Below, in pieces: positions 1 through 46,020 of a stretch of 46,020 nucleotides of DNA (position 1 is the stretch's first letter; each line of letters begins with the position of its first letter). Location: assembly GCA_013003065.1 (NCBI GenBank), contig JABDLI010000069.1, positions 1 through 46,020 of the forward strand, given 5' to 3'. A program made the translations under genes and the position numbers. The notes beneath the pieces were generated by a model that did no database searches, was not told where the DNA came from, and saw only the letters and a list, made by a program, of their open reading frames with translations. This stretch comes from Phycisphaerales bacterium. GTDB taxonomy: Bacteria > Planctomycetota > Phycisphaerae > Phycisphaerales > SM1A02.

Positions 1-16
1 ACGACCAACTGAGGCC

Positions 17-50
17 GAGGGCGGCAGGACGCCGCCCGTGGAAGCACAGG
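17..50. repeat. Palindromic intergenic repeat, copy 1
   Basis: A 34-bp sequence that recurs at 187-220 with a single mismatch (G at 41, A at 211), exactly 170 bp apart. It contains a perfect 7-bp stem, GGGCGGC at 19-25 and GCCGCCC at 31-37, around the loop AGGAC, followed by CGTG and a short tail. The form resembles REP-type small palindromes. No coding region covers it. Confidence 0.7.
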
Positions 51-105
51 GCGTCCGGACGTCACCGGCGTGCTTGCGCGGTTGGGGGAGAATTGGACTT
101 GGAAT

Positions 106-138
106 GGGAATGGGAATGGGAACGGGAGGGGGAAGGGG
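106..138 (+). repeat. GGGAAT simple repeat, potential G-quadruplex
   Basis: Six G-runs of three or more (106-108, 112-114, 118-120, 124-126, 128-132, 135-138) are separated by 1-3 nt. The first four are a degenerate GGGAAT hexamer repeat. This satisfies the usual four-tract G-quadruplex pattern on the plus strand, about 165 bp upstream of the FlgI-like gene and between two copies of a palindromic repeat. Folding in vivo is not shown. Confidence 0.6.
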
Positions 139-186
139 AATTGGACCCGGAGAGTGGGGACCCGGGGAAACGTGAATCGGAATTCG

Positions 187-220
187 GAGGGCGGCAGGAC
201 GCCGCCCGTGAAAGCACAGG
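187..220. repeat. Palindromic intergenic repeat, copy 2
   Basis: Second copy of the 34-bp repeat at 17-50, in direct orientation with one mismatch. The stem GGGCGGC / GCCGCCC is at 189-195 and 201-207 with the same AGGAC loop. It ends about 80 bp before the start codon of the FlgI-like lipoprotein gene. Confidence 0.7.
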
Positions 221-301
221 CCCACCCCCCAAATGGCGACTCCCTGGTCCCCCCTCAGGTCACCGGCTATCCTGGCTCGTTTGCCCCCGAGGCCCCCCGC
301 C

Positions 302-2182
302 ATGCCCGCACGATCCTCCCGACGCCTGCTCCGGCCGCTGCTCGCCGTCCTCGCCCTCGCCGCCGGATGCGACAACATCGAGCGGGCGGGGCCGCGGCCG
401 CGGCCGGCCCGGGTCGATCCGTCGCTGCGGATCGAGTCCGCCCAGATCCTGCGGGGGACGGTGGCGTCGGAGACCATCATGCGGGGCTACAACCCCGTCA
501 TCGTGCGGGGCTACGGGCTCGTCGTCGGACTCGAGGGCACGGGCTCGCGCGACATCCCGCCGGCGCTCCGCGCGCACATGCTGGCCGAGATGGCCCGACG
601 CGGGATCGGCTCCGAGAGCGCCGGGTTCGGGCACCTGAAGCCCGAGGCGATGCTCGACTCGCCGGACACGGCCGTGGTCATCGTCGAGGGCATCGTGCCG
701 CCGGGGGCGGTGGGACGGCTCTCGACCGGACGCGGCGCGATCCGCGGCACGCGTTTCGATGTGCGGGTCTTTGCCGATCCCCGGACCGGCACAACCAGCC
801 TCGACGGCGGCCGCCTGTACACGGCGGAGCTGCGACCGGTGCTTCCGGGTGACGTTCTTCCGCCGGTCGGCTCGCGTCAGGCGTCGCCGATCGCCGAAGC
901 GGGAGGACCGCTCTTCATCAATCCGTTTTCGGCCCCGGACGCGCTCGAGCAACGGGGCATCGATCTCACGATCGGCCGGATCATGAACGGCGGCGAGGTG
1001 CTGCGTGACATTCCCATCAAGCTGCGACTCGCCTCTCCCAGCCATGCCCGCGCCGAGATCATCCAGAGCTCGGTCAACGCGCGGTTCCCGCAGGAGCCGG
1101 GGCAACGGGATCCGACGGCGCGGGGGGAATCCGGGGAGACGATCCGCATCACGATCCCGACGTCCTTTCGCGCGCGGCCGGACGAGTTCATCGAGTTGCT
1201 CCGCCACATGACGATCCGCCGGTCCGGCGCCGAAGCGGTGGCGGCCAGCGTCAAACGCGCGCTCCTCCGCGACCCCGGCTACGCGGCGGCGGCGTCGTGG
1301 CGTTGGGAGGCGCTCGGGGCCAAGGCGTTGCCGACCGCCCGGACGCTCTACGACACGCCGCAGGAGCGGCCTCGTCTGGCGGCCCTCCGGGCCGGGGCCA
1401 GAATGGACGACGCGCTCGCCACGCCCCACCTCATCCAGATGACGAAGAGCGGCTCCGCCAACGCCCGCCGCGAAGCCGCCAGCCTGCTGGGAGAAATGCG
1501 GCTGGACCCGCAGATCGACGTCGCGCTCCGCGCGTTGCTGGATGACGCGGACATCGACGTTCGCCTCGCGGCCTACGAGGCGCAGATCAAGCGTAACGAC
1601 CCCTACATCACCCGCGACGTGGTCGACGGCAAGTTCGTGGTGGACGTCGTTCCCTCCGAGCGTCCCCTCATCTACGTGACCCAGATTGGCCAGCCCCGCA
1701 TCGCGATCTTCGGCGCCGATCTCACGCTCGAGCGGCCGATGCGGCTGGACGCCTGGTCGGGGCGGCTGCTGGCAAAGGCCGAGGCTGACGACGAGAAGAT
1801 CGAGGTGTATTACCGCACCGAGAACGGCGACCGCATGATCGAGCTGGTCGACCCCCGCGTTTCGGCGTTCACCGCCTTCCTCGGCCACACCTCGACCATC
1901 GACGCCCCGGCCCCCGGGCTCGGCTTGAGCTACAGCGAGGCCGTGAGCGCGTTGTACGAAGTCTGGCGGAGCAAGCTCCTCAAGGCGGACTTCAAGGCCG
2001 AGCAGGATCGGGTGGCCGCGGCGATCCGGCGGCAGATGCAGGGCACCGAGATCCAGGATCGACCCGAGTTCTCCGACCCGGACTACGATTTCCTTCTGCC
2101 CGCGGGTGAGACCACCGGGGGAGGCGAGTCCGGCTCCGATGCGATGCGGGCCGCCACGCCGCGTCCGGAGGTCGGGCCCTAG
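302..2182 (+). CDS. FlgI-like (P-ring family) lipoprotein with HEAT-like segment
   Basis: Start chosen at ATG 302 because it gives a lipoprotein signal: [17 protein letters not shown] places a lipobox cysteine at residue 23 of 626. Residues of about 40-345 resemble the flagellar P-ring protein FlgI, including [13 protein letters not shown], repeated VxVxxxIPPG-type strands and an INPF segment. About residues 350-430 look like alpha-helical HEAT-type repeats ([16 protein letters not shown]-like pattern), which FlgI lacks. The C-terminal part (to 626) is not recognised. FlgI normally forms the periplasmic ring around the flagellar rod and has an ordinary Sec signal; the lipid anchor and HEAT segment suggest a repurposed envelope protein. 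No other flagellar gene is in the window. Family call fairly sure, role unknown. Confidence 0.75.
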
Positions 2183-2493
2183 CCGGCAGCGAAGGGCCCT
2201 CGCCGGCTCGACGCCCGGCGGGCGACGACCGAACTCCTGGTCAGGCCGTTCGAGAGCGGCGGATCGGGGGCGTCTTGAACGAGGTGGTGATCGACGCGGC
2301 CGGCTTCCCGGTGCGGGTGCGATTTCCAAGTATCATGTCGCGAAAAGCCGAATCGCTGAGGGGGGTGTCTGGTGACACCGGGGCCGCGGGGCCTCGACGA
2401 CGCGGAGGCGTCGGACCGACACCCGCCGGAGCCGGGAGCAATCCCGCCCGGAACCACGGACGGCCCTCAGGCGCGACAGGAGGTCATCGCCGC
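2183..2493. other. Intergenic region before smc
   Basis: 311 bp with no convincing gene. The smc frame is open back to 2275, but the N-terminal extension it would give is low-complexity and unlike SMC. A possible -10 hexamer TATCAT lies at 2331-2336 without a good -35. A short hairpin, GGTGTC / GACACC with loop TGGT, lies at 2364-2379. A strong ribosome binding site, AGGAGG, is at about 2478-2483, about 10 nt before the ATG at 2494. Confidence 0.5.
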
Positions 2494-5400
2494 ATGCGGC
2501 TCACAAAAGTCACCCTCGCCGGGTTCAAGTCCTTCGCGGACAAGACGGAATTCCGGTTCGATGAGCCGATCACGGGCATCGTCGGCCCCAACGGCTGCGG
2601 GAAGTCCAACGTCGTCGACGCCATCAAATGGGTCCTCGGCGAACGCAGCGCGAAGAGCCTCCGGGGCGACGCGATGCTCGACGTCATCTTCGCGGGCTCC
2701 GCGGGCCGCAAGGCCATGGGGGCCGCGAGCGTCACGCTGACGTTCGACAACCCCGTCGTCCGGCCCGAGGCAGCCGATCCGCTCGAGCGGCGTTTTCTCG
2801 GCGTCGACACCGAAGAGGTCGACGTCACCCGCCGGCTCTACCGCGACGCGCGGAGCGAGTACCTGATCAACGCCAAGAAGTGCCGGCTCCGCGACGTCAA
2901 AGAGCTGTTCATGGACACCGGTATCGGCACCAACGCCTACTCGATCATCGAGCAGGGCCGGGTCGATGCGATGCTGACGGCCAACCCGGTCGAACGCCGC
3001 CGGATCTTCGAGGAGGCGGCCGGGGTCGCGAAGTTCAAGGCCCGCAAGATCGAGGCCGCCCGCAAGCTCGAGAAGTCCGAGGTCAACCTGGTCCGCGTGC
3101 GTGAGCAGCTGTCGAACACCGAACGGCGGTTGCGGATCGTTCGGGGTCAGGCCGCGAAGGCCCGGAAGTTCCAGGAGCTCGACGCGCGCTTCCGCGATCT
3201 GCGTCAGTCGGTCGCGCTCGAGCAGTACCACGAGCTGCAAGAGCGTCTGGCGGGTCTGACCAGCCGGATCACGCAACTCGAAGAGCAGCGTTCGGGCATG
3301 GTCGAGATCGTCTCCGATCTCGAAGACGCGAAACGGGCGGCCGAGGTCGCCCGCCACGAGACCCAGGCGGCTCAACGCGCCCTCGAGCAGCGTCGCGTCG
3401 AGCTCGAGGCCACGCGTCGCCACGCCGAGCAGCGGCGTGAGCTGACCCAGCGAAACCTGACCGACGTGCAGGAGCACGTTGGCGAAGACCGCGAACGGCG
3501 GGACGAGCTGGGCCAGCGACGCGACGAGCTTGCCGGGCAGGTCGAGGTGGCCGCGGAAGCGATCGGTCACGCGTCCGAGCGGGTCGACGCCGTCGAGCGG
3601 CAAGTGCAGGAGCTGGAAGCGGCTCGCGCCCGCCAGCAGGAAGCGGCCCTCGGCGCTCGCCAGCGTTTCGACCGTGTCCGCGAGTCCATCGAACGCGCCG
3701 AAACCCAACGCAGCCAGACGACCGCGCGGATCGAGTCGATCGGCGGCCGCGCCAACGGTCTCACCGAGCAGCTCGAGCGGCTCGACGGGAGAGCGGACCA
3801 GCTCGAACGCGAAACCGAGACGTGCGTCGCCGCAATGGAGCGGGCCGAGTCCGACCGACGCGCCGCTCAGGAGCGGGTCGATGCCATCGAGACCCGGCTG
3901 GCCGAACACGATCGGGCCGCCGCCACCTTGGGACAGCAGCACGCATCGTTGAGCGAACAGCTCGCCGAAGGCCGTCACGAGCAGGCCGCGCTCGAGTCGC
4001 GTCTGCACCTGCTCGAAGAGATGCACGAGGCCCGCGAGGGTCTGGCCGAAGCCGTCAAGCAGGTGCTGGACGCACCCGAGCGTTTCGTCGGCGTGCAGGG
4101 TCTGCTCGCCGATGCGATCGACACCGATCGGCGTCACGCCACCGTGGTCGAAGCCGCGCTCGGACGCGACGGGCAGCTCTTGCTCGTCGACCGGTTCGAG
4201 GATCTGGAGCGTCTGCAACCGGAGCTTCGCGAGCTGCCGGGTCGCGTGGGCTTCCTCGTGCTCGATCAGGACGGCGTCGATGACGACGATCAGCCCTCGG
4301 CCCCGGTGCCGGGCTGGGCGACGCCCCTGCTATCGCTCGTGCGGGTGCAGCCCTTTGCCGAGGCCGCGGTGCGTCGACTGCTCCGCCGCACGGTGCTCGT
4401 CTGGGATCGCAATGCGGCCGCCCTGCTCGCCGCCGGTCCGCTGCGGGGATGGCGTTTCGTCACGCACGCCGGCGAAGTCATCGACGCGGACGGCCGCGTG
4501 ATCGTCGGCGCCGCGAGCACCGAATCGACGGGCACGGGGTGGCTCTCCCGCCGCATCGAGCGGACCGAGCTGCAGACCCGGGTGGGTGAGCTGGCCACGC
4601 AGATCGGGGAGCAGACCGCCCGTCTCGGCACGTTGGTCTCCGAGACGGCCGAGCGTCAGCAGCAGCTCGACGCGGCGACCGAGCAGCTGCACGATGCGCG
4701 GCACACCGTCGTCGAAGCACAGTATCTCCACCAGCGTCTCGCCAACGATCGCGAGCGTCTCGCCCGCGAGCAGGCGGGCATCGGGGCGGAGCGGGAAGAG
4801 CTCGCCGAACGCTTGTCGAGCCTCGAGGAAGAACGGGGCGGTCTGGGCAGCGTGCTCCGCGACCTCATCGCCGCGGTCGCCGCCCACGCCGGGGAAGACG
4901 AAGCCTGCCGCGTCGCCCTTGCCGAGACCCAGGCCGAGACCGACCGCGTCCAGGATCAGCTCGCCGCGGCCAAGCTGGAGCTCGGCGAAGCCGGCGGCGC
5001 GCTCGAAGCGGCGCGACGCGAACGCCGTCACCTGGAGCTCAGGCACGAGGAGACCGAGCGGCAACGCGAGCTGTGCGCCGAGCAGCTCAACCGACGGCTC
5101 TCGCAGATCGAGCAGTTCGAGGCGGCCATCGCCGACGCCGACCAGGAGATCGAATCCGCCAACCGCGCGATGTCGGTGGCGGAGAACGACCACGCCGAGC
5201 GGGAAGCGGAGGTCATCGCCGCCGATCGGGCATTGGAGGAGGCCGCGGCCAAGCTCGAGACGGCCCGCCACCGGGCGAGCCAGCTCGAACGCGATTACCA
5301 CGCGGTGGAGCTCAGTCGCCGCGAGGTCGAGATCAAACGCGAGGCCATCGAGGAGCGGGCCATCACCGAGCTGGAGATCGACCTGCCGGCCACCTACGCC

Positions 5401-6282
5401 GGCTACCCGGCGCTCCGGGCGGCCGAAGACTTCGAGCCGATCGACCAGCCCGCCGCCGAGGAGGAAATCCGGGCCTTGCGTGAGATGATCCGCAAGCTCG
5501 GCAACGTCAACCTCGACGCGATGGAAGAGGAGTCTCAGCTCGAGGAACGCAACGACGAGCTCATCCGACAGGTCGAGGACATCGACGAGGCGGTCGCCCA
5601 GCTCCAGGAGCTGATCGCACGGCTCGACGAGACGAGCACGACCCGCTTCCAGACGATCTTCGAGGCCATCCGCCAGAACTTCGCCGGCCCCGACGGCATG
5701 TTCCGCAAGCTCTTCGGCGGCGGCAGCGCCGACATCATGCTCCTGCCCGACGACGAAGGACGCGTCGACTGGCTCACCTCGGGCATCGAGGTCCGGGCCA
5801 AGCCGCCGGGCAAGGAGCCCCGCGTCATCAGCCAGCTTTCCGGCGGCGAGAAGACAATGACCGCGGTCGCCATGCTCATGGCGATCTTCAAGAGCAAGCC
5901 CTCGCCGTTCTGCCTGCTCGACGAAGTCGACGCGGCCCTCGACGACGCGAACGTCGAGCGGTTCTGCAAGGTCCTGCTGCCGTTCCTCGACCAGAGCCAC
6001 TTCATCATCATCACCCACCACAAACGCACCATGCAGGCGTGCGACCAGCTCTACGGCGTCACGATGCAGGAGCGCGGCGTCTCGACGCGGGTGTCGGTGC
6101 GGGTCGAGGATGTCAGCGAGGACGGCGAGCTTTCCAAGGACGCGCTCGTGGCCAGCGAACCGGTGGCGGCGGTCGAGGACATGACCACCAACGGCACGAC
6201 TCGCCCCGAGCCACCGCTCATCGAGATTGAAACGAAGCCGAGCGAGAAGATGCGATCGCAGTTGGAGCGGGCGTTGGATTGA
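2494..6282 (+). CDS. smc: Chromosome segregation ATPase SMC
   Basis: Full-length bacterial SMC of 1262 aa. It organises and segregates the chromosome as a homodimer with ScpA/ScpB. The N-terminal head starts [14 protein letters not shown] and has Walker A GPNGCGKS at residues 31-38. Two long Glu/Arg/Gln-rich coiled-coil arms flank a hinge at roughly residues 530-680. The C-terminal head carries the signature LSGGEK (1115-1120) and Walker B ending in D1143-E1144 ([11 protein letters not shown]). Start 2494 is set by the AGGAGG site and by alignment of the first strand to the family; the frame extends upstream to 2275 without family resemblance. The last ~60 residues are a poorly conserved acidic tail. 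scpA and scpB are not in the window. Confidence 0.97.
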
Positions 6283-6332
6283 CGGGGCGGCGTGCGCGGC
6301 ATCCGCCATCGACCAATTCCAATTCTCCCGAT

Positions 6333-6444
6333 GGTGCCACGGACAGCGAAGCGTCCGTGCCGTGCGTCGTCCATCGCGCGGGGGAATCAACCACCCCTTT
6401 GCAATGGCCGCTGACGGCACGGACGCTTCGCTGTCCGTGGCACC
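6333..6444. repeat. REPIN-like inverted repeat element, copy 1
   Basis: Two identical 31-bp arms in inverted orientation, 6333-6363 and 6414-6444, enclose 50 bp. Each arm begins GGTGCCACGGACAGCGAAGC and is itself palindromic (CACGGAC / GTCCGTG), so the element can fold as one long hairpin or two small ones. A second element of the same design is at 27767-27877 and a solo arm at 42944-42967. It lies between smc and the TPR-sulfotransferase gene in otherwise empty DNA (6283-6546). REPINs are pairs of inverted REP sequences, elsewhere mobilised by RAYT transposases; none is present here. Confidence 0.85.
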
Positions 6445-6546
6445 GGTTTTACGCGTCGTGAGCGCCTGCGTCCGCCGCTTCCGCTCATCCCACCCCGCTG
6501 TTCGCCCGATAAACACCGGTCCCCCGCCACTCCTCGGAGAGACCCC

Positions 6547-8733
6547 ATGAACACGGCGACGGCCAATCTTGCGCACGCAGTCGAGCTTCACCAATCCGGC
6601 GTTTGGGCCGAGGCCGAGGCTGCCTACCGGCAGCTGCTCGCCGACACGCCCGACCACGCGACCGTCAACCGGCTGCTCGGCGCCCTTCTGAGCCAGACCG
6701 ATCGCCGGGAGGAGGCGATCGTTCACCTCGACCGGGCCGTCGCCTCCGATCCCGCCGACGTCGCCGCTCGGTACAACCTCGGCATCGTCCAGCGGGAGCT
6801 GGGACGGCTCGACGACGCCGTCGCCTCGTTCCGCCGGGTCGTCGCCGCCGAACCCGGCCGCGCTCCCGCGCACTTCAACCTGGGGGCGACGCTCCTGGAG
6901 ACCGGTGACGCCGCCGGAGCGTGCGATGCCTTTGCGGCCGCCGTTCAGCACGATCCCGGTCACGTGCGGGCCCACCGAGCGCTCGCGCGGTGCGCGTTCG
7001 CCCAGGAGCAGTTCGCGGCCGCGGCCACGCACTGGGAAGTCGCGTTGGGTCTGGAGCCGAACACGCTCGACGATGTGATGTGCGCGGGCGTCGCCCGGCA
7101 GCGATCATCGGACGCACCCGGTGCGATTCGTCACTTCCGGCATGCCACGTCTCTCGATCCCCGGTCGGCGGCCGCCTGGTCCAACCTCGGCGCCGCTCTG
7201 CACACCGCCGGCGCCCTCGAGGAGGCGACCGCCGCGCTCGAGCGGGCCGTCGCGCTCGACGCCACCCTGCTTCCCGCCCACGTCAGCCTCGCCCTCGTCT
7301 CCTTCGATCGTGGTGACGCCACGGCGGCGCTCACCGCCTGCCGGGCCGCCACGACGCTCGAGCCCGAGCATCCGCTGCCCCACGCGATCGCCGCGCGCGT
7401 GCTCATTCCCGCCGGCGAGCTGGCCGCGGCGGCCACGCATCTGGAGACCGCGCGGCGTCACGACCCCGACAACGCCGAGATCGCCCGGCTCGAGGGCGAG
7501 CTGCATCTCGCGAAGGACGACACCACCGCGGCGGCGGCCGCCTTCGAACACGCGACCACGCTGCGGCCGGACCTCGTGCCGGCGCACGTCGGCCGGCTCA
7601 CGGCCCTCGTGCGCGGTGGTCAGGAAAGCCGGGCCGACGCCCTCGCCGAGCAGCTGCACGCCCGGTTCCCGGGCAACGCCGCGATCACCGCCGCCCTCGC
7701 AACCCGCCGGCTGGCCGCGGATCGCCCCGCCGAGGCCGCGACGCTCCTGCGGGACACGCTCGCGCAACCCGGCCGCACGCATGGCGAGCAGCGACTCCTT
7801 CAGTTTCGCCTCGCGGCGGCCGAGGAGCAGGCCGGCCGCTTCGCCGAAGCCTGGGCCGCGGCCGTCGCGGCCAATGCGCTCGCGCAACACGGTTTCGATC
7901 GGGAAGCGCACGCGGGTCGCGTCGACGCGATCATCGACGCGTTTGCCGCCACGCCGCCTCCGCCGGACGAGACACGCCCGGCCGCGACCGCCGGGCCACG
8001 CCCGCTGTTCATCGTCGGCATGGCGCGATCCGGCACGACGCTGCTGGAGCAGATGCTCTCCGCCCACCCGGCCATCGGCGGCGGCGGCGAGCTGGCGTTG
8101 CTGGAGCGGTGCGACCACCGCATCGGGGGGTGGATCGGACGCGACGTCGAGTATCCCGACTGGGTGCGCGATCTCGCGCCCAGCACGACCGACGCAATGC
8201 GGGCGTTCATCCGCGAGTCGCTCGCGGGCGTTGATCCGAACGCCGAGTTCGTCACCGAGAAGACCGTCACGAATCACCGGTACGTCGGCCTGATGCAGCA
8301 GCTCTTCCCCGACGCGATCATCGTTGTCTGCGAGCGAGATCTGCTCGATACGTGCGTATCCTGCTACTTCCAGGACTTCACGGGCGATCAGCCGCACACC
8401 TACGACCTTGCAGATCTCGGCTTCGTGGCTCGGCAGCACGAACGCCTGATGTCGCACTGGCGACGCCGGTCAACGCGTGGTCTGATCACGATCTCGTACG
8501 AATCGCTCGTGCGCGACCCGGAGGCCACGCTTCGCCCCGTTCTCGAGGCCTGCGGGCTTCCATGGGATGAGCGGTGCCTCGCCTTCACCGACAACCCGAG
8601 ACGCCCGCGAACGGCGAGCGGAGCCCAGGTCCGCCAGCCGCTGACGACGGCGTCGATCGGACGGCACGAGCGGTATTCGGAGCACCTCGGGCCCCTGCGG
8701 GAGATGCTGACGCCGGGGACGGCCACCGCCTGA
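6547..8733 (+). CDS. TPR-repeat sulfotransferase
   Basis: 728 aa. Roughly residues 1-420 are a run of tetratricopeptide repeats (repeated A..LG..L...G....A...F..A..LDP pattern). About residues 485-728 form a sulfotransferase domain with the PAPS 5'-phosphosulfate loop GMARSGTT at 491-498 and a downstream SxxCYFQDF / ISYESLVRDPEATLRPVLEAC region typical of Sulfotransfer_3. It would transfer sulfate from PAPS to a carbohydrate, protein or small molecule; TPR-sulfotransferase fusions resemble tyrosylprotein or glycan sulfotransferases. No signal peptide, so probably cytoplasmic. GGAG about 9 nt before the ATG supports the start. Substrate unknown. Confidence 0.88.
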   Translation: MNTATANLAHAVELHQSGVWAEAEAAYRQLLADTPDHATVNRLLGALLSQTDRREEAIVHLDRAVASDPADVAARYNLGIVQRELGRLDDAVASFRRVVAAEPGRAPAHFNLGATLLETGDAAGACDAFAAAVQHDPGHVRAHRALARCAFAQEQFAAAATHWEVALGLEPNTLDDVMCAGVARQRSSDAPGAIRHFRHATSLDPRSAAAWSNLGAALHTAGALEEATAALERAVALDATLLPAHVSLALVSFDRGDATAALTACRAATTLEPEHPLPHAIAARVLIPAGELAAAATHLETARRHDPDNAEIARLEGELHLAKDDTTAAAAAFEHATTLRPDLVPAHVGRLTALVRGGQESRADALAEQLHARFPGNAAITAALATRRLAADRPAEAATLLRDTLAQPGRTHGEQRLLQFRLAAAEEQAGRFAEAWAAAVAANALAQHGFDREAHAGRVDAIIDAFAATPPPPDETRPAATAGPRPLFIVGMARSGTTLLEQMLSAHPAIGGGGELALLERCDHRIGGWIGRDVEYPDWVRDLAPSTTDAMRAFIRESLAGVDPNAEFVTEKTVTNHRYVGLMQQLFPDAIIVVCERDLLDTCVSCYFQDFTGDQPHTYDLADLGFVARQHERLMSHWRRRSTRGLITISYESLVRDPEATLRPVLEACGLPWDERCLAFTDNPRRPRTASGAQVRQPLTTASIGRHERYSEHLGPLREMLTPGTATA

Positions 8734-8878
8734 GCGGAATCGTCCGCGCCCTGTACGGCGTCGACGAACCTCGGTAAGAGGGGCCAATAAGCCGCCGCGT
8801 CGTTTCGTTGTCCCGGCGGCAACCGAGTCAACGAGCCGCTCGCCGGCGGCAATCGCTCACGCACCGAGGATCCGTCCC

Positions 8879-9742
8879 ATGCCCGCACGCCCCACCCCGT
8901 TCGTCTCCGGAATGCTCGTCGGCGCCTCGCTTCTCGGCGGCGGGCTCATGCTCGGCGGCGCCGGCGACGAGGGATCCGCGCCCACCGATGTCATCCAGAC
9001 CCGACGCCTGGAGATCGTGGACGACATCGGCACCGTGCGTCTCGCCCTCGGCTCGAACGAGGAAGGTGGGACGCTGGGCGTCAAGGACAAGCTCGGACGC
9101 ACGATCATGCTCGCCGGAGCCGGTCAGCACGGCGGCGTGCTCGTGGTCACCCGTACCGAGACGGGACAAGCCGCGTTCACCGCCGGCGCGACGCGATCGG
9201 GGGGCGCGTTGCAGGTCTTCGATGCGAGCGGCGTCCGCGTGATGGACGCGCTGGCGACACAGGACGGAGGACAGCTCACCATCGCCGCGGCCGGGAGCCC
9301 GGGCGAGCCCGGGCCCGGTGCCCGAGCCGGTCGCCCCGCCGTGCGGCTGCAGGTTGCGTCCGACGGCAGCGGCCGCGTCGAGTCGTTCGGTGACACCGGT
9401 GGGCCGGCCGTGACGCTTTCCGCGGGCGTCGGCGGACGCGGCCAGGTGACGACGAGCGCCGGCGCAACGCCGTTGGTGACGTTGACCGCGACCGCCGCCA
9501 ACGACGGACAGATCTACACCCACGACGCGGAGGGGAGAGTCCAGGTCGCGATCGCCTCCAGACCGAGCGGGCCGACCGTGCGGATCTTCAATCGCGACGG
9601 AGTCCCGGCCGTCACGCTCGAGCCGGATGAGACCGGCCAGGGCACGCTCGGCCTGTGGGACACCGACGGCGAGGGACGAACGATCGCGGCGCGCCGCGCA
9701 GCCCCGACCCCCCGGCGCGCAGGCACCGCTTCCGAAGACTAG
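8879..9742 (+). CDS. Exported beta-repeat protein of unknown function
   Basis: 287 aa. An N-terminal hydrophobic segment (FVSGMLVGASLLGGGLMLGG, residues 8-27) looks like an uncleaved anchor or signal peptide. The rest is built of about ten imperfect ~22-residue units containing V.D..G.VR..L or GG.L.V.d..G, beginning with RRLEIVDDIGTVRLALG, which suggests a beta-helix or beta-roll. A Gly/Pro-rich linker (residues ~138-155) splits the repeats, and the tail is basic and low-complexity. GAGGAT upstream is a plausible ribosome site. I do not recognise a catalytic motif; similar units occur in uncharacterised planctomycete exported proteins. Confidence 0.7.
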   Translation: MPARPTPFVSGMLVGASLLGGGLMLGGAGDEGSAPTDVIQTRRLEIVDDIGTVRLALGSNEEGGTLGVKDKLGRTIMLAGAGQHGGVLVVTRTETGQAAFTAGATRSGGALQVFDASGVRVMDALATQDGGQLTIAAAGSPGEPGPGARAGRPAVRLQVASDGSGRVESFGDTGGPAVTLSAGVGGRGQVTTSAGATPLVTLTATAANDGQIYTHDAEGRVQVAIASRPSGPTVRIFNRDGVPAVTLEPDETGQGTLGLWDTDGEGRTIAARRAAPTPRRAGTASED

Positions 9743-9807
9743 CAGGCCGCGAAAGAACGGCGAAAGCTCGCCGATCTGGGGCCGTCGGAGTTCTCGAGCG
9801 GCCTGCT
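9741..9807. terminator. Inverted repeat between convergent genes
   Basis: A perfect 10-bp inverted repeat, AGCAGGCCGC at 9741-9750 and GCGGCCTGCT at 9798-9807, encloses a smaller stem (CGGCG...CGCCG near 9758-9773). It begins inside the stop codon of the beta-repeat gene and ends 10 bp before the stop of the opposing coiled-coil gene. Its place suggests a shared transcription barrier; there is no clear T-run, so intrinsic termination is uncertain. Confidence 0.45.
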
Positions 9808-9816
9808 CGGTCGTGT

Positions 9817-10128
9817 CTACTCGTCGTCTTCGAGGAAGTTCGGCTCGTCACCACCGGTCGGCTCGTCCTCTCGCGCCGACTGCTCGACGAGACGCCGCAG
9901 GTAGGCGTTCTCGCGGCGGGTGGCCTCGAGATCGAACACGAGGTACTTGACGCTGAGACGCAGGTAGTCCAACGACTCCTGCAGCTCGCTCACCGACGCC
10001 TTGATGCGGTCGCGACGCTGCTTGGTCTCCTGAGCGAGATGCTCCAGGCGGCCACGCTGGTCTTCCGGCAGCTTGTTGATCTTGCTCAGCAGCTCGTTGA
10101 ACTTGGTCTGAAATGTTTGCTCGTCCAT
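9817..10128 (-). CDS. Small conserved coiled-coil protein
   Basis: 103 aa. The start at 10128 is preceded by GAGGAAG about 4 nt away; a longer in-frame reading to 10245 is not supported. Almost the whole protein is predicted helix with heptads: KFNELLSKINKLPEDQRGRL, then SELQESLDYLRLSVKYLVFD and RRENAYLRRLVEQ, ending in an acidic tail (EPNFLEDDE). No catalytic motif and no membrane segment, so probably a cytoplasmic oligomer. I recall near-identical small proteins annotated as hypothetical in planctomycetes. It is convergent with the beta-repeat gene and 267 bp downstream of the DUF3553 gene on the same strand. Confidence 0.75.
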   Translation of the reverse strand: MDEQTFQTKFNELLSKINKLPEDQRGRLEHLAQETKQRRDRIKASVSELQESLDYLRLSVKYLVFDLEATRRENAYLRRLVEQSAREDEPTGGDEPNFLEDDE

Positions 10129-10395
10129 CGCTCTTCCTCTCCCCTGGGCCGGGGTATGCCGGCCCGTGCGAAAGGGAAGAACAACGACCGCGCCACCTCC
10201 GCGTGCCACTCGGGGAAGATCGACGAAAACGCGGCGGAGTCGCACGCCCGGGCGGTGATTCTCGGACGCGAGCCGAGGGGCCGTCCGGCGGGTCGCGCCG
10301 GATGTTGTCGCGGGACCACGTGTCGTGGTGCGTCAACACCCGCCGGGTGCGTGACGGGTCGCCGGTATCGGAACCCCCGCACGCCGGAACGCGAG

Positions 10396-11028
10396 TCAAC
10401 GAATGCCGGTGAAGCGGCGGACCGCCGCCTGCGCGGCGGGAGGAGCGGTGGCGAGCAGCTCGCGCAGCAGCGTCCGATCATCGCCGGCGTCCTGGAGCAG
10501 ACGCGTGAGATGCGTCGAGCGTTCGGCCGCCCAGCGGTCGAAGTACTGCTCGAGCTCGTGCCGGTTGAAACGGGTCATCGGATCGGCCATGCCGGTCTGG
10601 GCGACGGCCCATTCGATCAGGCCACGTCCGCTGCGATCGAAGCGATAGAGACCGAGCGTGAACGCGAGCCGATCGCGGACGCTCGAGAACGGATCCCGGG
10701 CCTCCGCCGGGAGCGCCACCATGTGCTCCTCGATCTTCCGCTGGGCCACCGGGGCGAGCCAGTCGCTGTCCGATATGCCCTCCCAGCTCTGGATCCCGCT
10801 CGTGCCCTCGGTCTCCGCGAGCACCGGCTCCGGCGTCTCCACCCGCTCGAGGTCCGCGTGCCCCGTGCTCAGCGTCTTGACGCCGACGCTCGGGAAACGC
10901 ACCGACAGACGCTGGCCGGCGTGGCCGTTGACGGAGGCGTTCTCGGCCTTGACGACCGAACCAACCCCCCACTCGGGCCGCTTGCGGTTGCGGACCCGAT
11001 CTCCAAAGCCGAAACAGTCGTCTGCCAT
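10396..11028 (-). CDS. DUF3553-domain protein
   Basis: 210 aa. Residues ~5-60 (FGFGDRVRNRKRPEWGVGSV, then a V.F...G...L......L) match DUF3553, a small SH3-like domain related in look to the RNA-polymerase-binding domain of CarD and to the tail of UvrD-type helicases. The remaining helical part, rich in Arg/Glu and ending in PAAQAAVRRFTGIR, is not recognised. ATG 11028 is preceded by GGGAGG, which favours it over the much longer open frame reaching 11622. A TATACT hexamer on this strand at 11199-11204 may be its -10. Possible role in transcription or repair is inferred only. Confidence 0.75.
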   Translation of the reverse strand: MADDCFGFGDRVRNRKRPEWGVGSVVKAENASVNGHAGQRLSVRFPSVGVKTLSTGHADLERVETPEPVLAETEGTSGIQSWEGISDSDWLAPVAQRKIEEHMVALPAEARDPFSSVRDRLAFTLGLYRFDRSGRGLIEWAVAQTGMADPMTRFNRHELEQYFDRWAAERSTHLTRLLQDAGDDRTLLRELLATAPPAAQAAVRRFTGIR

Positions 11029-11198
11029 GACGCCATCGCCTCCCGGATGATCGCGGTGTACTTCGAGAGGTCCGTCCGGAAACGTCGTGACGATCGGGTT
11101 CGATCGCCGGGACGCCGCGGAAGGGAGGTTCTCGACCAGGGTCTTGTCCGATCGGCGGGCGGGCCCGGAAGAAGCCACCGGCGCCGTCGCGGGTGGCG

Positions 11199-11206
11199 AG
11201 TATACC
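11199..11206. promoter_or_regulatory. Candidate -10 element in divergent intergenic region
   Basis: The 255-bp gap between the DUF3553 gene (minus) and ymdB-like gene (plus) contains AGTATACC. Read on the minus strand it gives TATACT, a near-consensus -10 about 170 bp upstream of the DUF3553 start; on the plus strand it gives TATACC, about 80 bp upstream of the phosphodiesterase. Neither direction has a good -35. A small CCCC-GAC-GGGG hairpin follows at about 11216-11227. Confidence 0.3.
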
Positions 11207-11283
11207 CGATCGCCGACACCCCGACGGGGCCCGGGCGGAACCGTGGTTTGCCCCCGCGCGAGGGATCGGCAAGACTGGCTCGC

Positions 11284-12108
11284 ATGGGTGCTCTCACCAT
11301 CGCCTTTCTCGGGGACATCTTCGCCGCTCCCGGGCGACGCGTGGTGGCCCAGCAATTGCCCAACCTCCGAGCCGATCATCAGCCGGACATCGTGATCGCG
11401 AACGCCGAGAACGCCGCACGCGGGCTCGGCTGCTCCCCGTCGCTGTACACCAAGTTCCGGGCCATGGGCATCGACGCCATCACGCTGGGCGACCACGTCT
11501 ACCGCGATGCGTCGATCGCGGAAATCCTGCAACGTCCGGATGAGCCGATCGCGCGCCCCGCAAACCTCCCGGACGCGGCCGTAGGTCGCGCGTACACGCG
11601 GATTCCGCCCGGGGAGGGGCACACCAAGAGCGTCTTCGTGATCACCGTGCTGGGGCGGGTGTTCCTGAACCTGCCCGCCGACAGCCCCTTCCAGGCGGTC
11701 GATCGCGTTCTGACGGGGTTACCGGAAATCGATCCCATCGTGATCGTCGAAGCGCACATGGAGGCGACGAGCGAGAAGGCCGCGCTCGCGCATTACCTGG
11801 ACGGCCGGGTCGCCGCCGTCATCGGAACGCACACCCACGTGCCGACCGCCGATGCCCGCATCCTCTCCGGGGGAACGGCGTTCATCACGGACGTCGGCAT
11901 GTGCGGGCCGTACGACTCGGTGATCGGACGTGACAAGACGGCAGTCGTCCACCACATGTCCACAGGCATGTACGCACCGTTCGGCATCGGACGGGGGGCG
12001 GAGGCGATGTGCGGCGTTCTGGTCGAGGTCGAGGAGCACACCGGGCGAGCTCGACGCGTGCAGCGTCTGGAGTACGCCGCCGACCCCGATCAGCCGCCCT
12101 TCGCCTGA
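11284..12108 (+). CDS. ymdB: YmdB-family 2',3'-cyclic nucleotide phosphodiesterase
   Basis: 274 aa, metallophosphoesterase of the TIGR00282/YmdB family, which hydrolyses cyclic nucleotides such as 2',3'-cAMP with a di-metal centre and affects the switch between motility and biofilm in Bacillus. The metal-site motifs align one by one: GDIF (D11), NAENAARG (E42, N43), GDHV (D70, H71), EAHMEATSEK (H158) and GTHTHVPTAD (H183, H185). The family normally has Asn at the position of D70 (GNH), so one ligand is changed. The ATG at 11284 gives the expected first strand and a length close to the family's ~264 aa; upstream open frame to 9655 is not coding. Reads divergently from the DUF3553 gene. Confidence 0.88.
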   Translation: MGALTIAFLGDIFAAPGRRVVAQQLPNLRADHQPDIVIANAENAARGLGCSPSLYTKFRAMGIDAITLGDHVYRDASIAEILQRPDEPIARPANLPDAAVGRAYTRIPPGEGHTKSVFVITVLGRVFLNLPADSPFQAVDRVLTGLPEIDPIVIVEAHMEATSEKAALAHYLDGRVAAVIGTHTHVPTADARILSGGTAFITDVGMCGPYDSVIGRDKTAVVHHMSTGMYAPFGIGRGAEAMCGVLVEVEEHTGRARRVQRLEYAADPDQPPFA

Positions 12109-12566
12109 CCCGAAGGGCTGTGAAGATGGAGAAGATGACCAGTGCGGAAAACAAGGCGATTTGTATGCCTCCCCCGATTTGTAGCTTTTTGTCTGGTTGT
12201 TCGAGCTAGGTGGTTGACGCCGCAGCGATTGTGGTGTCGCATAGAGGTGAGCGGCGGGGCTCGTCCCGGTCGTTCTTGATCGAAGAGAGAGAAGAAGAAG
12301 AGAAGAGAGCCCACGTCAGCGTCAACTGATCGACAGGTCCATCCGGGTTGATGATTGTGCATCGTCGCTGAGACGATGCGCGACGCCAATCGCTGACCCC
12401 ATGCGTCGTTCGACCGCGTCAGACGAGTACCGGCTCAACCGAGCTCTCTCCAGATCTGCTTGTGCAAACGCGTATGCGGCGTTCGACGTCGTGTGCGCAC
12501 GGGGGCGATTCAGCGGGTCTCTTCCCGACCACGGGGCCGGGCGGAGAGAAGAGAGAGAATTCTTCC
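12109..12566. other. Long leader/intergenic region upstream of sigma-54 activator
   Basis: 458 bp, locally richer in A+T than its surroundings. Seen: a 27-codon reading frame 12126-12209 (MEKMTSAENK...) without clear support; a 9-bp direct repeat CGATTTGTA at 12157-12165 and 12175-12183; a TTGACG hexamer at 12214-12219; a TGTCGCA half-site at 12235-12241, the same motif found in the palindromes at 13638-13728; a purine tract at about 12280-12308; and a perfect hairpin at 12359-12379. This looks regulatory and could hold the activator's promoter or a small RNA, but none of it is proven. Confidence 0.45.
12359..12379. promoter_or_regulatory. Perfect 8-bp stem-loop in activator leader
   Basis: GCATCGTC at 12359-12366 and GACGATGC at 12372-12379 are perfect complements with the 5-nt loop GCTGA. 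There is no T-run after it, so it is unlikely to terminate transcription of the upstream phosphodiesterase gene. It lies about 190 bp before the activator start codon and may be an operator or a leader RNA hairpin. Confidence 0.4.
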
Positions 12567-12590
12567 ATGGCCGGAGAGAAGAGAGAGAGA
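12524..12590 (-). repeat. Inverted copies of the pyrimidine-tract/hairpin repeat
   Basis: Read on the minus strand this has the same order as the tandem units at 14404-14676: CTCTCTCTTCTCTCCG (minus strand of 12543-12558), followed by a hairpin with arms at 12524-12530 and 12535-12541 (CCCGACC / GGCCGGG) around a 4-nt loop. A second purine-rich core, GGAGAGAAGAGAGAG, is at 12572-12586. The repeat covers the start codon and the first residues of the sigma-54 activator. Confidence 0.65.
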
Positions 12591-13559
12591 GGCACGGCCC
12601 CCAAGCCATCGACGGCGACGGGGTCGGCGCGAATCGGCGAGATCGGACGCGCGGAAGAGCGGTCGTCGGCCTTTGGCCAGCTGGCTCAACGCGCTGCACG
12701 ATCGAGCTGCACGATCCTCGTGACGGGTGAGACCGGCGTCGGCAAGGGGCACCTTGCCAAGGAGCTTCACCGGGAGAGCCCACGCGGTGACGCCCCCTTC
12801 GTGCCGGTCAACTGCGGCGCGATTCCGGAGAGCATCATCGACAGTCAGCTCTTTGGTCACGCACAAGGGGCATTCAGCGGAGCAACGAAGGACCACGTCG
12901 GGCTCGTTCGGGCCGCCGAGGGTGGCACGCTGTTCCTGGACGAGGTCGGTGAGCTGCCCGCCTCGGCGCAGACCCGCTTGCTGCGGCTGCTCCAGGATCG
13001 CGAGGTGCAGCCCGTGGGCCACGCCCGTCCGCTGACGGTCGACGTGCGCATCATCGCGGCGACCAACCGCGACCTGCGGGAGGCGGTGGAGCAGCGGGCC
13101 TTCCGCGAGGATCTGCTGTTCCGGCTCGACGTCGTCCGGATCCACGTGCCACCGCTGCGTGAACGTGCAGCCGAGCTGGACGCGTTGCTGGACCAGTTCA
13201 ACCGCGAGTTTGCGGAGCTCTACCGCCAGCAGACGCTCGAGTTCGATCCCGCGGCGCGGGAGCGTATCCACGCCTACCGCTGGCCCGGCAACATCAGGCA
13301 GCTCCGCACGCTGGTCGAGCGCCTCCACGTCCTCTGCCCCGACGAACCGGTGACGATCGATCGCCTCGCGGAGGTCGGTCACGCCGCCGAACCCGCTCCA
13401 GGAGCGGCTCGCTCGCTGGACGAGGTGCGATACGAGGAGGTCATCCGCGTGCTCGGCGACAACGGCGGCTCCGTGGCCGCGGTCGCCGCCGTCTTCGGCG
13501 TCCACCGCAGCACGATCTACCGCTGGCTCCAGGGCCGCCGCCCGACCAACCAGCCGTAG
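12567..13559 (+). CDS. Sigma-54-dependent transcriptional activator, PspF-like
   Basis: 330 aa from ATG 12567. It is an AAA+ enhancer-binding protein that would remodel the closed RNA polymerase-sigma-54 complex by ATP hydrolysis. Walker A GETGVGKG is at 54-61, the sigma-54 contact loop GAFSGA (variant of GAFTGA) at 101-106, and Walker B TLFLDEVGEL with D125-E126; arginine-finger region FREDLLFRLDVVRIHVPPLR follows. A Fis-type helix-turn-helix closes the protein (VAAVFGVHRSTIYRWLQ). There is no receiver, GAF or PAS domain, so it resembles PspF, whose activity is held by a partner protein. A 35-residue longer start at 12462 is possible. The start region is made of purine-rich repeat, giving the odd MAGEKRERG N-terminus. 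Sits just upstream of palindromic sites and a -24/-12 promoter. Confidence 0.92.
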   Translation: MAGEKRERGTAPKPSTATGSARIGEIGRAEERSSAFGQLAQRAARSSCTILVTGETGVGKGHLAKELHRESPRGDAPFVPVNCGAIPESIIDSQLFGHAQGAFSGATKDHVGLVRAAEGGTLFLDEVGELPASAQTRLLRLLQDREVQPVGHARPLTVDVRIIAATNRDLREAVEQRAFREDLLFRLDVVRIHVPPLRERAAELDALLDQFNREFAELYRQQTLEFDPAARERIHAYRWPGNIRQLRTLVERLHVLCPDEPVTIDRLAEVGHAAEPAPGAARSLDEVRYEEVIRVLGDNGGSVAAVAAVFGVHRSTIYRWLQGRRPTNQP

Positions 13560-13637
13560 GCCGCGGGACGCACCGCACGGGGATTTCCCGAGAAAACCAA
13601 CATTGTCCGGCACCGCAGGCTCCCCCGGGAGCCTGCT

Positions 13638-13655
13638 TGTCGTATGCATGCGACA
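13638..13655. promoter_or_regulatory. Candidate activator-binding palindrome (UAS 1)
   Basis: TGTCGTATGCATGCGACA, an 18-bp palindrome with one mismatched pair. It shares the TGTCG(C/T)A half-site with the palindrome at 13713-13728. Its centre is about 197 bp upstream of the predicted start of transcription of the -24/-12 promoter, a normal distance for an enhancer site. A single half-site TGTCGCAC follows at 13660-13667. Confidence 0.65.
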
Positions 13656-13712
13656 CCACTGTCGCACACCGACGAATTCCCCCCTCCAGTGCGAATGACC
13701 GCCTGTCTCAGC

Positions 13713-13728
13713 GTCGCATCGTGCGACA
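13713..13728. promoter_or_regulatory. Candidate activator-binding palindrome (UAS 2)
   Basis: GTCGCATCGTGCGACA: arms GTCGCA and TGCGAC are perfect complements around TCG. Its centre is about 124 bp upstream of the predicted transcription start and about 73-74 bp from the centre of UAS 1, close to seven helical turns, so two bound dimers could lie on the same face. The upstream activator gene is the natural candidate for binding. Confidence 0.65.
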
Positions 13729-13817
13729 GACGGAGCGGGATCGCGGCCCCGACCCCGTCTCGTCGTGTCGGTAAACCGGCTTTCCGCATCGACAGGGCCG
13801 TCGCCGCCCCCCGGGGG

Positions 13818-13833
13818 TGGCACGGTCTTTGTT
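13818..13833 (+). promoter_or_regulatory. Sigma-54 (-24/-12) promoter
   Basis: TGGCACGGTCTTTGTT. The sigma-54 consensus is TGGCACG, four bases, then TTGCA/T; this matches the whole -24 block and TTG-T of the -12 block, with T for C at -12. GG at 13819-13820 and GT at 13831-13832 have the right spacing. Transcription would start near 13844, just before the ATG at 13849, giving an almost leaderless message. It follows the sigma-54 activator gene by 258 bp. Confidence 0.8.
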
Positions 13834-13848
13834 TATCCCCTCTTCGTC

Positions 13849-14340
13849 ATGCCAGTCTGCGGAGAGTTCATCACGGTCGTCATCGGGGGCAGTCGCCCGG
13901 CCGAGTCCCTTCGCCGGTCCCTGCAGCGAGCCGGGGCGCCCAACCTGGGCGTCACCGGGCACCTGCGTGGGCTTCGTCGCGGTCTCGTCGCCGGCCAGGG
14001 CCCCGTCGTGGTGTGCGTCGCCCTCGACCAACCCACGCTCACCCGTCACGCGACCGAGCTGCGGCGGCTCCTCGCGGATCTGCAGCAGTTCCCCTGCGTC
14101 GTCGGGAGTGTCGGGCTGCTCGGCGCGGATGGCTTGACGGCGGAAGCGGCGGCGGTGGGGTGCGACGTCTATGCCAGCTCCGTCGCCGAGGCGACGGGAG
14201 CCCTCCGGCACTTGCGGGAGACCAACGGTGAACGCGGTGGCGTGTGGATGAACCGCATGGCGTTGCTGGGTGACGCTTCGCGGTGGGGTCGGGTCTCGTC
14301 GTGGCATGCGGCGGGACGCGGTGACGACGACCGGGCATGA
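13849..14340 (+). CDS. Receiver-like small protein, probably sigma-54 controlled
   Basis: 163 aa from ATG 13849. The frame is open back to a GTG at 13765, but the -24/-12 promoter at 13818 makes the later start likely, with a leader of only about 5 nt and no ribosome site. Third codon positions are strongly G/C, as in its neighbours. Alternating strands and helices (FITVVIGGS, PVVVCVALDQP, FPCVVGSVG, DVYASSV) suggest a CheY-like fold; the D in ALDQP could be the phospho-acceptor position, but the conserved Lys after strand 5 is missing. The C-terminal ~35 residues are Trp/Arg/Gly-rich and unrecognised. Function unknown; it could be the partner or target of the adjacent activator. Confidence 0.6.
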   Translation: MPVCGEFITVVIGGSRPAESLRRSLQRAGAPNLGVTGHLRGLRRGLVAGQGPVVVCVALDQPTLTRHATELRRLLADLQQFPCVVGSVGLLGADGLTAEAAAVGCDVYASSVAEATGALRHLRETNGERGGVWMNRMALLGDASRWGRVSSWHAAGRGDDDRA

Positions 14341-14403
14341 GGTCGTCCTGAACCGCCTCGGGCCAACCGGCTCGAACGCGGCGTTGGGAGGGTGAATCCC
14401 TCC

Positions 14404-14676
14404 GACAAGCTCTCTCTCTTCTCTCCGCGCCGTGCCGGCGGGTACGGCGTGGAATTTGGGGAACGCAGGTTCCCGACAAGCTCTCTCTCTTCTCTCCGCG
14501 TCGTGCCGGCGGGCACGACGTGGAACTTTGGGAACGCGGGTTCCCGGCAAGCTCTCTCTCTTCTCTCCGCGTCGTGCCGCAAGGTGCGGCGTGGAATTCT
14601 CGCCTCCGGCTCCGCCGCGGCGCCCAAACTCTCTCTCCCTCTTCTTTCCACACCGCACCTGATCGGTACGGTGTGG
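14404..14676 (+). repeat. Tandem array of pyrimidine-tract plus hairpin units
   Basis: Three units with a 71-bp period begin at 14404, 14475 and 14546; a fourth, diverged unit has its hairpin at 14648-14676. Each has the tract CTCTCTCTTCTCTCC, then a 9-bp stem with a 4-nt loop (14428-14449, 14499-14520, 14570-14591), then GTGGAA. Units 1 and 2 have a second hairpin GGGAAC / GTTCCC (14459-14474, 14530-14545). The first stem differs in sequence between units but stays paired, mostly by complementary changes or G-T wobble. Reading frames across it on either strand are repetitive and not credible proteins. It lies between the receiver-like gene and the PEP-CTERM-like gene. Confidence 0.8.
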
Positions 14677-14874
14677 AATTGCGCGCCGTTCGCTCGGATC
14701 CGTGGGTCGGCGTCGGAACGTTCGTCCGAAAACTCGCCCAGCCGGCGCAGACCGAACTGCCCGTTCCCGGACTGCGTCCGGCGAGTTGCGGCGCGTTGAC
14801 TCACGCGACGCCGGCGGCACGCTGCAAGCAGGGCCGCGCGGCGGCCGCGGACGAGAGCCACAGAGAGAGACAAC
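14677..14874. other. Leader of PEP-CTERM-like gene
   Basis: About 200 bp after the tandem repeats in which I see no gene, strong promoter or repeat. A GAGAGAGA purine tract just before ATG 14875 is the only candidate ribosome-binding sequence. Confidence 0.4.
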
Positions 14875-15456
14875 ATGGCGACAAAGCACATGCGTCGAGC
14901 CCTGCCGGGGCTCTGCCTCGCGCTGACGACGCCGGTCATGGCGACGGGCGACACCACCGTGACCGAGTGGATGCCGCTCGGGAGCGAGCTGCTGGGACCG
15001 GGCGAGTCGATGGACGACGACTTTCTCGTCACCAATGAAGAAGGTGACGTGCTCGGCTTCGAGGTTCGGTTCGACTACGACGAGCCGATTTCCGACACAA
15101 GCTGGGCCTCCGACGTGCAGGTGGTCGTGGACGGCCCGGGCGGCGAGCGTTTCACGGTCGGCGGCTTCACCAACATCGACGACGCCGATGCGCTCTGGTC
15201 GTTCGACGGCCCGGGCTCCGATGGTCCCGGCCGCTACGGCGATTCGGGCAACGACATCTTCCTGCCCTGGCAGGCCACGCCGATCGCAGCCGGCACGTTC
15301 CACGTCACGTTCACCAACGACTGGTTCGGCGACGAGAACCCGAACGAGTACGACAGCGTCTCGATCCGCTTCTACCAGACGATCCCCGCCCCCGGCGTGG
15401 CGGCCGTGTTCGCGGCCGGCGTGGTGATCGCGCGCCGGCGCCGCCGATCGCGCTGA
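14875..15456 (+). CDS. Exported protein with PEP-CTERM-like sorting tail
   Basis: 193 aa. An N-terminal signal peptide (RRALPGLCLALTTPVMATG) is followed by an Asp/Gly-rich beta-sandwich-like region with many aromatic residues. The C-terminus IPAPGVAAVFAAGVVIARR, followed by further Arg residues, has the three parts of a PEP-CTERM signal: a short Pro motif (here PAP), a hydrophobic helix and a basic tail. Such proteins are cleaved and sorted by exosortase (EpsH/XrtA-type) and often belong to the envelope or extracellular matrix. No exosortase gene is in the window. A second in-frame ATG is at 14890. Only 13 bp separate it from the convergent dehydrogenase gene. Confidence 0.8.
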   Translation: MATKHMRRALPGLCLALTTPVMATGDTTVTEWMPLGSELLGPGESMDDDFLVTNEEGDVLGFEVRFDYDEPISDTSWASDVQVVVDGPGGERFTVGGFTNIDDADALWSFDGPGSDGPGRYGDSGNDIFLPWQATPIAAGTFHVTFTNDWFGDENPNEYDSVSIRFYQTIPAPGVAAVFAAGVVIARRRRRSR

Positions 15457-15469
15457 CCGGTCGCCGAGG

Positions 15470-18424
15470 TCACCCTTCCCGCCACGCCTCCGCGACGAGG
15501 CTGATCGGATGCCGCGCGACGCGTCCCGTGCCGTCACGCACCTGGTGACGGCAGCTCGTGCCCGCGGCCGCGATGACCGCGTCCGGTTCATCCCGAACGG
15601 CCGGGAACAGGGCGAGCTCGCCCACCGCCATCGACACGTCGTAGTGCGCACGCGTGTAGCCGAACGCGCCGGCCATGCCGCAGCACCCCGCGTCGATCAG
15701 GCTCACGTCGCCGCCCCGCACCCGCTGCAGCAGCCGGACGGTGCCCGCCGGATCCCCGAGTGCCTTGTGATGACAGTGCCCGTGCACGCGACACGCCGAC
15801 GCTCCCGGCGTTCGTGACGCGGGGGGCGGGTTCGGATGTCGATCCCACCGCGTGTCGAGAAAGTCCTCGACCAACTGCGTCTTCGCCGCCAGTTCGTGAA
15901 GACGCACCGGATCCAGCCGGGTGGAGAGGTCGAGCCAGTCGTCCGTGATGGCCGAGACGCAGCTCGGCTCGCACCCGACGACCGCGATGGCGTCGTGCGT
16001 CTCGACGGCATCGAGCAGTTCACGCGCGGTGCGTTCGACGACCCCCACCGCATCCTCGAGCAGGCCGTTGGAGATCATGGAACGCCCGCAGCATCCCAGC
16101 CGCGGCAGCACCACCCGGTAGCCCAGGCGACGCAGCACCGCGATCGCATCCTCGCCGATCACCGGTTCGTTGTAGACGGTGAAGCAGTCGGGGAACAGGA
16201 TCACCGCCGGCCCGTCCCCGTCATCCGACCGCGGGCGGCGATAGAGCGAGCGGGCAAACGGAGGCAGCGATCGACGCGGCTCGAGTCCCAGGAGGCGGTT
16301 CATCGCAAATCGAACCGGACCGGATCGGAGCAGCGGGTTGACGAGGTTCGGCGCCATCGCCGCAAGGCGGCTCGCCGCCCGGACGCGGCCGAAGACCCGC
16401 GCGGCAAGCGGCGGTCCGCCGGCGGATCGGTAGGTCTGCGCCAGGTATTCGGCTTTCAGCTTCGCGATGTCGACGTTGCTCGGGCACTCGCTCTTGCAGG
16501 CCTTGCACGAGAGGCACAGGTCGAGGGTGGCGAGCGTCTCCGCGTCGTTCCACGCCGGCGTGCCGATCCGGCCGAGCTGACCCGTGATCGCGAGCCGCAA
16601 CGCGTTGCCCCGGCCGCGGGTTGCGTGCCGTTCGTCGCGGGTCGCCCGGTACGACGGGCACATCGTGCCGCCTTCCATCCGGCGGCAGAGTCCGGCCCCG
16701 TTGCATCGTTCGACCGCCTCCGCGAAACCGTGCTCGGGCTCGTAGCGGAAGAACGTCGAGACGGACGGCACCGGCACCGGTCCCCGCGCGGGCTCGACCC
16801 GCAGATCGGCCATCAGCGGCGTCGGCGTCGTGATGATGCCCGGATTCATCCGCCCCTCGGGGTCGAAGACCTCCTTGATCCGCCGGAACGCATCGGTGAT
16901 GGCCGGACCGTAGAAACGCTCCAGCAGATGCGAACGGAGCCGCCCGTCGCCGTGTTCGCCCGAGAGCGCGCCGCCAAACTCCACGACGAGGTCCGTGATC
17001 TCCGCCATCATCTCCGCGATCCGCGTGCGATCGGCCGGATCGGTGAGCGCCACGAGCGGGCGAATGTGCAGGCAGCCGACCGACGCGTGCGCGTAGTACG
17101 ACGCGGTCGTCCCGTGTCTGGTCACGATGGCGCGAAAACGGCGGACGAACTCGGGCAGCTGCGTGGGATCGACCGCCGTGTCTTCGATGAACGTGACGGG
17201 CTTACGGGCTCCGGGGCGTCCGTGCAGGAGCGGCTCGCCGGCCTTGCGCAATCGCCATGCGCGGTCCATCTCCGCGGCGGTGGTGAAGCGGCGGACCGCG
17301 TCCGCTCCGAATTGATCCGTCAGGGCGTCGAGGGCCTGATCGCGGGCACCCTCGTCGGGACGGAAGTACTCGACGTAGAGCACCGCGGCCGGCGGGCCCG
17401 GCGGAAGCAGCTCGATCGAAACGCGGTGATCGCGATTGCCGCGGGCGAGCTGAATGATGACGTCGTCCAGCAGCTCGACGGCGGCCGGGTCCGTCGCGAG
17501 GATCGGTTCGACCGCGGCGAGCGCCGCGTCCACATCCGGAAAGCCGACGATCGCGAGCGACTTGGTCGCCGGGGTCGGGACGAGACCGATCGTCGCCTCC
17601 AGCGTGACGCCGAGCGTGCCCTCGGATCCGCACAGGAGGTGCGCGAGGTTGACCCGATCGAACGTCCCGGGCGTCGACGCCCGCCGCTGGGCCAGGAGCA
17701 GATCGAGGTTGTAGCCGTCGACCCGGCGGCGGGTGCGTGGGAAACGCGTGTCGATGTCGGCGGCGATGGAGTCGATGATGTCGATCACCCGGCGGGTCAG
17801 ATCCTCCACGACCGGATCGCGTTCTCCCGCGCCTTCCGAGAACGTCAACCGCCGTCCGTCGGCGAGGGCGACGTCGAGCGCGAGCAGGTGGTCGACGGTG
17901 CGTCCGTAAAGCACCGAGTGCGCGCCGGCGGAGTTGTTGCCGATCATGCCGCCGATGGTGGCGTGGGAGCTCGTCGCGACGTCCGGACCGAACATGAGCC
18001 CGGCCGTCCGGGTGGCGTGGTTGAGCGTTTCGAGCACGAGGCCCGGCTGCACCCGCGCCGTGCGGGTCTCGGGGTCGAGCGCGACGAGGCGGTCGTATCC
18101 GGCGGTCAGGTCGAGGACGAGTGCGCGGTTGACCGCCTGCCCGGCGAGCGACGTCCCCGCCCCGCGCGGAAGAAGGGGGAGCCCGTGCGTCGCGGCGAAT
18201 CGCACTGTCTCGAGAATGTCGCCGGACGACGCCGGCAGCACCACGCCGAGCGGCTCGATCTGGTAGATGCTCGCGTCGGTCGCGTAGAGCATCCGGTCGT
18301 GCATACCCGCCCGCACCTGGCCGTCGAGACGATCCGACAGATCGGCGAGGAGCGGCTCGAGCGTGGCGGCGGGCACGGGCGTCGCGGAAGATCCCACGAC
18401 GGGAAGGGAGAGCGGCTGCGACAT
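15470..18424 (-). CDS. ydiJ: YdiJ-type FAD/Fe-S D-2-hydroxyacid dehydrogenase
   Basis: 984 aa fusion. Residues ~40-270 are an FAD-binding PCMH domain (LPRGAGTSLAGQAVN; ATIGGMIGNNSAGAHSVLYG), residues ~270-530 the FAD-linked oxidase C domain, then a ferredoxin-like segment with Cys clusters (CNGAGLC...GTMCPS and CLSCKACKSECPS), and a C-terminal CCG region (FPDCFTVYNEP; LGCCGRSMISNG; VHGHCHHKAL; DAGCCGMAGAFGY). This order and length match E. coli YdiJ, reported as a D-2-hydroxyglutarate dehydrogenase; glycolate or D-lactate oxidation are alternatives. It would pass electrons through Fe-S clusters to an acceptor. It lies 37 bp downstream of the thioredoxin-like gene on the same strand. Confidence 0.9.
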   Translation of the reverse strand: MSQPLSLPVVGSSATPVPAATLEPLLADLSDRLDGQVRAGMHDRMLYATDASIYQIEPLGVVLPASSGDILETVRFAATHGLPLLPRGAGTSLAGQAVNRALVLDLTAGYDRLVALDPETRTARVQPGLVLETLNHATRTAGLMFGPDVATSSHATIGGMIGNNSAGAHSVLYGRTVDHLLALDVALADGRRLTFSEGAGERDPVVEDLTRRVIDIIDSIAADIDTRFPRTRRRVDGYNLDLLLAQRRASTPGTFDRVNLAHLLCGSEGTLGVTLEATIGLVPTPATKSLAIVGFPDVDAALAAVEPILATDPAAVELLDDVIIQLARGNRDHRVSIELLPPGPPAAVLYVEYFRPDEGARDQALDALTDQFGADAVRRFTTAAEMDRAWRLRKAGEPLLHGRPGARKPVTFIEDTAVDPTQLPEFVRRFRAIVTRHGTTASYYAHASVGCLHIRPLVALTDPADRTRIAEMMAEITDLVVEFGGALSGEHGDGRLRSHLLERFYGPAITDAFRRIKEVFDPEGRMNPGIITTPTPLMADLRVEPARGPVPVPSVSTFFRYEPEHGFAEAVERCNGAGLCRRMEGGTMCPSYRATRDERHATRGRGNALRLAITGQLGRIGTPAWNDAETLATLDLCLSCKACKSECPSNVDIAKLKAEYLAQTYRSAGGPPLAARVFGRVRAASRLAAMAPNLVNPLLRSGPVRFAMNRLLGLEPRRSLPPFARSLYRRPRSDDGDGPAVILFPDCFTVYNEPVIGEDAIAVLRRLGYRVVLPRLGCCGRSMISNGLLEDAVGVVERTARELLDAVETHDAIAVVGCEPSCVSAITDDWLDLSTRLDPVRLHELAAKTQLVEDFLDTRWDRHPNPPPASRTPGASACRVHGHCHHKALGDPAGTVRLLQRVRGGDVSLIDAGCCGMAGAFGYTRAHYDVSMAVGELALFPAVRDEPDAVIAAAGTSCRHQVRDGTGRVARHPISLVAEAWREG

Positions 18425-18461
18425 CGCGTTCCGGGGCGCAGGGTTCCCGAGCGGAACCCGC

Positions 18462-19736
18462 TTACGGCGCCGGTGCCTCCTCGGGAGCTTCCAGGGCCGC
18501 GAGCGCGGTGCGGATCGCGTCCTTGAGCGTCGCGGCGTCGGCGTGCGGCTCGGCGTGAACGACCCCGTCGGAGCGGATCACGAAGGTGGCCGGAATGCCA
18601 CGCACGCCGTAGGCGGTCGCAACTTCGTCGGTGTAGTCCATCGCCACCGGAATCGTGTAGCCGCTGCGTTGCCAGAACGCGTTGGCGGACTCGCGACGGG
18701 TGTCGGGGGTGTCGCGAGAGGGGTCGCGGATCTCCCACACGTTGACGGCGATGAACGTCACCGGCAGCTCCTCGGTCTTCGTCCACCGCGCGACCTCGTG
18801 CAGCATCGGCAAGGCGCGGCGGCACGGCGCACACCAGGTGGCCCAGAAGTCGAGCACCACCACCTGGCCCCGCAGCTCACCCAGATCGACGGCGCCGCCG
18901 TCGGCGGTGGCGAGCACGAACCCGGGGGCGGGTTTTCCGATCAGCCCGTCCTCGCCCGGCTCCATCGGCGCGGCGGCCGGGACGAGGGCCGCGACCAGAT
19001 CCAGCCGTTGCCGCGCACCGGCGTCGAAGGCGAACTCCGCCGCGGGCGGCGGGGCGTCGAAGGGCGTGTGGGTGAACGTGTAGATGGTCTGACGCCGGTT
19101 GCCCGGCGTGATGAAGCTTCCCCCGGTGACCTCGTGCTCCATCTTCTCGATGAGCTTCGTCTTCGGGTTGATCGTCATCACGAGCGTCCCGTCGGGACCG
19201 GCCAGTTCCAGCCGTCGGCGCGGGCCGGCCTCGGTCTCGGTCATCTCGACCTTGACCGGCACCAGCTCGGGCGTCTGCGGCTGGAGCTGCATGAGCACGT
19301 CATCGATCGCCGGCTCGCCCCACAAGATGCCCAGGTGCGGATAGGGCATGTCGCGGAACGCGTCGAGCAGGAACCAATACGCGGCGCCTTCCATCGGTTC
19401 CTGGAAGTACGCCGTGTCGTTGTTCTCGTGGACGACGGTGAACTCGCCGTCCCGGAAGATGCACGTGAAGTCGCGGATCCTGACCCGGCCCGGGCCATCC
19501 TTCGCGTAGAGCATCTCCGCGGTCAGCTTCTCGCCTTCCGACGCCTGCTCGCCCTCCTGCAGCTTGATCTGGAGCGTGCTCTGGATCAGCAGGCCCGGAC
19601 GAGCGCGGTAGGCGCGGACGACCTCCTCGAACGCTGCCTTCGCCTTGGGATCCGCCGGCGTCGGCTCGGAGCCGGCCCACGCCGAACCGGTCACGACGGC
19701 ACAGAGGACGATCGAGATCCAGCATGTCGGCTTCAT
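18462..19736 (-). CDS. Exported LolA-like/thioredoxin fusion protein
   Basis: 424 aa. ATG 19736 with GGAG about 9 nt upstream gives a signal peptide (MKPTCWISIVLCAVVTGSAWA). Residues ~25-255 resemble the lipoprotein-carrier/DUF2092-type beta fold (repeated strands; VMTINPKTKLIEKMEHE). Residues ~270-415 form a TlpA/ResA-like thioredoxin domain with the active site FWATWCAPC near residue 300 and a cis-Pro segment GIPATFVI. It probably acts outside the cytoplasmic membrane as a thiol-disulfide reductase. The next gene upstream on this strand (19867-21177) has the same two-part plan but no cysteines. Name from domain reading; substrate unknown. Confidence 0.85.
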   Translation of the reverse strand: MKPTCWISIVLCAVVTGSAWAGSEPTPADPKAKAAFEEVVRAYRARPGLLIQSTLQIKLQEGEQASEGEKLTAEMLYAKDGPGRVRIRDFTCIFRDGEFTVVHENNDTAYFQEPMEGAAYWFLLDAFRDMPYPHLGILWGEPAIDDVLMQLQPQTPELVPVKVEMTETEAGPRRRLELAGPDGTLVMTINPKTKLIEKMEHEVTGGSFITPGNRRQTIYTFTHTPFDAPPPAAEFAFDAGARQRLDLVAALVPAAAPMEPGEDGLIGKPAPGFVLATADGGAVDLGELRGQVVVLDFWATWCAPCRRALPMLHEVARWTKTEELPVTFIAVNVWEIRDPSRDTPDTRRESANAFWQRSGYTIPVAMDYTDEVATAYGVRGIPATFVIRSDGVVHAEPHADAATLKDAIRTALAALEAPEEAPAP

Positions 19737-19866
19737 GGCGGGAAGCTCCGTTGGGGAGGGACACACCATGATATCGGGACCCCGACGGCCAAGGTTGAAT
19801 CACCCCCGGGGAACGGGTCACCCGCAGTCTGCCCGAGAATGCAGGCGATGGCCGGCCGGCCGGCGG

Positions 19867-21177
19867 CTAGGCGCCCTTTCGCAACGCCGCTTTGACCTGC
19901 GTCCGGATTGCGGTCACGTCGTCGCCGTCGAGCGAGCCGCCGACCCAACGCACGATTCCCGCCGCGTCCACCACGACCACGATCGGCAGCTCGTCGACAC
20001 CGTAGGCTTCGGCCACGGCGTCCGTCGGGTCGAGCAGAGATGAGAACGGCAGCTCCTGACGGTCCCAGAAATCGAGGACGCGTTCCCAGATCTCGGCCGG
20101 TGAGGCGCCCTTTGCCCGCGTGTGGATGGGAATGATGCGGACGGCGGAGTCCGTGGTCTCGATCCAGGTCGCGAGCCCGGTCAGCTGCCGGATGCCCCGC
20201 CGCGACGCCACGTTTCCGTCTGACCAGAAGATGAGCACCGCCACCGATCCCCGCAGGTCTTGCAGCGCGATGCGGCGGCCCTCCAGAGTGTGAAGCGCGA
20301 ACGGCGGAGCCGTCGCCCCGGGCTTCACGGCGTCGGCCACGCTCGGCGGCGCCGGCTCACCCTCCCCCCGCAACCCCGCCAACGTGCGCACCCGGCGGCG
20401 TCCCGCGGGGTCGAAGGTGATGGGAGTCGGAAGCTTCGCGTGCACCTGGGGGTGGAACGTGAGCGAGCGCCGGATGCGGAGGTTGCCGACCGGCGCGTTC
20501 GGCGGCTGGTACTCGACCTCCGCCGCCACGATCAGGTTCGTCACCGGATCGATGTTGACGGTGGTCGCGCCGGCCGCCGAGATTATGGTGAGCTGGTGCA
20601 GAGGCGTGCCCGCGTTCGATCGGATCTTGCGGAAGCTGGACAGGCGGATGCGATCGGGCAGACCGAACGAGAGCGCCGGCAGCACTTCCTCGAACGGGCG
20701 ACCGTACCGCAACGCGGGACCGATCATCGCCCCGCGGTAGTCGCCGAACACGGAGCGGAGGGTCTCGAGGGGATCGCCGCTGAGCGGCACCTCGAGATAC
20801 CGCTTCGGATACGTCGCCGTCGTGACCACGAGGGTCTTGCCCAACGACAGCACGTCGCTGCTCGCACTGTGAACGTGCATCTGAAACCCCGGCCCGAGCG
20901 CGATCGTCGACTCCTCCGGGGGCAACGCACGCCCGGCCATCTCCGAGACGATCTCGACTCGATCCGTGAACGCCTTCGCGGTGCGGTAGGCCGTCCGGGT
21001 GCGTTCAAGCTGCTCCCAGGCGGCGTCGAGGCTCGCGTCCACCGGGGGTTCGGCCGCGGGGTCCCCCGGGAGGGTGGTCGCCGGCGGCGGCGTCTGCGCG
21101 GCCAGCGACGCCGTCAGAGCACAGATCGACATCATCATCATCGGCATCGGCCAGCGGCATCGAGCCATCCGGGTCAT
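19867..21177 (-). CDS. Exported thioredoxin-fold protein without active-site cysteines
   Basis: 436 aa. Start 21177 is supported by AGGAG 8 nt upstream and by a signal peptide (CRWPMPMMMMSICALTASLAA). Residues ~30-290 are a DUF2092/LolA-like beta region as in the neighbour at 18462-19736. The C-terminal thioredoxin fold keeps the strand order (VAVLIFWSDGNVASRRGIRQ; VDELPIVVVVDAAGIVRWVGG), but where the family has WCxxC this has SDGNVAS, near residues 318-324. It therefore cannot do thiol redox chemistry at that site and may bind a partner or substrate. It is 28 bp downstream of folK, so probably cotranscribed with cinA-folK. Confidence 0.8.
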   Translation of the reverse strand: MTRMARCRWPMPMMMMSICALTASLAAQTPPPATTLPGDPAAEPPVDASLDAAWEQLERTRTAYRTAKAFTDRVEIVSEMAGRALPPEESTIALGPGFQMHVHSASSDVLSLGKTLVVTTATYPKRYLEVPLSGDPLETLRSVFGDYRGAMIGPALRYGRPFEEVLPALSFGLPDRIRLSSFRKIRSNAGTPLHQLTIISAAGATTVNIDPVTNLIVAAEVEYQPPNAPVGNLRIRRSLTFHPQVHAKLPTPITFDPAGRRRVRTLAGLRGEGEPAPPSVADAVKPGATAPPFALHTLEGRRIALQDLRGSVAVLIFWSDGNVASRRGIRQLTGLATWIETTDSAVRIIPIHTRAKGASPAEIWERVLDFWDRQELPFSSLLDPTDAVAEAYGVDELPIVVVVDAAGIVRWVGGSLDGDDVTAIRTQVKAALRKGA

Positions 21178-21205
21178 GGACGCGTCTCCTGGGACGGGGG
21201 GCACC

Positions 21206-21721
21206 CTAGGAACACGGCTCCTCCGGACCGCATTCCACGCCGAGCGCCTCGAAAAGGGATTCTACCGACCGCCCGAGCCCGGGATGAACCGCTTTCGGCG
21301 CAATCTCCGTCAGTGGCCCCAGAACGAAGCGGCGTTCCGGCAGCCGCGGATGCGGAATGGTGAGACCCGGTTCTCGGACGATCGCCGAACCGAAGAGAAG
21401 GATGTCAAGATCGAGCGTGCGGGGGCCCCACCGCCCGCCGGTGCGGCGATCCCGCCCGCGCTCCCGCTCGATCCGCTGGCACGCATCGAGCAACGCGCGC
21501 GGCGAACGCGTCGTCTCCACCTCGACGACGGCGTTCAGGAATGGCGGCTGCTCGATGCCGCCGACCGGCATCGTCTCCAACACGCCGCTGACCGCGGTGA
21601 CGGTGATGTCGGCCTCGGCCGCGAGGGCGGCCACTGCGGCGCGGAGGTGGTCGGCGCGCTCACCGACGTTCGAGCCGAGGCCGATGTACGCGATGTTCGG
21701 TCCGGACGGTGCGGGCGTCAC
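21206..21721 (-). CDS. folK: 6-hydroxymethyl-7,8-dihydropterin pyrophosphokinase (HPPK)
   Basis: 171 aa folate-pathway enzyme that transfers pyrophosphate from ATP to 6-hydroxymethyl-dihydropterin. Family motifs are clear: YIGLGSNVGER near the start, MPVGGIEQPPFLNAVVEVET, RIERERGRDRR, and the signature RWGPRTLDLDILLFG followed by IPHPRLPERRFVLGPL. The start is GTG 21721: its GTGA overlaps the TGA stop of cinA (21718-21720) by 4 nt, which indicates translational coupling; the upstream open frame to 21751 lies inside cinA. folP and folB are not in the window. Confidence 0.95.
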   Translation of the reverse strand: MTPAPSGPNIAYIGLGSNVGERADHLRAAVAALAAEADITVTAVSGVLETMPVGGIEQPPFLNAVVEVETTRSPRALLDACQRIERERGRDRRTGGRWGPRTLDLDILLFGSAIVREPGLTIPHPRLPERRFVLGPLTEIAPKAVHPGLGRSVESLFEALGVECGPEEPCS

Positions 21722-23013
21722 GACTCGACGCTCCCCGCCGCGTCTTCCCACAGGAGCGTCACGTCCTCGTGCCGCAACGCCAACCGGAGCATCTGCAACG
21801 CGGCCTTGGCCGACCGATCGCGCACGAGCCCGCGCTCACCACGAAAACGAAAGCGGCGGGCAGTGAGCGTGTCGGGGCCGGCCACCGCGATCCACACGAG
21901 TCCGGGCGGCTTCGGGCCACCTGCCTCCGCTTCGGCGCCGGGGCCGGCGACGCCGGTGATGGCGACGGCCCAATCGGCGTCGCCACGCGTCCGCGCTCCG
22001 GTGGCCATCGCCTCGGCCACCGGTTTCGAGACCGCGCCATGCGTGGCCAGCCGGTCACCGGGAACGCCGAGCGCGGCCGTCTTGAGATCGTTGTGATACG
22101 TGACCCAGCCCCCGCGGTAGTGCCCGCTCGCACCGGGCTCGTCGACGATCATCGCCCCGAGCGCGCCGCCCGTGCAGCTCTCGGCGGTCACGAGCGTCTG
22201 CCCCCGCGACTGGAGCAGCCGGGCCACGGCGGCCGCGAGCGTCTCGTCTCCGCGACCGAACGCGTAGGGTTGCCACGCCGCCTCGACGGCCCCGCACGCC
22301 TCCTCGGCCAGCGTCGCCGCTTCGGCCGCGGTTCCGACGGCGCGAATCCGGGCCGTGATGATCCCCGAGCTCGCCGTCGTTCCGATCGTGGGGTTCCGGT
22401 CCCGCGTCATCCGGTCGCCCAGCCGCTCCGCCGCGGCTGCTTCGGCGAGACCGAAGGAGTTGACCGTCGCCGTCTTCACCTGCCGATCCGCGGCCGCGGC
22501 CGGGAGCGTGGGGAGGACGTGATCGCGGAACATCGGCCGCATCTCACGCGGCGGTCCCGGCAACGCGAAGATCAGACAGCCGTCGCAGGTCCCCGCCAGC
22601 CCGGGGGCCGTGCCGTGCGGGTTCGGCAGGCACCGCATGGACGGGGGACGCCGCGCCTGCACCAGGTTGGAAGCCGGCATGCTGCGGGCGGACCGCGCGA
22701 AGAACCGGCGAAGACGAGCGGCGGTCTCCGCATCCTCCTCGAGCGGGACGCCGGGATCGACGACGTCCCGCAGCGCGTCGCGGGTGAGATCGTCCGCCGT
22801 GGGCCCGAGTCCGCCGGTCGTGAGCAGCACGTCATGTCGCTCGGCGAGGGCCGCGATGGCCCGCGCGATCGCCCCGCGATCGTCGTCGACGGTTCGATGC
22901 TCGTCGACGACGATCGACACCGCCGCGAGCTCGGCGCTCAGCCACGCGCTGTTGGTATCCACCCGGGCTCCGAGGACGAGCTCGTCACCGATCGAAAGAA
23001 CCGCCGCTTGCAT
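21718..23013 (-). CDS. cinA: CinA: competence/damage-inducible protein with nicotinamide-nucleotide amidase domain
   Basis: 431 aa from ATG 23013. Residues 1-~250 form the MoCF-like N-terminal domain (AVLSIGDELVLGARVDTNSA; LLTTGGLGPTADDLTRDAL; LPGPPREM), and residues ~270-425 the PncC-type amidase domain (TAESCTGGALGAMIVDEPG; SKPVAEAMATGAR; AITGVAGPGG-like). Full CinA hydrolyses NMN and, in some bacteria, ADP-ribose, so it recycles pyridine nucleotides. The open frame reaching 23469 runs through the divergent amidohydrolase gene and is not used. No clear Shine-Dalgarno sequence. First gene of a cinA-folK-thioredoxin-like run. Confidence 0.95.
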   Translation of the reverse strand: MQAAVLSIGDELVLGARVDTNSAWLSAELAAVSIVVDEHRTVDDDRGAIARAIAALAERHDVLLTTGGLGPTADDLTRDALRDVVDPGVPLEEDAETAARLRRFFARSARSMPASNLVQARRPPSMRCLPNPHGTAPGLAGTCDGCLIFALPGPPREMRPMFRDHVLPTLPAAAADRQVKTATVNSFGLAEAAAAERLGDRMTRDRNPTIGTTASSGIITARIRAVGTAAEAATLAEEACGAVEAAWQPYAFGRGDETLAAAVARLLQSRGQTLVTAESCTGGALGAMIVDEPGASGHYRGGWVTYHNDLKTAALGVPGDRLATHGAVSKPVAEAMATGARTRGDADWAVAITGVAGPGAEAEAGGPKPPGLVWIAVAGPDTLTARRFRFRGERGLVRDRSAKAALQMLRLALRHEDVTLLWEDAAGSVES

Positions 23014-23080
23014 GCCGTGATGGTAACCAACCGCGCTCACACGCTCCCGGGCACGCGGTCGGCTATGCTGCCCGCCCTCC

Positions 23081-24631
23081 GTGGCCCCTCCGATCCATCT
23101 CCGGCTCGAGCGTGCGTGGACCAACGATCCGGCCCACCCCGTCGCCCGCACGGTGACGACGGACGGGGACCGCGTCGTCGCCCTCGACGCCGCACGTCCG
23201 GCCGCGGCCGAGGTGATCGACACGGGCGGGTACGCCCTGCCCGGGTTCATCGACGCGCACGTGCACTTCATCCGGGGCGGGCTCTCGCTCACCCAGCTCG
23301 ACCTCGCGTCAGTCCGCTCCCGGGCCGAGTTCGAAGCGGCGATCGCCGACACGCACGCCACGCTGCCCGATGACGCGTGGCTCATCGCGCGGGGCTGGTC
23401 GCAGGAGAACTGGCCGGGACACGCGTTGCCCGACCGGCGTTGGCTCGCCGCCGCCGGCGCGCGGCCCACCGTGTGCTACCGGATGGACGAACACGCCGCG
23501 CTGGTCAACGACGCCGTCCTCGCCCGCTGCGATCTCACCACTCCGATCAAAGGCGGCTCCATCGCGCGTGATCGTGACGGGGAGCCGACAGGCCTGATGA
23601 TCGAGGCGGCGGCGTGGCATCGGGTGAACCCGCTCGTGCCGCGTCCGTCGCGGGCCGACCTCGCGCATGCCCTCGACGCGGCCGAGACGTACGCACTCGA
23701 CCGCGGAATCACGACCGTCGGCAGCATGGAGTACCGGAAGGACGTCGAAGCGGCGTACCTCCCCCGCCGCACGCATCTGCGTCTCCGCCATCGCATCACG
23801 CTGCTCGATCGATCGTGGCCGCTCGATCCCGACGTGCTCCGCTTCGCGCGCACGCTGCCGATCGACGACCGGCTGGCGGTGATCGGCGCCAAGTCCTTTC
23901 TCGATGGCACGCTGGGACTGCGAACGGCGGCCATGCTCGCGTCGTACGCGGACGCCCCCGAGACCAGCGGAACGTTCCTGGAGCATGCGGCCGACGGAAC
24001 GCTGGCCGAGTGGGCGCGAACGATCGCGGCGGCCGGGCTGTCGCCGTCGATGCATGCGATCGGCGACGCCGCCGCCCGGCTCGCGCTCGATGTCGTGGAG
24101 GATCTCCACGCCCGCGGTCTCGATCGCGGCGATGCGGCCCCTCGCATCGAGCATGCCCAGCAGCTGGACACCGGCGACATCCGGCGTTTCGCGGGCGTCA
24201 TCGCCAGCATGCAGCCGTTGCACCGAGCGGACGACGGCCGCTCCGCGCTCACGCGGCTGGGTCCCGAGCGTCTCGTCGGCAGCTACGCGTTCCGCCAACT
24301 GCTGAACGCAGGCGCCAAGCTCGCCTTCGGATCGGACTGGCCCATCGTCGCCGCCGATCCGCTCCTCGGCATTCGGGCGGCGGTGACGGGACGGACGCAC
24401 GACGGCACGCGGTTCCGGCCCGAGGAGAACCTCACGCCGCACGAAGCCATCACCGCCTATACGACGGGCGCCGCCCACGCGCTCAAGATCGCCCGCGGCG
24501 GAACGCTCGGTGTCGGCGCGCGAAGCGACCTCGTGGTGCTCGACCGCGATCCGTTCACCTGCGACTGGGAATCGGCCCCGCCGGTGATCATCCTCACGAT
24601 CGCCGGGGGCCGGGTCCACCCGCCCGCGTGA
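23081..24631 (+). CDS. YtcJ-like metal-dependent amidohydrolase
   Basis: 516 aa, Amidohydro_3 family. The GTG at 23081 gives the small N-terminal beta domain typical of the family. Metal-site motif GFIDAHVHF (H60, H62) is followed by AWLIARGW, GGSIARDRDGEPTGLMIE, a KSFLDGTLG segment (family metal-binding Lys or neighbouring residue), MHAIGDAA, IEHAQQL and the late FGSDWPIVAADPLLGIRAAV with the metal Asp. The C-terminus IARGGTLGVGARSDLVVLDRD is the usual ending. These enzymes hydrolyse amides or N-acyl groups; the substrate cannot be read. It reads divergently from cinA across 67 bp. Confidence 0.92.
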   Translation: MAPPIHLRLERAWTNDPAHPVARTVTTDGDRVVALDAARPAAAEVIDTGGYALPGFIDAHVHFIRGGLSLTQLDLASVRSRAEFEAAIADTHATLPDDAWLIARGWSQENWPGHALPDRRWLAAAGARPTVCYRMDEHAALVNDAVLARCDLTTPIKGGSIARDRDGEPTGLMIEAAAWHRVNPLVPRPSRADLAHALDAAETYALDRGITTVGSMEYRKDVEAAYLPRRTHLRLRHRITLLDRSWPLDPDVLRFARTLPIDDRLAVIGAKSFLDGTLGLRTAAMLASYADAPETSGTFLEHAADGTLAEWARTIAAAGLSPSMHAIGDAAARLALDVVEDLHARGLDRGDAAPRIEHAQQLDTGDIRRFAGVIASMQPLHRADDGRSALTRLGPERLVGSYAFRQLLNAGAKLAFGSDWPIVAADPLLGIRAAVTGRTHDGTRFRPEENLTPHEAITAYTTGAAHALKIARGGTLGVGARSDLVVLDRDPFTCDWESAPPVIILTIAGGRVHPPA

Positions 24632-24642
24632 GTCGATCGACG

Positions 24643-25263
24643 TCAGCTTTGCTCGGCCTCGAGCTCGGCGATGAGCTTTTCGACGACATCCTTGACGCGA
24701 TCGGGGCGGAGCCCGGCGGCGCGGACGTTGCCGTGGTGGTCGATGACGGCGTAGGTCGGCCAGAAGCGGAGCTTGTACGCCTTCGCGGACGCGCCTTTCC
24801 GGTCCGTGGCCACCGGGTAGTTGATCTTCTTCGCCTTGACGACGGCGGGGATCTTCTCCGTGCCGCGGCTGGCGTGGTGAACCCCGATGAAGGCCAGACC
24901 GCGATCACCGTACTTGTTCACGAGCTGCACGTTCTCGGGAATCGCCCGCATGCAGGGACCGCACCACGTCGCCCAGAAGTCCACGACCACGACCTTGCCC
25001 CGCAGCGTGTTGAGCGACTGCGGCTCCCCGATCCAGTTGTGCAGCTTGAGCTGGGGCGCGCGTTTGCCTTCGAGCACCTTGAGGTTCGCGTAGCGTTTTC
25101 CGGTCGCCCGATCGACGAAGAACCAGTCATCGGGAAACTCGCTTGCACCACGCTCGGGGCCGGCCCCCGCGGCGAGCATCGCGCTGAAGCCCACGGCGAG
25201 GACGAGCAGGACGCGGAGCGTCCGCGAGGCGACGCGGGCGGGACGGGCGGTGGTGGCGTTCAT
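24643..25263 (-). CDS. TlpA/ResA-like exported thioredoxin
   Basis: 206 aa. A signal peptide or N-terminal anchor (RTLRVLLVLAVGFSAMLAAG) precedes a thioredoxin-like domain with active site FWATWCGPC near residues 95-103 and the family cis-Pro region FWPTYAVID. Such proteins reduce disulfides outside the cytoplasmic membrane, for example the heme-binding CxxCH of apocytochrome c; a System II resB-ccsA pair lies 6 kb away. ATG 25263 has GGGAGCG upstream. It is convergent with the amidohydrolase (11 bp apart) and separated from the upstream lipoprotein gene by a strong hairpin. Confidence 0.9.
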   Translation of the reverse strand: MNATTARPARVASRTLRVLLVLAVGFSAMLAAGAGPERGASEFPDDWFFVDRATGKRYANLKVLEGKRAPQLKLHNWIGEPQSLNTLRGKVVVVDFWATWCGPCMRAIPENVQLVNKYGDRGLAFIGVHHASRGTEKIPAVVKAKKINYPVATDRKGASAKAYKLRFWPTYAVIDHHGNVRAAGLRPDRVKDVVEKLIAELEAEQS

Positions 25264-25350
25264 GATTCGCTCCCAGGTGGGTGTTGGCGGGTCATCGTTT
25301 GTACCGGATCGATGTCGGCCAGTTCAAGGTTGGACTGGCAGAAACAAGCT

Positions 25351-25373
25351 CGCTCTCCGGACCCCGGAGAGCG
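25351..25373 (-). terminator. Rho-independent-like terminator
   Basis: A perfect 10-bp stem, CGCTCTCCGG at 25351-25360 and CCGGAGAGCG at 25364-25373, with a 3-nt loop. On the minus strand it is followed by AGCTTGTTTC, a moderate T-rich stretch. It lies about 40 bp after the stop of the lipoprotein gene and about 90 bp before the TlpA-like gene, so it probably ends the dockerin-protein/lipoprotein transcript. Confidence 0.75.
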
Positions 25374-25415
25374 CAGGGTATTCCCAGAATGCCCGATTCC
25401 GAGCATTTGGTGCGG

Positions 25416-26162
25416 TCAGGGCCGTTCGGACGACCCGCCACCATCGGAGGACGTTTCCGGACGCAGACCGCGCAAGAATCGCAGAAAGTCGTCGCGATGC
25501 AAAGCGACCGTCGCCGAATCACCGCCCAGGGTGATGTGCAGCGGACCCTCGGGGGTCGTGACGATCGCGGCGATTTGAGTCTGGTTCGGCGTAAACCACT
25601 GCGCCCCCATCCGCATCCACTCGCCGGAAAGCTCGACCAGCGTGATCGGCAGCCCCGCCGCCTCGAACTCGGTGACGACCGGCTCGACCGGTCCACCGTC
25701 CGGACCGCGGAAGCGTTTTCGCCAGCGATCGATGTTCGCCTCGGTGGTGCCGCCGATGCCGCGAAAGACGATGAGGTGCGCCTGGTTGGAACCGCTCCGC
25801 CCCGGGGTCACATAGTTCGCGGCCCGCATGACGCTGGCCGGCGGCTGCCACTGCCAGGTGACGGGCTTCGGCGCCGTATACCCGAGGAACCGCGCGGTGC
25901 GCGGATCCCGCTCGCGCGAGCGTGTCGCGGTGGACGCCGCGATCGGTCCGGTGGGAACCGCCGGCGCGGTGCTCGGCGGTGTCGGCGGCGTTGACGACGC
26001 GACCGCATCGGACACCGGCTCCGTGGACGCGGGAGCGACGCTCGGCGGGTCGCTCGGCGGGTCCCCCGGCTCGACCCGGCAGCCGGACAACGCGGCGAGC
26101 CCGCACAGCACGGTCATCGTCGCGGGTCGCGAGGCGATGGATCGGCGGCGGATCAACGGCAC
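25416..26162 (-). CDS. Lipoprotein of unknown function
   Basis: 248 aa from GTG 26162, chosen because it gives a basic n-region (RRRSIASRP) before MTVLCGLAALSGC, whose LSGC lipobox would be cleaved and lipidated; the later ATG at 26117 would lack the positive charges. The GTG overlaps the last 10 bp of the dockerin-protein gene, so translation is probably coupled. Residues ~30-70 are a Pro/Ser/Thr-rich linker. The folded part (~75-235: WQWQPPASVMRAANYVTPG, FRGIGGTTEANIDRWRKRF, EFEAAGLPITLVELSGEW, TTPEGPLHITLGGD) looks like a repeated planctomycete surface-protein domain, but I do not recognise a named family. Confidence 0.75.
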   Translation of the reverse strand: MPLIRRRSIASRPATMTVLCGLAALSGCRVEPGDPPSDPPSVAPASTEPVSDAVASSTPPTPPSTAPAVPTGPIAASTATRSRERDPRTARFLGYTAPKPVTWQWQPPASVMRAANYVTPGRSGSNQAHLIVFRGIGGTTEANIDRWRKRFRGPDGGPVEPVVTEFEAAGLPITLVELSGEWMRMGAQWFTPNQTQIAAIVTTPEGPLHITLGGDSATVALHRDDFLRFLRGLRPETSSDGGGSSERP

Positions 26163-27682
26163 GGCCCCCAGGCGGCGAGCGTCGCGAGCAGGTCGGTGAA
26201 GCCGACGTCGCCGCTGCGATCGAAGTCCTCCGGGCACCCGGGACACGGTCCCCACGCCGCGAGCACGCGCAGCAGATCGACGAAACCGACATCGCCGGAA
26301 CCGTCGAGATCCTGCGGGCACGGGACGCCGGAAGCCCGGATTCGCAGAAACGCGTCGCCGGCCAGACCGTCCGCCCCGAGATCCTCGCCGGCGGCATTGC
26401 GGAGGGCGGCGATGACGTACACCGACCCATCGTCGCCGATGGCGATGTCGTTGCCCAGGAAGGCCGTGGCGGTCGGGTCGCCCCGGCCGATGAACGCGTC
26501 GTCGTCGAACCGACCGTTGCCGTCGAGATCGACCGGGTCCCCCTCGCGGGCGAGGATCGTCTTCCCGTTCAAGACGACGACGTCGTTGGCGTTGACGTCC
26601 TTGTCGTCGGTGCCGCCGGCGATCACCCAGTCGCCGGTCGCGTTGCCCGAGAACGAGACGATCCGGTTGCCCCACTGCTCGCCGCTGCCGGCGACGACGG
26701 GCGTCCCGGTGCCCGCGACGAGGGCACCGTTCACAACAGCCCAGTCGTCGTCGACCGGATCGTCTCCGCGTGCGTACCAGTCGCCGTTGACCGCGAGGTG
26801 AATCTGCGAGATCGCGTCCACGATGACGGCCGTTCCCGGTATGACGCTCCCCTCTCGGAGCACGACTTGCCCGCTGACGACGAGCACATCGTCGTTGGCG
26901 GTCGGTCCGGCATCATCGCCCTGCGCCATCCAGACTTCACCGTCGGGAGTGGTAAGGAATCGATTGGCGTCGAAGCTGTCCCACTCCCCTTCCTCCACCC
27001 CGCTGACGCCGGATTGGAGAAATGCCGTGTCGTTGTAGAAAATGGCCGGGCGCCGCGAGCTGTGGATGTTCTTGATCGTGCTGTCCTGGTACCCGATCGT
27101 CCCGTCGTCGAGCAGGTGCATCGAGCCGAACGAGTTGCCGAACAGCTCGTCGCCGGACGGATTGGGAGGAAGATCCAGGAGCCCGAGGGCGGGATCGCTC
27201 TCCTGCCGCATCATGTGAAACGCGGCGCCGTCGTACATGATTCCCTTGTGCTTCCGCGTCGAGTCGCCGCCCCGGGCGCGAGCGGTGAAGACGTACTGCC
27301 CGAGCCGGTTGAAACGCGGCGGACCCGAGCCGAAGAATTCGTACACCTCGCCGGCCACCCCGTCGTGCACCGGTTGTCCCTCCTGCGCGAGCATGACGCC
27401 CTCGGTGCCGGAGCCGATCAGGAGCATCGTCTCCAGGTCGCTGCCCGCGGTGTTGCGGCCCTTGACGATCCACGCGCTGCCATCCGGGGCGAGCGAGAAG
27501 AGCTCCATCGCCTTGAACTCGGTCACGATCCGCTTGCCGTCGAGGTCGACCGCACCGGGAACGACCGCGGTGGCGTGACCCGGCACCTCCGTGAAGATCA
27601 CCTCGATGTCACCGCCGGCGAGCGCGGCGGTGAGTGACAGGGCGGCGAGGGGGGGGAAGACGAGGGCGGTACGGGTCGGCAT
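26153..27682 (-). CDS. Secreted protein with C-terminal dockerin-like repeats
   Basis: 509 aa. ATG 27682 is preceded by AGGAG and starts a signal peptide (ALVFPPLAALSLTAALAGG). The body is beta-rich with many GDxxxxNDVVVLNG and D-x-D-x-N/D-G segments, suggesting a calcium-binding beta-propeller or repeat fold. The C-terminus has two EF-hand-like dockerin units: DLDGSGDVGFVDLLRVLAAW and DFDRSGDVGFTDLLATLAAW, each closed by GPC. In Phycisphaerae such tails are frequent on exported proteins; whether they bind cohesins there is not known. It is cotranscribed with, and overlaps, the lipoprotein gene that follows. Confidence 0.85.
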   Translation of the reverse strand: MPTRTALVFPPLAALSLTAALAGGDIEVIFTEVPGHATAVVPGAVDLDGKRIVTEFKAMELFSLAPDGSAWIVKGRNTAGSDLETMLLIGSGTEGVMLAQEGQPVHDGVAGEVYEFFGSGPPRFNRLGQYVFTARARGGDSTRKHKGIMYDGAAFHMMRQESDPALGLLDLPPNPSGDELFGNSFGSMHLLDDGTIGYQDSTIKNIHSSRRPAIFYNDTAFLQSGVSGVEEGEWDSFDANRFLTTPDGEVWMAQGDDAGPTANDDVLVVSGQVVLREGSVIPGTAVIVDAISQIHLAVNGDWYARGDDPVDDDWAVVNGALVAGTGTPVVAGSGEQWGNRIVSFSGNATGDWVIAGGTDDKDVNANDVVVLNGKTILAREGDPVDLDGNGRFDDDAFIGRGDPTATAFLGNDIAIGDDGSVYVIAALRNAAGEDLGADGLAGDAFLRIRASGVPCPQDLDGSGDVGFVDLLRVLAAWGPCPGCPEDFDRSGDVGFTDLLATLAAWGPCR

Positions 27683-27766
27683 GGCTTTCTCCTGGGGGCC
27701 ATTGTAGAGGGTGGGTGGGTGGGGAAGAAGAGTGGGGGCGTCGGGGCGAATGGCGTCCATCCCGAA

Positions 27767-27877
27767 GGTGCCACGGACAGCGAAGCGTCCGTGCCGTCAG
27801 CGTCCATCGCGATGGGGCGTTCGACTCCCCGCGCGATGGACGCCGCCCGGCACGGACGCTTCGCTGTCCGTGGCACC
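27767..27877. repeat. REPIN-like inverted repeat element, copy 2
   Basis: Outer arms 27767-27795 and 27849-27877 are perfect inverted complements and are the same sequence as the arms at 6333-6444. An inner 11-bp stem is at 27801-27811 and 27832-27842 (CGTCCATCGCG / CGCGATGGACG), so the whole 111 bp can fold into one long interrupted hairpin. In copy 1 the outer arms are conserved while the inner stem is partly decayed. It lies upstream of the dockerin-protein gene and downstream of the pabA cluster. Confidence 0.85.
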
Positions 27878-27909
27878 AGACCTGCACGCCCATCGCGCAA
27901 CCCGCGGGA

Positions 27910-28326
27910 CTATGAAACCAACGCGAACGTCGCCCCACTCCGCACATGACAGTTCACGAGCTCGCCTTCCCGAATCACGGAAAAGTCCTGCTCCGGCATC
28001 GTCTTCAGCGTCATCGGCACCGCGGTGCGGATGACGATGCGGCGTTGTGCGGCGTCGGCCTCGAGGACGGTGCCGGCGACGATACGCGGAGCGCCGATGG
28101 TGGGCTCGACGAATCGGCCCCCACCGGACGCGGGGTGGATACGCAACGCCTCGGCGTTGACGACGCCACGCACCCGATCACCGACACCGGCGTCGAGTGT
28201 GTCGTCGTCACCGACGTGCAGACGCAGGCGGTAGTCGGTGCCGGGCACCTTCAACATCAGCTCGCCATCCTCGATCGACTCGATGATGCCTTCGGCGATG
28301 GCGTGATCGGCGATGTTGGTGCTCAC
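27910..28326 (-). CDS. Small beta-rich protein, unknown function
   Basis: 138 aa from GTG 28326, with AAGGAG 8 nt upstream, one base after the pabA stop codon. The sequence is mainly beta-strand (GIIESIEDGELMLKVPG; YRLRLHVGDDDTL; VAGTVLEADAAQRRIVIR; EGELVNCHVRSGATFALV), consistent with two OB- or SH3-like barrels. No catalytic or membrane motif. The tight spacing implies cotranscription with the PabA/TrpG gene, but this gives no clear hint of function. Confidence 0.7.
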   Translation of the reverse strand: MSTNIADHAIAEGIIESIEDGELMLKVPGTDYRLRLHVGDDDTLDAGVGDRVRGVVNAEALRIHPASGGGRFVEPTIGAPRIVAGTVLEADAAQRRIVIRTAVPMTLKTMPEQDFSVIREGELVNCHVRSGATFALVS

Positions 28327-28327
28327 G

Positions 28328-28957
28328 TCACGACTCCTTTGCGGCGATGATACCGTCCCGATGCTCGGGGGCCGGCAGGCCGAGGAAGTTGGCGATGAGG
28401 GTTGGCCCGCAGCGGGTGAGGAAGCTCTCGGGGTGAAACTGCACGCCGTCCATCGGGGCGGCGTCCGGGGTGCCCCGCCACCGCAGCCCCATGATCTCGT
28501 CCGCCTCGGTCCAGGCGCTCACCTCGACGTCGGCGGCGAGGCTCTCTCGCTCGACGATCAGCGAGTGGTAGCGGGTGGCGACAAACGGATCGGGGAGTCC
28601 CCGGAAAATGCCGCGGCCGTCGTGGTGGATCATCGACGTCTTCCCGTGCATGAGCACGTGGTGGCGGACGACGTCCATGCCGTCGACGAACGCCATCGTC
28701 TGATGACCGAGGCACACCCCGAGTATGGGAATCCGCCCGCGGAAGTGGGTGATGAGCTGGGGGCAGACCCCGGTCTCGCGCGGCGTACAGGGTCCGGGCG
28801 AGAGGAGCAGATGCGAGGGGTCCAGCCGCTGCGCCTCCTCGACCGTGACGCGATCGTTCCGAACGACGTGCATCTCGAGCGCGGGATCGATCTCCCCCAT
28901 GCACTGCACGAGGTTGTAGGTGAACGAATCGTAGTTATCGATCAGCAGCACACGCAT
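28328..28957 (-). CDS. pabA: Aminodeoxychorismate/anthranilate synthase glutaminase subunit
   Basis: 209 aa class-I glutamine amidotransferase that supplies ammonia to PabB or TrpE. Motifs: LLIDNYDSFTYNLVQ at the N-terminus, LLLSPGPCTP, the nucleophile elbow ILGVCLGHQ, RYHSL, and the catalytic His-Glu in GVQFHPESFLT. Sequence alone does not separate PabA from TrpG; one protein may serve both folate and tryptophan synthesis. Neither partner subunit is in the window. ATG 28957 gives the standard N-terminus; no strong ribosome site is visible. A TATCCT hexamer on this strand at about 29000 could be a -10. Confidence 0.93.
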   Translation of the reverse strand: MRVLLIDNYDSFTYNLVQCMGEIDPALEMHVVRNDRVTVEEAQRLDPSHLLLSPGPCTPRETGVCPQLITHFRGRIPILGVCLGHQTMAFVDGMDVVRHHVLMHGKTSMIHHDGRGIFRGLPDPFVATRYHSLIVERESLAADVEVSAWTEADEIMGLRWRGTPDAAPMDGVQFHPESFLTRCGPTLIANFLGLPAPEHRDGIIAAKES

Positions 28958-29117
28958 GAAGGGACCCGGGAGGACAAGGGGATCCGTGGCAAAGCGAGGA
29001 TAGCCGACCCGGCGGAAGGTGTACGACCCGCGTGACCTGGAGTATTCTCACCCCTCGGGGAGGGCTCGCCGCCTCGACGAGCGGGCGTCTGGTCAAGTTG
29101 AACAAGGGGTGCTCGAC

Positions 29118-29480
29118 GTGACGGATGAATCGGCAACGCTGACGAGTGAAGTTCGCAACTGGGCAATGGCCTGTCACCTGCTCGCCCTGGTCGGCCTGCT
29201 CGGCAACGGCATCGGGTTTCTCCTGGGACCGCTCATCGGCTGGCTGGTCAAACGCGAGAGTCACCCCTTCATCGACGAGCACGGGAAGGAAGCCGTCAAC
29301 TTCCAGCTCACGATGATGATCGCGTTCATCGTGTCGGCACTGCTGGTGTTCGTCGTGATCGGCCTGCTGCTCCTCCCGCTGCTCGCGATCCTGAACGTGG
29401 TCCTGACGATCATCGCGGGGCTCAAGGCGTCGAACGGAGAGCACTATCGGTATCCGATGACGATTCGGTTCCTGAGCTGA
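29118..29480 (+). CDS. DUF4870 (Tic20-like) membrane protein
   Basis: 120 aa from GTG 29118, with AAGGGG about 7 nt upstream; a GTG nine bases earlier (29109) is the alternative. The pattern is that of DUF4870: an N-terminal helix RNWAMACHLLALVGLLGNGI, GPLIGWLVKRESHPFIDEHG, KEAVNFQLTMMIAFIVSALL, then a third hydrophobic stretch and GEHYRYPMTIRFL at the end. Three to four membrane helices are visible. The family resembles Tic20 in topology but has no assigned function. Its stop is followed at once by the hexanucleotide satellite. Confidence 0.85.
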   Translation: MTDESATLTSEVRNWAMACHLLALVGLLGNGIGFLLGPLIGWLVKRESHPFIDEHGKEAVNFQLTMMIAFIVSALLVFVVIGLLLLPLLAILNVVLTIIAGLKASNGEHYRYPMTIRFLS

Positions 29481-29488
29481 TCGCGAGC

Positions 29489-29746
29489 GCGGACGCGGAC
29501 GCGGACACGGACACGGACGCGGACGCGGACACGGACACGGACGCGGACACGGACGCGGACGCGGACCCGGACACGGACCCGGACCCGGACACGGACCCGG
29601 ACGCGGACGCGGACCCGGACGCGGACGCGGGCACGGACACGGACGCGGACGCGGACCCGGACCCGGACACGGACACGGACACGGACACGGACCCGGGCGC
29701 GGACGCGGGCACGGACGCGGACCCGGACACGGGCACGGACGCGGAC
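29489..29746. repeat. Hexanucleotide satellite (XCGGAC), 43 units
   Basis: An unbroken run of 43 hexamers XCGGAC, where X is G, A or C and never T. Four units (29627, 29693, 29705, 29729) have GGGC instead of GGAC; phase is never lost. It fills the gap between the DUF4870 stop and the HtrA gene and is followed by a C-rich stretch to 29780. In the frame of the HtrA ATG the array would read as Ala/Thr/Pro-Asp repeats with no stop, but there is no start codon upstream in that frame, so I treat it as non-coding. The minus-strand frames (Ser-Val, Arg-Val repeats) are also artefacts. Confidence 0.9.
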
Positions 29747-29848
29747 GCGGCCCCCGCCCCCGGAGAGAAATCCCGCCCCCAAACGTCTATACAAAGTGGC
29801 CGCATCTCCCCCACCCGGTGCCCCCCCGGATCCCCCCGGAGCCCCCCC

Positions 29849-31216
29849 ATGCGTCCCCGCTCACGCTGCCTGATCAACACCGTCGCCGTCGGCCTCGTCG
29901 CCACCACCTCCCTCGCGGCCCCGTCCCCCGACGACGATCGCAGCCTCGAACGCCGGCGCTCGCCGGTCGTCGAGGTCTTCGAGCGGTCTCGCGATGCCGT
30001 CGTGAGCATCACGTCCACCGAGGTCATCACGGTGCGGAGCGGCGCGCCGTTCAACCGGCTGTTCGAGGACTTCTTCGACATGCCGCGGCGTCGCGGGGGA
30101 ATGCGGCAGCACCGGCGGGAGAGCGTTGGCAGCGGCGTGGTGATTCATCCGGATGGCTACATCGTGACGAACGCCCACGTCGTGGCCCGCACGACCGAGC
30201 GGCGTGTGCAGTTCGCCGACGGGCGGGAGTACGACGCGGAGATCGTCGCGGCCGACACCCGCCGGGATCTCGCCGTCCTGAAGGTGGCGGACGACGGACC
30301 GCTGCCGACGATCCCGCTCGGCCGCAGCGACGACTTGATGGTCGGCGAGACGGTCATCGCGATCGGGAACCCGCTCGGCTTCAAGCACACGGTCACGGCC
30401 GGCGTCGTGAGCGCCGCCGGTCGCGACCTGGAGATCTCTCGGGACGTCGCGTTCAACGGCCTCATCCAGACCGACGCCTCCATCAACCCCGGCAACTCGG
30501 GCGGACCCCTCCTGAACGTGCTCGGCGACCTGATCGGCATCAATACCGCCATTCGCGGTGACGCGCAGAACATCGGGTTTGCGATCCCCGTCGATCAGCT
30601 CCGCGACGTGCTGCCGGACATGCTGGACGTCGAGCGTCGCTACGGCGTCGTGAGCGGCCTCGAGGTCGACCACCTCGCCGTGCCCCGTGTCATCGGCGTC
30701 CTCGGCGACTCCGCCGCCGACGCTGCGGGCGTACGGCCCGGGGATGTCATCGTCGGGGTCGACGGCAAGCCCATTCGCGAGGGCATCGACTTCGACATCG
30801 CGCTCATCAAACGCCGCCCGGGCGAGACGGTGCGGCTCGAGATCGATCGCGGCGGCGAGCGTTTCGACACGGCGTTGCGGCTGCGGCCGCGGCCGGCTCC
30901 CGACGGCGGGGCCCTCGCCCTCGAGCGTCTCGGGCTGGAGCTGTACCCGCTGCCCGAGCGGGTTGCGCAAGAGCTCGGCCTGCCGCCGGGCCGGGGTTTG
31001 CTCGTGACGGACGTCGAGCCGCGGGGTCCGGCGAGCGAGGCGGGCATCCTGCCCCGTGACGTGCTCATCGCGATGGGGCGTCACTACGTGTCGTCGCTCA
31101 CCGCCCTGGGCCAGCGGCTGGAGATTGTCCGCCCCGGCGACGTCGTGCCGATCCGCGTCCTTCGGGTGGAGCGATCGCGAAAGCTCCAGCTCGAGGGCCC
31201 GATCCGGGTTCGGTAG
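29849..31216 (+). CDS. HtrA/Deg-family serine protease with two PDZ domains
   Basis: 455 aa. A signal peptide or anchor (CLINTVAVGLVATTSLAA) leads to a trypsin-like domain with the full triad: H110 in TNAHVV, D140 in TRRDLAVLKV and S217 in NPGNSGGPL. PDZ1 covers ~265-350 (VIGVLGDSAADAAGVRPGDV) and PDZ2 ~360-450 (LLVTDVEPRGPASEAGILPR). It would degrade or chaperone misfolded envelope proteins. GGAG about 9 nt before ATG 29849 supports the start. A TATACA hexamer at about 29788 is a weak -10 candidate. The gene ends 83 bp before resB and may share its transcript. Confidence 0.95.
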   Translation: MRPRSRCLINTVAVGLVATTSLAAPSPDDDRSLERRRSPVVEVFERSRDAVVSITSTEVITVRSGAPFNRLFEDFFDMPRRRGGMRQHRRESVGSGVVIHPDGYIVTNAHVVARTTERRVQFADGREYDAEIVAADTRRDLAVLKVADDGPLPTIPLGRSDDLMVGETVIAIGNPLGFKHTVTAGVVSAAGRDLEISRDVAFNGLIQTDASINPGNSGGPLLNVLGDLIGINTAIRGDAQNIGFAIPVDQLRDVLPDMLDVERRYGVVSGLEVDHLAVPRVIGVLGDSAADAAGVRPGDVIVGVDGKPIREGIDFDIALIKRRPGETVRLEIDRGGERFDTALRLRPRPAPDGGALALERLGLELYPLPERVAQELGLPPGRGLLVTDVEPRGPASEAGILPRDVLIAMGRHYVSSLTALGQRLEIVRPGDVVPIRVLRVERSRKLQLEGPIRVR

Positions 31217-31299
31217 GCGACCCGCCGATCACCGGCGTACGATTCGATCCCTTGCCGGGAGCCTCCAGCCCCCGGTTCCGTTTCTCGCGAGAGGTTGTG

Positions 31300-33750
31300 G
31301 TGAGCGACGCACGCACGCATCGAACGGTTCGGCCCGTCCCCTGGCCGTTGCGGTTGTTCAGCAGCATCTGGCTGGGCGTGTGCCTGCTCGCCTTGCTGTT
31401 CCTCTATTCCTCGCTCGGATCGGCGGGCTTGCTGTACTTCGAAGACGGGGCGCTCTTCAACGATCAGCTCCGCCAGTGGCGGGGGCTGGAGATGACGGAG
31501 TTCGAGTGGTTCCACTGGTGGCCGTTCGACCTGCTCATCGGTCTGATCTGCCTCAACATCGTCGTCGCGACCCTGCGGAGAATCCCGTTCAAGCCGATCA
31601 ACTTCGGGGTGTGGATGATCCACCTCGGGATCCTGCTGCTCTGCGTCGGCAGCGTGATCTACTTCGGCACCAAGGTCGAAGGCGATTCCCCCGTCGCGCG
31701 GCGTCAGATCGCGGTGTCCGTCGATGGCGGCGCACCCGTGCGGATGACCGCGATGCCCGGCAACCGCATGGTCGCCGGACCGCCCGAGCGACCGTACGGC
31801 ATCGAGGTCGCGTCGATCGATCCCAACTGGGAGTTGCTCTCCGGCGCCGACGAAGGCAAGCGAGCCTACAGCGTCACGCTCACCGTCCAGACCCCGGAGC
31901 GGATGTTCCTGCGGCAGGTGATCGCCGGCTATCCGGACTACACCGAGGACCTGGTGCGCGGGGCCGAGGGCGAGCAGCCGTTCGTGCGGGCGAAGAAGAG
32001 CCTGGGCACCGCCATCGTGGACGATGCCATCCAAATCGACCTGGAGTACGAGCCGCAGCGGTACCTCTATCTCGCGAACAACCTGCGCAAGAGCTGGGCG
32101 CTCTACGTCCGCGAGCAGGGCGAGACGGCGTGGACCCAGCGTCCGCTGACCGGCGTCCCGCTCTACAACGACTACATCGTCAGCCGCGAGGATGTCTGGA
32201 TGCCCGAGGGCGGCGAGCCGCTCACGCCCGACCCGCTCGACGTGCGCGTGCCACCCGCGGAGCCCGGCGATCCGCTCGCGGGCACCGATCTGCGGATCAC
32301 CAGCTATTTGCGGCACGCCGGGCTCGAGACGCGGCGTCTGCCGGGCGGCGACACCCTCGACCCCGCGCTCACCGTTCGGCTCGGCAACGACCGCGGTCAG
32401 TCCAAGACGTACGAGCTCGTGGCCTTCGACCCGGCTCGCAACGCCGAGGAGGGCGGGCGGCTCCAGTTCGCTTGGGTCAACAGCGTCGAGGAACGCGACG
32501 CGCTCACGCGTTTTCGCGAGCGTTCGCTGACGATCACGGTGCCCGGGACGGACGTCGAGCAGACCGTCCCGATCCGCACGACGGCGCGCTCGAATCCCGA
32601 GCTCGAGTTCACCGCCCTCGAGGGGACGCCCTACGCGTACCGCGTGGAGGCGTTCCAGGACCAGCTCGAGATCCGCGGTCGGCTGTTCTCCCTTGCGATG
32701 GTCGAGATTCGCGACGGAGAGCGGTCGTTCTTGCGTTGGGTGTTCGACGATCCGACCATCGCTCGCGACCACGAAGTCACCGCCGACGGGAGCGGGCATC
32801 AGCACGTGCTGCCGCTCGACGAGGGCATCGTGATGACCTACGACCCGGGTCACCGCGCCGCGCCCGTGCTCGTCGTCGCCGGTCCGGAACCCGAGACGCT
32901 CGGTCTCCAGCTCACCCTCCCCGGGCAGGATCCCGTCTATCGTCCGATCCAGCGGGGCGTGCGGGAACCGATCGACCAGGGTATCTCGATGGTCGTCGAA
33001 CGCTACACCGCCTTCTCCCGGACGCAGACCCGTCCCGCCATCGTCCCCAGCGCTCAACGCGATCGTGACGCGCGCGAGTTCTTCGCGATGGTGAAGGTCG
33101 AGGTGCCGACCGGCGCCGGCACGACGGCCGCGTGGGTGCCGTTCCACCACTATCCCGTCGAGTCTCCCAACGGCACGCTGCGTCGCTTCACGTACCGGCC
33201 GACGAGCGTCGAGCTCGCCGACGGGCGAACGATCGAGCTGATCTTCTCGCGGCAGCGACGCCCGCTGCCGACACCGGTCGTGCTCGAGGACTTTCAGGTC
33301 GCGTCGCACATCGGCGGTTTCACCGGACGCACGTCGAGCATCCGCGACTGGACCAGCATCGTCCGGTTCGGCGGTGAGGACGGCCAATGGACCGACCCGA
33401 TGGCGGTGAGCGTCAACCAGCCGGCGGAGCACGAGGGGTACTGGTACTTCCAGGCCCAGTGGGATCCGCCGATGGGCGCGCGGTTCGAGGGCGATCGTCC
33501 CTCGGCCGGGCTCAACTACACGGTCCTGGGCGTCGGCAACCGCAACGGCGTCGTGACGCAGCTCCTGGGCTGCGTGATCGCGGTGATCGGGATGATCTAC
33601 GCGTTCTACGTGAAGCCGATCCTCAAACGTCGCCGCCGCCGGGCGGTCGAGGCCGCGCTCGCCGTCGGCGTCACCGCGGATGGAGCCGCCGAAAACACCG
33701 CCGAGTCTCCCGAACCCCTGATGCCCGTCGGTGCGGAGGAAGCCCGATGA
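31300..33750 (+). CDS. resB: ResB-like cytochrome c biogenesis protein
   Basis: 816 aa from GTG 31300 (GAGAGG upstream; a TTG at 31252 is less likely). Three N-terminal membrane helices (LRLFSSIWLGVCLLALLFLY; WPFDLLIGLICLNIVVATL; WMIHLGILLLCVGSVIYF), a very large extracytoplasmic beta-rich domain, and a final helix (VVTQLLGCVIAVIGMIYAFY) with a basic tail match ResB/Ccs1 topology. ResB works with CcsA to bring heme to apocytochrome c outside the membrane (System II). The protein is longer than typical ResB (about 450-600 aa), mostly in the periplasmic domain. Its stop overlaps the ccsA start (ATGA). Confidence 0.88.
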   Translation: MSDARTHRTVRPVPWPLRLFSSIWLGVCLLALLFLYSSLGSAGLLYFEDGALFNDQLRQWRGLEMTEFEWFHWWPFDLLIGLICLNIVVATLRRIPFKPINFGVWMIHLGILLLCVGSVIYFGTKVEGDSPVARRQIAVSVDGGAPVRMTAMPGNRMVAGPPERPYGIEVASIDPNWELLSGADEGKRAYSVTLTVQTPERMFLRQVIAGYPDYTEDLVRGAEGEQPFVRAKKSLGTAIVDDAIQIDLEYEPQRYLYLANNLRKSWALYVREQGETAWTQRPLTGVPLYNDYIVSREDVWMPEGGEPLTPDPLDVRVPPAEPGDPLAGTDLRITSYLRHAGLETRRLPGGDTLDPALTVRLGNDRGQSKTYELVAFDPARNAEEGGRLQFAWVNSVEERDALTRFRERSLTITVPGTDVEQTVPIRTTARSNPELEFTALEGTPYAYRVEAFQDQLEIRGRLFSLAMVEIRDGERSFLRWVFDDPTIARDHEVTADGSGHQHVLPLDEGIVMTYDPGHRAAPVLVVAGPEPETLGLQLTLPGQDPVYRPIQRGVREPIDQGISMVVERYTAFSRTQTRPAIVPSAQRDRDAREFFAMVKVEVPTGAGTTAAWVPFHHYPVESPNGTLRRFTYRPTSVELADGRTIELIFSRQRRPLPTPVVLEDFQVASHIGGFTGRTSSIRDWTSIVRFGGEDGQWTDPMAVSVNQPAEHEGYWYFQAQWDPPMGARFEGDRPSAGLNYTVLGVGNRNGVVTQLLGCVIAVIGMIYAFYVKPILKRRRRRAVEAALAVGVTADGAAENTAESPEPLMPVGAEEAR

Positions 33751-35756
33751 CCATCGCGCTGCGATCGCTCGTTGCTGCAATCACGCTGCTGACCATCGTG
33801 TGTGCGGTGAACGCCGCGGCGTCACCGCCGCCGGTGCCCGCGTCGCAACCGGCCTCGCCACCGGCCGCGCAGCCGGACGGGCCCGCCGTCACCGACGCGG
33901 CGGTCGCGTTCGCCGCTGCCGTCGACCTTCGCACGCTCGGGCAGATCGCCGTCCACGACGAAGGGCGGCTGAAGTCGTTCGACTCGTTCGCCGCGTCGTC
34001 GATGCGGTTCGTGAGCGGTCCGCATCGCATCGACGATCAGTCGTCGACGTTCACCTATCTCGACCTGATGCTGCGTCCGGACCAGTACGGTTCGACCGAG
34101 CTGATCTACGTCAAGAAGAAGCCGATGCGGGCGCAGATCGTCACGACCCTGCGTGGCACGACGATCCCGTCGCTCGACCCCGAGTTCGACGCGGCGATGG
34201 ATCGGTTCATGGAGACCGGTCTCATCGCCGAGGATCTCCTCCGGGTCGACGCGGTCGCCGCGTTGCTCGGTCGCCTGAGCACGGATCTCATCCGGACGGC
34301 GCGGTTCGTCGAGATGATCGAGACGGCCCTGGCGATCAAGCAGCCGCAGGTGCTGCTGGCGCGGTGGAAGATCATCCCGCCGGAGACGGGCGATCGCGAG
34401 ACCCCGTGGGCGAGCCTCGACCAGCTCGTGGGTGGCGATACCGCCGTCGTCTCGGACGAACATCGCACACCGCTCGTCGGGGCCTGGCGCGACCTCGTCG
34501 ACGGCTGGGTCCGTCAGGACGCGGTCGCCGTCAACGCGTCCGCCCAGACGCTGGCCACGGTGCTGCCGCGGATCAATCCCACGCTCTATCCCAGCCCCGC
34601 CCGCGCCGGATGGCCGTGGTCGTTCCGGGGCGAGGGACGCGGCCCGTGGCTCGTGGTGGGTGTGTTGCTGCTGCTGGGGCTGGTGGGGCTCGTCATCGGA
34701 CGCGGAACGCTGCGGGTCTTGTCCGCATCGTTCGTGGCCGCGCTCGTGGGCTTTTCGCTCATCGGGCTCTGGCTGAACGGATTCGGCGCGGGTCTGACGT
34801 CCGCGATCGTCTCGCACCCCGTCGGGCCGCTGGAGTGGGAGAGCGCGTACTTCCGCGCGTACAACCTCACGTGGTTCTGGGTGTTCTACGCCCTCAGCCT
34901 CATCCCGCTGCTGCTCAACATCGTCTTCCGTTGGCGAGCGGCGCGGTGGATCGGGCTGGGGATGTTTCTCCTCGCGTTCGCCCTGCACACGTTCTCGCTC
35001 GTGTTGCGATGGTACGTGGCGGAGCGTTGGCCCAACACGAACATGTTCGAAGCGGTCACGACCGCCGCGTGGTTCGGCGGCTGCTCGGCCATCGTGCTGG
35101 AGATCTTCGCCGGCCGGACGATGATGCGGAACCTCTTTGCGCTCGGCAGCGCCGTCGCCTCGATGGTCGCGCTCATGTGCGTCTACTACTTCCCGCTCCA
35201 GCTCGACGCCGGAATCAACAACCGGATGCCCGTCCTCCACGACGTGTGGCTCTACATCCACACGAACGTGATCATCTTCAGCTACTGCCTGATCTTCATG
35301 GCCGCGGTGTCGGCGCTCCTGTATCTGTTCGACCGACTGCGTCGCATCGTGCGGGGCGAACGGGGCGGCGGTGACTACGCCCGCGTCGGCGGGGCGGGAT
35401 CGCTCCTTGCCGCCACGCCCGGCGGCGTCGTCACGATGCGTTCGGCCGGGCTCGGGCAGGTGCTCGACGGCACCACGATGGTGCTCATGGAGCTGTCGTT
35501 CGTCATGCTGTGGGCGGGACTCGTCATGGGTGCGATCTGGGCCGACCACTCCTGGGGTCGGCCGTGGGGATGGGACCCGAAGGAGGTCTTCGCGCTCAAC
35601 ACCTTCCTCGTCTTCGCCGTCCTCATCCACGTCCGGCTCAAGACGCGGGACAAGGGGTTGTGGACCGCGCTCATCGCCCTCGTGGGCGCCGCGGTCATGC
35701 TTTTCAACTGGATCGCGATCAACTTCGTGATCACGGGTCTTCACAGTTACGCGTGA
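33747..35756 (+). CDS. ccsA: CcsA/ResC-like cytochrome c biogenesis protein
   Basis: 669 aa from ATG 33747, which overlaps the resB stop by 4 nt. It starts with a signal sequence (LVAAITLLTIVCAVNAAAS) and a ~270-residue soluble extracytoplasmic region not present in minimal CcsA, then about eight membrane helices. The C-terminal half has the family heme-handling WWD-type motif DHSWGRPWGWDPKEVFALNT near residues 600-620 and the His residues in the flanking helices. With ResB it forms the System II heme ligation complex. The long N-terminal soluble region is frequent in planctomycete homologues as I recall, but its role is unknown. Confidence 0.92.
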   Translation: MTIALRSLVAAITLLTIVCAVNAAASPPPVPASQPASPPAAQPDGPAVTDAAVAFAAAVDLRTLGQIAVHDEGRLKSFDSFAASSMRFVSGPHRIDDQSSTFTYLDLMLRPDQYGSTELIYVKKKPMRAQIVTTLRGTTIPSLDPEFDAAMDRFMETGLIAEDLLRVDAVAALLGRLSTDLIRTARFVEMIETALAIKQPQVLLARWKIIPPETGDRETPWASLDQLVGGDTAVVSDEHRTPLVGAWRDLVDGWVRQDAVAVNASAQTLATVLPRINPTLYPSPARAGWPWSFRGEGRGPWLVVGVLLLLGLVGLVIGRGTLRVLSASFVAALVGFSLIGLWLNGFGAGLTSAIVSHPVGPLEWESAYFRAYNLTWFWVFYALSLIPLLLNIVFRWRAARWIGLGMFLLAFALHTFSLVLRWYVAERWPNTNMFEAVTTAAWFGGCSAIVLEIFAGRTMMRNLFALGSAVASMVALMCVYYFPLQLDAGINNRMPVLHDVWLYIHTNVIIFSYCLIFMAAVSALLYLFDRLRRIVRGERGGGDYARVGGAGSLLAATPGGVVTMRSAGLGQVLDGTTMVLMELSFVMLWAGLVMGAIWADHSWGRPWGWDPKEVFALNTFLVFAVLIHVRLKTRDKGLWTALIALVGAAVMLFNWIAINFVITGLHSYA

Positions 35757-36313
35757 GCGGCGTCCTCCGCCTGTTCATCGCCGTGTATCCGCCGCCGGCG
35801 ATTGCGGCCGCGTGCCGCGATCTCGTCGCGTGTCTCGCCACCGATCACGCCCTCCCGCCGCACCGGCTCACGCCGGTCGAGCAGGTGCATCTGACCGTGC
35901 AGTTCATCGGGGACACGCCCGTCCGCGAGCTCGATCGGGTGCGCGAGTCGCTGGTGCGAAGCGCAAGCGGGCTCGCGGGGTGGACGCTGACGCCCGGGTG
36001 CCTGCGGGTGCTGCCCACGCCCGACCGGCCCCGGCTCCTCGCGGTGGAGACCGACTGTCCCGCGGCACTCGCGGAGCTGAAGCGGCGGCTCGTCACGCGG
36101 TTCGCGCGACGCACGCGGCGTGGCCGCGACCACGCTTTCGTGCCGCACCTCACGGTGCTCCGGTTCCGCGGCGCGCCGCCGCCGATCGAGCCGTGGCACG
36201 ACCCGCTCGCCATCGATGCGTTCCCCTGCTCCGCCGTCTGCTTGATGCGGAGCACGCTCCTTCCCGGCGGCGCGCGGCACGAGGAGGTCGAGCGTGTCGC
36301 GTTGACCGGCTAG
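35753..36313 (+). CDS. thpR: RNA 2',3'-cyclic 3'-phosphodiesterase (LigT/2H family)
   Basis: 186 aa from GTG 35753, overlapping the ccsA stop as GTGA. Two HxTx motifs define the 2H phosphoesterase fold: HLTV at 46-49 and HLTV at 132-135, with LRLFIAVYPP at the start and VLMRSTLLP-like strand (CLMRSTLLPGGARHE) near the end, as in ThpR/LigT. The enzyme opens 2',3'-cyclic phosphates at RNA ends. The overlap implies coupled translation with ccsA, though no functional link to cytochrome maturation is known. A run of seven T follows at 36332-36338 without a good hairpin. Confidence 0.93.
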   Translation: MSGVLRLFIAVYPPPAIAAACRDLVACLATDHALPPHRLTPVEQVHLTVQFIGDTPVRELDRVRESLVRSASGLAGWTLTPGCLRVLPTPDRPRLLAVETDCPAALAELKRRLVTRFARRTRRGRDHAFVPHLTVLRFRGAPPPIEPWHDPLAIDAFPCSAVCLMRSTLLPGGARHEEVERVALTG

Positions 36314-36340
36314 CCACGGGGCCAAAGGGTGTTTTTTTCC

Positions 36341-36368
36341 TTGGTCCGGGCGGACCGTGTCGTAGACT
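36341..36368 (+). promoter_or_regulatory. Candidate promoter with palindromic operator
   Basis: TTGGTC (36341-36346) and TAGACT (36363-36368), spaced by 16 bp, precede the ATG at 36378. Between them lies the palindrome GGTCCGGGCGGACC (36343-36356), placed to block polymerase if bound. The message would have a very short leader. TAGACTT also occurs just before the start codon of the next gene (36797-36803), which may be a second, short-leader promoter. Confidence 0.4.
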
Positions 36369-36377
36369 TGGGGTGCA

Positions 36378-36734
36378 ATGGAACACGCCGAGTCCTGGTG
36401 CGAGCTGTGCATGTGCGACGATCTGGCCGAGGCCCGCGCGGTCGCGACCACGGTGGCCGCGATGGAGTTCGAGTGCCGCGTCCTCGATGCGTCGACCGGC
36501 GCCGAGATCGAACCCGGCGTGGAGGCGATCGATCGTCCCTGCGTGGTCGAGGTGCATCCCGAGGATCGCGACGCCCTCGGTGACGTGCTCGAGGAGATCC
36601 GCCAGGAACAGTCGGAGTTCGATGCCGCCATCGCGGCTCGGGACGGCGGTGGGCGTTTCGTCACCAGCGTCCTGATCGGCGTGCTCACGCTGATCGTCGC
36701 GATCCTGGCGACGCTGCGTCTCATCGAGCTCTGA
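36378..36734 (+). CDS. DUF2007-like protein with C-terminal membrane anchor
   Basis: 118 aa. The first ~65 residues (WCELCMCDDLAEARAVATTV; MEFECRVLDASTGAEIE; RPCVVEVHPEDRDALGDVLE) follow the DUF2007 'putative signal transducing protein' pattern: a ferredoxin-like fold seen in small regulatory domains such as those related to PII-like or tail domains. A single C-terminal helix, FVTSVLIGVLTLIVAILATL, would anchor it with the soluble part inside. The last gene of this group (38028-38426) has the same two-part plan, so they are likely paralogues around the DUF2314 gene. No clear Shine-Dalgarno site. Confidence 0.65.
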   Translation: MEHAESWCELCMCDDLAEARAVATTVAAMEFECRVLDASTGAEIEPGVEAIDRPCVVEVHPEDRDALGDVLEEIRQEQSEFDAAIAARDGGGRFVTSVLIGVLTLIVAILATLRLIEL

Positions 36735-36808
36735 CGCTCGCGTCGCCACCGCGCAGTCGCCCTCCGCGATCGAGACCGTCACTTCGCTCGGGCTGCTAGA
36801 CTTCGCGC

Positions 36809-38041
36809 GTGACCCAGGCCCCGACCCAGCTCGTCCTCCCCTGGCCCGGCGTCGCCCCCGACGCGGCGGCGGTGCTCTTCGCCATCGGCGCGTTCGCCGG
36901 GCAGACGCCGGAGGATCTGGGCGTGGTTGGGGAAGACGATCCCGAGATCGCCTGGGGCCGGGCGCTCGCGATTCCCGCGTTTCCGGCCCCGCTCGTCTTG
37001 TGGGTCGAGCCCGCGCAACCGGTCGACCCCCGCGAGCTCCCGGGCGTCGACCTCGCCGGCTGCGAGCACGTGCTGTGCGTGCAGACGCTGCTCGGCGACA
37101 CCGACCCGCTCGCGACGTACGCGCTCCTCATGCGGATGGTCGAGAAAGCGTTCGAGACCGTGCCCGCCGTACTCGACGCCAACACCACGCGGTGGTTTCC
37201 ACGGCCGACGCTGGCCGAGCTCTTCGGGGTCGAAGCCGCTCCCCCGCCGGACGTGCTGTGGTTGATCCAGCTCGTCGAGTCGGGAACCGGGCAGGTGTGG
37301 CTCCACACGCACGGGCTGGACCGCTGCGCCGCGCCCGAGCTGGAGATGCTCGAGGTGCCCGTCGCGTTCGCGGCCGTCGCGGCGGAGCTCATGGACGAAG
37401 TTGCCGCGCACCGGCTCGACGGACCGTGGCCCGCGTCGGGGGCGCCGCTGTCGCTCGGACCCGACCTTGCCGTCACGCTCGTGCCGGCGGCGACCGTGGT
37501 CCCGACCCTGCCGGCCGGAACGCTCGGGGCGGCCGCGGACCGCGTCGGCGTCGCCGAAGCCGCCCACGGGCTCGACGGAATGGTGGTCTGTGCGACGACG
37601 CCGTCCGGCCCGCCGGCGCGATGGACCTGGCCCCGCGATGTCCTGGAGCGGTGGCGTCGCGGCACCATCGCCATCGAACGCTCCCCCCGCGTCGCCGCCG
37701 CCCGCCGCCAGATGGCCCAGCGGGAGTGGCCGCGTTTGTGCGCGATGATGCGGCCGGACCATGAGCTCATCGTGGCCGCCGGCGTCGAGATCGCCGAGAC
37801 GGATGGCGATCGCGAACACCTGTGGTTCGCCGTCGAGGACGCGGATACGGACGGCGTCGAGGGCCGTCTGCTGCACACCCCCGCCGCCGCGGCGGGACTC
37901 GCGGCGGGCGATCGCCGCCGTCTCGCGCGGGCGGACATCACCGACTGGCGGGTGCGCGGAGCGGAGGGCAGCTACGGCCCCGGTGACCTCGACCGAATGC
38001 AACGCGAAGCCACGCGGGGAGACGCCCATGTCACGGGTTGA
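36809..38041 (+). CDS. DUF4026/DUF2314-like protein
   Basis: 410 aa from GTG 36809. The N-terminal two thirds (LVLWVEPAQPVDPRELPG; LMRMVEKAFETVPAVLDANT; LWLIQLVESGTGQVWLHTHG) fits the DUF4026 type. The C-terminal ~85 residues fit DUF2314: REHLWFAVEDADTDGVEGRL, LLHTPAAAAGLAAGDRRRLA, and DITDWRV...GSYGPGDLDR, with the family's E-x-x-W / I-x-D-W pattern. No signal peptide or helix, so cytoplasmic. Both families lack a defined function; DUF2314 is also found near polymorphic toxin immunity genes, but no toxin is seen here. It overlaps the next gene by 14 bp. Confidence 0.75.
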   Translation: MTQAPTQLVLPWPGVAPDAAAVLFAIGAFAGQTPEDLGVVGEDDPEIAWGRALAIPAFPAPLVLWVEPAQPVDPRELPGVDLAGCEHVLCVQTLLGDTDPLATYALLMRMVEKAFETVPAVLDANTTRWFPRPTLAELFGVEAAPPPDVLWLIQLVESGTGQVWLHTHGLDRCAAPELEMLEVPVAFAAVAAELMDEVAAHRLDGPWPASGAPLSLGPDLAVTLVPAATVVPTLPAGTLGAAADRVGVAEAAHGLDGMVVCATTPSGPPARWTWPRDVLERWRRGTIAIERSPRVAAARRQMAQREWPRLCAMMRPDHELIVAAGVEIAETDGDREHLWFAVEDADTDGVEGRLLHTPAAAAGLAAGDRRRLARADITDWRVRGAEGSYGPGDLDRMQREATRGDAHVTG

Positions 38042-38426
38042 TGACGCCGACCTCGTCACGCTCACGCACGCCGGCACCGCGACCGAAGCGCACGCGATCG
38101 TCTCGGTGCTGCACGCGGCCGGGATCGAGGCTGTCGCCTTCGACACCGCCACGACCGGCATCGGTGTGTCGCTTCGCCCCGGGCGTCCGCACGTGCCCGT
38201 GCAGGTGCGTCAGGCCGATGTCCAGACGGCGCGGGAGACGCTCCAAGCGAACGCGGAGACCGCCGCCGCCATCGACTGGAGCACGGTCGAGCTGGGCGAG
38301 CGGGAAGACGACGATCCCCCGGCGACCCCCGGCCGCATGCCCCCCGCGGCTCGCGTCGCGCTCGTGGTCACGATCGCGGTGGCCGTCATCGCACTGGTCG
38401 GCGTGATCTGGATGGCGTTGGCCTGA
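38028..38426 (+). CDS. DUF2007-like protein with C-terminal membrane anchor
   Basis: 132 aa from ATG 38028 (GGGGAG 5 nt upstream), inside the last codons of the DUF2314 gene. Residues ~8-70 (DLVTLTHAGTATEAHAIVSV; LHAAGIEAVAFDTATTGIGV; VPVQVRQADVQTARETLQAN) are a good DUF2007 match. A short acidic/Pro linker leads to one C-terminal helix (RVALVVTIAVAVIALVGVIW). Its design mirrors the protein at 36378-36734, suggesting a three-gene unit with two membrane-tethered DUF2007 proteins. The stop is 11 bp from the stop of the convergent PDZ gene. Confidence 0.75.
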   Translation: MSRVDDADLVTLTHAGTATEAHAIVSVLHAAGIEAVAFDTATTGIGVSLRPGRPHVPVQVRQADVQTARETLQANAETAAAIDWSTVELGEREDDDPPATPGRMPPAARVALVVTIAVAVIALVGVIWMALA

Positions 38427-38437
38427 CCCGGTCTTTT

Positions 38438-39547
38438 CTACGGTCGCTCTTCGACCGGGACGAGCTGCGTGTAGCGGTCCAGCATCGCGCGAAGGAACCG
38501 GCGTTCCGGCTCGGATCGGCGATCATCCGCGGCCTGCTGCGTCAGCCAGGAAAGCTCGTCGGCCCACCGCGTGCGGCGCGCCGGTGAAATCTCCAGCTCT
38601 GCTTCCTTGAAGAGTGCGAGCTCGACCTCCAGGCGTTCGACGAGCCGCTGCGCCGTCGCTTCGGTGTCGGTGGCGGGCGTGTCCGGCGTGATCGGGACGA
38701 GCCCGCTCGCGCGGCCTTCCGCGATCGCGACGAACCGCGGTGGTCGGGCGTACCGGACCGCGGCGGCGATCGCCTCGCGGGCTCGCGTCTGCTCGACGGC
38801 ACCGCTCGGCGCAAGCGTGCCGGTGGGGTCCTCGAGATCGTTGGCGTCTCCCAGCTCGAGCGTCAGCTCCAGCTCGTCGTACTGCACCTTGCCGGCATCG
38901 TCGATGATGAGGTCGCCACGCTCGTCGCGTCGGACGCGATTCACGAGCAGCTCGACGCTCTCGCCGGGTGCTTTGGACTGCACCAGCACCACCAGGTCCG
39001 AGCTTGCCCGCAGCGGCTGCCCGTCGACCTGAATCACTTGATCGCCCAGCTCGAGCACACGCTCGGCGGGCAGACCCGGCAGGAGGTCCGCGATTTCCAC
39101 GGCGCCCGGATTCCCGTCGCGACCGCCACGCCACTGCATGCGGATGCCGACCGCTCCCCGCGGGGCGTTCCGCAAGCGGTTCTGGACGACGAGCAGCAGA
39201 CGCGTGCGTTGCTCGACCGAGAGATCGTCGCCCTCGAGCAGCACGCACAGCTCGCCGATCGCGGCCGCGCCCTGAAGCAGGGTGTCCATCGCCGCCTCGC
39301 GGGTGGCGAACTCCGTCGCGTCGAGATCGTCCGCAAGCGCGCGAATCCGCGGTCGCACCTTGACGCGTGCGAGGTCCGACTCGCGCGGGAGCAGGCGAGG
39401 AACGCGAAGGGCCGGGGCGGCGCGATCGCGGATCACCTGCGCGGAGGCGTCGGGGGTCCCGAGCCATCCCGTCCCCGCCCCGCCGATGACAACGGCGGCG
39501 AGAAGGCCGCGGGCGCGTCGTCTCGGGGTGGGGTGGGGGCGATTCAT
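38438..39547 (-). CDS. Exported PDZ-domain protein
   Basis: 369 aa. ATG 39547 has GGAGG upstream and starts a long Arg-rich signal peptide (RRRARGLLAAVVIGGAGTGW...DASA). Residues ~60-125 are helical (ADDLDATEFATREAAMDTLL; LSVEQRTRLLLVVQNRLRN), followed by a PDZ domain at ~130-235 (GAVEIADLLPGLPAERVLEL; GDQVIQVDGQPLRASSDLV; ESVELLVNRVRRD). The C-terminal ~100 residues are helical. There is no protease domain, so it may be a substrate adaptor or scaffold in the envelope. It begins one base after the stop of the kinase-like gene and is likely cotranscribed with it. Confidence 0.8.
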   Translation of the reverse strand: MNRPHPTPRRRARGLLAAVVIGGAGTGWLGTPDASAQVIRDRAAPALRVPRLLPRESDLARVKVRPRIRALADDLDATEFATREAAMDTLLQGAAAIGELCVLLEGDDLSVEQRTRLLLVVQNRLRNAPRGAVGIRMQWRGGRDGNPGAVEIADLLPGLPAERVLELGDQVIQVDGQPLRASSDLVVLVQSKAPGESVELLVNRVRRDERGDLIIDDAGKVQYDELELTLELGDANDLEDPTGTLAPSGAVEQTRAREAIAAAVRYARPPRFVAIAEGRASGLVPITPDTPATDTEATAQRLVERLEVELALFKEAELEISPARRTRWADELSWLTQQAADDRRSEPERRFLRAMLDRYTQLVPVEERP

Positions 39548-39548
39548 C

Positions 39549-40646
39549 TCAGTCCTCCAGGCTATCGGCGAGAAACGCCGTCAGCTTTTCCGTCCGCGGC
39601 CGGAGCCAACGCACCTTTCGCTCGACCATACGCAGGAACGCATCGCCGCTGAGCTGCGCGAACTGGCCCGTGGCCGCGATCGGCAGCACACTCTCCAGAA
39701 TCAGTGCTTCCTGCACGAGCCACGGGACCGCCCGAAGCTCCGCCGGTGTGATCGGCGCCCACGCGGTCCGATTATATCCCTCCAGCAGGGCCCGTATCCG
39801 CTCCATGTGCAGGGGCAACGGCCACTGCTCGGGGGGCTTCTCGTCCCGCATCTGCATGCCGAACTGGAGGGCGCCGTTGGCGACGTCGATGATCCGCGGT
39901 TCGATCCGGGCGGAGTCGAAATCGAGGACGGCGGCGATCCGTCCCCGCTCGTAGAGCAGGTTGCCCGGGTGCCAGTCACCGTGGATGACGGTGGGACCGG
40001 GTACGGCCAGCCCGGCGGCAGCTCGGGTCGTTGCCTCCCGGTAGGCCTCGGCGAGAAAACCACACCGCTGGCTGATCTCCGACGCCGACGCCTTCGGCTC
40101 GACGCGGCGAATCGCGCTTGCCGCCCGCTGCAACGCCGCGTCCAGCCCGTTGGCCGCGTGGTAGGACCCGGCGACCGGACGCGTCGCCGGCTCGTGGTCG
40201 GCGAGCAGCGTGTGCAACCGGCCGAGCGCGACGCCGGCCACGCCGGCGGCCTCGACGCTGCGGTCGTCCCGCTCGCCCCGCACGAACTCGAACAGCTCGT
40301 ACACCTTTCCCCGCATGGCGAGCATCGTCGAGCCGCCGTTCGTCGTGGGAACGAGCGCAGGCACCGGATAGCCGTGGGCGGCGAGGTGCGCGACGAGGCC
40401 GTGCGCGAAGGCGACCCGCGGCGGATCGTCGCGTCCCGGAGCGCGACGCTTGAGGAGGAACTCGCCGCGATCCGAGCTGATGAGGAGCTTCGGCGCCTGA
40501 CGCGAGCCTCGCGCGTGCGGACGCAGGCGGTGGATGACGCCGAGGTCGTAGTGGCTGAGCACCTTCGCGAGCTCGGGCGCGACGAATCGATCCCGCTTCC
40601 GGCGGCCGGATGGGGACGGCGGTTTCGACTCCTCGCGTCGGGGCAT
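39549..40646 (-). CDS. APH/homoserine-kinase-II-type phosphotransferase
   Basis: 365 aa protein-kinase-like phosphotransferase. Motifs: LLISSDRGEFLLKRRAP (ATP-binding lysine region), YELFEFVRGE hinge, Brenner loop HGDWHPGNLLY at 222-232 with catalytic D224, and the metal-binding Asp in AAVLDFDSARIEPRIIDVA. This places it in the aminoglycoside phosphotransferase/homoserine kinase type II/CotS clan; the small-molecule substrate cannot be told. An Arg/Lys-rich N-terminus (~20 residues) precedes the fold. It follows yicC on the same strand by 57 bp and is one base upstream of the PDZ gene. Confidence 0.88.
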   Translation of the reverse strand: MPRREESKPPSPSGRRKRDRFVAPELAKVLSHYDLGVIHRLRPHARGSRQAPKLLISSDRGEFLLKRRAPGRDDPPRVAFAHGLVAHLAAHGYPVPALVPTTNGGSTMLAMRGKVYELFEFVRGERDDRSVEAAGVAGVALGRLHTLLADHEPATRPVAGSYHAANGLDAALQRAASAIRRVEPKASASEISQRCGFLAEAYREATTRAAAGLAVPGPTVIHGDWHPGNLLYERGRIAAVLDFDSARIEPRIIDVANGALQFGMQMRDEKPPEQWPLPLHMERIRALLEGYNRTAWAPITPAELRAVPWLVQEALILESVLPIAATGQFAQLSGDAFLRMVERKVRWLRPRTEKLTAFLADSLED

Positions 40647-40703
40647 GTGCGTCAGCGTACCAGCCGCGGCGCCGGCTCCCGGACCACGGGCGAAACGGGG
40701 CCG

Positions 40704-41591
40704 TCACTCGACGTTCTGCACCTGCTCCTTGATGCGATCGATCGCGCCCTTGATCTCGACGATGCGGCGGGAGACGTCGACGTCGAGGCACTTGCTGCCG
40801 ATCGTGTTCGCCTCGCGCAGCATCTCCTGGGCGATGAAGTCGAGCGTGCGTCCGGAGGGGGCGTCACCGTCGGCGTCGATGATCTCCGCGAACTGTTCCA
40901 GGTGCCCGCCCAGCCGCGCGACCTCCTCGGCGATGTCGGAGCGTTCGGCGAAGACCGCAACCTCGCGCAGGATGTCCTCTTCCCGCACCGCGGCGCCGCT
41001 CTTGGCCAGCAACGCTTCCATCCGCGTGCGCAGCTTGTCCTGGTAGAGGTCGATGAGCTGCGGCACCCGCTCCCCCACTACCGCGAGGTGCCCGGCGATC
41101 GCGTCGCAATGCTCGTGCAGCTCGCTTCGCAGTGCTTCGCCTTCGCGTGACCGCATCACGATGAGCCGTTCGACCGCCTCGTCCAGCAGCTTCAGCAACA
41201 CCCGGCGTGCGCGATCCAGCCGATCCTCGCCGGTCTCGCCGAGGATCACCCCCGGCAGGGCCAGCAACGCCGTGAGGTCGACGCGGGCCGAGTCGTGACC
41301 GAGACCCTCGACGGCCAGGAGCTGCTCGAGGTACCGCTGGATCACCTTGACGTTGATGCGGGCGGCAGCGTCGGCCGACGTGTCGGTCATCCGCGCCGTG
41401 ATCACGACGCTTCCCCGATTGAGACGTTTGGCGAGCGCCGATTCGAGCTCGGGTTCGAGACCCTGCAGCTCCTCGGGCAGACGAACCTGCGACTTGAAGT
41501 ACCGGTTGTTGAGCGAGCGCACCTCGATCGCGTAGTGCGCGCCGTCATCCTCGGTGGACGCGCTGCCGAAGCCGGTCATGGATCGAATCAT
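40704..41591 (-). CDS. yicC: YicC-family endoribonuclease
   Basis: 295 aa. ATG 41591 gives the classic N-terminus MIRSMTGFGSA; upstream open frame to 41810 lies over secG. The family features are present: EVRSLNNRYFKSQVRLPEEL, a central helical region, RSREGEALRSELHEHCDAIA, and the conserved C-terminal segment GRTLDFIAQEMLREANTIGS followed by KCLDVDVSRRIVEIKGAIDR and EQVQNVE. YicC/YloC proteins have been described as RNases acting on small RNA or mRNA. It starts 7 bp after secG, in a tpiA-secG-yicC unit. A guanylate kinase gene (gmk), a frequent neighbour elsewhere, is absent. Confidence 0.95.
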   Translation of the reverse strand: MIRSMTGFGSASTEDDGAHYAIEVRSLNNRYFKSQVRLPEELQGLEPELESALAKRLNRGSVVITARMTDTSADAAARINVKVIQRYLEQLLAVEGLGHDSARVDLTALLALPGVILGETGEDRLDRARRVLLKLLDEAVERLIVMRSREGEALRSELHEHCDAIAGHLAVVGERVPQLIDLYQDKLRTRMEALLAKSGAAVREEDILREVAVFAERSDIAEEVARLGGHLEQFAEIIDADGDAPSGRTLDFIAQEMLREANTIGSKCLDVDVSRRIVEIKGAIDRIKEQVQNVE

Positions 41592-41598
41592 GATCGGC

Positions 41599-42021
41599 TC
41601 AACCGCCGCCGCCGGCCGGCGGCGTGTCGCCCGCGGGAGGTGGCGTGGGGATGAGCGGGGGGAGCATGGTTGGATCACCGGCGTCCGCCGGCGGCAGCGT
41701 GCCGGGGTCGCCCGGCGGGAGCGTGTCGCTGTCCGGTCCCGGCTCGACCACCGCGGCGGGCGTGACGGTCCCCGTGGGCGTGCTCTCCACCTTGTTGAGG
41801 GCGACGGCAAAGAGCATGTAGAGCGCGAAAGCCACCACCGTTGCCCAGGTCAGCGCATCGCCGACCCGGCCGCCGAAGACGGTGTCCGTGCCACTGCCTC
41901 CGGCACCGCCGAAGGCGCCGGCCAGACCGCCGCCCTGGGCGCGTTGGACGAGGATGATCAGGATCATCGCGCACGAGACCACGATGAAGAGGATCGTCAG
42001 GATGAAGAACGTCGTGGTCAT
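41599..42021 (-). CDS. secG: SecG translocase subunit with long Pro-rich tail
   Basis: 140 aa. Residues ~1-76 are an ordinary SecG: helix 1 FFILTILFIVVSCAMILIIL, the linker VQRAQGGGLAGAFGGAGGSG, and helix 2 WATVVAFALYMLFAVAL. SecG stabilises the SecYEG channel. Residues ~78-140 are an unusual low-complexity tail rich in Pro, Gly, Asp and Thr (DTLPPGDPGTLPPADAGDPT), which roughly doubles the usual size. The start codon overlaps the tpiA stop (ATGA), the usual tpiA-secG pairing. Confidence 0.95.
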   Translation of the reverse strand: MTTTFFILTILFIVVSCAMILIILVQRAQGGGLAGAFGGAGGSGTDTVFGGRVGDALTWATVVAFALYMLFAVALNKVESTPTGTVTPAAVVEPGPDSDTLPPGDPGTLPPADAGDPTMLPPLIPTPPPAGDTPPAGGGG

Positions 42022-42821
42022 GCGTTGCGAGCCTCGGGTTGCCGATCCGCGGCGGGATCCGGCGCTGTGGCCATCCGCGTGATGGCCAGGAAGTCGTCGG
42101 GGACGAGCGACGCCCCACCCACCAGGAAACCGTCCACGTTCGGGCCGGCGGCGAGCGCCGCAGCGTTCCCCGGCTTGACGGAACCGCCGTATTGGATGCG
42201 GGTCGCCGCGGCGACCTGGGGATTGTACAGATCGGCGAGGGCCCCGCGAATCGCCCGGTGGGCGGTCTCCGCATCGTCGGGCGTGGCGGTCACGCCGGTG
42301 CCGATCGCCCAGACCGGCTCGTAGGCGAGGACCACGCGGCCCATCGCCGCCTCCGCCACCCCGGCCAGCCCGTGGCGAAGCTGGCCCAGAACGACGTCCG
42401 TGGTCCGGCCCGCCTCACGCTGCTCCAGCGTTTCCCCGAGACACAGCGTGACCATCAGGTCACCCGCCAGGGCCGCCCGCACCTTCCGGTTGACGAGGTC
42501 GTCTGTCTCCCCGATGACGTGTCGCCGCTCCGAGTGACCGGCGAGCACGACCGTGACCCCGACGTCGCGAAGCATCTCGACCGAGACCTCGCCCGTGAAC
42601 GCGCCGTTGGGCTCGTGGTAGAGATCCTGCGCGCCGAGCTGTACGTCCGAGCCGGCCAGCGTCCCCCCCACGGTCGCGAGGTACGGGAACGGCGGGTACA
42701 CGACCACCTCGCACGCCACGCCCCCCGAGCCGGCGGCCACCGCCCGCGCCAACGCGACGCCGGTCTCGGCGGTGGTGTTCATCTTCCAGTTTCCGCCCAC
42801 GATGGGCGTGCGGGTGCTCAT
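42018..42821 (-). CDS. tpiA: Triosephosphate isomerase
   Basis: 267 aa glycolytic enzyme interconverting dihydroxyacetone phosphate and glyceraldehyde 3-phosphate. All catalytic residues are visible: K13 in GGNWKMN, H96 in LAGHSERR and E168 in AYEPVWAIGTG, with the phosphate loop IQYGGSVKPGN and the end DGFLVGGASL. The length is slightly above the usual ~250 because of a C-terminal extension (TAPDPAADRQPEARNA). First gene of the tpiA-secG-yicC unit; it reads divergently from alaS across a 210-bp gap. No strong Shine-Dalgarno sequence. Confidence 0.98.
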   Translation of the reverse strand: MSTRTPIVGGNWKMNTTAETGVALARAVAAGSGGVACEVVVYPPFPYLATVGGTLAGSDVQLGAQDLYHEPNGAFTGEVSVEMLRDVGVTVVLAGHSERRHVIGETDDLVNRKVRAALAGDLMVTLCLGETLEQREAGRTTDVVLGQLRHGLAGVAEAAMGRVVLAYEPVWAIGTGVTATPDDAETAHRAIRGALADLYNPQVAAATRIQYGGSVKPGNAAALAAGPNVDGFLVGGASLVPDDFLAITRMATAPDPAADRQPEARNA

Positions 42822-42943
42822 GGCTGGGGTCTCGGCGGCGGGGAGAGGCGAACCGGGCAGGATAGCCGAGGGCGGCGGTCGGGGCCAGACGGGGGGCTGT
42901 CACCGGGTGTCCATCCCCCGGTGTCCATCCGTGTCCATTCCCA

Positions 42944-42967
42944 GGTGCCACGGACAGGGTGGGTCCG
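42944..42967. repeat. Solo REP arm related to the REPIN-like elements
   Basis: GGTGCCACGGACAG at 42944-42957 is identical to the first 14 bases of the arms at 6333 and 27767. The rest differs but still pairs (CGGAC at 42951-42955 with GTCCG at 42963-42967). There is no inverted partner nearby, so this is a single or truncated unit. Three GTGTCCAT-like octamers lie just upstream (about 42906-42936). It sits in the tpiA-alaS intergenic gap. Confidence 0.6.
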
Positions 42968-43031
42968 CTCCCCCGATTGCCCCACCCGACCGACTACACT
43001 ACCCGTTCTTTCCCCAGCCCCCGGGCGATCC

Positions 43032-45946
<2,915 letters not shown>

Positions 45947-45950
<4 letters not shown>

Positions 45951-46020
45951 CGTGGCTCACCCGGCGGGGATTCCTGTCCGCCGCCGTGCCGGCCGTGCCG
46001 GCGCTGATCGCGTTGGGCGC
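45947..46020 (+). CDS. Start of a Tat-exported protein (cut by window end)
   Basis: Only 24 full codons are present. GTG 45947 overlaps the alaS stop as GTGA, which suggests translational coupling. The visible N-terminus MTWLTRRGFLSAAVPAVPAL has a twin-arginine motif (TRRGFL) followed by a moderately hydrophobic Ala/Pro/Leu stretch, so the product is probably exported folded by the Tat system, as cofactor-containing oxidoreductases and many planctomycete sulfatases or DUF1501 proteins are. The family cannot be told from this fragment. Confidence 0.75.

Follow-up and report, generated by a model that had tools for sequence, protein, structure and literature searches.

By what means might a sigma-54 activator without a sensor domain be kept under control? 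The question is raised by a locus within the window, i.e. the whole 46,020-nucleotide stretch of DNA analysed here (contig C77 of a 4.57 Mb draft genome in 385 contigs, ~94% complete), in which an activator gene is followed by a sigma-54 promoter and the gene for a small protein. The known receiver-less activators are restrained by partners, as PspF is by the protein PspA, and the original prediction proposed a self-contained switch in which the receiver-like downstream protein could be such a partner. All elements named in that prediction were found where they had been placed: the sigma-54 unit, the conserved gene pair and the receiver fold stand, while a noncoding RNA array 3' of the second gene had been overlooked. 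The analysis is computational throughout; what it shows directly is which parts are present, how far they are conserved, how the RNA is structured, and that seed and target are complementary and co-vary. The protein-coding and promoter features are:

12214-12244, + strand: predicted activator promoter, TTGACG-N17-TCGCAT, in which the -10 element shares bases with a TGTCGCA half-site
12567-13559, + strand: sigma-54 enhancer-binding protein (EBP) without a sensor domain, 330 aa, GAFSGA motif
13638-13655, no strand assigned: enhancer palindrome 1, TGTCGTATGCATGCGACA (consensus TGTCGCA-N4-TGCGACA)
13660: additional half-site
13712-13728, no strand assigned: enhancer palindrome 2, CGTCGCATCGTGCGACA
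13818-13833, + strand: sigma-54 -24/-12 promoter, TGGCACGGTCTTTGTT, kept in 12 of 13 genomes
13849-14340, + strand: degenerate receiver-like protein of 163 aa, with a predicted nearly leaderless mRNA

The activator possesses the AAA+ domain, GAFTGA-type motif and C-terminal helix-turn-helix of bacterial EBPs (Sigma54_activat, PF00158, E 4.4e-63, with an AAA lid), and only ~30 residues lie N-terminal to its AAA+ domain. A sensor is absent, as predicted, while the proposed likeness to PspF is one of architecture only, the protein scoring 222 bits against the PspF family model (TIGR02974, NCBIfam), below the cut-off of 443.55. The source genome encodes nine strong sigma-54 activator domains and a single rpoN, in keeping with the predicted use of sigma-54.

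Both predicted TGTCGCA palindromes are present, at approximately -198 and -125 from the predicted transcription start near 13844, as is the sigma-54 promoter, the -12 doublet of which is GT rather than GC; the promoters of relatives read TGGCACGCCAGTTGCA and similar. Half-sites and promoter elements are also far commoner than in shuffled sequence: in the intergenic regions of 13 same-family genomes, exact TGTCGCA/TGCGACA half-sites number 24 where 0.92 would be expected, and -24/-12 sites number 12 where 0.06 would be, with the half-sites clustering at about -160 and -90 relative to the -24 element. In one genome (G020), the activator has GAIEGA instead of the GAFTGA motif and no -24/-12 site is present in the promoter, a joint loss that is expected if the activator drives the promoter via sigma-54. 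Within the source genome, exact TGTCGCA-N2-6-TGCGACA palindromes were not found and a one-mismatch search returned the known site only, so that no second activator target was identified. The promoter of the activator itself may also be under its control. A TTGACG/T-N17 promoter was found at 12 of 14 EBP loci, and TGTCGCATAG over its -10 element is exact at seven of the 14 and also at L130 and L134, being replaced by TGCTAT or TGGGGT at three loci without an EBP (L125, L138 and L142); this distribution hints that the activator may autoregulate its own transcription.

Similar arrangements were observed elsewhere. In G036 (C204, around 10079; L083/L046), a receiver-like ORF with a -24/-12 site and a TGTCGC...GCGACA box stands behind an NtrC-type response regulator; this unit was rejected as a family member, its layout being similar without detectable homology to the 163-aa family. 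Likewise rejected as a relative, with detectable homology absent, was a unit from the same order (L122 in G418, reverse strand), where an EBP is followed by a -24/-12 promoter with a 122-aa ORF and, further on, by several secreted proteins with sorting-type C termini and near-identical sigma-54 promoters (TTGGCGYGGGGTTTGCAACACAGTCTCTCTCTTCTCTCTC), in which a CU tract lies exactly at the expected transcription start. Additionally, a perfect TGTCGCA-N4-TGCGACA palindrome in G020 (C251, about 200-650; L051/L084) is followed by GA-rich hairpin loops and a possible small RNA that ends in a strong terminator.

The 163-aa protein was surveyed in 61 related genomes. It is paired with the EBP in 13 of 13 same-family genomes with an EBP and readable sequence (the target region of G031 reads N and falls outside the readable loci), and at three further unit loci from a separate collection, GTDB (L130, L134 and L136). 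The expectation that homologues always follow a receiver-less activator was borne out, all strong matches (E < 1e-4) lying directly behind an orthologue of the activator. The ATG at 13849 is placed some 5 nt past the predicted transcription start (~13844), in agreement with the original prediction, and the start codon lies 29-34 nt past the promoter TGG in nearly all genomes, which suggests that the nearly leaderless mRNA is itself conserved. The structure model displays the order b1a1b2a2b3a3b4a4b5a5 (pLDDT about 90 over residues 10-120), i.e. the (beta-alpha)5 fold of receiver (REC) domains, and its best PDB structure matches are mostly receivers, at a moderate level (E 2.4e-3, TM about 0.5). 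Family members share 23-42% identity with the window protein, and the REC catalytic set (acidic pair, phospho-Asp, Thr/Ser and Lys) is not conserved among them: the acidic pair after b1 and the Lys after b5 are absent, and the residue at the end of b3 is D in eight of 13 members and N, S, T or another residue in the rest. PF00072 matched no member of the family, and searches of Pfam, NCBIfam and PDB sequences with the family returned nothing significant. Model and alignment thus agree with the predicted receiver-like fold lacking the conserved Lys, and pseudo-receiver would be a fair description of this protein.

Feedback in such a unit is plausible, and the strongest evidence for it appears to come from the noncoding RNA array, which would lie towards the 3' end of the presumed 163-aa transcript, rather than from the protein. 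The array, its complementary elements and the gene that follows are:

12282-12309, + strand: GA-rich stretch of the activator leader with complementarity to the CU seed
12543-12559, + strand: GGAGAGAAGAGAGAGAA, complementary to the CU seed without mismatch, at the activator ribosome-binding site
12573-12592, + strand: second GA element, barely inside the activator reading frame (-35.6 kcal/mol)
14403-14682: CU array, all modules
14403-14458, + strand: CU module 1, seed 14410-14426 and 13-bp hairpin (80.5 bits)
14474-14529, + strand: CU module 2, seed 14481-14497 and hairpin (78.3 bits)
14545-14600, + strand: CU module 3, seed 14552-14568 and hairpin (73.1 bits)
14626-14682, + strand: CU module 4, divergent seed CUCUCUCUCCCUCUUCUUUCC and hairpin (40 bits)
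14875-15456, + strand: secreted protein whose C terminus is PEP/MYXO-CTERM-like; the ribosome-binding site of its gene is GA-rich

A module usually consists of a variable hairpin, a linker, a seed predicted to be single-stranded (CUCUCUCUCUUCUCUCC) and a 13-bp hairpin. Two to four such modules stand in tandem 3' of the 163-aa stop codon in all 12 genomes with sequence there, in every case in the sense orientation of the 163-aa gene. Across 23 distinct modules, the 13-bp helix is 99.3% paired, as opposed to 25-49% in slid controls, and eight of its 13 pairs show compensatory two-sided changes; none of 500 shuffles reached this level. The seed is invariant over 16 columns, set against identities of 23-42% for the target proteins and 53-66% for the EBPs; in 10 of 12 genomes the CT tract is predicted to be more open than the sequence on either side, the seed being predicted as mostly paired in G021 and G079. 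A T-run resembling an intrinsic terminator follows the last module in several genomes, and no clear T-run follows any module in this window, so that the array might here read through into the gene at 14875.

A covariance model recovered all modules, and its strong matches in 397 genomes of the class were confined to those with the unit. Similarly, an exact-match search of 84,980 genomes yielded multi-copy occurrences only in metagenome-assembled genomes of Phycisphaerae/Planctomycetota. A comparison of 12000-15000 with Rfam was empty up to E = 1, and no Rfam family, Qrr and alpha-r14 included, reached its gathering threshold in the window or in the stand-alone CU loci described below. The CU modules are a strongly supported and apparently undescribed family of RNA elements. 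Homology is not claimed for weak model matches across the class (E 1e-5 to 0.01); several of them, in G040, G052 and G389, comprise a CU tract with a hairpin or terminator, and others look chance-like. Putative stand-alone small RNAs with a CUCUCUCUCUCUUCCC seed and a T-rich terminator were observed in G040 and G052 (L115, L117 and L118), G052 having two in tandem about 210 nt apart.

The EBP leader and ribosome-binding site contain GGAGAGAAGAGAGAG, to which the seed is complementary at every base. Within the source genome, GGAGAGAAGAGAGAG occurs with 0 mismatches at this locus only, twice in the activator leader/start region and three times in the array. At the activator start region, the calculated seed duplex (-32.6 kcal/mol) lies below those of all 83 other start regions that served as background (mean -12.3, sd 3.9 kcal/mol), and across the family the best duplex of a seed with the EBP leader of its own genome ranges from -21.5 to -35.6 kcal/mol. 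Leader GA elements were found across the family, mostly at the start codon, G019 having no more than a weak site, and the GA tracts of G023 and G080 are not predicted to be especially open. The strand is fixed in all genomes, GA-sense over start regions and CT-sense in the array. Clear co-variation of seed and target is seen in one genome only (G036), where the seed (...CUUUUGCUCC) and the EBP site (GGAGCAAGAGAGAGA) have changed together and the genome's own pairing reaches -32.1 kcal/mol, compared with -25.7 to -29.8 kcal/mol for the seeds of other genomes on the same leader. A GA-rich tract beside a start codon also works as a ribosome-binding site. The start region of the 163-aa gene carries no seed site (-9.3 kcal/mol), and this gene would thus escape the RNA. 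Paralogous receiver-less activators, of 51-56% identity, were also noted (L043 on G000:C158, L068, L069 and L070), some of which have GA elements in their leaders; for the leader of that on C158 the calculated duplex with the seed is -29.1 kcal/mol, and those in G003, G022 and G030 are located about 7-12 kb from the main unit.

Modules are not restricted to loci with an activator. At L125, L138 and L142, one or more stand behind a TTGACG promoter without either an EBP or the target gene, and the L142 module adjoins a ymdB-like gene, the same neighbour as that of the unit in the window. The module thus counts as an independent RNA gene, which must act on other targets as well, and feedback on the EBP cannot be all that the modules do. 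The gene at 14875-15456 is possibly a target in trans or the distal gene of the transcript; it lies directly 3' of the CU array, with no clear terminator between them in this genome. Only five genes of the source genome have AGAGAGAG shortly 5' of the ATG, namely the activator, three genes for secreted PEP/MYXO-CTERM-like proteins (at 14875, on C60 and on C164) and one for another secreted protein, and the C164 family keeps its GA start site in three genomes (G000, G030 and G031). Among frames of at least about 150 aa behind AGAGAGAG-N-ATG in other CU-RNA genomes, 13 of 18 are PEP-CTERM-like, as are five of nine in four further CU-RNA genomes and none of seven in genomes without CU RNA; G028, at first placed in the latter set, is apparently the genome of L138, the hit coordinates being identical, has a CU RNA and was left out of this last figure. 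The sorting signal being short, HMM support for the PEP-CTERM-like calls is weak to moderate. As general targets, however, PEP-CTERM genes found no support in a domain-based test, which gave no difference in seed complementarity between genomes with and without CU RNA (p = 0.35); raw AGAGAGAG-N-ATG counts likewise did not differ clearly. Given the enrichment on the RNA side and the failed test on the protein side, the idea of a wider regulon that takes in sorted surface proteins is no more than suggestive, and constitutes a lead rather than a result.

With moderate confidence, we favour a mixed protein-RNA unit in which the EBP and sigma-54 would make an mRNA whose 3' part gives rise to an antisense RNA that represses EBP translation. 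The activator would bind the TGTCGCA-N4-TGCGACA enhancers and, with sigma-54, fire the -24/-12 promoter at 13818; the resulting transcript would be almost leaderless, encode the degenerate receiver and carry two to four RNA modules in its 3' part, which may act within the mRNA or as processed small RNAs. In the cell, the CUCUCUCUCUUCUCUCC seeds would pair with the GA-rich elements over the activator ribosome-binding site, and this pairing would lower activator translation and thereby provide negative feedback, and the seed could presumably also reach a small number of further mRNAs whose start regions are GA-rich.

The strict pairing of the two genes, the receiver-like fold devoid of catalytic residues and the precedent of partner proteins such as PspA on PspF would also suit a feedback arm made of protein alone, in which binding of the activator falls to the receiver-like protein, while the CU modules stabilise the 3' end or act as terminators and have no antisense role. 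We consider this unlikely, as it leaves unexplained an invariant seed of 16-17 nt with perfect complementarity to the activator start region, the co-variation in G036 and the stand-alone modules in genomes without either protein, and the receiver-like protein diverges fast (23-42% identity). The likeness to PspF-PspA lies in a receiver-less activator that would need another layer of control, whereas here the PspF family model is not reached and the candidate partner matches no known family. Alongside the antisense RNA, the pseudo-receiver could possibly restrain the activator as a second arm. Were the GA/CT tracts of the activator leader and array sites in DNA for a protein that binds double-stranded GAGAG repeats, an identical duplex sequence at both places would be accounted for and co-variation of the G036 type equally expected; this is very improbable in view of the strand fixed in all genomes (GA over starts, CT in the array), the compensatory changes in the neighbouring helix and the greater predicted openness of the CT tract in 10 of 12 genomes.

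The direction of control might also be the reverse, the GA elements of the activator leader titrating a CU small RNA of ancestral origin that in reality targets the mRNAs of sorted surface proteins. EBP-free stand-alone CU RNA genes, the presence of several GA elements per activator leader, the mostly PEP-CTERM-like frames after AGAGAGAG-N-ATG where a CU RNA exists (13/18, then 5/9, versus 0/7) and the one PEP-CTERM-like family (about 50% identity) whose members in G000, G030 and G031 all retain the GA start region are all consistent with this arrangement, but domain-picked PEP-CTERM genes show no difference in seed complementarity with or without CU RNA (p = 0.35) and G006, with no known CU RNA, has such genes too, and we hold it to be improbable. 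A broader proposal, possible yet rather speculative, is that a Phycisphaerae RNA family with an invariant CU seed sets, through a GA/CU address code, how strongly a regulon of exported, C-terminally sorted surface proteins and the activators in control of it are translated, being made by the sigma-54 pseudo-receiver operon or by a stand-alone gene, while the pseudo-receiver adds a second arm at the protein level.

The preferred reading, in which the modules repress EBP translation, has counterparts in known systems. Qrr RNAs control luxO mRNA by sequestration, and LuxO additionally represses its own transcription (PMC5394107). In Vibrio, as in the circuit proposed here, small RNAs under a sigma-54 activator in turn affect the mRNA of that activator; however, LuxO has a receiver domain, the Qrr genes stand apart rather than being joined to one for a receiver-like protein, and seeds and structures differ, the CU RNA having no Rfam match. 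In Rhodobacter sphaeroides, the small protein gene ccaF1 is followed by tandem small RNAs, CcsR1-4, processed from its 3' UTR (PMC8625941). On its sequence, the CU array would be of this kind, with tandem conserved modules 3' of a small protein gene and a seed complementary to ribosome-binding sites, although the likeness is one of layout and processing is here only proposed. CcaF1 is a DUF1127 RNA-binding protein, unlike the 163-aa protein, and the CcsR motif differs from the CU seed; control of CcaF1-CcsR is exerted by RpoHI/RpoHII, not sigma-54. The NfeR1/alpha-r14 (cuckoo) RNAs of Sinorhizobium carry identical anti-Shine-Dalgarno motifs beside hairpins with varying stems, and NfeR1 closes a loop on NtrBC, an NtrC-type regulator (PMC10746234). 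This repeated-seed logic on an NtrC-type regulator resembles that of the CU array, whereas NfeR1 holds three motifs (CCUCCUCCC) in one RNA, is repressed rather than activated by NtrC, and belongs to another phylum with another structure. In Proteobacteria, PrsR/PrsK ties a sigma-54 activator to PEP-CTERM surface proteins with long leaders, and regulation of PEP-CTERM-type genes outside that phylum was left open by Haft et al. 2006 (PMC1569441). PrsR differs in having a receiver and a kinase, and its DNA motif was found only in Proteobacteria; the PEP-CTERM link is here suggestive and at the RNA level.

Text searches of the open literature (subscription papers being outside their scope) returned no description of this system, and no regulatory small RNA of this kind was found described for Planctomycetota in the literature searched. 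The evidence suggests a hitherto undescribed RNA-based feedback circuit in one group of uncultured planctomycetes of the Phycisphaerae. If true, sigma-54/small-RNA feedback of the Qrr-LuxO type would have arisen separately in Planctomycetota, joined to a fast-evolving pseudo-receiver, and the circuit would offer a lead on the control of PEP-CTERM-type genes outside Proteobacteria.
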